Source: Parvularculaceae bacterium
GTDB taxonomy: Bacteria > Pseudomonadota > Alphaproteobacteria > Caulobacterales > Parvularculaceae
Reading direction: 5' to 3'
Assembly (NCBI GenBank): GCA_021776435.1
Contig: JAJFFW010000061.1
Coordinates: 1 to 39,279, forward strand
DNA length: 39,279 bases
A model generated the notes under the pieces. It worked only from the letters and a program-made list of their open reading frames with translations. It ran no database searches and was not told the DNA's origin. The translations under genes were made by a program, and so were the position numbers. Below, piece after piece: positions 1-39,279 of the stretch (the first letter of the stretch is position 1; each line of letters opens with the position of its first letter).

Positions 1-140
1 ACATTATGCAGCACGCTCAAGACGAACTTCGGATTCGATAAGGACACTAGCAAGTTTATGATTCTAGTGTGGTTTTGGATTTGAAGTTCGTTGTGAGCAA
101 GCTGCGAATTATGTAACGAACTTCAAATCCACCACACTAG
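1..140 (-). repeat. Partial double-hairpin palindromic element (left copy)
   Basis: Two palindromic units joined by a 13-base spacer. Unit A (64-140, 77 bp) begins and ends with CTAG; its arms, GGATTTGAAGTTCGTT and its complement, flank a loop of about 21 bases. Unit B (1-50) is the same design with a different stem (CGAATCCGAAGTTCGT) and is cut by the window start, about 26 bases short of the full unit. The reverse complement of 1-140 matches 30135-30274 with one mismatch that I can see. The last four bases (137-140, CTAG) contain the hemN stop codon on the minus strand. No coding potential is visible. The design suggests a non-autonomous mobile palindrome (MITE-like), but no transposase is associated with it here. 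Confidence 0.9.
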
Positions 141-1492
141 ACAACTTTGGAGTGACGTGCTTTTCCCGCCTTCAAATAGCTGTCAAACACTGCGCAAACG
201 GAACGTACATACTGGCGGTATTCCGTTGGGATAGTGACAACATCGTTTTCTATCGTAATCACGCCGTCGCGTGCAAAGTTCTCAAGCTTAGAATACTCCT
301 CCTCCAAGACAGAAAGTGGCGTATCATGCCGGTCACAGACAGCTTTGATGTCGGTTGAAAAATCACACATCAATCGTTCAATCAGATCTCTGCGCAACAA
401 ATCCTGATCGTTGATTTCAATCCCCCGCGCGATTGGAAGCGTCCTTTTATCAATGCTCGCAAAGTACTCGCGAATGTCAGAATGATTTTGAACATACCCT
501 TGGGGGAGTGATCCAATCGCCGACGCTCCAAAGCCGATTAAGATATCGGATTGATCATCGGTGTATCCTTGGAAATTACGCCGAAGTTCCCCTGACTGAG
601 ACTGGATCGCGAGCGGATCATCTGGCAGAGCGAAGTGATCAAGCCCTATTCGAATATAACCAGCGTCTTCAAAAACGCGGGCCGCCGCTGCTGCCTGATT
701 CAGTCTTTCGGTTTCACTTGGCAACTCGGCGTCATCAATGAGTTGTTGATGCGCTTTCATCCATGGTACGTGCGCATAGCCAAATACGGCAATTCGGTTT
801 GGCCTCAGCTCTACGGCCAATGAGGCTGAATTTGTTACATCGGCCACGGTTTGGAGCGGCAAGCCATACATCAAATCAAAACTGATTGCCTGAATACCGA
901 CTTTACGCAGCATACCAACAGTTTTAGCGACTAATGCATAGGACTGCCGACGATTAATGGCATCCTGGACTCGCGAAGAGAATTCCTGAACGCCAAGGCT
1001 GGCCCGCGTAATGCCGGATTCGGCAAGTAAGACAGTCTTGCTCTCGGTCAGCGTTCGTGGGTCGATCTCAATTGCGATCTCGGCGTTTTTCGAAAAATCA
1101 AAACCCTCACGCAATTGTTGCATGATTTTCAGCATGTCATGTCCAGAGAGTATTGTCGGCGTACCGCCACCCCAGTGGACTCGTTGCGCTATTGGTTTTC
1201 CACCAAAAGCCTTCCCAGTGAGAGAGATTTCCTCTTTGAGAAATTTCACATATTCCGCGATGGGACTGTAAGATTGCGTCGCGCGCGTATTGCAGCCGCA
1301 ATACCAGCATAATTGCCGACAATAGGGGACATGCACATAAAGAGATGCTCCATCGCCAGCTTGAATTTCGCCCAGCCAGGCCCGATAAGAGTCTTCTGAG
1401 ATCGCCTCGTTAAAATGGGGAGCTGTCGGATAGCTCGTATAGCGTGGCGCATTACCACCGTATTTACGGATGAGTTTGGCTTGAGATAACAT
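137..1492 (-). CDS. hemN: Oxygen-independent coproporphyrinogen III oxidase
   Basis: Radical-SAM enzyme of haem synthesis that oxidatively decarboxylates coproporphyrinogen III to protoporphyrinogen IX without oxygen, in the cytoplasm. The 451-aa protein carries the HemN-type cluster motif C58-x3-C62-x2-C65 followed by C67 (YCRQLCWYCGC), and the SAM-binding GGGTPT stretch near residue 108. The N-terminus (KYGGNAPRYTSYPTAPHF) is typical of true HemN rather than the shorter HemW, and the length fits the family. The ATG at 1492 is preceded by GAGGAG-like pairing sequence. It is divergent from the cytochrome c maturation genes, which need haem. I found no FNR-type TTGAT-N4-ATCAA box in the 230-bp gap. 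The TAG stop lies in the terminal CTAG of the adjacent repeat, so the last residues may have been set by that insertion. Confidence 0.95.
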   Translation of the reverse strand: MLSQAKLIRKYGGNAPRYTSYPTAPHFNEAISEDSYRAWLGEIQAGDGASLYVHVPYCRQLCWYCGCNTRATQSYSPIAEYVKFLKEEISLTGKAFGGKPIAQRVHWGGGTPTILSGHDMLKIMQQLREGFDFSKNAEIAIEIDPRTLTESKTVLLAESGITRASLGVQEFSSRVQDAINRRQSYALVAKTVGMLRKVGIQAISFDLMYGLPLQTVADVTNSASLAVELRPNRIAVFGYAHVPWMKAHQQLIDDAELPSETERLNQAAAAARVFEDAGYIRIGLDHFALPDDPLAIQSQSGELRRNFQGYTDDQSDILIGFGASAIGSLPQGYVQNHSDIREYFASIDKRTLPIARGIEINDQDLLRRDLIERLMCDFSTDIKAVCDRHDTPLSVLEEEYSKLENFARDGVITIENDVVTIPTEYRQYVRSVCAVFDSYLKAGKARHSKVV

Positions 1493-1609
1493 GACTGGAC
1501 TCCTCGAGAGAACTTACACCACTGAACGAGTTTTGAAGTGGTCTGAATGCCGCAGCCCCCTGCACGAAATGTCGCAGTCTGGCTCAATAGCTTCGATGAT
1601 ACACCTTGT

Positions 1610-1639
1610 TTGTTTCGCCGCCCAATTCAGGCATAATAT
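1610..1639 (+). promoter_or_regulatory. Possible sigma70-like promoter for the ccm operon
   Basis: TTGTTT at 1610-1615 is followed after 17-18 bases by ATAATA/TAATAT at 1633-1639, about 85 bases before the ccmF start. Both hexamers are imperfect, so this is a candidate only. The rest of the 1493-1722 gap shows no clear operator. Confidence 0.3.
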
Positions 1640-1722
1640 ACGAGATAGCAGGCCGGCAACAAGATACTGGATTTAAGTGATTGACGGCAAGGCTCACGTA
1701 AAAGAGAGATGATTGAACGCTT

Positions 1723-3708
1723 ATGGTGGCTGAGATTGGTTTATTTGCACTCATATTGGCGCTCCTGACAGCCTTTGTTCAGGGTGTGTTTCCGCTCATT
1801 GGGGCGTCACGGGGTGATACTGCGCTTATGCGTCTTGCCCAGCCTGCGGCCCTTGTACAGTTCGTTCTTATCGCTCTGGCGTTTGGTTGCCTGACATTCG
1901 CTCACGCCACTTCGGATTTTTCTATTCTCAATGTTGTTGAGAACTCTCATACGTCAAAACCCTTCGCCTACAAGATTAGCGGCGTTTGGGGGAACCATGA
2001 AGGTTCAATGCTGCTTTGGGTTTTGATCCTTGCAGGTTTCGGCGCCATGTTGGCGGGGATCAAACCTCGATCATTGGCGACTTTGCGCGTTCGGGCGATT
2101 GCCATTCAAGGAATCGTAGCGACTGCTTTTCTTTCTTTTATCGTTTTTACGTCGAATCCTTTTGCGCGCATGTTTCCGGCGCCCGCTGACGGCATGGATC
2201 TCAATCCTCTTTTGCAAGATCCTGGATTAGCGATACATCCGCCTTTCCTTTATCTTGGCTATGTAGGATTTTCAGTCACTTTCGCCTATGCGATTGCAGG
2301 TCTACTGGAAGGCCGTATCGATTCGGACTGGGCGCGTGCGGTTCGGCCATGGGCGTTGGTGGCGTGGGTCTTTTTGACAATTGGAATCGCGTTGGGGTCC
2401 TGGTGGGCCTATTACGAATTGGGCTGGGGTGGATTCTGGGCGTGGGACCCGGTGGAGAATGCTTCCTTTATGCCTTGGCTCGCCGGTACTGCTTTTCTGC
2501 ACTCCGTGCGGGTTCTGGAAAAGCGAGATGCGCTTAAAGTATTGACTGTATTTCTAGCGATTCTCGCATTTTCGCTCAGCCTAATCGGCACGTTTCTTGT
2601 CCGTTCGGGGATTTTGACATCAGTTCATGCCTTCGCCGTCGATCCAGCGCGTGGTGTATTCATCCTGATTATTCTTGCCGCGACGATTGGTGGGTCGCTA
2701 ATGTTGTTCGCCTTGCGTGCACCGAGTTTGACGTCCTCGACAAGCTTTGCACCTGTCAGTCGCGAAGGTGCTATAGTTTTCAATAATGTGTTGTTGGTAG
2801 CGGCGTGTGCAACAGTGTTTGTAGGGACGTTTTACCCCTTATTCGTTGATATCACGAGCGGCGAGAGGATTTCTGTCGGGGCGCCCTATTTTAACGCCAC
2901 ATTTCTTCCATTAATGGCGATCAGCTTACTGATTTTGGCGCCAGCGGCGACTCTCGCGTGGAAACGCGGACGTCTCTCATTGGCGATGTCTCGATTGTGG
3001 CCAGCACTTGTGGTGGCGGGAGCCGTTTTTCTTCTCGCCGCCTGGATGAATTGGCCCAAGCCTATCGCTGCGGCCTTTGGTGCAGGACTTGCCGCCTGGG
3101 CGGGGGTCGGCGCCATTGCAGATCTGTTGGTGCGGATCAAAGCATTTGGTTCACCAATATCGGATAGCTGGCGGCGTTTTATGGGACTGCCGCTTTCTTA
3201 CACCGGCATGACGATTGCTCACACGGGGCTGGCGATTGTGGCGCTTGGTGTCATCGGCGCCGGTGTTTGGCGATCGGAAGACATTAAATACCTTCAGACT
3301 GGTGATAAGATATTTGCTGGCGCCTATGAGGCTGTCTTGACAGATGTGCGCGAAGGGCGCGGGCCCAATTATGTTTCGGAAATGGCGGTTTTCCGAATCG
3401 AGAAAAATGGAAAATTTCTTCGTGAGATGGCGTCGGAGCGTCGCTTCTATCCCATCCGGGGCATGCAGACGACCGAAGCCGGGATCTGGACAACGATCGC
3501 GGGTGACCTCTATCTCACATTAGGTGAAAGCAGTTCAAATCAGGGCTGGGCGGTGCGTGCTTATTTCAATCCATTTGTGCTTTGGCTCTGGATAGGGTCC
3601 GGGTTGATGGCGCTTGGCGGGATCGTCGCGGCAAGCGATGCGCCGCGGCTCCTCGAACGTCGCAGAAAGCTTAATCAGAGCGCAGCAACCCTAGCGGTAG
3701 AGGCGTAA
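1723..3708 (+). CDS. ccmF: Cytochrome c haem lyase subunit CcmF
   Basis: Large polytopic inner-membrane protein (661 aa) of System I cytochrome c maturation. It takes haem from CcmE and, with CcmH, attaches it to apocytochrome c on the periplasmic side. The tryptophan-rich WWD-type motif is clear around residues 232-250 (GWGGFWAWDPVENASFMPWL), and the conserved GVWGNHEGSMLLWV segment lies near residue 87. Many hydrophobic helices and a periplasmic domain between the last two helices match the family, as does the length. It is the first gene of ccmF-ccmG-ccmH-ccmI, with ccmG starting 7 bp after its stop. ccmA-E are not in the window, so the pathway must be split across the genome. An ATG at 1709 is out of frame; 1723 gives the expected N-terminus. 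Confidence 0.97.
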   Translation: MVAEIGLFALILALLTAFVQGVFPLIGASRGDTALMRLAQPAALVQFVLIALAFGCLTFAHATSDFSILNVVENSHTSKPFAYKISGVWGNHEGSMLLWVLILAGFGAMLAGIKPRSLATLRVRAIAIQGIVATAFLSFIVFTSNPFARMFPAPADGMDLNPLLQDPGLAIHPPFLYLGYVGFSVTFAYAIAGLLEGRIDSDWARAVRPWALVAWVFLTIGIALGSWWAYYELGWGGFWAWDPVENASFMPWLAGTAFLHSVRVLEKRDALKVLTVFLAILAFSLSLIGTFLVRSGILTSVHAFAVDPARGVFILIILAATIGGSLMLFALRAPSLTSSTSFAPVSREGAIVFNNVLLVAACATVFVGTFYPLFVDITSGERISVGAPYFNATFLPLMAISLLILAPAATLAWKRGRLSLAMSRLWPALVVAGAVFLLAAWMNWPKPIAAAFGAGLAAWAGVGAIADLLVRIKAFGSPISDSWRRFMGLPLSYTGMTIAHTGLAIVALGVIGAGVWRSEDIKYLQTGDKIFAGAYEAVLTDVREGRGPNYVSEMAVFRIEKNGKFLREMASERRFYPIRGMQTTEAGIWTTIAGDLYLTLGESSSNQGWAVRAYFNPFVLWLWIGSGLMALGGIVAASDAPRLLERRRKLNQSAATLAVEA

Positions 3709-3715
3709 TTCAATT

Positions 3716-4324
3716 ATGGCGCGTTTATTTTATCTCCTCCCATTGTCATTATTTCTCCTGCTCGGAATTTATTTCGCGGCAGGTCTAACGCGTGACCCAT
3801 CGCTGATACCGTCTGTTCTTTTGAACAAGCCGGCGCCCAGTTTTGATCTGCTGCCAATCGAGGGGTATGAAGATGGGTTTTCTTCGCAGGATTTGAGCGA
3901 TGAAGTTACGCTCGTCAACATTTTTGCGTCATGGTGTATCAGTTGTCAGATTGAGCATCCCATGCTGATGGAGCTGGCTGCGCAAGGGGACATTCCGGTC
4001 ATGGGGATTAATTGGAAAGATAAACCCGGCGATGGATCTGCGTGGCTCAAACGACATGGCGACCCCTATACCCTGATCGGTGATGATGCTAACGGCCGAA
4101 CGGCGATCGACTTTGGTGTAACGGGAGCACCGGAAACCTTTGTGATCGATAAAAATGGTAGAATTCGATACAAGCAGGTTGGGCCCATCACGCCCCAAAT
4201 CTGGCGAGATATTTTGAAACCGATGGTGGAGGATCTGCGCGATGCAGATGTGGAAAATTTTTCCGGCTCTGATGATGTTCTTGACGGCAATCATACAGAT
4301 AACGGGCCCGGCACAAGCAGTTGA
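3716..4324 (+). CDS. ccmG: Thiol:disulfide interchange protein CcmG/DsbE
   Basis: Membrane-anchored periplasmic thioredoxin-like reductant (202 aa) that keeps the CXXCH cysteines of apocytochrome c, and CcmH, reduced. An N-terminal anchor (residues 1-24) is followed by a thioredoxin fold with active site WCISC (C74, C77). The more usual family motif is WCxPC, so the Ser before the second Cys is a mild variant. The conserved GVTGAPETFVIDKNG segment, carrying the cis-proline-type loop, is present. The C-terminus is an acidic, low-complexity tail of about 30 residues beyond the fold. This tail is encoded in DNA that also encodes the start of ccmH in another frame (about 80-base overlap). Confidence 0.95.
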   Translation: MARLFYLLPLSLFLLLGIYFAAGLTRDPSLIPSVLLNKPAPSFDLLPIEGYEDGFSSQDLSDEVTLVNIFASWCISCQIEHPMLMELAAQGDIPVMGINWKDKPGDGSAWLKRHGDPYTLIGDDANGRTAIDFGVTGAPETFVIDKNGRIRYKQVGPITPQIWRDILKPMVEDLRDADVENFSGSDDVLDGNHTDNGPGTSS

Positions 4325-4712
4325 GCCGGATGAGATCTTGAGCGATTCCGTTCTTGAGGCGCGCGCGCGTGAGCTCAGCCGGCAACTTCGATGCGTTGTC
4401 TGTCAAAGCCAGAATATTGATGATTCCAATGCGCCTCTGGCGAAAGATTTACGTTTGCTGGTGCGTGAACGGCTTGTGGCTGGCGATTCAGATGATCAAG
4501 TGATTTCGTACCTTGTTGAGCGCTATGGGGATTACGTGCTTTTGAAACCTCCTGTTCAGCGCAATACATTGTTTTTGTGGGCAGCGCCGATTTTTGCGGT
4601 TGGCGCCGCCGGCGCAGTCGCGGCGTTTTATTTTCGTCGAACAGCCAAGGCGACGGCGCAAACAGCGTTAAGCGATGATGAGAAAAGCCGTATAGATAAG
4701 ATGTTAGGGTAG
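4242..4712 (+). CDS. ccmH: Cytochrome c maturation protein CcmH (CycL-type)
   Basis: Periplasmic, membrane-tethered thioredox subunit of the haem lyase complex (156 aa). A signal peptide (about residues 1-26, ending GPAQA) leads to the CcmH helical domain with its redox pair in RQLRCVVCQSQNI (C51, C54), then one transmembrane helix near residues 109-127 and a short cytoplasmic tail. The first ATG is at 4242 and a second at 4248; both lie inside ccmG. Even a start placed just before the signal-peptide core would overlap ccmG by about 50-80 bases, so the overlap is real. It ends 8 bp before ccmI, consistent with one operon. Confidence 0.93.
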   Translation: MQMWKIFPALMMFLTAIIQITGPAQAVEPDEILSDSVLEARARELSRQLRCVVCQSQNIDDSNAPLAKDLRLLVRERLVAGDSDDQVISYLVERYGDYVLLKPPVQRNTLFLWAAPIFAVGAAGAVAAFYFRRTAKATAQTALSDDEKSRIDKMLG

Positions 4713-4720
4713 GAACGAAA

Positions 4721-6358
4721 ATGCTTTTCTGGTTCGTCGTGTTTATGCTTTCTCTCTTCGGAGTTGGGGCAATCGTTTGGCCGATGGTGAATGCAAAAAG
4801 TGAATACGAACCCGAAGCGTCAGCGGGGGATTTGTTGAAAGCACGGCTTGCCGCCATCCAACAGGACAAGATTGCCGGGCTGATCGAAGAGGCCGTATGC
4901 GATGAGGCAATTCTCGAAGCAAAAAAACATGCCTTAGAAACTCAGGTGAATTCATCATCCCCTGTTCAGGCTCGTCTATGGCGGATAGCCGCACTGTTTT
5001 TTCTCGGCGCAACGCCGCTCGCCGCTGTCGTGATCTATCTTAATATCGGGTCACCAGCATCACTTCGTCCAAATACGGATCAGACGCTTGCAAGCGCGAC
5101 GACAACTGAGACTCTGGATGAACAGACTTCATCTCTTGAAGCGCGCGTACGAACGGCGCCGGAGGATTACGACGCTTGGATGAGGCTTGGGCAATCCTAT
5201 GCGACGTCTGGCCGGGCTGACGATGCCGTTAAGGCTTTCACGACTGCTTTAGAGCTTGAAGACGAAAAAGCCGACGCGCATGCGGCTTTGGGTGAGGCGC
5301 TTGTCATGCAGGCGAATGGCGCTATCACAGCGGAAGCTCGTACGGCCTTCGAAAAGGCCCTTAAAGTTGAACCAACCGACCCGCGATCTCAGTATTATCT
5401 GGCAGAAGGCCGTTATCAAGTTGGCGCCATTGACGAAGCTGCGGAGCGTTGGGCGTCGCTTATAAATAATGCGCCTGTTGATGCTCCGTGGCTTCCTGCT
5501 GTGGGCGCTCGCCTTATGGATGCGGCGAAAGAGGCTGGACTTGATCTCAATTCAATTGGTCTCGCAGACGGGCCCGCTCAATGGCTCGGCGCTCTTGCGC
5601 GCGGGGAACTGTCGGAGAGCGGCGGTGACCTCACTGCAGTCCTCGGCCGACTCCATGACGGGTCTGCGAGTTATGAAGATTGGCTTCTTGCAGCAACCAT
5701 TTATGTAGAACGTGGCGATGCAGATCGCGCCCGAGAGATTCTTGATCGTGCTGAAGAGGTTTATCAGGGGGCGCCATTCGTGCTTGGCCAGATCAATGAA
5801 GCGATGCTCCGGCTTGAAAATGGCCAACCGATTACGCCAACACAAAGCGGCGCATCTGTTCGCGGCCCCTCATCTGATCAGGTTCAAGCCGTTTCGGCCC
5901 TTCCCGAAGGAGAACAGAAAGCCATGATCGCCGGTATGGTCGAAGGGCTGGCCGATCGTTTGAAACGAGAGCCGGATGACATCGAGGGTTGGCGGATGTT
6001 GGCGAGGTCCTATCGTGTTCTTGGCGATCAGCAGGAAAGTCTGGCGGCGTATCAAGAGTTGACGAGGCGTTCGGAAAATAATCCGGATGATTGGCGAGAT
6101 TATGCTTTTACCCTTTTGGCGCAACGTCCAGAGGGTGACAATACAGTCAGTGATACGCTTCTTGGCGTGCTGGAAAAGCTTCAAGTATTTATCCCAGATG
6201 ATCCATTTGCACTCTACCATCTCGGTTTTGCGGCGCGCCAGCGTGGCGATTCAGAACTTGCCATAAGCCATTGGCGGCACCTTCTAGAGACGATGGCCGA
6301 TGACGTGTCGTTCCAGATGACGGTAGAGCAACTCATCACGGAAACTGAAAACAGTTAG
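4721..6358 (+). CDS. ccmI: Cytochrome c maturation chaperone CcmI (CycH)
   Basis: Apocytochrome c chaperone (545 aa) that binds the C-terminal helix of apocytochrome c and presents it to the CcmF/CcmH lyase. Two membrane segments are visible (residues 1-23 and roughly 87-112), enclosing a cytoplasmic loop with heptad-like character. A large periplasmic region follows with tetratricopeptide-like repeats (WMRLGQSYATSGRADDAVKA near 150, and again WRMLARSYRVLGDQQESLAA near 423). The ATG at 4721 has a good AGGAA ribosome-binding sequence. It is the last gene of the ccm operon and is followed by an inverted repeat that could end transcription. The C-terminal TPR part is longer than in minimal CcmI forms. 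Confidence 0.92.
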   Translation: MLFWFVVFMLSLFGVGAIVWPMVNAKSEYEPEASAGDLLKARLAAIQQDKIAGLIEEAVCDEAILEAKKHALETQVNSSSPVQARLWRIAALFFLGATPLAAVVIYLNIGSPASLRPNTDQTLASATTTETLDEQTSSLEARVRTAPEDYDAWMRLGQSYATSGRADDAVKAFTTALELEDEKADAHAALGEALVMQANGAITAEARTAFEKALKVEPTDPRSQYYLAEGRYQVGAIDEAAERWASLINNAPVDAPWLPAVGARLMDAAKEAGLDLNSIGLADGPAQWLGALARGELSESGGDLTAVLGRLHDGSASYEDWLLAATIYVERGDADRAREILDRAEEVYQGAPFVLGQINEAMLRLENGQPITPTQSGASVRGPSSDQVQAVSALPEGEQKAMIAGMVEGLADRLKREPDDIEGWRMLARSYRVLGDQQESLAAYQELTRRSENNPDDWRDYAFTLLAQRPEGDNTVSDTLLGVLEKLQVFIPDDPFALYHLGFAARQRGDSELAISHWRHLLETMADDVSFQMTVEQLITETENS

Positions 6359-6383
6359 AATTGAGACAGGCTATCGCGCCCCA

Positions 6384-6424
6384 AAGACAGCGGCGCCTCA
6401 CGGGTCAACCGCCAGTGCTGTCTT
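6384..6424 (+). terminator. Inverted repeat downstream of ccmI, possible terminator
   Basis: AAGACAGCGGCG (6384-6395) and CGCC (6410-6413) plus GCTGTCTT (6417-6424) can pair into an interrupted 12-bp stem 26 bases after the ccmI stop. No T-run follows, so intrinsic termination is only suggested. Confidence 0.4.
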
Positions 6425-6621
6425 CGGGCCCGCAGATAATGCTTTGAATATATTGAAAATATGTAGCGGCGCGAGGCGTCGTGTTTTTTTTGACATCATT
6501 GATGGAATAAACGCCATCGCTGGATCGTTAAGACAATACGACTATCCGGTTAATCTTCTAAACGACCCAATTGATCCGAAATGCAACCGTTGTTGATTGC
6601 ATGAGTTTAAGGAATCGAATA

Positions 6622-7806
6622 ATGCAGACCGCTTCATCGCCTGAATTTGCAGAAGAGACGCAAAGGTCGAGTAATTTACATCTAGAAGAAGCGGCGGAAG
6701 TCATAGCCGACGGAGAGATGCGATTGATTGGGCGTCGTATTTCTCAAGATCGAGTGAACTCAGCGAAGCGGTCATTCGTCACGAGACGGATTGATCTGTC
6801 TGAAGCGGCGTTCCTCGCAAAACCTAAGATGTCCCCGCAATCTGGAGATATTATCCTCGCGAAAGTGAGCGCTTTAGGTCAACACAGCAGGATTGAACTG
6901 CAGACAGGGCGGCGCGCCCGACTCTTTATCGGCGATGAGATTATCGTCTCTTATGCGGCTCGTTATGCACCAGATCAGTTTCATGCTGATATTCCAGCGG
7001 CGCACGGGCCGTGCGATCTCGTTGCCGCGGGCGGTATTGCGTCGGAAATGATTGACAAGCATAGAAGCATCAAGAATCCAACAAAAATTATTCCACTTGG
7101 TCTGCTTATCGACAAAGTGGGTGTGCCGTTGAATGTCAGCCGATCCGCGCTCTCTCCGATCGGTTTGTGCGAAGAAACTCAAGTGGGAACCCCCACGCAG
7201 GTCATTGCGGTCGTAGGATCTTGCATGAATGCAGGCAAGACGACGACTGCCGCATATATCGTTAAGTGCCTGAAGCGTTCTGGCTTGCGTGTTGCCGCCT
7301 GCAAGGTGACAGGTACTGGCGCTGGCGGCGATTACTGGCACATGCTCGATTCTGGAGCCCATCCAGTGCTCGATTTCACAGATGCTGGTTTTGCTTCAAC
7401 CTACCGACTTTCAATCGGCCAGATCCAAACAATTATGCAAACCTTGCTTTCGCACATAAAAACGACGGGTCCAGACATTGTTGTCGTGGAAATCGCTGAC
7501 GGGCTGTTGCAGGAGGAAACGGAGAAACTCGTAAAGTCGGAATTTTTCAAAGCGGTTACCTCAAGTATTGTGTACGCAGCTGGCGACGCCATGAGCGCAC
7601 TCACGGGGGTGACTATGCTCAAGAGTTGGGGATACTCACCCGCTGCGATAAGCGGGGCCATTTCCGAATCGCCACTCGCTTGCGCAGAAGCGATGAAAGT
7701 CACTGGTTTACCGGTTCTGACAAAAGAAGCCTTCTTACGACATGACGCTGTATCAAGTATTCTTATGAGCCCTGCGCATTATTCGAATGCTGGCGCGAAT
7801 GTCTGA
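6622..7806 (+). CDS. P-loop NTPase of unknown function, first gene of an ABC/hydrolase/porin operon
   Basis: I do not recognise a named family with certainty. The C-terminal half is a P-loop NTPase: Walker A GSCMNAGKTT at residues 199-208, then ACKVTGTGAGGDYWHMLDSG and an acidic hydrophobic strand (IVVVEIADGLL) that could serve as Walker B. The order resembles SIMIBI-class enzymes such as dethiobiotin synthetase, MobB and DUF1611 proteins. The N-terminal 190 residues contain a beta-rich stretch (GDIILAKVSALGQHSRIEL) with no known motif. There is no signal peptide or membrane helix, so it should be cytoplasmic. The frame is open from a TTG at 6571, but ATG 6622 has AAGGA eight bases upstream and is preferred (394 aa). 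It overlaps the ABC gene by 8 bp, implying translational coupling. Confidence 0.75.
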   Translation: MQTASSPEFAEETQRSSNLHLEEAAEVIADGEMRLIGRRISQDRVNSAKRSFVTRRIDLSEAAFLAKPKMSPQSGDIILAKVSALGQHSRIELQTGRRARLFIGDEIIVSYAARYAPDQFHADIPAAHGPCDLVAAGGIASEMIDKHRSIKNPTKIIPLGLLIDKVGVPLNVSRSALSPIGLCEETQVGTPTQVIAVVGSCMNAGKTTTAAYIVKCLKRSGLRVAACKVTGTGAGGDYWHMLDSGAHPVLDFTDAGFASTYRLSIGQIQTIMQTLLSHIKTTGPDIVVVEIADGLLQEETEKLVKSEFFKAVTSSIVYAAGDAMSALTGVTMLKSWGYSPAAISGAISESPLACAEAMKVTGLPVLTKEAFLRHDAVSSILMSPAHYSNAGANV

Positions 7807-9508
7807 TCTTCCGATAGTCATAGCACCGCCGCGACGGCGGCGTTTTGTTGAACTTATTTTCAATGGGTTCGGGCAGGCAATTTGTGCGATCGCTGTAGCG
7901 GTTGTTCTCAAGAGTGTCTTTGATGAACAGAGTCAAGATGGGGTCTCTCAAAATGAGAGGTTGGCCGTTAACGCGATTATTCTGCTTTTCACAGCATTGC
8001 TCCTAGCAGGTCTCAAATATCACGAACGCGTTGCTGCGGAGTGGTTAGGGCAAAATTACGTTACTGAAATTCGTGAGGTGTCATTTGCGCATCTCATGCG
8101 CTTATCAAATGTGGCGCAGACACGGCTGCGCGACGGTTCGGTGCTGCTGCGTTTTGTCAATGACCTTTCAGCGCTCAGGCAGTGGGTGAGCATCGGATTA
8201 GCGCGTCTCCTCGTCGCGACGGCGCTCGTAGTGGTGTCTCTTTTAGGATTATTTATTATCAATCCATTCATCGGTGGAATGCTGTTTTTGGCCGTGATTA
8301 TCGGCGCAGTCAGTGCTCTTGTACTTGGCGTCAAGATTGACGCATCGGTCCGGGCTGCACGTCGACAGCGAGCATTAATGGCGGCGAGTTTGAATGAACG
8401 GATTTCGCAACTTAACGTCATTCAAGCGTTTTCCAGGCGGCGCGATGAACGAAAGCGTTTAAAACGCCGATCGCGTAAACTTGGCGACGCATTGATTGGC
8501 CGTGCACGATGGATTGCGATGTTGAGGGCCGTGGTTCAACTGACGATGAGCCTATCGATTGCGCTGGTGGCTGTTGGCGGTATTTGGATGCTCGCTCACG
8601 GACTGGCAACGCGGGGAGAGCTTGTCGCCGCAATCAGTGTCGTTGGCCTTTTAACGCCAGCGGTATATGACCTTGGTCGCGTTTTTGAATACTGGCGTGG
8701 ATCGCGAATTGCTCGCGAGAAATTAATTAACCTTCTCGAAACGGGTCCGGTCCTCGCGACGAAGGGAGAACGGCGTCGCTTGTCGGCGCCTTCGGGGGAA
8801 GTTGAATTTTCTGATGTATCTGTAAACGGTCTGATAAGTAACTTTTCGGGCGTAGCGCCAGGTAATGGCCTGACTGTTATAAAGGGGCCAAACGGAGCGG
8901 GGAAAACAACTCTGCTCATGTTGGCGCTGCGTTTGCTTGAACCGGATCAAGGCGTCATCAGTGTCGATAAACAAGATATAGCGCGTGTTCAAGCGAATTC
9001 TCTAAGGCGAAAAATCGGTATCGTCTCTTTGGATTTCCCACTATTCAGAGGAACTGTGGAGAGCAACATTTTGTATGCAGTCCCAGATCTGTCTCAAGAA
9101 AGTCTCTCAGAGATTGCAAGAACATGCGATATTACGATCACGGACGATCGCAATGGACAAGGGGTTTATCTCCATAAATTTGTTGCAGAACATGGTTCAA
9201 ATCTGTCTACGGGACAGCAGATCCGTGTCATGATTGCACGAGCGTTGGCAAAAACGCCACGCATACTTTTGCTCGATGAGATCGATGCACATCTCGATAA
9301 TGACGGGCTGATGATGATCGAAAACATTATCAAGGCCCATAAAGGCAGTGTGATTGCTGTCACCAATAATGAACGCTTGTTGAGACATGCGAACGCCGTT
9401 TTGAATTTACCAGGAAAAACGAAGGGCTCAGTTGAGAGTAACCTTCATAGGGCGGAAATCCGTAACTCGGAAGTCGTTCGATTACATGCGGAAGAAAGTG
9501 AACGATGA
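7799..9508 (+). CDS. ABC exporter-type half transporter with atypical nucleotide-binding domain
   Basis: One-chain half transporter (569 aa): a six-helix exporter-type membrane domain (about residues 20-300), then an ATPase domain. Walker A GPNGAGKTT is at 363-371, the signature is LSTGQ (469-473) instead of LSGGQ, and Walker B is ILLLDEID with its catalytic Glu present (E494). Two normally conserved residues look replaced: the Q-loop position reads VSLDFPLF (Leu411 for Gln), and the H-loop position reads AVTNNE (Asn523 for His). It would act as a homodimer in the inner membrane. The ATG at 7799 overlaps the NTPase stop by 8 bp, and ATG 7787 is an alternative start. It overlaps the hydrolase gene by 4 bp. 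The substrate is unknown; a small cargo made or trimmed by the neighbours is an inference. Confidence 0.88.
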   Translation: MSDLPIVIAPPRRRRFVELIFNGFGQAICAIAVAVVLKSVFDEQSQDGVSQNERLAVNAIILLFTALLLAGLKYHERVAAEWLGQNYVTEIREVSFAHLMRLSNVAQTRLRDGSVLLRFVNDLSALRQWVSIGLARLLVATALVVVSLLGLFIINPFIGGMLFLAVIIGAVSALVLGVKIDASVRAARRQRALMAASLNERISQLNVIQAFSRRRDERKRLKRRSRKLGDALIGRARWIAMLRAVVQLTMSLSIALVAVGGIWMLAHGLATRGELVAAISVVGLLTPAVYDLGRVFEYWRGSRIAREKLINLLETGPVLATKGERRRLSAPSGEVEFSDVSVNGLISNFSGVAPGNGLTVIKGPNGAGKTTLLMLALRLLEPDQGVISVDKQDIARVQANSLRRKIGIVSLDFPLFRGTVESNILYAVPDLSQESLSEIARTCDITITDDRNGQGVYLHKFVAEHGSNLSTGQQIRVMIARALAKTPRILLLDEIDAHLDNDGLMMIENIIKAHKGSVIAVTNNERLLRHANAVLNLPGKTKGSVESNLHRAEIRNSEVVRLHAEESER

Positions 9509-10350
9509 CCACACATATATTCCCAAAAGGAAGAGTCTTTACCACCTTTGCACCAGACGGGTTGGACTTTTTTTGTTACCTTCCCGAGGTTATAAATCCT
9601 ACGCTTAATCCTCTTATCGTTGTTCACGGGTTATCGCGAAATGCGGCTGAACAAGCATTTCGATTTGCGAATTTCGCATCGAAATATGGTGTTCCGATAA
9701 TAGCGCCATTATTTAGCGCTGAAACACATCGGCATTTTCAACAGCTTTCAGTGGGTGCACACGGTGTGAGAGCGGACACGGCATTGATAGCGATGTTGGA
9801 TTTCGCAGAGGCGGCGCTCAATCTCAATTTAAAACGGCCATCATTTTTTGGGTATTCTGGAGGTGGGCAATTTGTACATCGCTTCGCGATGCTCTACCCA
9901 GATAGGGTCGCCTCGACTGTCTTGTTCGCTCCGGGATGGTACACGTTTCCGGACGACCAGCATTCGTTTCCATACGGCATCCGAGTTAAGAGTGGCAACG
10001 GGTTTCCAACCTTAAACATTGATCGATTTTGTCGAATTCCGACTCAAGTGTTGGTGGGAACCAAAGATATTGCGCGTGACGCCTCTCTCAATCGCGAGGC
10101 GAAAATTGACAGATTGCAAGGAAAAAATCGTCTGGAGCGGGCCCGCCGTTGGGTTGACGCAATTCAAAGTTACGCAGTCGATAATTCTATTACAGCCAAT
10201 GTATCCCTATCCGAAATTGATGGAGCCAGTCATTCATTTAAGCGGAATGTCGAGAAATTTAGTTTAATAGAAACCGTGTTTTCAAGTTTATATGGAGAAC
10301 ACGTGCAGGGTACGAAGCATCGTGAGATGGATGCTTTACGTTCGAATTAG
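9505..10350 (+). CDS. Alpha/beta hydrolase (esterase/peptidase-like)
   Basis: Cytoplasmic serine hydrolase of 281 aa with no signal peptide. The nucleophile elbow is GYSGGGQ (Ser118), the oxyanion-hole region is VVHGLSRN (His41-Gly42), and the catalytic His is probably His243 in DGASHSF. The acid is probably Asp188 or Asp192 after strand QVLVGTKD. The layout resembles polyhydroxybutyrate-depolymerase/feruloyl-esterase-like folds, but no substrate can be read from the sequence. Its ATGA start overlaps the ABC transporter stop by 4 bp, so the three genes are almost certainly co-translated. This suggests the hydrolase acts on the transported molecule or its precursor. This gene is visibly AT-richer than the hut and glpK regions, which could indicate transfer. 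Confidence 0.85.
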   Translation: MTTHIFPKGRVFTTFAPDGLDFFCYLPEVINPTLNPLIVVHGLSRNAAEQAFRFANFASKYGVPIIAPLFSAETHRHFQQLSVGAHGVRADTALIAMLDFAEAALNLNLKRPSFFGYSGGGQFVHRFAMLYPDRVASTVLFAPGWYTFPDDQHSFPYGIRVKSGNGFPTLNIDRFCRIPTQVLVGTKDIARDASLNREAKIDRLQGKNRLERARRWVDAIQSYAVDNSITANVSLSEIDGASHSFKRNVEKFSLIETVFSSLYGEHVQGTKHREMDALRSN

Positions 10351-10376
10351 ATTGTCGAAACGAGAGGGATATTTCA

Positions 10377-11579
10377 GTGCGTTTGCTGCGGCAGTTCATA
10401 GTCACGAGCCTTATGGCTATGATGTTCGTGTTCGGCGGACCGCCCTCTCACGCCGAAGTTAAAAAAGGGGATGGTGACTGGAGTGCGGATTTTGGAACGT
10501 CGGGACTTGCTATTCACACACCTGGCGATCATCTCTCACTCGAGTTTGGCGGTCGTTTTCACTTCGATGCAGTATCAATTGATGATGATGTGACCACATT
10601 TCGAGATGACGCAGATATTCGCCGGCTGCGCTTTGATGTCACTGGTGAAGTTTTAAATGATTGGCGGTTTAAAGTTGATGTTGATGTTGGCGGTACGAGC
10701 ACCGGTTTCAAAAATGTGTGGGTCTCTTATCGCGGGTTCGACAAGGTTGAATTGAAGGGAGGAAATTTCGCAGCGCCCTTCAGCATGGAAGATCTGATGA
10801 GCTCCAATGCGATTCCGATGATGGAGCGTTCATTGGCTCAAGCTCTCGCGCCAGGATTTTTAGTTGGCGGCGGGGCTCAGGCTTATGGTGATCACTGGAC
10901 GGTAAGCGGCGGATACTTTTTTAACCCAATCGATTTCGATCCTCAGTTCAATTCTGAATCCGGTGAAAGCGTCATGGGGCGTGTCACGTTCGCACCAGTT
11001 CGGAGTCGCAAACGCCTTCTTCACTTCGGGCTTGGTGTGGAACGTCGCGATCTCGACGGGGGCGTCGCTTCGCGCGTTCGATCGAGGCCCGAGATTGGGT
11101 TGGCCACAAATTCGCTTGTCAATACGCGCGCTTTGATGGGCGTGGATAAGTTCACCAATGTCAATGGAGAACTCGCATTGATGTACGGACCATTTCTTGT
11201 GCAGGGGCAATATATCCGCAGGTTCAATGATGCGCCCGCACTCGGCGATCCGGAATTTGACGGTGGATACATTCTGGCAAGTTGGGTCGTGACCGGCGAA
11301 AGCCGCCGCTATTCCCGCAGAAGTGGCGTATTTGGAAGTGTTAAGCCGAACTCCGAATTTGGCGCCATCGAAATTGTCGGCCGTTATTCAATGCTCGACC
11401 TCAATGACGGTTCTATAACAGGCGGTGAAGAAGAAAATGTATCCATTGGCGTGAATTGGTATATCGGAAAAAACATACGTCTGATGGGAAATTATATTCA
11501 TGCGAAAGCGGAGCCAAACAAAAACCTCGTGAGGGAATCGCTTGACGCTGTGCAAGGGCGCCTACAGGTGAATTTCTGA
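10377..11579 (+). CDS. OprO/OprP-type outer-membrane porin, last gene of the NTPase/ABC/hydrolase operon
   Basis: Outer-membrane beta-barrel of 400 aa in the Porin_O_P style. It has a signal peptide (residues about 1-27, ending SHA), then the family-typical opening LEFGGRFHFDA, an RRLRFDV strand, alternating beta strands, and a terminal Phe (GRLQVNF) as needed for barrel assembly. The start is GTG at 10377, supported by GAGAGGG about 8 bases upstream; no ATG upstream gives a signal peptide. It lies 26 bp after the hydrolase and is probably in the same transcript. It is a paralogue of the porin at 32772. Family members in Pseudomonas take up phosphate or polyphosphate, but whether that holds here is not known. 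It converges on moeA with only 9 bp between the stops. Confidence 0.87.
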   Translation: MRLLRQFIVTSLMAMMFVFGGPPSHAEVKKGDGDWSADFGTSGLAIHTPGDHLSLEFGGRFHFDAVSIDDDVTTFRDDADIRRLRFDVTGEVLNDWRFKVDVDVGGTSTGFKNVWVSYRGFDKVELKGGNFAAPFSMEDLMSSNAIPMMERSLAQALAPGFLVGGGAQAYGDHWTVSGGYFFNPIDFDPQFNSESGESVMGRVTFAPVRSRKRLLHFGLGVERRDLDGGVASRVRSRPEIGLATNSLVNTRALMGVDKFTNVNGELALMYGPFLVQGQYIRRFNDAPALGDPEFDGGYILASWVVTGESRRYSRRSGVFGSVKPNSEFGAIEIVGRYSMLDLNDGSITGGEEENVSIGVNWYIGKNIRLMGNYIHAKAEPNKNLVRESLDAVQGRLQVNF

Positions 11580-11588
11580 CGCCGCCCG

Positions 11589-12818
11589 TCATGCCAAATC
11601 AGGATCAAAAACCCCGATGTCTTCGAAAGGAAGAATTTGGCATGTCTCGCCCGTGTTTAACGGAGGCGTATTGGCGTCCTGAAAAATAAATGCATTAGAA
11701 CTTGCAAATGGTTGCAATAGAGAACTGTCTTGTTTGGTATGCGGCTGGGCGTGTAATATACCATCCGTATCAAGAGCGATGCAAGCGCGGGACAATGACG
11801 GACGCATTCCATTTTTTGCGAGTGGTGATGTGAGGCGTGCGTTTCGCAAGGGTAGCGCTGATTGTGGCTCCCGTCCAAGCATCGCATCGATCATTGGCTT
11901 CAAGAAGATGAAGGCGCAAACAAGTGCTGACGCCGGATTACCAGGCAATCCGAGTACGTGACCGTCATCAAGCGCGCCAAACCACACTGGTTTCCCCGGT
12001 CTGATAGAGACTTTCTCAAACTCAAATTTACCGCCGATGTCTGTAAAAGCGCGTTTCACAAAATCATAATCACCGACAGAGGCCCCGCCTAATGGTACGA
12101 TAACATGAGCATCCTGGTTGGCCTGCATGCGTGTCCTGACATCGTCGAGCGTATCCTTCGAGCAGCCGGCATAGGAAGGGTCAGCGCCCCAACGCATGAT
12201 AAGATTGCAAAGCGTGTAGCGCGTGGAATTAACGATTTGACCGGGCGCCAGTGCGGAACACGGCTCGACGAGCTCATCGCCATTCGAAAACAACGTGATG
12301 CGCGGGCGTTCGCTGACTTTGACCGACGGAAGGTTTGCCGCCGCGAAAAGAGAAGCATGAATATCGTTCAGGGTCTCTCCTTTGCGCGCGAGGATATCAC
12401 CAGCAGAAAAATCAATTCCAGCGCGCCTTATATTTCTGGGAGAAGATTGGTTTTCGACAACCGTGATGTCGTCGCCTTCGCGGCGGACGTGTTCCTGAAT
12501 GACGACATGGTCTGCGCTGGCCGGCATCACGCCGCCAGTAAAGATGCGGACGGCTTCTCCGGATTTGATGATCGGTGACTGGTCGCTTCCAGCGGCAATT
12601 TCACCGGTCACTTTCAATTTGGCGCCAGGTGTTCGAACATCTTCGAAGTGGACGGCGTAACCGTCCATTGCGGAGGCATTGAACGGGGGTTGTGTAATTG
12701 CAGCGCGAATGTCTTCCCCAACCGTGCGTCCGGAGAGGAATTCCAAGCCGACCTGCTCGATCGGCATGCGAGGGGCATTTTCAATAATAAGTTTTCTGGC
12801 GGATTCGATACTCAGCAT
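11589..12818 (-). CDS. moeA: Molybdopterin molybdenumtransferase MoeA
   Basis: Inserts molybdate into adenylylated molybdopterin in the last common step of molybdenum cofactor synthesis (409 aa, cytoplasmic). MoeA motifs are clear: SAMDGYAV near the N-terminus, the central MoCF domain with PLGGASVGDYDFV, and PGNPASALVCAF. The frame opens at a TTG (12845) that overlaps the moaC stop. However, ATG 12818 is preceded by an AGTAGG pairing sequence and gives the family-like start MLSIESARKLI, so I prefer it. It is the last gene of the minus-strand Moco operon. Confidence 0.94.
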   Translation of the reverse strand: MLSIESARKLIIENAPRMPIEQVGLEFLSGRTVGEDIRAAITQPPFNASAMDGYAVHFEDVRTPGAKLKVTGEIAAGSDQSPIIKSGEAVRIFTGGVMPASADHVVIQEHVRREGDDITVVENQSSPRNIRRAGIDFSAGDILARKGETLNDIHASLFAAANLPSVKVSERPRITLFSNGDELVEPCSALAPGQIVNSTRYTLCNLIMRWGADPSYAGCSKDTLDDVRTRMQANQDAHVIVPLGGASVGDYDFVKRAFTDIGGKFEFEKVSIRPGKPVWFGALDDGHVLGLPGNPASALVCAFIFLKPMIDAMLGREPQSALPLRNARLTSPLAKNGMRPSLSRACIALDTDGILHAQPHTKQDSSLLQPFASSNAFIFQDANTPPLNTGETCQILPFEDIGVFDPDLA

Positions 12819-12841
12819 AGGACCTACTCGGTAGAGGGTTG

Positions 12842-13309
12842 TCAATCTCCGGAACGCCCGCCAGACTTCTGGGTAAGGCGAATATTTTCAATCACCATTG
12901 TTTTATCGATGGCTTTCAACATGTCGTAGATTGTGAGGCAGGCGGTCGAAACCGCTGTTAAGGCTTCCATTTCGACCCCGGTCTGAGATGTGGTTTTAAC
13001 AACCGCACGCACGTTCAAAGCGTTATGTGCATCATCGAAAGAGACCTCTAGCGTGACACCGGTGAGAGAGAGCGGGTGGCAAAGCGGGATCAGATCCGAC
13101 GTCTTTTTGGCGCCCATCACGCCAGCCAGTTCAGCCACGGCGCAAACATCGCCTTTTTTCGAACCGCGTTCGCGGGCGATGGCATAGGCGGCGCTTGTTA
13201 GAACGACGCGGCCCTCGGCGACAGCGCGCCTTTCGGTGGCGTGCTTATCGGTAACATCGACCATGCGGACGCGCCCAGCGGCGTCAAAATGCGTCAAATC
13301 TTCCGCCAT
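12842..13309 (-). CDS. moaC: Cyclic pyranopterin monophosphate synthase MoaC
   Basis: Second enzyme of molybdenum cofactor synthesis (155 aa). It converts the MoaA product, 3',8-cyclo-7,8-dihydro-GTP, to cyclic pyranopterin monophosphate. The family's opening DVTDKHATERRAVAEGRV, the active-site region LIPLCHPLSLTGV and the helix TGVEMEALTAVSTACLTIYD are all present, and the length is as expected. The start at 13309 lies 3 bp after the moaB stop, and the stop is 23 bp before the chosen moeA ATG. Confidence 0.96.
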   Translation of the reverse strand: MAEDLTHFDAAGRVRMVDVTDKHATERRAVAEGRVVLTSAAYAIARERGSKKGDVCAVAELAGVMGAKKTSDLIPLCHPLSLTGVTLEVSFDDAHNALNVRAVVKTTSQTGVEMEALTAVSTACLTIYDMLKAIDKTMVIENIRLTQKSGGRSGD

Positions 13310-13312
13310 GAC

Positions 13313-13843
13313 TTATTTCTCCATGAGCCGCGGCATCAGCTCGACAAGGTTGCAAGGGCGTTGGCGGGCATCCAGTTGGTGGGAAATCACTTTGTCCCAA
13401 CCGTCTTTGACCGCGCCGTTCGAGCCCGGCAGGGCGAACACGAAGGTTCCCTTTGCGACTCCCGCAGTGGCGCGCGATTGCAGCGTCGATAATCCGACGC
13501 TCTGGAAACTGACATTGTGAAACACAACCGAGAACCCTTCGATTTCTTTTTCGAAGAGTGGCCGGATCGCCTCTGGCGTAATGTCACGGCCAGTGAGACC
13601 TGTGCCGCCTGTAGATATGACGACATCAACTGCTGGATCGTCGATCCAGGATTGGACGGCATTCGCGATTTCAGTGCGTTCATCCGTGACGATCTTGCGA
13701 TCCGCAAGCTGGTGCCCAGCTTTTTCGATACGTTCGGCGAGTATGGCGCCAGACGTATCGCTGTCCCAATCTCTGCTGTCACTGACCGTGAGAACGGCAA
13801 TGCGAACAGGGATGAATTCAGTATTTTCTTTATCGCCGTGCAT
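13313..13843 (-). CDS. moaB: Molybdopterin adenylyltransferase MoaB/Mog type
   Basis: Member of the MoaB/Mog family (176 aa) that adenylylates molybdopterin ahead of MoeA. The signature STGGTGLTGRDITPEA and a C-terminal GSNGAVKDGWDKVI stretch are visible, as in MoaB proteins. The ATG at 13843 overlaps the end of moaE by 14 bp, showing tight operon packing. Whether it is active as MogA or is a regulatory MoaB cannot be told from the sequence. It is the only MogA-like gene in the cluster, so it probably supplies the activity. Confidence 0.93.
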   Translation of the reverse strand: MHGDKENTEFIPVRIAVLTVSDSRDWDSDTSGAILAERIEKAGHQLADRKIVTDERTEIANAVQSWIDDPAVDVVISTGGTGLTGRDITPEAIRPLFEKEIEGFSVVFHNVSFQSVGLSTLQSRATAGVAKGTFVFALPGSNGAVKDGWDKVISHQLDARQRPCNLVELMPRLMEK

Positions 13844-14327
13844 TTTTAAATCCTTGTGGGGCAGGGTGAAGGTCTGCTGTTTTGGCGTAGTCTTCTAAAG
13901 TGGGTTCAATCCATCTGGAACCTGAAGCGGTCACTTCCTTTTTCCAGAATGGCGCCCGGGTTTTTAGATTGTCGATCAGAAATTCTGTGGCCGCGAGCGC
14001 TTCTTGTCGATGTATTGAAGCGGCTGCGACAAAAACAATCGGATCACCAGGCGCCATGGTTCCATACCGGTGAATGACGCTTACGCCGAGAAGCGGCCAT
14101 TGATCGTGTGCCGTGCGGCAGAGGTCTTCAATGGCGCGTTCGGTGACGCCCGGATAGCACTGAAGAATGAGGTGTTGAACGGGCTCATTCGCCCCGCTTT
14201 GACGCGTCACGCCCAGAAAGCTGGCGATCCCGCCAGCGTCGGGATGAGCGGCGGTAAATTCCGAGAGCGCGCGGCCGGGATCAAACGGCGCCGCCAAAAG
14301 CTTTATCGAAACCGGTTCACCACTCAT
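13830..14327 (-). CDS. moaE: Molybdopterin synthase catalytic subunit MoaE
   Basis: Large subunit of molybdopterin synthase (165 aa). With thiocarboxylated MoaD it converts cyclic pyranopterin monophosphate to molybdopterin. The active-site segment LKTRAPFWKKE with its lysines, the HRYGTMAPGDPIVFVAAAS segment and the GGIASFLGVTR opening are typical. The frame continues upstream to 14369, but that would lie inside moaD. ATG 14327, 5 bp after the moaD stop, gives a normal N-terminus (MSGEPVSIKLL). Confidence 0.94.
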   Translation of the reverse strand: MSGEPVSIKLLAAPFDPGRALSEFTAAHPDAGGIASFLGVTRQSGANEPVQHLILQCYPGVTERAIEDLCRTAHDQWPLLGVSVIHRYGTMAPGDPIVFVAAASIHRQEALAATEFLIDNLKTRAPFWKKEVTASGSRWIEPTLEDYAKTADLHPAPQGFKNARR

Positions 14328-14331
14328 CGGA

Positions 14332-14583
14332 TTATCCACCGCTGAAGGGGGGCATGAAGGCGATTTCATCGCAGTCTTTGATGCAGCCCATTTCCGTAAC
14401 GATTTCGCCGTTTACCGCAATGCGCGTTGAAGGATCACGCAACGCGGCGCCCAAAACCAAATCTTCTCGATTGAGGACATCAAGAATGGTCTTGAGTTTA
14501 GTTTCAGGTTCGGGCAGCGAAAATTCACGCTCAACACCGCCGGCCATGTCACCAAGGCGACCGAAGAATAATAATGTCGCCAT
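14332..14583 (-). CDS. moaD: Molybdopterin synthase sulfur carrier MoaD
   Basis: Ubiquitin-like sulfur carrier of 83 aa that ends in the required Gly-Gly (PPFSGG). The C-terminal Gly is adenylylated and thiocarboxylated to donate sulfur to MoaE. The family core LFFGRLGDMAGG is at the start. A strong ribosome-binding sequence (GGGAGGATAAG) precedes the ATG. It sits directly upstream of its partner moaE and 2 bp after moaA. The activating enzyme MoeB is not in this window. Confidence 0.94.
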   Translation of the reverse strand: MATLLFFGRLGDMAGGVEREFSLPEPETKLKTILDVLNREDLVLGAALRDPSTRIAVNGEIVTEMGCIKDCDEIAFMPPFSGG

Positions 14584-14585
14584 TC

Positions 14586-15617
14586 TTATCCTCCCGTAAC
14601 CGACATATGACGCGCCACCGCCGGGGCAATCCGTTGGTCGATATCAAAATTATGGCCTTTAGGTTTTCGCGAAATCGCTTCGCGAATGCACTGCGCCAGT
14701 CCATCTGCGTCGGGACTGCTCCGTAACGCGGTCTTTAGATCCGCATGGTCATTTTGGCCCAGGCACATAAACAATTTTCCTGTGCAGGTGACGCGAACAC
14801 GATTGCAGCCGTCACAGAAATTATTCGTCAACGGTGTAATAAAGCCTAACTTACCACCGGTTTCACGCACCCGAACGTAACGCGAAGGGCCGCCGGTGCG
14901 ATAGGAAAGGGGATCTAACGTCCATCTTTCCTCAAGCTGATCGCGTATGTCTGACAGCGGGATATATTGATCACTGCGTTCGGCGTGTACATCACCGAGC
15001 GGCATGACCTCGATCAGCGTTATATCGAATCCTTGATCATGGGCCCAGGAGATGATCGAAGGGATTTCTTTTTGGTTTTCCCCTTTGAGGGCAACCGTGT
15101 TGAGCTTGACTTTAAGCCCTGCTTTTTTAGCGGCCTGTAGTCCCGATAGAACGACCGGTAAAATGGCGCGTCTGCTGATGCGGGCGAAGGTCGTCCCGTC
15201 CAGACTATCGAGAGAGACATTGACGCGCCGAACACCAAAATCAGCGAGCGTTTGAGCATAGCGCGACAGAAGGGTCGCATTGGTCGTTAATGTGAGCTCA
15301 CCTAAAGACCCGTTCCCTAACTGGTTGGAAAGCCCCTCAAAGAGACTCATGATGTTGCGTCGGGTCAGCGGTTCACCGCCGGTGATGCGGATTTTGTTGA
15401 CGCCGAGTTTGATGAAGGCCTTCGCCACAGTTTCGAGTTCTTCGAGAGAAAGAATTTCGGGACGAGGTAAAAACTGCATTTTTTCCGGCATGCAATAGGC
15501 GCAGCGAAGATCACAGCGGTCAGTCACAGAGAGTCGCAAATAGGAGATTGTCCGCCCGAATGGATCGGCCAGGGCGGTGTTATCTGAAACCAGGGTATTG
15601 AGAAGTTTCTCAGTCAT
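14586..15617 (-). CDS. moaA: GTP 3',8-cyclase MoaA
   Basis: Radical-SAM enzyme (343 aa) that starts molybdenum cofactor synthesis by cyclising GTP. The N-terminal cluster motif is CDLRCAYC. The C-terminal second 4Fe-4S cluster that binds GTP is [19 protein letters not shown], and the protein ends in the conserved Gly-Gly tail (SVTGG). TTG at 15620 and ATG at 15617 are both possible starts; the ATG shares a base with the stop of the upstream TauE-type gene (TGATG), implying translational coupling. It is the first Moco enzyme of the operon. Confidence 0.96.
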
Positions 15618-16396
15618 CAAAATCCTGCAATTGCCGACCAGCGGAAAAGAAGGCGTATCGCCACATATATCACTAAAATCCCTGTCGCGCGTCTGACCAT
15701 AGACTCACTCAAGACTTTGACTCCAATATAATTACCCGCAAACCCGCCAATCGCCACTGCGGCAATCAGAGGCAGGAAGGCGGAGAGCTGTCCAAGCCTG
15801 CCAATATCATCGAGTTTCATCAATTGGCCAGTGACACCGGCCAGAGAATTCACGAGAATAAAGAAACTGGCGAGCGCGGCGATGGTTTTTGGCGGCGCCC
15901 ATTTGATCAGATTGAGTATTGGTGAGAGGAAAATTCCGCCGCCAATCCCGACCAGACCGGAGAGAAACCCAAGCCCGGCGCCCAGCGCCGGTTCAAAAAC
16001 AGTTGGCCCCTTGCGGGTTTGGGCGCCGACCTTCGTCTCATCATCGGTCGACGCGGTGCGCTGTAAAACCATCAACACGCCTGCCGTCAAAAGACTGGCG
16101 CCCAGAAGACCGACGAAAACCATTTCATTGATGGAAAGTCGCCCACCCAGCCATGCGGCGGGAACCGAAGTCAAAACCAGCGGCGCCGCACGGCGAAGGT
16201 CAATAAGGCCCGCCCGCCAATACCGGAAAACATTGCCGGAGACGACGACGATATTGCACGACAGCGCGATGATCGGCACGAATACGAACTCGACATCCGA
16301 AAGGATGAGCAGCGCATTATATGTCGACCCACCGCCAAACCCGACTGAGGCGTAAAGCAGCGCTGTTGCGGCGAACAAAAAGAAGAGAACAGGCAC
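15617..16396 (-). CDS. TauE/SafE-family membrane transporter leading the Moco operon
   Basis: Inner-membrane protein of 259 aa with about eight hydrophobic segments and the family's duplicated glycine-rich motif ([16 protein letters not shown] near the start, [15 protein letters not shown] in the middle). TauE/SafE proteins are proposed exporters of sulfite, sulfoacetate or similar anions. The start is GTG at 16396 with a GGAG sequence 5-6 bases upstream. It is translationally coupled to moaA. A link to molybdenum enzymes, for example a sulfite-handling oxidase or an oxyanion leak, is inferred from position only; no Mo enzyme or molybdate importer is in the window. The upstream 146 bp should contain the operon promoter, but I see no clear one. 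Confidence 0.88.
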
Positions 16397-16542
16397 AGAG
16401 TCTCCAAGTAAGCTGTCATCACCTAACGTGATTCATTACGGCGCAGTATAAAGCCGCCACTCAGGTGTCGGATAAGTTTTTATATCCCAACAATCTGAAG
16501 TGCTTAGAGCGGAAAAGAGGTCGGCGCGAACCGGTGTGAATC

Positions 16543-18030
16543 CTAAAAACGCCTGATCGCCTTTACCGCGCGGGTCCAGCCTTTGAGAAGGTCTGTGCGG
16601 GTTTCATCTTGCATGCTGGGTGTAAAATGCGCCTCGGCGCGCCAGTTTGCAGCGATGTCGTCGAAGCTCTCATAGAGTCCGGCCTGGAGACCCGCGAGAT
16701 AGGCCGCACCCAGCGCCGTCGTTTCCATCACCTTGGGCCGGTCGACTGGCAAAGCGAGGATGTCGGACAGGAACGCGCACATCCAATTATTGGCGACCAT
16801 GCCGCCATCAACGCGCAAGGCGGATGGGTTCATGCCATCCTCTTTCATCGCATTGAGAAGATCCTTGGTCTGATAACATACGGACTCGATTACAGCGCGG
16901 GCGAGCTCCGCCGGTCCGGTATCTCTGGTCAAGCCGAAGATAGCGGCGCGCGCGTCAGGGTCCCAATGGGGCGCGCCGAGCCCGGTGAAAGCGGGCACCA
17001 GATAAACGCCATTATTCGAGCTGAGTTCACGGGCAAGCCTCTCCGTATCCGAAGCGTGTTCAATAATACCGAGGCCGTCGCGCAGCCACTGGATGGCGGA
17101 GCCAGCCGAGAATACCGATCCTTCCAGGGCATAGGTAATCTTGCCGTTGATCTGATAGGCGATCGTGGTCAGTAGACGGTTCTTTGAAGGGATCGCCTGA
17201 TCGCCCGTATTCAAAACGACAAAGGCGCCGGTGCCATAGGTGCTCTTGATGTCGCCCGGCTGAAAGCAGGCCTGGCCAATGGTCGCCGATTGCTGATCAC
17301 CGCAGACACCGAGAATGGGGATCGCTTTGCCGAACAGTGTCTCATCAGTGACGCCGTAATCCGCGGCGCAATCGCGCACGTCCGGGAGTATGCTTCGCGG
17401 AATGTTGAACAGGCGTAACAGCTCTTCATCCCAGGCCCCGGTATGGATGTTGAACAGCGAGGTGCGGCTGGCGTTGGTTGCGTCGGTCGCGTGCACCGCG
17501 CCGCCGGTCAATCGCCAGATCAAAAATGTGTCGACAGTGCCGAAGGCGAGTTCGCCCTTTTCAGCCCGCGCCCGCGCCCCCTCAACCCTGTCGAGGATCC
17601 AGGCAATTTTGCTGGCGGAAAAATATGGGTCGAGCAACAGCCCGGTGCGGTGTTGAACCTCCCCCTCCACGCCCTGGCCATGAAGGGTGCGGCAAATATC
17701 GGCGGTGCGGCGATCCTGCCAGACGATGGCGTTGTGGATCGGCGCGCCGGTTTTGCGGTCCCAGACCAAGGTGGTTTCGCGTTGATTGGTGATGCCGGCA
17801 GCGATGATGCGCGCGCCTTTGGCCTCGGCGCTGGCGATCGCCGCCCGACAGACCGCAACCGTCGTCGACCAGATCGCTTCGGGATCATGCTCGACCCAGC
17901 CGCTTTGCGGATAAATCTGCGGAAACTCTTGCTGCGCAACGGCGATGATCTCGGCGTTTGTGTTGAACACAATCGCCCGGCTGGATGTGGTGCCCTGGTC
18001 AATCGCCAGGATGGCGGTGCTGTCTGTCAT
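16543..18030 (-). CDS. glpK: Glycerol kinase
   Basis: Phosphorylates glycerol to sn-glycerol 3-phosphate with ATP (495 aa, FGGY family, cytoplasmic). The N-terminal phosphate-binding loop [14 protein letters not shown], the [12 protein letters not shown] segment and the C-terminal [13 protein letters not shown] ATPase motif are clear. The open frame extends to 18096, but ATG 18030 gives the family start ([15 protein letters not shown]). Neither upstream ATG has a good ribosome-binding site. It stands alone: no glpF, glpD or glpR is nearby. The region upstream is a block of palindromic repeats, so its promoter must lie in about 70 bp or be embedded in repeat DNA. Confidence 0.96.
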
Positions 18031-18101
18031 ATTGAATGTTCGTCCCCAGCGTTTGGAATCATTCATAATACACTGGCGCCTTGTCAGAGTAAGCATTCTG
18101 A

Positions 18102-18158
18102 TTTCCTCGTCCTTCGAGGCTCGTTGCTTGCGCGCCTCGCGCCTCAGGATGAGGAAAA
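18102..18158. repeat. Imperfect hairpin repeat with CCTCAGGATGAGG core
   Basis: TTTCCTCGTCCTTCGAGGC on the left pairs imperfectly with GCCTCAGGATGAGGAAA on the right, about 20 bases apart. Elements with the CCTCAGGATGAGG core are widespread between genes in alphaproteobacteria; that comparison is from general knowledge. Function unknown. Confidence 0.75.
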
Positions 18159-18213
18159 CTGTTTATGACAGAGGTATCACATTAGGTCACCGACTCATAA
18201 ACCCGGAACCCGT

Positions 18214-18377
18214 GTCATCCCGGACGTTATAACCGTCCGAATTCCGCAGGAATTCGGCCAACGGTTGTTAGATCCGGGATCCAGGACAGCTTGCTCCGTG
18301 CACGCCGCTCTGGATCCCGGATAGCTCAATTCGCCAACCAAATCATAGATTTGGGGCAAATTGGCTTCCGGGATGAC
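18214..18377. repeat. Nested palindromic element (GTCATCCCGGA ... TCCGGGATGAC)
   Basis: The outer arms GTCATCCCGGA (18214-18224) and TCCGGGATGAC (18367-18377) are exact complements. An inner pair ATCCGGGATCCAG (18272-18284) and CTGGATCCCGGAT (18310-18322) is also exact. Small perfect hairpins GAATTCC-GCA-GGAATTC (about 18239-18255) and CCAAATC-ATA-GATTTGG (about 18338-18354) sit between them. The right-hand border and its flank (TCCGGGATGACGGTT, then ATGGGTAT) recur near 34070. Confidence 0.85.
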
Positions 18378-18507
18378 GGTTAATGGGTATCACAATAGAC
18401 CCTCCTGCTGAGGTGCGACGCATAGCGCCGCCACGAAGCATGGAGGCTGGCTAATCGCGCTCATCTCCGTACTTGGTTCGGCTTGCCCCCTTCGACGCTT
18501 CGCGCCA

Positions 18508-18529
18508 CTTCCCCCATAAATGGGGGAAG
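18508..18529. repeat. Perfect 10-bp stem hairpin
   Basis: CTTCCCCCAT (18508-18517) and ATGGGGGAAG (18520-18529) are exact complements separated by AA. There is no T-run on either side, so it is not an obvious terminator. It looks like the core of a dispersed repeat. Confidence 0.8.
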
Positions 18530-18558
18530 AATAGGTCCTACCGAAAACGCGGTTGCAT

Positions 18559-18621
18559 CCCTCCGACGCCTCATTTTGAGGAGGCCCGAAGGGCCGAGAG
18601 AAGAACGGGAGAGACGGAGGG
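18559..18621. repeat. Three-stem palindromic module
   Basis: The outer arms CCCTCCG (18559-18565) and CGGAGGG (18615-18621) enclose two perfect hairpins: CCTC-ATTTT-GAGG (18569-18581) and GGCCC-GAA-GGGCC (18583-18595). As RNA it would fold into a multi-branched structure. Confidence 0.75.
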
Positions 18622-18693
18622 GCAAATAGATTGAAACATTGAAATCAGCACGGCGTCATCAAAACGCTGCGATGCATTTGGAATGCGGGTTAA

Positions 18694-20385
18694 TCAATGG
18701 GGTGAAACCCCCGGCAAATTCAGCCCGTGCGCGCGGGCGCAATCGATCGCGTCTTTATAGCCAGCATCGGCGTGGCGCATGACGCCGGTGGCTGGATCGT
18801 TCCATAGAACCCGCGCGATCCGCGCCGCCGCCGCGTCCGTTCCGTCGGCGACGATCACCATGCCGGCATGTTGCGAATAGCCCATGCCGACGCCGCCGCC
18901 ATGATGGAGCGACACCCAGGTCGCGCCCGAGGCGGTGTTCAAGAGCGCGTTCAACAGCGGCCAGTCGGAGACCGCATCCGATCCGTCGCGCATCGCTTCG
19001 GTCTCGCGGTTGGGGCTGGCGACCGAGCCGGAATCGAGATGGTCGCGGCCAATAACAACGGGTGCGGAGAGTTCACCGCTCTTCACCATTTCATTGAACG
19101 CTAGGCCGATCCTGTCGCGCTGGCCGAGACCGACCCAGCAGATCCGCGCCGGCAGACCCTGAAACGCAATCTTTTCGCGCGCCATGTCAAGCCAGTTATG
19201 AAGATGCGGATCGTCCGGGATCAGCTCTTTGACTTTCTGATCGGTCTTGTAAATATCTTCCGGATCACCAGACAGCGCCGCCCAGCGGAACGGGCCAATG
19301 CCCCGGCAAAACAAGGGCCTGATATAGGCCGGCACGAAGCCCGGAAAATCGAACGCATTCGCGACGCCTTCGATTTTCGCCATCTGTCGAATGTTATTGC
19401 CATAATCGACGACGGGAACGCCTTTTTCGTGCCAGCCGAGCATGGCGCGGACTTGCACCGCCATTGACGTCATCGCCGCTTTTTCGACCGCCTTCGGATC
19501 GCTTTGGCGCTTTTCTTCCCATTCCTCCAGCGTCCAGCCGAGCGGCAGATAGCCGTTGATCGGATCATGGGCCGAGGTCTGGTCAGTCACCACGTCCGGG
19601 TCGATTCCGCGCTTCAGCATTTCGGGAAAGACATCGGCAGCGTTGCCGAGCAGGCCGACAGAAACAGCGCGGCCCTCGCCATGGGCGCGGTCGATGATGG
19701 CAAGCGCTTCGTCGATCGTGTCGGCGCGCTCGTCGAGATATTTGGTCTTCAGGCGCATTTCGATGCGCGACGGCCGGCACTCGACGGCGATCATCGACGC
19801 GCCGGCCATGGTCGCTGCAAGCGGCTGGGCGCCGCCCATGCCGCCGAGCCCCCCGGTCAAGATCCACTTGCCTTTCAGATCGCCGCCGAAATGGCGCCGT
19901 CCAATCTCGGCGAAAGTTTCATACGTACCCTGAACGATTCCCTGGCTGCCGATATAAATCCACGAGCCGGCTGTCATCTGGCCGTACATCATCAGCCCTT
20001 TTTTATCGAGCTCGTGAAAGCAGTCCCAGTTCGCCCAATGCGGCACGATGTTCGAATTGGCGATCAGAACGCGCGGCGCATCCGTATGGGTGCGAAAAAC
20101 CCCGACCGGCTTGCCGGATTGCACCAAAAGCGTTTCTTCATCGCTTAGGGTTTTAAGCGTATCGACGATGAGGTCGAAATCGCGCCAGGTCCGCGCCGCC
20201 CGGCCGATGCCGCCATAAACCACAAGCTCTTCGGGGCTTTCGGCGACCTCACGGTCGAGATTATTCATCAGCATACGCATCGGCGCTTCGGTCAGCCAGG
20301 ACTTGCACGAAAGCTCGGACCCATGCGGGCTTTTAATATTGCGGGCGTTATCGAGGCGGAGATTATCAGTTTGAGCATTGGGCAT
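18694..20385 (-). CDS. hutU: Urocanate hydratase
   Basis: Second step of histidine degradation, hydrating urocanate to 4-imidazolone-5-propionate with tightly bound NAD+ acting as electrophile (563 aa, cytoplasmic). The glycine-rich [13 protein letters not shown] segment near residue 178, the [11 protein letters not shown] opening and [15 protein letters not shown] near the C-terminus are typical. The frame opens at 20424, but ATG 20385 is preceded by AGGGA and gives a normal start (MPNAQTDN). It is the last gene of hutI-hutH-hutG-hutU. A 200-bp gap with a strong palindromic repeat separates it from hutG, so it may have separate expression or a processed message. Confidence 0.96.
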
Positions 20386-20457
20386 GGCGGTTTCCCTGTA
20401 AGGCTGGATGTGGTCAGTCAGCAAATTATCGGTTCGGCTCAGAGGTTCGCCTTTATC

Positions 20458-20529
20458 CCGCTCATCCCGGCGAAAGCCGGGACCCAGAACTGAGTCCGCA
20501 TGGGCCCCGGCTTCCGCCGGGGTGAGCGG
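20458..20529. repeat. REP-like cruciform with three nested stems
   Basis: The outer arms CCGCTCA (20458-20464) and TGAGCGG (20523-20529) are exact complements. Inside are two hairpins: TCCCGGC-GAAA-GCCGGGA on the left and CCCCGGC-TTCC-GCCGGGG on the right. It lies between hutG and hutU within an otherwise tightly packed operon and would form a stable structure in the mRNA. Confidence 0.85.
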
Positions 20530-20588
20530 AGGAGGTTGCGACGAAAGGAGCCGATATAAAACTGGGACAACCTATTGAGACTCCACAG

Positions 20589-21380
20589 CTAAAGCGCCAG
20601 AACACGTTGGCGGAGCGTGCGCAGAACTTCGGCGAGAACCGGGCGCAGCATTTCGGCGCGGTTTTGATCATAGGTCCATGGCGGCGCCTCGATCATGTAA
20701 GCGCGTTGGGCGAGCTCCATCTGAATGGCGTGCACGCCATCGCCGGGGCGTCCATAATGACGCGTGGTCCAGCCGCCCTTGAAGCGCCCGTTGAGAACCG
20801 CCTCGCCGGGACGCGCGGCCTCGCAAACCGAAAGGGCGTCTTCGGCGAGCGCCGGTGCGCAGGTGACGCCGTCATTCGTGCCGATATTGAACACCGGCAG
20901 CTGGCCTTCGAAGAGTCGCGGGACCACCGAGCGGATGCTGTGGCAATCATAAAGCAGGACGACGCCGAAACGGGCTTTGATACGGGCAATATTTTGGGTG
21001 AGGGCGTCATGATAAGGAGCGTGAATGGAATTGATCCGGGACGCTATCTCTTCAGCTTCAGGTTCGGCGCCTTCGCAGTAAAGGGGGTTTCCGTCAAAAT
21101 CCGTAAGCGGACACAAATTGGTCGTCGCCTGGCCCGGATAAAGACTTTCACCGCTTGGGTCTCGGTTGAGATCGATCACATATCGTGAGTATGGCGCCCG
21201 CACGATGGTCGCATCCGGCAAAAGGCCGTCATAGAGACGATCGACATGCCAGTCCGTGTCGGTTTTTGCCAGCCCGGTTGCGTTCATGCGTGTTGCGATT
21301 TCCGGGGGGATCATCCTCCCCACATGGGGTTGCGCCAGTATGACCGGACCGGCGCCTTCTCTCACTTCAACAGCGGTCAT
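20589..21380 (-). CDS. hutG: N-formylglutamate deformylase
   Basis: Hydrolyses N-formyl-L-glutamate to glutamate and formate, the final step of the HutF-dependent histidine pathway (263 aa). The zinc-binding amidohydrolase pattern of this family is visible: [26 protein letters not shown], an [14 protein letters not shown] segment and [10 protein letters not shown]. This is the deformylase type, not the arginase-like formiminoglutamase, which fits the presence of hutF. Its ATG overlaps the hutH stop by 4 bp. Confidence 0.93.
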
Positions 21381-22927
21381 CGGTTATCAGCAAGTGTTGG
21401 AAAGAATTCCTGGCCCGCCGCGCTGACCATCGCATTTGAGTGCACCAATTCAGCCGCCGCTGCGAGGTCGCCGGAGAGGATACGGTCGTCTCCTAGCGCG
21501 GGGATAAGGCTGCGCAAGGAAGACAAGACATTTTGTAACGGCTGACTGGTTTTCAACGGCGCGCGCAATTCAACCCCTTGCGCGCCAGTCAGCAATTCAA
21601 TGCCGACGATCTGCACGAGATTGGTGGTCATATCGATCAAACGCCGTGCGCCGTGGGCCGCCATTGAGACATGATCTTCCTGATTGGCCGACGTCGGTGT
21701 TGAGTCGACTGAACAAGGGGCGGCGCGTTGTTTGTTTTCCGACATCAACGCGGCTGCCGTGACTTCAGCAATCATGAATCCGGAATTCAAGCCAGGTCGC
21801 GGCGACAAAAAGGCGGGCAGGCCGAAGCTCAATGTCGGGTCGACAATGAGCGCAATCCGGCGTTGAGAGATCGAACCGATTTCAGCCACGGCCAATGCGA
21901 TCTGATCGGCGGCAAAGGCGACAGGTTCGGCGTGAAAGTTTCCTCCGGAGATAATGGCGCCGTCTTCAACGACGATCAGCGGATTATCGGTCGCTGCGTT
22001 GGCCTCAATTTGCAGGGTCATGGCGACATTTCGCAAGAGGTCGATAATCGCGCCGGTGACTTGCGGTTGGCAACGCACGCAATAGGGGTCTTGAACGCGA
22101 TCGTCATCGTCACGGTGGGTTTCGCGTATTTCTGATCCATCCATCAGAACCCGGATAGATCTAGCGGCGTCGATCTGTCCTTGATGCCCGCGCAGTGTGT
22201 GAATTTCCTTCCTGAATGGCGCGGTCGATCCCATAATGGCGTCGGTAGAAAGCGCCCCAGTCACCAGCGAGGTCATCGCGCAACGCCAGGCTTCGAACAG
22301 GCCGGCGAGGGCATGGGCGGTTGAAAACTGCGTGCCGTTGATCAGCGCCAAGCCTTCCTTCGGGCCCAGGGTGATCGGGGGAATATTTGCCGCCTCAAGA
22401 GCGGCTGCGCCAGAGTGACGTTCTCCGTTTACCTCAGCTTCGCCTTCTCCCATCATCACCGCCGCCATATGCGCGAGCGGCGCCAAATCGCCTGAAGCTC
22501 CTACAGAGCCTTGTGATGGGATGACGGGCGTGACGTCTTTGGCGAGCATCGCCTCGATGGTCTCGATGACAACCCAGCGCACACCCGACGCTCCGCGTCC
22601 GAGAGAGATAAGCTTCAGCGCCATCATCAACCGGACCAGACGGGTGCTAAGGGCAGGGCCCACGCCGCTACAATGAGAACGGATAAGGTTGCGTTGAAGC
22701 GTTTCCACATCATCCGAAGAGATGCGCGTGCTGGCGAGCTTCCCGAACCCTGTGTTGACTCCATAGACAGGCTTATCGCCTTTTGCTGCGGCGGCGATGA
22801 TTTCGACAGATCGCTCCGCGCCCGTTCTACAGGCCGGATCGAGCACGACGGATGGAGTCCGCCAATAAAGATCTTCAAGCTGTTCGAGGCTTACAGCACC
22901 CGGTCTCAGGGTCAGGGTTTCAATCAT
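21377..22927 (-). CDS. hutH: Histidine ammonia-lyase
   Basis: First step of histidine degradation, removing ammonia to give trans-urocanate (516 aa). The Ala144-Ser145-Gly146 triplet in [14 protein letters not shown] forms the autocatalytic MIO prosthetic group. The conserved [11 protein letters not shown] segment with the catalytic Tyr is near residue 55, and [14 protein letters not shown] lies in the C-terminal half. Length and motifs fit bacterial HutH. It overlaps hutI upstream and hutG downstream by 4 bp each, so the three are translationally coupled. Confidence 0.97.
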
Positions 22928-24135
22928 ATTTCTTTCTCACTAGATTTGCCGCGCCATATTCTATCGGTAAGCGGATTTTGTCCCATATTTTGAATAAGCG
23001 AGTCGATGGAGGGGGCGTCCCAAAAAGCAAGATCACACCATTTGCCCGCCGCGATTTCACCTGTTTCACTTTGTAGGCCGAGTGCGGCGGCAGCGTTTTT
23101 GGTCATGCCAAGGAATGCCTCTCTTGGGGTCAGGCCAAACAGGACGCAGGCCATGTTCATCGCCATAAGAGGAGAGGTGAGGGGTGAGGTGCCGGGATTG
23201 CAATCGCTCGCCACGGCCATAGGCACACCGAGTTTACGGAGTAATTCAACGGGTGGTTTCTTGGTCTCGTTCAGAAAATAGAACGCGCCGGGCAGCAGGA
23301 CAGCAACCGAACCTGCTGCCGCCATCGCCGCCGCGCCGTCTTCATCGAGATATTCCAGATGATCGCACGATAAAGCGCCGAATTTAGTCGCCATGCGCGC
23401 CCCGCCAAAGTTCGACAACTGCTCGGCGTGAAGCTTGACGGGCAGGCCGTATTCCTTTGCGGTTTTAAACACGCGCTCAATTTGCGCGGGAGTGAAAGCA
23501 ATCTTTTCACAATAGGCGTCGACCGCGTCGACGAGACCATCGCGGGCGACCGCCGGCAACTGGTTCGTGCAGACGTCTTCAATATAGGCGTCGGCGTTTT
23601 CGCCTTTCGGAATGGCATGAGCGCCGAGAAACGTCGTCTTTACAGTGACCGGCGATAATGCGCCCATACGCCTCGCCGCTCGGAGTAACTTCGTTTCATT
23701 TTCCGTATCGAGACCATATCCGGATTTGATTTCGACCGTCGTGACGCCCTGCGCAATCATTGCGTCAAGGCGTGGCATGGATTGAGCAATCAGTGTCTCT
23801 TCACTGGCGGTGCGCACTGCTGAAACGGTCGAGACGATACCCCCGCCAGCGCTTGCGATTTCTTCATAGCGCGCGCCTTCCAGTCGCATACGCCATTCAT
23901 GGGCGCGATCGCCCGCATAAATCAGATGCGTGTGACAATCGATCAGGCCGGGGGTGGCGAGGTGATTTTCACCGTCGATAATTGTGGTCGCTGGCGGCGC
24001 CTCTTCTTGCGGTCCCACCCAGCAAATAAGACCTGCCTTTTCGGCGATCGCATAGTGCTGGTGTCCCATGGGGGTTTCACCCGCGGTCGATCCTGTCCAG
24101 ACACGAATATTTTCCCAGAGGTGATCTGCCTGCAT
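22924..24135 (-). CDS. hutI: Imidazolonepropionase
   Basis: Third step of histidine degradation, opening the imidazolone ring to N-formimidoyl-L-glutamate (403 aa, metal-dependent amidohydrolase). The metal-binding [12 protein letters not shown] (His68, His70), the substrate-binding [13 protein letters not shown] segment and [11 protein letters not shown] near residue 315 are characteristic. It is the promoter-proximal gene of the minus-strand hut operon and starts about 30 bp from the predicted HutC operator. Its stop overlaps the hutH start by 4 bp. Confidence 0.96.
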
Positions 24136-24166
24136 TTTCTATTGCCGTGTGAGGACGGTTTGTATT

Positions 24167-24178
24167 ATGTATAGACAT
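24167..24178. promoter_or_regulatory. Probable HutC operator in the hutI-hutF divergent region
   Basis: ATGTATAGACAT is an imperfect palindrome centred in the 64-bp gap between the divergent hutI and hutF starts. It resembles TGTATA-type sites bound by HutC repressors in other proteobacteria (general knowledge). A single site here could repress both arms, released by urocanate. Confidence 0.6.
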
Positions 24179-24199
24179 ATTTAACGACCGAATGGAGCC

Positions 24200-25561
24200 A
24201 TGCGCAAGCTGTTTTTTAAGAATGCGCTTTTGCCCGGCGGATGGGCGCGCAATGTCAATATCGAGATTGATGCGGCCGGTATGATCGCATCGGTCACGAA
24301 GGATAGCGACGCGAAAGGGCGCAGCGTTGATGCGGCGATTGCGGTTTCGGGCCTCCCCAATGTGCACTCTCACGCCTTTCAACGCGCCATGGCTGGCCTG
24401 GCGGAATTCGATCAACCGGGTAAAGATGACTTCTGGTCCTGGCGAACGACCATGTATCAGTTCGTTGCTCACCTTACCCCTGATGATGTGCTGGCAATCG
24501 CCGCGCAGCTTTATATGGAGATGCTGGAGGCCGGTTATACGTCTGTCGGGGAATTCCATTATCTTCACCATCAACGGCACGGCGTGTTTTACGATAATCC
24601 TGCGGAGATCGCGGAACGGATCATTGAAGCCTCACACAATACCGGGATTGGGCTCACACTCCTGCCGGTTTTCTATGCCCATGGTGACTTTGGCGGCGCT
24701 GAATCCCATGAGAATCAGCAACGCTTTATCAACACTGTCGATGGGTTTGCGCGCCTCCTGGAGGGTGCAAGAAGCGCATTGAAAACTACGCCTGGGGCAG
24801 TTTTGGGTATTGCACCGCATTCTCTGCGGGCGGTTGCCCCGTCCGAACTCCGCTCCATCATAAAATTACGCGTAAACGGTCCGATACATATTCATATTGC
24901 AGAGCAAATAAAGGAAGTTGATGACTGCCTTGGCTGGAGCGGTGAACGGCCAGTCGCGTGGTTGCTCGATCATATGGGTGTTGATGAAAATTGGTGCCTT
25001 ATTCACGCGACCCATATGAACGGCGCCGAAACCGATGCCCTCGCGAAAAGCGGCGCTGTTGTCGGTTTGTGTCCAAGCACTGAGGCCAATCTTGGCGACG
25101 GCGTATTCAATGGGGCGCGTTATCATCAGACGGGTGGACGATGGGCCGTTGGCTCCGACAGTCATATACGGATTGATGCGGCCGAAGAACTTCGCGGTTA
25201 CGAATATTCGCAACGTCTGATCAAACATGCGCGCAATGTGATCTGTGCGGAGGCCGCTTCGACTGGAAGAACGTTATTTGACGCCGCCGTCAGTGGCGGG
25301 GCACAGGCGCTTGGCAGAAAGACAGGCGCTCTGACGCCCGGATTTGCAGCGGATATTCTTGCCCTTGATGAGGATCATCGCGTTCTTGTCGGTAAATACG
25401 GTGATCAATGGCTCGATGGGTGGATATTCTCGGGCGGGAAGGACTGTATTGAAGGTGTGTGGGTGAGGGGACGAAAAGTGATCGAAGGCCGCGAGCATGT
25501 CTCGCGCCAAATGATCGAAGCAAACTTTCGTCGCTGCATGACGGACCTTCTCGCCAGATGA
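24200..25561 (+). CDS. hutF: N-formimidoyl-L-glutamate deiminase
   Basis: Deiminates N-formimidoylglutamate to N-formylglutamate and ammonia (453 aa, amidohydrolase superfamily). The metal-binding LPNVHSHAFQRAMAGLAEF (His56, His58), the FHYLHH segment and the later VGSDSHIRIDAAEELRGYEY are typical of HutF. Together with the deformylase hutG this defines the five-step pathway that releases a second ammonia, rather than the formamide-producing route. The ATG at 24200 has TGGAG just upstream. It is divergent from hutI and overlaps hutC by 4 bp (ATGA). Confidence 0.95.
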   Translation: MRKLFFKNALLPGGWARNVNIEIDAAGMIASVTKDSDAKGRSVDAAIAVSGLPNVHSHAFQRAMAGLAEFDQPGKDDFWSWRTTMYQFVAHLTPDDVLAIAAQLYMEMLEAGYTSVGEFHYLHHQRHGVFYDNPAEIAERIIEASHNTGIGLTLLPVFYAHGDFGGAESHENQQRFINTVDGFARLLEGARSALKTTPGAVLGIAPHSLRAVAPSELRSIIKLRVNGPIHIHIAEQIKEVDDCLGWSGERPVAWLLDHMGVDENWCLIHATHMNGAETDALAKSGAVVGLCPSTEANLGDGVFNGARYHQTGGRWAVGSDSHIRIDAAEELRGYEYSQRLIKHARNVICAEAASTGRTLFDAAVSGGAQALGRKTGALTPGFAADILALDEDHRVLVGKYGDQWLDGWIFSGGKDCIEGVWVRGRKVIEGREHVSRQMIEANFRRCMTDLLAR

Positions 25562-26313
25562 CAGGGCGCCGGGATAACGAGAAAATGGTATTGCGCCTCG
25601 ACGGCGCCGGACCTTTATACGCTCAGATCAGACGGGCGATCGCAGCGCCAATCATTTCAGGCACATGGCGACCGGGTGCGGCAATCCCTTTTGAGCGTGA
25701 TTTATGTGTGAGATTTAGCGCTTCACGCATGACCGTCAGCCGCGCCCTCACACTGTTGGCCGATGAAGGACTGATCGTCAGGACACGGCGCAAAGGATCG
25801 TTCGTCGCGCCGCAGGTTTCCCATCATGCATCATTCGAAATCGTCGATGTCTGCGATGAGGTTCAATCCGATGGCGGGCATTATGGGTACGAACTTCTAA
25901 AGAAGGAAATTGCCAATGGGTCGGCGGTCAATCTCGGTGACAAGGCATTGCATTTGCTATGTCGCCATTCGAGGGATCAACATCCGGTTCTGCTGGAAGA
26001 ACGGTGGATCGATCTCGCGGCGGCGCCGGAGGCGGGGGATCAGGATTTTTCCATAGAACGCCCCACCCCTTGGCTTTTGCATCACGTTCCGTGGACACGC
26101 GCTGAACATCAAATGTCTGCAATTAATCTCGTGACGCCGAATGCAGCTTTGCTCGCTCTTGAGCCAGGCGTCGCATGCCTCGTTTTAGAGCGGCGGACAT
26201 GGCGTGATCAGACACCGGTCACCTATGTAAAGAATACCTATGCCGGTCCTTCTCACAGACTGATTGGAAGATTTGAACCCGCCAAAGGCGACAGCGGGCG
26301 TTCAAAAGGCTAA
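25558..26313 (+). CDS. hutC: Histidine utilisation repressor, GntR/HutC family
   Basis: Transcriptional repressor of 251 aa with an N-terminal GntR winged helix (PLYAQIRRAIAAPI, then PFERDLCVRFSASRMTVSRA as the recognition region, residues about 15-75). A C-terminal UTRA-type effector domain follows, which in HutC binds urocanate. The frame is open from 25459, but ATG 25558 overlaps the hutF stop by 4 bp and gives the normal start. Its position in the hut cluster and the palindrome between hutI and hutF support control of the local genes. The next gene, an antiporter, begins 27 bp after its stop. Confidence 0.92.
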   Translation: MTGRRDNEKMVLRLDGAGPLYAQIRRAIAAPIISGTWRPGAAIPFERDLCVRFSASRMTVSRALTLLADEGLIVRTRRKGSFVAPQVSHHASFEIVDVCDEVQSDGGHYGYELLKKEIANGSAVNLGDKALHLLCRHSRDQHPVLLEERWIDLAAAPEAGDQDFSIERPTPWLLHHVPWTRAEHQMSAINLVTPNAALLALEPGVACLVLERRTWRDQTPVTYVKNTYAGPSHRLIGRFEPAKGDSGRSKG

Positions 26314-26340
26314 GGTCTTCCGCTCATAAACAAAAAAGAA

Positions 26341-27654
26341 ATGATCATGATTACTGAACCCTTTCTTGTGATTGCCCTTGGTGTCGTGATCTACGGGGTC
26401 TTTTCAAAGTCGCTCTCAAATTCGGTATTCACGGCGCCGATGGTATTTGTGTTTATGGGGCTCGCCGCCGGCCAATCAGGTTTGGGGTGGATCCGGATTG
26501 AAGTGGATAACGAGACGCTGGAGGGTTTTGGTGAACTCACTCTGGGTCTTATTTTGTTTGCGGATGCGGCCTGCACGAACACGCGGCGATTGTTGAAAGA
26601 ACATTCCATGCCGTGGCGATTGCTGCTGATATCGCTTCCGCTGACGATCGCGTTTGGCGCGCTTTTGGCGATCGGGATATTTCCGAACCTCTCTTGGCAG
26701 GAGGCGGCGCTGGTTGCGGCGATCCTGGCGCCGACGGATGCCGCCCTCGGCTATGCCGTGGTCACCAGCAAGCATGTGCCCGACCGTATTCGACAGGCGA
26801 TATTAGTTGAATCCGGTCTGAATGATGGGTTGGCTCTGCCGGTGGTCTTGCTTTTCGCCGCCCTCGCTTTCAGCACCATGTCCGGAGAATCCCATAGCGT
26901 TGGGTATTGGCTCGGATTTGCTGGCAAGCAGGTGGTTCTCGGCGTTGGTGTCGGGCTGTTGCTCGGATACGGCCTCGCTCGTCTCGTCCATTACGCCGAC
27001 GGCAAAGGTTGGATCGCCGCCAGCTTCCGAAATCTGACCTCGTTAGGCGTTGCCTTGATCACGCTTTTGATCGCTGAGGCAGTCGGCGGTAACGGATTTA
27101 TCGCCGCCTTTGTCGGGGGACTTGCTTTCGGCGGCACGTGCCAGGCCCGCTCAGGCGCCTTGGTCAGCTTTGTCGAAGAAGAAGGACAGCTATTCAGCTT
27201 GCTGATCTTTTTCTTTTTCGGGGCCGTTCTGTTGCCGGCGGCTCTTGATCATTTCACAGCGTTTTGTGTGCTTTATGCCCTGTTGAGTCTCACGTTCATC
27301 CGTATGGCGCCAACGGCGATCTCACTCATCGGCCTCAAACTGAAATGGCCTTCGATTGCTTTTATTGGCTGGTTCGGGCCACGCGGGCTCGCTTCCATTC
27401 TGTTTTTGATGATTGCAGTCGAGCATGAGGAGATCGGTCGACTGACGGACATTGAAGCGATCGTTTACATCACCGTATTCTTGAGCGTCGTCCTCCACGG
27501 TGTGACGGCGGCGCCTTTCTCACGACTTTATGGAAAATCCGAGGCTGCGAAGGTTGATGGCGCAAGAACCGGGAATGGTCCGCCGGTGTTTGTCGTCCGG
27601 GTGCAAAAAATGCTGATGCGGATTGGCCGGCGACGGACAGATGAAAACGCTTAA
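26341..27654 (+). CDS. CPA1-family cation/proton antiporter
   Basis: Inner-membrane protein of 437 aa with about 12 hydrophobic segments. The CPA1/NhaP-type ion-binding motif is VESGLNDGLALPVV (Asn-Asp pair), with ILAPTDAALG in the preceding helix and GPRGLASILF further on. It would exchange Na+ or K+ for H+. The start ATG at 26341 lacks a strong ribosome-binding sequence; a second in-frame ATG is two codons on. It follows hutC by 27 bp and may be read from the hut promoter. No histidine or urocanate permease is present in this cluster, and this protein does not look like one. It converges with the next gene with only 3 bp between the stops. Confidence 0.87.
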   Translation: MIMITEPFLVIALGVVIYGVFSKSLSNSVFTAPMVFVFMGLAAGQSGLGWIRIEVDNETLEGFGELTLGLILFADAACTNTRRLLKEHSMPWRLLLISLPLTIAFGALLAIGIFPNLSWQEAALVAAILAPTDAALGYAVVTSKHVPDRIRQAILVESGLNDGLALPVVLLFAALAFSTMSGESHSVGYWLGFAGKQVVLGVGVGLLLGYGLARLVHYADGKGWIAASFRNLTSLGVALITLLIAEAVGGNGFIAAFVGGLAFGGTCQARSGALVSFVEEEGQLFSLLIFFFFGAVLLPAALDHFTAFCVLYALLSLTFIRMAPTAISLIGLKLKWPSIAFIGWFGPRGLASILFLMIAVEHEEIGRLTDIEAIVYITVFLSVVLHGVTAAPFSRLYGKSEAAKVDGARTGNGPPVFVVRVQKMLMRIGRRRTDENA

Positions 27655-27657
27655 CGC

Positions 27658-28464
27658 TTAGATACGCCGATAGGCGTTAACATCAGCCCGGAATTGAAGA
27701 AGATCGCCAACGCGGATGATCTCTCCCTCGGCCGTCACTGGATCAGCCACGAGGGGTAAAATATCGAGCGGAACCGGGCCGCCTTCGGCGTCCGTCATCA
27801 AGAGGACGGTTTCTCGGCCGTCTTTTGTGCGGGCCCAGAAACTCGGTGGGATACCGCCCCGGATGCACAGGCTCGCGCATGCCTTATGGGTCTTGCCTCT
27901 CCCTGGGCGCATAACACCAAAAAAGCATTTCGTGTCCATGATTGTTCCGGCGAGCTGCGCGCGGCCCAGGCTTTCCTCCGTAGGCGAAGAGAGAGTTGAG
28001 ATCTGGTCTGCCGGGAGATCTTGCGAATCGCTGATCCAGTCGCCGACAAACGGAGGAACTTCGAGAAGTTGCCGGTTCTTGCGTTGGACGATGACACCAT
28101 CCGCTTTGACAGCGTGGCCCTGGGTTTCGGAAAAATCATAGCCGGTGTTGCATTTTCCCTGGGCGATTATCAGCATCGATCGCAGGCCATAGACGGAGGC
28201 GGCGTCCGCGACGCGGATCATCGGGTAGGGGGCATGTACGAGTACGCCGGTGACCGAATGGGGTGCGGTCGTCAGCCTGGCGCCCGCACCCGGATCGCTC
28301 ACATTCTTGGCGATAGCATAGCTTGCGCCTGATGTTCCAAGCAAAGCTAACGGAAGTGCGCCGAACAGGAATCGACGATCCACAACGGGGACTTTGTCCC
28401 AACCGACAAACATATCGTGCTTGTCATTTTTCGAAGGATTCAAGACGCCGGGCTTTAAACTCAT
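27658..28464 (-). CDS. Membrane-anchored protein with C-x15-C-x3-C motif, Rieske cluster partner
   Basis: Unrecognised family, 268 aa. Residues 29-50 hold a Tat-like signal or anchor (DRRFLFG followed by a hydrophobic run), so the bulk probably lies in the periplasm. Four cysteines are present: C105 in QGKCN, and C180, C196 and C200 in a striking segment (TKCFFGVMRPG, then KTHKACASLCIRGG) with His193. This spacing suggests a metal, haem or disulfide site, but I cannot name a cofactor. A Tat-like signal suits a cofactor-loaded protein. It overlaps the upstream membrane-Rieske gene by 4 bp and is the last gene of that operon, so it is likely an electron-transfer partner or assembly factor. Confidence 0.75.
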   Translation of the reverse strand: MSLKPGVLNPSKNDKHDMFVGWDKVPVVDRRFLFGALPLALLGTSGASYAIAKNVSDPGAGARLTTAPHSVTGVLVHAPYPMIRVADAASVYGLRSMLIIAQGKCNTGYDFSETQGHAVKADGVIVQRKNRQLLEVPPFVGDWISDSQDLPADQISTLSSPTEESLGRAQLAGTIMDTKCFFGVMRPGRGKTHKACASLCIRGGIPPSFWARTKDGRETVLLMTDAEGGPVPLDILPLVADPVTAEGEIIRVGDLLQFRADVNAYRRI

Positions 28465-29537
28465 GATGCAAGCTCCTCGTCGATACTCACCGGGTCGATG
28501 ATCGCCGGTTCAACCCGCGCGCCAGGCTTGTTCGCTTTAGGGTCGATAAGGATGACGCCGTTTTCAATGCGCACATTATAGGTGGCGACTTTTTCGGTGA
28601 AGGGGGGCGGAGATATCCCATCTTCAGGGCTATATTGCCAACCATGCCATGGGCAGACGATGCAGCTGTCAATAACGCGCCCTTCTCCCAAAGGGCCGTT
28701 CTGGTGGCGGCATACATTGGTGATTGCGGCGATCTTTCCGTCATAACGAAAAACGGCAACCCGTTCGCCGCCAGGCAACGGGGCGATCACGGCCCGCTTT
28801 TCAGGGATGTCTAAGGGGGAGCCAATCTCAACCCATCCCTTTTTTTTCAGATGCCGCAATCCGCTGTCTGTGCGCCATTCGCGAAACCCTGCCGTGAGGT
28901 GCAACATCGCAACAAGTCCAAATGCCCCCAAGGTCAATACAGCATAGACGATAGATTTTTCCGTATAGAGCGCGCCCAAAGTGATATGCAGGATCAAGAT
29001 GGCGTAGGCTGGATAGATCAACATATGCAGCGCCTTCCAGACCGGCGCTGACAAATTGTTCAACCAGAAATCATGACTTGTCGCCGCCATCAAAAACAAA
29101 ACGATCAACGCAGCGAGTCCCAGGATTTCAAACGGAAAGCCCGGAATGGAATCGTAAAGCGGGTTGCTGACAAAGAGTGAAACGAACGGATTTAATGGAC
29201 CGGCGGCGTGATACCACATCAGCGCTAATACGAAATGCAGAAACGAAACAAGAAACGTTGTGACGCCCAGGTGACGACGATTGTAAAGGAAGGGATTGAA
29301 TCGCGGCGACAGGCGCGCCAAAGGACCGATCATCAAGACGATTGTCAGCATTGAAAATGCGGCTGAGCCGAGCGCGCGTATCATAAGACCGACCGGCTCG
29401 GCCGTGTGGCCAGAGGGGTATGTTTTCAGCCCGATCACCATGAACAGCCCGATGAAAACGACCAGCGAAATGATCATATAAAGATCGTATACGACTTTAT
29501 TTTTGTTCCATTGAACCGCCTGGTATTGATGCCCCAT
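28461..29537 (-). CDS. Ferric-reductase-like membrane domain fused to a Rieske [2Fe-2S] domain
   Basis: Fusion protein of 358 aa. Residues 20-215 form about six membrane helices of the ferric-reductase/MsrQ-like type, with histidines on several helices (near 89, 101, 171 and 184) that could bind b-haem. A Rieske domain follows: CRHQNGPLGEG (C276, H278) and CPWHGW (C295, H298), with the usual 16 residues between the pairs. Flavin and NAD(P)H domains of true ferric reductases are absent, so the Rieske cluster seems to replace them as the electron entry or exit. Translation probably starts at ATG 29537, which shares a base with the upstream small gene's stop; TTG 29540 is an alternative. It is co-translated with the Cys/His protein downstream. 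Confidence 0.85.
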   Translation of the reverse strand: MGHQYQAVQWNKNKVVYDLYMIISLVVFIGLFMVIGLKTYPSGHTAEPVGLMIRALGSAAFSMLTIVLMIGPLARLSPRFNPFLYNRRHLGVTTFLVSFLHFVLALMWYHAAGPLNPFVSLFVSNPLYDSIPGFPFEILGLAALIVLFLMAATSHDFWLNNLSAPVWKALHMLIYPAYAILILHITLGALYTEKSIVYAVLTLGAFGLVAMLHLTAGFREWRTDSGLRHLKKKGWVEIGSPLDIPEKRAVIAPLPGGERVAVFRYDGKIAAITNVCRHQNGPLGEGRVIDSCIVCPWHGWQYSPEDGISPPPFTEKVATYNVRIENGVILIDPKANKPGARVEPAIIDPVSIDEELAS

Positions 29538-29680
29538 CAATCCACCTCCTCAACGCCGGGCGGCAATTCGCTAAAGGGCGTATCCGGCGCCAGCGATAAA
29601 GCGATCAGCGCCGCCGCAAGAGTCAGCGGCGCCAAGGCAAGCCAAATCAAAAAATGAATACGTCTAAGCGGCCGTCTCAT
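29537..29680 (-). CDS. 47-aa single-helix membrane protein
   Basis: Small open frame starting MRRPLRRIHFLIWLALAP, then an Ala/Leu-rich hydrophobic helix and a short acidic tail ending GVEEVD. A positively charged start before one helix predicts an N-in membrane protein. It fits exactly between the 76-aa gene (4-bp gap) and the membrane-Rieske gene (TGATG, one-base overlap), which supports it being real. The coding sequence contains a GAGGAGGTG stretch that serves as ribosome-binding site for the next gene. The function is unknown; a small subunit of the membrane complex is an inference. Confidence 0.65.
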   Translation of the reverse strand: MRRPLRRIHFLIWLALAPLTLAAALIALSLAPDTPFSELPPGVEEVD

Positions 29681-29684
29681 AATT

Positions 29685-29915
29685 TTAATCCGTTGGCTTG
29701 TTGATTTTGCGCAATGAAAGCAACCTTATGATCATGATCGGCCATAGCCCAATGAAGCCGGGAAGGATGATCAATCGAAAGCGGGCATTTGCGCCGTGCG
29801 CCGCGTGATCAATGCGCCCGACCCCAAACAACACGAATAAAATTCCTGTGATTAATCCAATGCTGAGATAACCGGCAACGCAGCTTAAAATTGTTTCAGC
29901 AAAAACGACGGTCAT
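29685..29915 (-). CDS. Small two-helix membrane protein, first gene of the membrane-Rieske operon
   Basis: 76 aa from ATG 29915 (a GTG at 29927 would add four residues). Two hydrophobic helices (about residues 5-32 and 46-64) flank a polar loop containing IDHAAHGANARF with two histidines. No family is recognised. It is 4 bp upstream of the 47-aa gene and appears to open the operon reading towards 27658. It may be a small subunit of the same membrane complex. Confidence 0.65.
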   Translation of the reverse strand: MTVVFAETILSCVAGYLSIGLITGILFVLFGVGRIDHAAHGANARFRLIILPGFIGLWPIMIIRLLSLRKINKPTD

Positions 29916-30461
29916 ATTTGGGTCCACATATACGCAACCAATCTGCTTTCAAAAGGTGAACAGTCACGAGATCACCATTTTCAAAGGGATTGTACTTTTA
30001 AAGCAAGACCTATCGCGATATCGATGATCACATCTGCAAGCGCTGGGTCTGCCCGCGCCAATCCGGTAGGTCTTGGGTCCGGAGCACCCGTTTTCTATGG
30101 GGGTTCTCGCGCTGACGGGGTTTTACAATCAAAACTAGTGTGGTGGATTTGAAGTTCGTTACATAATTCGCAGCTTGCTCACAACGAACTTCAAATCCAA
30201 AACCACACTAGAATCATAAGCTTGCTAGTGTCCTTATCGAATCCGAAGTTCGTCTTGAGCGTGCTGCATAATGTAACGAACTTCGGATTCGGGACACTAG
30301 CGCTCACTTGCGGCCTTCAACTGGCAGCCGGTGAGTTTGTGTGTAAAGATTCCAGACGCCAGTTCAGACCAAGCACGATCTTATCCCATTCGTGATTTGG
30401 TTTTGATGGCGTTGCGACGGACGATGGACTTGAAAGATTTGTATCAAAGTAGAGGTCTCTT
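29916..30461. other. 546-bp divergent intergenic region holding the right double-hairpin element
   Basis: The gap between the two divergent Rieske units. Its centre is the palindromic element at 30135-30300. To its left (about 29960-30110) a short minus-strand frame reads through residues such as RADPALADVIIDIAIGLAL before a stop, which may be the tail of a lost gene. To its right (30301-30461) lies the leader of the Rieske-ThDP gene, with AGAGGT just before the ATG. No clear promoter hexamers were identified. Confidence 0.6.
30135..30300 (+). repeat. Complete double-hairpin palindromic element (right copy)
   Basis: Full 166-bp version of the element at the window start, in inverted orientation. 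Unit A is 30135-30211 (77 bp), the 13-base spacer is 30212-30224 and unit B is 30225-30300 (76 bp). Both units begin with CTAGTGT and end with ACACTAG. Unit A has arms GGATTTGAAGTTCGTT and complement; unit B has CGAATCCGAAGTTCGT and complement. Each has a few unpaired bases on one arm and a loop of roughly 20 bases. The match to the left copy over 140 bases shows one difference (AAGCTTG here, AAACTTG there). Confidence 0.93.
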
Positions 30462-32537
30462 ATGATGCGCAAGCTGTTCAGCTTGTTTCAGAGAAAACAG
30501 GAAAACGAGTCTGTTGTGAGTGAAAAGCCAGAAATGCATTTCGCGGATTTCACCAATGTGGACCGGGATTCACTCGATTGGTTCAAGGTCGCCGAGAAGG
30601 ATCGCTTGCCTGAAGGGCGCGTGATGTCCGTCACTGCGGGAGGGAAAACCCTCGCGCTCGTTCATTTTGAGGGCCAATACGCCGCGATGGATAATCATTG
30701 CCCGCATCAGGGCGGCCCGCTTGGAGAAGGTTCCATCGAAAAAGGCATTGATGGTCAATGCTGGTTGCGCTGTCCCTGGCATGGTTGGGACTTTGATCCT
30801 CTCACCGGTAAACCACCTGGCGGACACGAAGATTCCGGCCAGACGATGTATCCGGTCGAAGAACGCGCAGACGGGATTTATGTCGGCGTGCCAGCGCCGG
30901 CTGCCCATGAACAGGATGTTTCTGACGTCATCGTCGCCACGATGGTCAATTGGGGATTGAAACGGGTCTTCGGTATGGTTGGCCACTCAAATCTCGGTCT
31001 TGCGGAAGCCTTCCGGCGACGTGAAGTCTCCGGCGACATCACCTATATCGGAATTCGCCATGAGGGCGCCGCTTCCTTCGCGTGTTCCGGCTATGCGAAA
31101 CTGAGCGGTCGACCGGCTGCGTGTATGTCGATCGCCGGGCCAGGTGCGACGAATCTGATGACGGGATTATGGGACGCAAAAGTTGACCGGGCGCCGGTGA
31201 TAGCCTGCACCGGTCAGGTGCAAACCCAATTCTTTTCGCCATTCGCCTTTCAAGACATCGACTTACTGGCGGCTTTCAAGCCCGTCGCTGCATTCAGCAA
31301 TATGGTTTTATCGACTTCCAACCATGCCGAAATCACCAATCTGGCAATGAAAACCGCCCTCGTTGAACGCAATGTCGCCCATCTCGTTTTTCCTGACGAT
31401 ATTCAGACCATGGAGATTCCTGAGGCAAAACCGGGAGGGCCGGCCGGGCGTATGGGGGTGATCAATATTGCTCCCGCACAAGAAAGCATCGACGCAGCGC
31501 TTCATGAAATCCGTTCCGCCAAGCGTCCAATCATCATTGCCGGTTATGGCGCCCAGGAAGCGATGCCACATGTCATTGGATTGGCTGAACGATTGCGCTG
31601 TCCCATATTGACGACGTTTAAGGCGAAGGGCCAGATAGCGGACATCCATCCCAATGCAGCCGGTGTCCTGGGGCGATCCGGGACCCCCATCGCAAGTTGG
31701 TTCATGAATGAGAGCGATCTCATCATCGCTCTTGGGGCGTCCTTTTCCATGCACACAGGAATCGAGCCAACTAAAAAAATCGTGCAAGTTGATTTCGACC
31801 GTATGCATCTTGGTAAAGGCCACCCTGTGACCGTTCCGGTATGGGGTGAACTCGGTTCAACATTGCAGATTTTTTGTAATGCGCTCAACGGACGCTTGTC
31901 CGCCACGGATCAACGCGGAGAGTTGAAAGAACGTTGGGCGTTATGGCGCCGTGAAAAGGAACGTCGGCTCACGGAAGATCGGGGCATGGGAATTTCCGCA
32001 GCTGCACTTTTCCATGCATTGACCAAAGTTGCGCCGCCTGACGCGATCATGCCGGTTGACGTTGGTAATAACACGTATTCATTCGGGCGGTATTTCGAAC
32101 CCTGTGGTCAACGTGTCCTGATGTCCGGATATCTTGGCTCGATTGGCTTTGGATTTCCGGCTGCGATGGGAGCCTGGGCGGCGACACAAGATTTTCCAGA
32201 ATATCAAGGTCGCAAGGTCGTTTCTATTTCCGGGGACGGTGGATTCGGTCAGTATGCGATGGAATTTACAACGGCTGTCCATTACAATATGGACATTACT
32301 CATATCCTTATGAACAATTGCGAACTCGGAAAAATTACCAAAGAACAACGCGCCGGCGAATGGCCTGTCTGGCAGACCGCACTGACCAATCCGAACTTCT
32401 CAGACTTCGCAAACAGCGTCGGCGGGAAGGGTGTGCGGATTGAGCGAAAAGAAGACCTTGAACGTGTAATTTCACAATCTATCGCCTATAAAGGCCCGGT
32501 TCTGGTCGAGGTGATGACTGATTCGGAACTTGTCTAA
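30462..32537 (+). CDS. Rieske [2Fe-2S] domain fused to a thiamine-diphosphate-dependent enzyme
   Basis: Two-part enzyme of 691 aa. Residues about 38-145 form a Rieske ferredoxin-like domain with CPHQGGPLGEG (C80, H82) and CPWHGW (C104, H107). Residues about 153-691 form a complete ThDP enzyme of the acetolactate synthase/pyruvate oxidase group: catalytic Glu201 in RHEGAASFACSGYA, the GPGATN loop, a central domain that could bind FAD, and the ThDP/Mg motif G591-D592-G593 ending in MNN (618-619). The likely reaction is decarboxylation of a 2-oxo acid, with the Rieske cluster receiving electrons; the substrate is not readable. Two ATGs are adjacent at 30462 and 30465, with AGAGGT upstream. It is divergent from the membrane-Rieske operon and followed by a porin. 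Confidence 0.88.
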   Translation: MMRKLFSLFQRKQENESVVSEKPEMHFADFTNVDRDSLDWFKVAEKDRLPEGRVMSVTAGGKTLALVHFEGQYAAMDNHCPHQGGPLGEGSIEKGIDGQCWLRCPWHGWDFDPLTGKPPGGHEDSGQTMYPVEERADGIYVGVPAPAAHEQDVSDVIVATMVNWGLKRVFGMVGHSNLGLAEAFRRREVSGDITYIGIRHEGAASFACSGYAKLSGRPAACMSIAGPGATNLMTGLWDAKVDRAPVIACTGQVQTQFFSPFAFQDIDLLAAFKPVAAFSNMVLSTSNHAEITNLAMKTALVERNVAHLVFPDDIQTMEIPEAKPGGPAGRMGVINIAPAQESIDAALHEIRSAKRPIIIAGYGAQEAMPHVIGLAERLRCPILTTFKAKGQIADIHPNAAGVLGRSGTPIASWFMNESDLIIALGASFSMHTGIEPTKKIVQVDFDRMHLGKGHPVTVPVWGELGSTLQIFCNALNGRLSATDQRGELKERWALWRREKERRLTEDRGMGISAAALFHALTKVAPPDAIMPVDVGNNTYSFGRYFEPCGQRVLMSGYLGSIGFGFPAAMGAWAATQDFPEYQGRKVVSISGDGGFGQYAMEFTTAVHYNMDITHILMNNCELGKITKEQRAGEWPVWQTALTNPNFSDFANSVGGKGVRIERKEDLERVISQSIAYKGPVLVEVMTDSELV

Positions 32538-32675
32538 ACGTTGATGATATTGCAGTTTTTGAGGGCAAGTTCTCTAAAAACACCAAGGCCTGCAAAGCTA
32601 GGGTTTGGGCGTGTTGAGTTACTGCACTGTTGTATATTTATACCATGGCCAGGATGGAAATCATGTTTAAGTAGT

Positions 32676-32715
32676 CTTTCAAGAATCTGTCACAAATCCG
32701 ATAAACGAATGTCAT
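32676..32715 (+). promoter_or_regulatory. Two tandem Pho-box-like sites upstream of the OprO/P porin
   Basis: CTTTCAAGAATCTGTCAC (32676-32693) matches the E. coli-type Pho box CTGTCATAAATCTGTCAC at 15 of 18 positions. The 7-mers at 32676, 32687, 32698 and 32709 (CTTTCAA, CTGTCAC, CCGATAA, ATGTCAT) keep the 11-base spacing of PhoB half-sites; the third is weak. TATTTA at 32723-32728 could be the -10 element at the usual distance. This fits a phosphate-starvation promoter for the downstream porin. Confidence 0.65.
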
Positions 32716-32771
32716 CAAATGATATTTATCAGCCTCCAACAAGCACCGTCGAAAATAGCGTTCAGAGAATT

Positions 32772-34031
32772 ATGAGTGTGGTGATGAAGATGGCGATTAA
32801 AGCGGCTTTTTCGCTGGCGGTATTGAGCTTCACGATGACCGGGGCGTCACTTGCTGAAAGTGAAGTGCGCATTGCCAAGTGGGATGCTGCGCCGGTCTTT
32901 CAGGGAGCCGGATGGGAATTTAAAATCGGTGGCCAGGTGCAATATGATTATTCGGCATTAGATACGGATAACGCCGGCGGCGATTGGAACGACAGCGAGT
33001 TACGGCGCCTGCGCCTTGGCGTTTCCGGTAAATTTGGCGAAAGAATAAATTATAAATTTGAAACGAACATCGATGAAGATGGCGAAGTGATCGTCGTAGA
33101 TGCTTACACCCAATGGGCGCCGACCGGCGGCCCATGGAATGTAAAACTCGGTCAATTTAAGACGCCGAATTCGCTCGATGAACAGACCTCGTCGCGATTT
33201 ACATCGACGTTGGAACGCGCTGCCTTCACGGACGCTTTTGCGTTCAATCATCGGCTGGGCGCCAGTCTGAACGCCCAAGGCGATAACTACACTCTGTCGG
33301 CCGGGGTGTTCGCTCAAAATATAGAAGACGAGAGCAGTTTGAAAGGATATGCCCTCGCGGGTCGCGCAACGTTTACCCCTGTCAACCAGAGCGGCAAGCT
33401 CATTCATTTGGGCGGATCGGTACGGTATCGCGAGACTGGCGATAATCAAAGTGATCTTCGGTTTCGTCAACGCCCGGTTTCTCATATTCCAGGACAGCTT
33501 ATCAGTACGGAAAGGATCGCAGATTCAGATGTTTTCGTTGGCGCGGAGGTTGCCACGATCTTCGGGAAATTCTGGACTTCAGGAGAATACGGCGTCAGCT
33601 TTATCGACTGTAGCGCCGCCTCGATAGCTTCCGGGGCGTGTGTTGATGATCCGACATTTGATGGTGGCTATGTCGAAGTGGGTTATTTTTTGGGCGGGTC
33701 GAAGACCTATAAAGGCGGAAAGTTTAATCGACCGAAAATCGATCGTTCCGTTATCAATGGAGGTAGGGGCGCACTTGCGTTCGTTGCTCGATTCGACACC
33801 ATCGATCTGTCTGATACGAACATAAATGGCGGCGGTTACGATTCTTATATCGTTGGCGTCGATTGGTGGGCGACGAAGTATTCGCGACTTGGCGTCAATT
33901 TTTTTAGAGTTGACGCAGATCTGGGCGCTACTTCTTCCGGTTTAGATGCGGAATTCGCGAACCTTGTGAACGCCAATATTAAAAACGAAGATATCAACGG
34001 AGTCATCCTCCGGGCGCAGATCGACTTTTAA
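32772..34031 (+). CDS. OprO/OprP-type outer-membrane porin with upstream Pho boxes
   Basis: Outer-membrane barrel of 419 aa (Porin_O_P style), paralogous to the porin at 10377. A signal peptide (about residues 5-30, ending SLAES) is followed by WEFKIGGQVQYDYSALD and an LRRLRLGVSGKFG strand. The KLGQFKTPNSLDEQTSS segment matches the constriction region of the family, and the terminal Phe is in RAQIDF. The frame is open from 32541, but the first 77 residues do not look like a signal peptide and lie upstream of the predicted promoter, so ATG 32772 (or 32784) is the likely start. The tandem Pho-box-like sites suggest PhoB control and phosphate or phosphorylated-ligand uptake. Confidence 0.87.
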   Translation: MSVVMKMAIKAAFSLAVLSFTMTGASLAESEVRIAKWDAAPVFQGAGWEFKIGGQVQYDYSALDTDNAGGDWNDSELRRLRLGVSGKFGERINYKFETNIDEDGEVIVVDAYTQWAPTGGPWNVKLGQFKTPNSLDEQTSSRFTSTLERAAFTDAFAFNHRLGASLNAQGDNYTLSAGVFAQNIEDESSLKGYALAGRATFTPVNQSGKLIHLGGSVRYRETGDNQSDLRFRQRPVSHIPGQLISTERIADSDVFVGAEVATIFGKFWTSGEYGVSFIDCSAASIASGACVDDPTFDGGYVEVGYFLGGSKTYKGGKFNRPKIDRSVINGGRGALAFVARFDTIDLSDTNINGGGYDSYIVGVDWWATKYSRLGVNFFRVDADLGATSSGLDAEFANLVNANIKNEDINGVILRAQIDF

Positions 34032-34069
34032 TCAGGCAAAACGATAGCTTTTGGGCGGGGTTGTAACGT

Positions 34070-34093
34070 CCGGGATGACGGTTCATGGGTATG
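34070..34093 (+). repeat. Second copy of the TCCGGGATGACGGTT repeat border
   Basis: TCCGGGATGACGGTT followed by C and ATGGGTAT repeats the right border of the nested palindrome at 18367-18390 with one mismatch. The partner arm is missing here, so this looks like a half-element next to the IS remnant. Confidence 0.6.
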
Positions 34094-34102
34094 TGACCTA
34101 GG

Positions 34103-34336
34103 TGTGGTCTTTCAATAGGTTGTCCATTCGGTCCTGACCGTGGAGACTGGAGTTACCAGACTTCAGAACTCTTTGGAGGAGCCGAATGAACATTCACAAG
34201 AATGCCTGTTTAACGCCGCTCGCTCGAGAGCGGATGGTAACGCAGATGCTGAGCGGGCAAACGCCGGAAGCCGCGCCGCACGCGCTGTAGGGGTTTGCCC
34301 GCGGACGGCGCACAAATGGCTGGCGCGATGACAAAG
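34103..34336 (+). mobile_element. Remnant of an IS481-family insertion sequence (left end only)
   Basis: Begins with a TGTGGTCT-type end and a leader that includes AATAGGTTGTCC and ends in GGAGGA before the transposase start. Only the first 50 or so codons of the transposase remain; the DDE catalytic domain and right end are absent. Family assignment rests on the recognisable N-terminus and leader. Confidence 0.7.
34186..34331 (+). pseudogene. Broken IS481-type transposase N-terminus
   Basis: ATG 34186 follows GGAGGA and reads MNIHKNACLTPLARERMVTQ, then SGQTPEAAPHAL and a TAG stop at 34288-34290. The +1 shifted frame continues as AVGVCPRTAHKWLAR and ends in TGA at about 34331. Joined, the two pieces give the helix-turn-helix start of an IS481 transposase. 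So there is at least one frameshift plus a truncation. Confidence 0.72.
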
Positions 34337-34378
34337 AAAACTATCGCTTCGGGTGATCCTGATTGATCGCCCGATGCT

Positions 34379-35152
34379 TTAGGCTGGCCCGTCGATCGTG
34401 ACATTCATACCGCGTTCATCCGTCGATATCCGTGCGAGTACGCCGTAAATTTCCTTCATGCGCTCTGGTGTCAACGTATCGTGAGGCGCACCGTCCGCCA
34501 CAACAGCGCCGTCTTTCATCCAGACCAGCCGATCCGCGAATTTCGAGGCTAGAGGAATGTCGTGCAGCACGACCAGTGCGCCGCCGCCCGCGTCCACATA
34601 GTTTCTGATGAACGTCATCACCCGGTGCTGATGGCGGGGATCAAGAGAGGCGACGGGCTCATCTGCAATCAAAAGGGGCGCTTCCGCGGCAATTGCGCGC
34701 GCGCAATGAACCCGTGCAAGTTCTCCGCCAGACAGTGTGTCCGTGCGTCGGCTGCTTAGCCGGGTCAAGTCACAGGCGTCTATGGCGCGGGTGACCGCCG
34801 CTTGATCCTCGACCCCCAGCCGTCCGATTGACGCGCCATGGGAATAACGACCAAGGGCGACGACATCGTGCACGGTGATGGGCCAGGCGAGAGGTCTTAT
34901 TTGCGGCAGATAGGAAATTCGTCGCGCCCGTTCGATGGGCTCTAACGTCATGACGTCTTTGCCGCCGATGGTGGATGTCCCGGATGTCGGTTGGAGAAGG
35001 CCAAGTGCGGTGCGCAGTAATGTGGTTTTGCCAGCGCCATTTGGACCTAAAAGGGCAATCAATTCACCGCTACGCAGGATCAATGATACGGATCGCAGCG
35101 TGGGAGCGTTGGCGGCGTCGATGCTCAGATGGGTTGTGATGAGTTCAATCAT
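34379..35152 (-). CDS. btuD: Cobalamin ABC importer ATP-binding protein
   Basis: ATPase subunit (257 aa) of a FecCD/BtuCD-type importer. Walker A GPNGAGKTTLLRTALG, signature LSGGELARVHCARAIA, Walker B PLLIADEPVASLD and the H-loop VVLHDIPLASKFADR are all intact. The frame extends to 35203 inside the permease gene. ATG 35152, overlapping the permease stop by 8 bp, gives the standard start (MIELITTHLS). The btu assignment rests on the riboswitch and the operon, since haem and siderophore importers have similar ATPases. Confidence 0.9.
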   Translation of the reverse strand: MIELITTHLSIDAANAPTLRSVSLILRSGELIALLGPNGAGKTTLLRTALGLLQPTSGTSTIGGKDVMTLEPIERARRISYLPQIRPLAWPITVHDVVALGRYSHGASIGRLGVEDQAAVTRAIDACDLTRLSSRRTDTLSGGELARVHCARAIAAEAPLLIADEPVASLDPRHQHRVMTFIRNYVDAGGGALVVLHDIPLASKFADRLVWMKDGAVVADGAPHDTLTPERMKEIYGVLARISTDERGMNVTIDGPA

Positions 35153-36134
35153 GAACAGCGCGCCTTTGCATCGCAATCCAGACGAAAGCGGGGGCGCCGA
35201 CAAGAGCAGCGACCACTCCGAGCTTCAGTTCAGAGCTTGTCGGCATTAAACGTACGCCAATATCAGCAACCACCAGAATGAATCCTCCTAGAAGCGCAGA
35301 CGGCAAAAGGCTGCGGGCCGGATCAAAACCAACAAATGGACGAATAATGTGTGGGGCGATGATACCGACAAAGCCAATGGCGCCAGCGATCGAGACGGCG
35401 GCGCCTGTCGCAAGGCCTGCACCAAGTACAACGAGAATTCGCATACGGCGCAAATTTAACCCTAATCCGCTCGCCGCTTCTTCTCCCAGAGTGAGCGCCG
35501 TAAGCCCTCGGCGCGTTATGAAAAGAAGAACCAGGCCCGTCAGCAGAAATGGCGCCGCAATCGCAATATCATTGAAGCTGCGATTGGCGACCGAACCAAG
35601 CATCCAGTTTACCATATCGGAGAGGGTAAAGGGGTTGGGCGCGAGATTCATCAAAAGCGCCATGGCGGCGCCGGCAAAACTGGATAGCCCCACACCGACC
35701 AGGATTAATGTGACCACGGATTGCGTGCGGATGGCCGCAAAGGCAATCAAGGCGGTGGCGCCGAGTGCGCCGAGAATAGCCGCGATTGGCATGGCATAGG
35801 CCCAACTTCCGGCGAAACCGTAATAAAGCGCAAAGGTCGCCCCGAGCGCCGCGCAAGCGGAAACACCCAGCACCCCAGGTTCGGCGAGCGGATTACGTAA
35901 TAGCCCTTGAAGCGCCGCACCGCTTGCTCCAAGAGCGCCCCCGACGATGAATGCCGCCAAGGCGCGCGGTAGGCGGATTTCCCATACGACGATCACGTCT
36001 CCCGGTTGGCCTCCCCCGGATAATGCCGTCAGCACACGCATGACAGGCAGCGGTGTGGACCCAAGAAAACACGCGGCGAACAATGCGACCAAAACGGCTG
36101 CGGTTAATGTTGTCATCAACAGACGCGCGTTCAT
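35145..36134 (-). CDS. btuC: Cobalamin ABC importer permease
   Basis: FecCD-family permease of 329 aa with about ten hydrophobic helices. The family segment GAALQGLLRNPLAEPGVLGVSAC is followed by EEAASGLGL, the helix that contacts the ATPase, and by IGFVGIIAPHIIRP. It would form a homodimer in the inner membrane with BtuD. The ATG overlaps the btuF stop by 4 bp, and the stop overlaps the btuD start by 8 bp, so the three are co-translated. Confidence 0.92.
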   Translation of the reverse strand: MNARLLMTTLTAAVLVALFAACFLGSTPLPVMRVLTALSGGGQPGDVIVVWEIRLPRALAAFIVGGALGASGAALQGLLRNPLAEPGVLGVSACAALGATFALYYGFAGSWAYAMPIAAILGALGATALIAFAAIRTQSVVTLILVGVGLSSFAGAAMALLMNLAPNPFTLSDMVNWMLGSVANRSFNDIAIAAPFLLTGLVLLFITRRGLTALTLGEEAASGLGLNLRRMRILVVLGAGLATGAAVSIAGAIGFVGIIAPHIIRPFVGFDPARSLLPSALLGGFILVVADIGVRLMPTSSELKLGVVAALVGAPAFVWIAMQRRAVHD

Positions 36135-36979
36135 TGGGAAGCCCCGGTATTTTTGCTGGCTGCAGCCAGGGCTTCAATCGCATCGAGAAGAAACCACCCG
36201 CCACAAGACGTTGTGGCGCCGTCAAGATATACGGTCGGCAATTCCTCCATCTGGCGGTGGGCCACCGGATGGCGCCCGGCGCTCCATGTGTCGAAAGTGC
36301 TGGCGTTCGATTTGAAAAACGCAGCCGCGATGAGGTCCGGACGTTCATAAGCGAGACGTTCAAGGGGCAGAGGGCGCCACCCCGGCGCCTTTTGAAAATT
36401 GCTTAACCCGGCTGCTTTGAACATTTCATCCGTTAATGTAGCCGGTCCAGCGGTCACACCGCCCGGGGTCATATAGAGTGTTTCCCGCTTATCAGAAGGA
36501 GCCTCAAGCGCTTTCAGCCGCGCGTCCATTTCCGCCAGCAATGAGACGCCGCGTTCCCTCTCTCCAAGTCCGGTCGAAATTTCAAGAATGGAGGTGCGTA
36601 TCGCTTCGATGCCATTGGCATATCCGATCTGTAAAACAGGGATCCCCGCCTTCTCGAAAAATGCCACAGCCTTAGGGCCGCCGCCGTAAGATCGTACAAT
36701 GAGATCCGGTTGCATAACGATAATGTTTTCTGCGAGCGGTCGGACTTGAGGAATACCGGTCGAAGCCTCTCGCATATAAGAAAACCTCGCCCCGGCATCC
36801 GGCGATAAAGCCAGAATGTGATTATGATCAGCAAGTTTAAGCACATATTGATCGGCGCAATAATCGAGGCTGACAATCCTCAGCGGCCTGAGCGCCTTTT
36901 CTGGCGTGGCCGAAGAGCGCTCGCACCCTGTGAGGGTTAGTGCGACCGTCAAACAAAAAATTGCCAATCTCGTCATCAC
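36131..36979 (-). CDS. btuF: Cobalamin-binding periplasmic lipoprotein, BtuF-like
   Basis: Substrate-binding protein of 282 aa in the two-lobe, helical-backbone family used for cobalamin, haem and siderophores. The signal peptide ends in a lipobox (LTGC, Cys19), so it is probably membrane-tethered rather than free. The opening RIVSLDYCADQYVL and the MQPDLIVRSYGGG segment are BtuF/FhuD-like. It starts 5 bp after the btuB stop and overlaps btuC by 4 bp. Ligand identity is inferred from the upstream cobalamin riboswitch. Confidence 0.86.
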   Translation of the reverse strand: MMTRLAIFCLTVALTLTGCERSSATPEKALRPLRIVSLDYCADQYVLKLADHNHILALSPDAGARFSYMREASTGIPQVRPLAENIIVMQPDLIVRSYGGGPKAVAFFEKAGIPVLQIGYANGIEAIRTSILEISTGLGERERGVSLLAEMDARLKALEAPSDKRETLYMTPGGVTAGPATLTDEMFKAAGLSNFQKAPGWRPLPLERLAYERPDLIAAAFFKSNASTFDTWSAGRHPVAHRQMEELPTVYLDGATTSCGGWFLLDAIEALAAASKNTGASQ

Positions 36980-36984
36980 TACAT

Positions 36985-38847
36985 TTAAAACCGCGCTCTG
37001 ACACCGCCAAAGGCAGAAATAGGAGCGGTCCCAAAACCGAAATTATCCTGGTAATTTGTGTCAATAGCATTCTCGACACGTACGAAGACGTCGAAATTTT
37101 CTGAGAACATATAAGTCCCGCGTATGTTCACGAGCGTAAAGCTATCTAAGGTTGTGGCGCCGGAAAGTTCCGATCCGTTGAAAGTCACCCCTGTCGATAG
37201 GGATAATTTTGCGGTTGGGCGATAGTCTATTTCGAAATTGAACCGGTTGTCGGGTTGATTACTCGCGCCAATATTCGTCGAGAGGTTCACCGCGTCAATG
37301 TAGGTGTATGCAGCAGAAACGGACAGTCTGCCGGAAACCGTCGCCTGCGCTGATATTTCAACGCCTTTTGACGAAAATTCCTGGATATTCACGAACGTAA
37401 ATGCAGCAAGATCAAAGGCGATCAACTGATCAATCTGCTGATCAAAATAAACGGCCTGCAAGCGCAAACGCTCATTTAGAAAGGGTTGTTCAATGCCGAT
37501 GTCCCATCCATCGCTGACTTCAGGGAACAGGTTTGGGTTAAAGCTTAACTCTCCAGCCGTTGGCGCTCGAAATCCTTCGGCGTAACTCGCGCGCAGGATT
37601 GTCCCGGTTGCGGGCGCTTCAGCAGCGCCGGAAACACTGAACGTGGTTTCCGAACCGAAGTCGGAACTGTCATCATGGCGAATGCCTGCGTTTAAAGTCA
37701 CGAATGACAAAGGGTGGATCTGAACAAGCCCAAAACCGCTGGTGGTTTTAATCTTCTGATTGCCGCCAAAGCCGATGGCGACTGTAGATTCCTGTTCCTC
37801 ATATTCTGCGCCCGCAACGATTGAGATCGCGTCAAGCGGCCTTAATGTGGCCTGATATTCATAGGCGATCCGTTCACCAACGGCGTCAAACGATGCAACG
37901 CCGCTGCTTAAGTTTAGCTGGTCGTTTCGCAGATAGGTTATGGAAAGACGGTTTTCGAATTTATCTCCTAGAGATCGATGCGTGATAAAACCGGCAACCG
38001 ATATTTCTTCGGTTTCGGCCACTTCATCGGCGTCGATTGCGCCGACTCCAAAGGCGAACCCGTCAAATTCATTTTCGCTGTTCGAATAACGAATGACGGC
38101 GTCGACACTCAGCGTGTCAATTGGCGCATAGCGAACTTTCGACGAGAGGGTTATATTCTCAAAGCCGTCATTCTCGGTATTGCCATTGGCCTCGTCGGCG
38201 GTAGAAAAGCCATCTGTGGTCACGCCGCTGATGGTGATCCGACCGGAAAGAATTTCAGTGCCACCGCGCAGGCTCGCGCTACCGCGAAACGTATTGAAAG
38301 ACCCGCCCTCAACGAAAGCAGACCCACCAAAGCCTTCGCTTCCATCTTTGGTGACGATGTTGATGACGCCGCCGATGGCGTCGGATCCGTAGAGTGTCGA
38401 CTGAGCGCCGCGTAACACTTCGATGCGTTCAATATCGCTGGTGTCAAAGTTTGCAAAATTAAAGCTATTGGCAAATGATGAGGGATTGTTTTGAACAACG
38501 CCGTCTTGGACGACAAGTGTCTGCCCACTTGGCAGCCCGCGAATGGAGACAGTCGAGAGCGAACCAAAACTGCCTGAACGATTACCTTGTACGCCCGGCG
38601 TGGATTGTAATGCGTCAAACACAAAGCGTTGCTGGCGCGTTTCGATGTCAACTGAGGTAATCACGCTCACCGACCGGCCGATTTGATCAAGCGGTGTTGG
38701 CAGCCGCGTGCCGGTGACGATGATCGTGTCGCGCTCGGTTGTCGTCTGAGCCTCTGTCTTAGTTTTAAGCTCAGGTGTTTGTGCAAGAGATTGAGGCGAG
38801 ATGAGACAGAAGGTGCAACCAAACCCGGTTATCAATGATCTGATCAT
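36985..38847 (-). CDS. btuB: TonB-dependent cobalamin receptor
   Basis: Outer-membrane receptor of 620 aa, the usual size for BtuB. The signal peptide (about residues 1-22, ending SLA) is followed by a TonB box-like RDTIIVTGTR and a plug domain (FDALQSTPGVQGNRSGSFG, IERIEVLRGAQSTLYGSDA, GGVINIVTK). A 22-strand-type barrel ends in the C-terminal Phe (GGVRARF). It is the first gene of the operon and lies about 150 bp downstream of the cobalamin riboswitch, the strongest reason to call it BtuB rather than another TonB receptor. No cobalamin synthesis gene is in the window. Confidence 0.93.
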   Translation of the reverse strand: MIRSLITGFGCTFCLISPQSLAQTPELKTKTEAQTTTERDTIIVTGTRLPTPLDQIGRSVSVITSVDIETRQQRFVFDALQSTPGVQGNRSGSFGSLSTVSIRGLPSGQTLVVQDGVVQNNPSSFANSFNFANFDTSDIERIEVLRGAQSTLYGSDAIGGVINIVTKDGSEGFGGSAFVEGGSFNTFRGSASLRGGTEILSGRITISGVTTDGFSTADEANGNTENDGFENITLSSKVRYAPIDTLSVDAVIRYSNSENEFDGFAFGVGAIDADEVAETEEISVAGFITHRSLGDKFENRLSITYLRNDQLNLSSGVASFDAVGERIAYEYQATLRPLDAISIVAGAEYEEQESTVAIGFGGNQKIKTTSGFGLVQIHPLSFVTLNAGIRHDDSSDFGSETTFSVSGAAEAPATGTILRASYAEGFRAPTAGELSFNPNLFPEVSDGWDIGIEQPFLNERLRLQAVYFDQQIDQLIAFDLAAFTFVNIQEFSSKGVEISAQATVSGRLSVSAAYTYIDAVNLSTNIGASNQPDNRFNFEIDYRPTAKLSLSTGVTFNGSELSGATTLDSFTLVNIRGTYMFSENFDVFVRVENAIDTNYQDNFGFGTAPISAFGGVRARF

Positions 38848-39000
38848 GGAGCATTTCTTTCAAAATAGCCCAATCCGTGATGATTGGACGCGAGAGACGA
38901 CACACCCCGCCGTAAAATGGACGCGACGGGCACAAATGCCGTTTCTGCGGAAAGAAACTTTCCTATCCTCAAAGGCTAATCCCGGCCCCGGACGAACGAC

Positions 39001-39165
39001 GCGATGGCAGGTCTCCTGACTTACTGATCAACACATCTGGCCGTCTTCCCAGGAAAATCCTCCCAGTGACTTCGTGGCCATCTGCTCCCAGCGCACAGTT
39101 GCGGGTACAGTCCCGGAATTAAACCGAGTTCCCTCACGGTCAGCCTCTCGGCCGACACCATCTAG
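39001..39165 (-). ncRNA. Cobalamin riboswitch in the btuB leader
   Basis: On the minus strand the leader contains GGGAACTCGGTTTAATTCCG, then GGGACTGTACCCGCAACTGT, and ends in the B12 box GTCAGGAGACCTGCC (39006-39020). These are the conserved core blocks of the adenosylcobalamin-type riboswitch, in order and with normal spacing. It sits between a predicted promoter and btuB, so cobalamin should shut off uptake gene expression. The 150 bp from the B12 box to btuB holds the expression platform; I cannot say whether it acts on termination or on ribosome access. Confidence 0.95.
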
Positions 39166-39169
39166 GAGC

Positions 39170-39198
39170 GATATTCAGACATTGTCGGGCTTTGTCAA
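39170..39198 (-). promoter_or_regulatory. Sigma70-like promoter for the riboswitch-btuBFCD transcript
   Basis: Minus strand: TTGACA (39198-39193), a 17-base spacer, then AATATC (39175-39170). A perfect -35 and a partial -10 lie immediately upstream of the riboswitch, with initiation expected near 39162. Confidence 0.6.
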
Positions 39199-39279
39199 AT
39201 AATCTGATCGTCTGAGCGCACCTCAGCTTGATCGTGGAGCGGCGGCCCTCCGCCTAACCATCCGTTTGCGATGTCAGCC

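Follow-up and report, generated by a model that had tools for sequence, protein, structure and literature searches.

The four-gene operon and its products

The window analysed here is a stretch of 39,279 nt from a Parvularculaceae bacterium and makes up a single contig in a draft genome of 2.96 Mb. According to its ORFs, four genes follow each other on the forward strand at 6622-11579, coding for a P-loop NTPase, an ABC exporter, an alpha/beta hydrolase, and an OprO/P-family porin. The NTPase gene (6622-7806, 394 aa) starts with ATG 6622, preceded by AAGGA, within an ORF that is open from a TTG at 6571. The gene for the ABC exporter (7799-9508, 569 aa; start at ATG 7799 in an ORF open from an ATG at 7787) overlaps it by 8 bp, the hydrolase gene (9505-10350, 281 aa) overlaps the ABC gene by 4 bp, and the porin gene (10377-11579) starts with GTG 10377, 26 bp past the end of the hydrolase gene and with GAGAGGGA upstream of its start. 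The layout given in the preliminary description is thereby borne out. A terminator-like hairpin with a T-run (6466-6485, forward strand), for which the hairpin search returned two overlapping matches against a mean of 0.5 (sd 0.8) in shuffled sequences, is predicted to set the operon apart from the upstream gene. Past the porin gene, a convergent ORF ends at 11589. By eye, the upstream flank (1723-6358) resembles cytochrome c maturation genes and the downstream flank (11589-14583) a molybdopterin cluster.

The AlphaFold2 model of the NTPase (84-row alignment, pLDDT 91) consists of an all-beta N-domain (residues ca 23-163) and a P-loop C-domain (ca 189-384); the beta-rich N-domain that had been proposed earlier is thus predicted with high confidence. 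The best Pfam matches are MobB (8e-6) and DUF1611 (0.003), both below the Pfam cut-offs. An identity as MobB was rejected because the scores fall below both curated cut-offs (26.2 of 26.6 bits for PF03205 and 30.9 of 76.2 bits for TIGR00176), and DUF1611 (PF07755) reaches 17.5 bits against a gathering score of 25. Among the NCBIfam matches listed (25 of 189 for the ABC protein), no cut-off was reached by any of the four operon proteins.

Upon structure comparison, the C-domain matches dethiobiotin synthetase (BioD; Z 16.1), Ffh (15.6), and CTP synthase (15.5), values that are in effect tied. DUF1611 proteins share the P-loop domain (Z 14.8 for 2g0t and 14.6 for 2obn, a non-specific likeness given that other SIMIBI-type folds score as high), with alignments that start at residue 122 or 139, ahead of that domain. 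Most of the top Foldseek rows are filled by SRP GTPases; the matches listed mainly cover the C-domain, and absence of a family from them does not count as evidence. The earlier assignment as a SIMIBI-like NTPase can thus be refined, the C-domain being similar to SRP GTPases but also to dethiobiotin synthetase, to CTP synthase, and to DUF1611. Because the scores of BioD, Ffh, and CTP synthase are tied, the modelled fold alone decides neither for a ligase nor for a GTPase. Seven residues are invariant in 93 rows: G199, G205, and K206 of the Walker A motif together with K228, D237, D243, and E290. The motif K..TGT..D lines up in register with that of BioD, where the Lys is followed by two additional residues. 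This register and the invariant residues K228, D237, D243, and E290 favour the ligase side. Dethiobiotin synthetase, CTP synthase, and the cobyrinate amidases use ATP, and this class of NTPases forms C-N bonds. While the C-domain fold, the P-loop, and the K..TGT..D motif are shared with BioD and the N-domain of CTP synthase, the window protein differs from BioD by its additional all-beta N-domain, and no BioD model is among its matches.

The second protein has the domain layout of a half-transporter (ABC_membrane, 1e-20; ABC_tran, 8e-25 in Pfam), as found in ABC exporters of the CydDC/MsbA type. However, among the matches listed (25 of 189) the curated NCBIfam cut-offs are far from being reached (CydD, 193 of 435 bits; CydC, 157 of 329 bits). 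Pfam detects no peptidase domain on this protein, and no gene for a binding protein was seen in the operon. The H-loop His, which is present in 56 of 70 aligned rows, is replaced by Asn523 (9365-9367; residue counted from ATG 7799, the number being 4 higher when counted from ATG 7787), and this copy could thus be impaired or run an atypical cycle. A role in anti-phage defence was considered and discarded, as PADLOC models match only the ABC protein, in its ATPase domain.

The alpha/beta serine hydrolase of the preliminary description can be specified further. Its best Pfam match, Abhydrolase_1 (2e-4), stays under the cut-off, but a sequence profile retrieves PahZ1 from Pedobacter strain KP-2 (E 2.2e-52), PahZ1 from Sphingomonas strain KT-1 (1e-49), and LpqC from Bordetella (5e-47), with the next match at 4e-6. 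The AlphaFold2 model (pLDDT 93) leads to the same proteins, both with Foldseek (E 8e-20 to 5e-19; next 6e-12) and by Z score (29.2, 29.4, and 28.4 for KP-2, KT-1, and LpqC, respectively; next 20.4). On the basis of profile and predicted fold, the enzyme is assigned to the PahZ1/LpqC family, with which it also shares the motifs FVHR and QGxxRxxR and the intact triad S118-D188-H243 (conserved in 75, 69, and 75 of 75 rows, respectively). Residues R126, R209, and R212 are conserved in all 75 rows. In contrast to the family members, the window enzyme is encoded within a transporter operon and has no signal-like N-terminus. It is therefore probably cytoplasmic. By the crude hydrophobicity rule used for this call, signal-like N-termini occur in 6/73 hydrolases, 1/101 NTPases, and 21/28 porins, the porin from the window being among those that have one.

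PahZ1 of strain KP-2 is described as attacking synthetic polyaspartate in the manner of an endo-hydrolase, at beta-Asp amide bonds; it accepts beta-tri(Asp), rejects beta-di(Asp), and is related by its authors to PHB depolymerases (PMC4456602). Weak PHB-depolymerase models also match the window hydrolase, and LpqC is labelled as a polyester depolymerase.

The fourth protein is a member of Porin_O_P (PF07396, 4e-62; 211 bits against a gathering score of 20.9). As in OprO/OprP porins, the match spans the whole profile; it differs from these in being an optional part of its system (see below), and its anion selectivity is putative.

Recurrence and distribution of the gene set

A scan of genome contigs with NTPase profile A1 returned at least 580 relatives among at least 591 candidate stretches, from which the best 80 were kept. 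Since L092 is from the same record as L016, 79 loci remain, and the counts below refer to these. Their genes were called with simple ORF rules and with HMMs built from the same loci, so that weak members may have escaped. According to record titles, the best 80 are mostly from Pseudomonadota but also from Cyanobacteriota, Actinomycetota, Acidobacteriota, and others; many are metagenome bins. A related-locus search with a single protein gave 43 stretches, none of which was confirmed.

The neighbourhood survey of NTPase homologues that had been proposed earlier shows that the gene set recurs. Of the 72 loci whose downstream sequence exceeds 1.2 kb, 62 have an ABC gene directly 3' of the NTPase gene and in the same orientation; the hydrolase gene is nearby in 59/70 loci (missing in 11), and an OprO/P porin gene is present in 23/61. 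Ten loci have no ABC gene next to the NTPase gene, and the hydrolase gene is near in all of them. The prospect that the homologues would mostly occur without the ABC and hydrolase genes is thus contradicted, as all 72 loci have either the former adjacent (62) or the latter close by (10). Three loci with neither gene end within ca 1 kb of the NTPase gene. The joint occurrence of the genes extends over several phyla, and a chance neighbourhood is ruled out by recurrence across the 79 loci.

In eight of the ten loci without an adjacent ABC gene, the hydrolase gene is followed by a gene for an MFS transporter (confirmed as MFS_1, PF07690, in the three that were run against Pfam). Seven of these are present in the NTPase tree and group together (two changes) in what is a quick tree, in which the distant rows are joined by long branches. 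Of the ten, L050 has an ABC gene upstream on the opposite strand, and neither an ABC nor an MFS gene was found in L097. Given the porin frequency (23/61) and the occurrence of MFS instead of ABC in eight loci, the core consists of NTPase, hydrolase, and a transporter, with the porin being optional. The view of the operon as a coupled, envelope-spanning set of four genes is hence supported with respect to recurrence and has to be relaxed with respect to the porin and the type of transporter.

The gene order of the window (NTPase-ABC-hydrolase-porin) recurs in two copies from genome G096 (L015, L016), and G004 has the same four genes in a rearranged order. The order hydrolase-NTPase-ABC, with no match to the porin, is found on plasmids of Paracoccus (two), Sulfitobacter (one), and Tritonibacter (one). 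In L095, the NTPase is split over two ORFs. HlyD-like genes lie beside three copies (L011, L076, L096); the underlying model, built from three sequences, has no match among the window ORFs. Other outer-membrane channels near copies are Porin_4 (L039) and OprB (L059). Genes resembling CapA (PGA_cap; Pfam was run on two) lie near six related copies, reminiscent of the poly-gamma-glutamate capsule system, whereas there is no CapA-like gene in the window. Asp/Asn beta-hydroxylase genes are found near some copies. The commonest neighbours, among 136 of 151 listed proteins scanned and the 25 of 90 families listed, are histidine kinases and response regulators (HATPase_c, 13; Response_reg, 8).

Counting the own genome, the NTPase is encoded in 6/100 relatives, in 20/385 genomes of the class, and in 5/398 genomes of a phylum sample (the latter two with profile A1 at E 1e-10). 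Plasmid-borne relatives of the NTPase are found in eight records, of which two hold distant ones (27-31% identity). The patchy distribution together with the plasmid copies suggests horizontal transfer.

Distant homologues of the NTPase and arginine biosynthesis

Homologues with neither the ABC nor the hydrolase gene exist in distant clades, which are ca 23-37% identical to the window NTPase. Five of these adjoin argB/argC (L128:7190-8236, L129:7610-8653, L130:8053-9135, L131:7457-8518, L141:7119-8234) and show ca 23-29% identity. In the examples analysed, argC and OTC exceed the cut-off among their neighbours, argB and argD fall short of it, and a gene for an ArgR repressor is also present. 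Two others, representing two families of the class, lie next to a gene for an asparaginase of the isoaspartyl-peptidase type (Asparaginase_2; L126:3043-5021, L127:7325-9316), L126 also carrying a further ABC gene on the opposite strand, at a distance of 4 kb. Homologues in L132 and L140 adjoin genes for M20 amidohydrolases/peptidases, and one (L125) lies alone. On a plasmid of Priestia megaterium (L014:5730-14418), a homologue is located amid genes annotated as PEP mutase-type, ATP-grasp (two), TPP-related (two), OTC, and M20, a cluster which looks like a phosphonate-type pathway. When six distant homologues were compared to Pfam and five to NCBIfam, no cut-off was passed except by the Priestia protein, which is just over that of CbiA (26.6 vs. 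25.4 bits). Taken together, these neighbourhoods point to amide bonds of acidic amino acids as a putative common theme, with which the Asp/Asn beta-hydroxylase and PGA_cap genes close to some of the operon copies are in line.

No ArgJ was found in any of five genomes with an Arg-cluster homologue (G433, G356, G129, G415, G334; the count leaves out G718, which carries L141, and for G356 the absence is judged from the position of its ArgB-like match). In these five genomes, the match to the ArgA model falls on the ArgB-like gene and does not extend beyond model position 281-305 of 429. As the own genome likewise has no match to ArgJ or ArgA, these absences alone prove little, and other N-acetylglutamate synthases are possible. 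We nevertheless regard the Arg-cluster homologues as candidates for an alternative N-acylglutamate synthase. If the proposal below holds, one gap becomes directly testable, namely which enzyme supplies N-acylglutamate where argB and argC are present while ArgJ and a classic ArgA are missing.

Proposed role and alternative readings

Both the NTPase and the hydrolase have conserved catalytic residues. We tentatively propose, at somewhat below an even chance, that the operon is a conserved system which makes, exports, and trims a product derived from acidic amino acids. The NTPase would use ATP to activate a carboxylate (or an equivalent group) and form an amide on Asp or Glu, yielding a small anionic amide or a short beta-linked oligomer. 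The ABC exporter, assisted by HlyD in some lineages and replaced by an MFS pump in one group, would export this product from the cytoplasm; in loci with an OprO/P porin, the anion would then cross the outer membrane through it. The hydrolase would act in the cytoplasm and cleave the product for turnover or self-protection. That ABC can be replaced by MFS speaks for a small product rather than a secreted protein; it also weakens a long exported polymer as the sole reading. While the preliminary description had left export versus import as an inference, making or trimming followed by export fits best.

Several observations do not sit easily with this proposal. As Ffh (Z 15.6) ties with BioD (Z 16.1), ligase chemistry does not follow from the fold. 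PahZ1 of strain KP-2 is reported to need at least three Asp units (PMC4456602), whereas the exchange of ABC for MFS suggests that the product is small. To these are added Asn523 in the ABC protein, the 11/70 loci from which the hydrolase is absent, and the low identity (only ca 23-29%) of the Arg-cluster homologues.

The reverse direction is conceivable: acidic amino-acid oligomers would enter through porin and transporter, the cytoplasmic hydrolase would cut them, and the NTPase would N-acylate the monomers for catabolism. The presence of a porin, the probable location of the hydrolase, and the likeness of the NTPase to DUF1611 are in line with such scavenging; DgcN, which we take to be one of the DUF1611 proteins, is said to N-acylate D-Glu for catabolism. 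Also, the PahZ1 enzymes came from polyaspartate-degrading isolates, according to PMC4456602. We consider it unlikely, however: the ABC protein belongs to the exporters by type, the operon shows no gene for a binding protein, the HlyD adaptors found beside three copies are partners of exporters, and copies also occur in Actinomycetota, which have no outer membrane.

An ester substrate for the hydrolase is possible, since LpqC is labelled as a polyester depolymerase and PahZ1 is known from its action on a synthetic polymer. If the enzyme were a polyester or lactone esterase, as the matches to LpqC and to the weak PHB-depolymerase models would allow, the product might be a hydroxy-acid ester (polymalate- or siderophore-like). 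The class proposed for the NTPase, though, forms C-N bonds, and no TonB receptor is prominent among the neighbour families listed (25 of 90). With the characterised homologue PahZ1 reported to cut amides (PMC4456602), ester chemistry appears rather improbable to us.

There is even less to be expected from a MobB/HypB/CobW-like chaperone in an operon that traffics a metal or cofactor. Weak MobB matches, a fold of the SIMIBI type for which SRP GTPases rank near the top, and the molybdopterin-like cluster seen by eye next door in the window would agree with it. But the MobB scores reach neither curated cut-off, the neighbour families listed (25 of 90) include none for molybdopterin, and a PahZ1-type hydrolase would be left without an evident role. 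Secretion of a peptide or bacteriocin by a type I-like system, with NTPase or hydrolase as maturation enzyme, is very improbable despite the exporter-type ABC and the HlyD genes in three loci, because the ABC protein has no peptidase domain, no HlyD match occurs in the window, and MFS replaces ABC in one locus group.

Returning to the make-export-trim reading, we found no relevant paper on the gene set and its chemistry in the open-access literature (most subscription papers being outside the search). Within the family libraries and literature searched, the statement that no named system has this composition stands; the parts appear to be known folds in a combination that is undescribed within that scope. 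If the proposal is true, it provides a natural setting and a candidate class of natural substrates for the PahZ1 family, which was characterised on synthetic polyaspartate, and adds a new family of ATP-dependent amide-forming enzymes. In a bolder version, which we think doubtful, a widespread but undescribed bacterial pathway would make and export a native beta-linked oligo-aspartate or a related acidic isopeptide, and the new BioD-like ligase family would also supply the missing first step of arginine biosynthesis in some alphaproteobacteria. Such a pathway, if true, would account for the natural occurrence of polyaspartate hydrolases.

Apart from the operon proper, genes for an S8 subtilase, an ECF sigma factor, and an anti-sigma factor were considered as part of the core and rejected, since they flank a minority of copies and are unlinked in the own genome. 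There, an S8 subtilase with acidic repeats, an ECF sigma factor, and an anti-sigma-like gene are encoded on contig C91 (L138:6553-9934). With the own genome, the source of the query, left out, an S8 gene (E 1e-40) is present in 4/4 NTPase-carrying relatives, two of which are from one genus and hence non-independent, compared to 11/56 others; with the own genome counted, it is present in 5/5 carriers (Fisher p 0.0007). Genes for DUF6502 and DUF5666 proteins recur near several operon copies (L063:7617-9667, L045:3855-5315).
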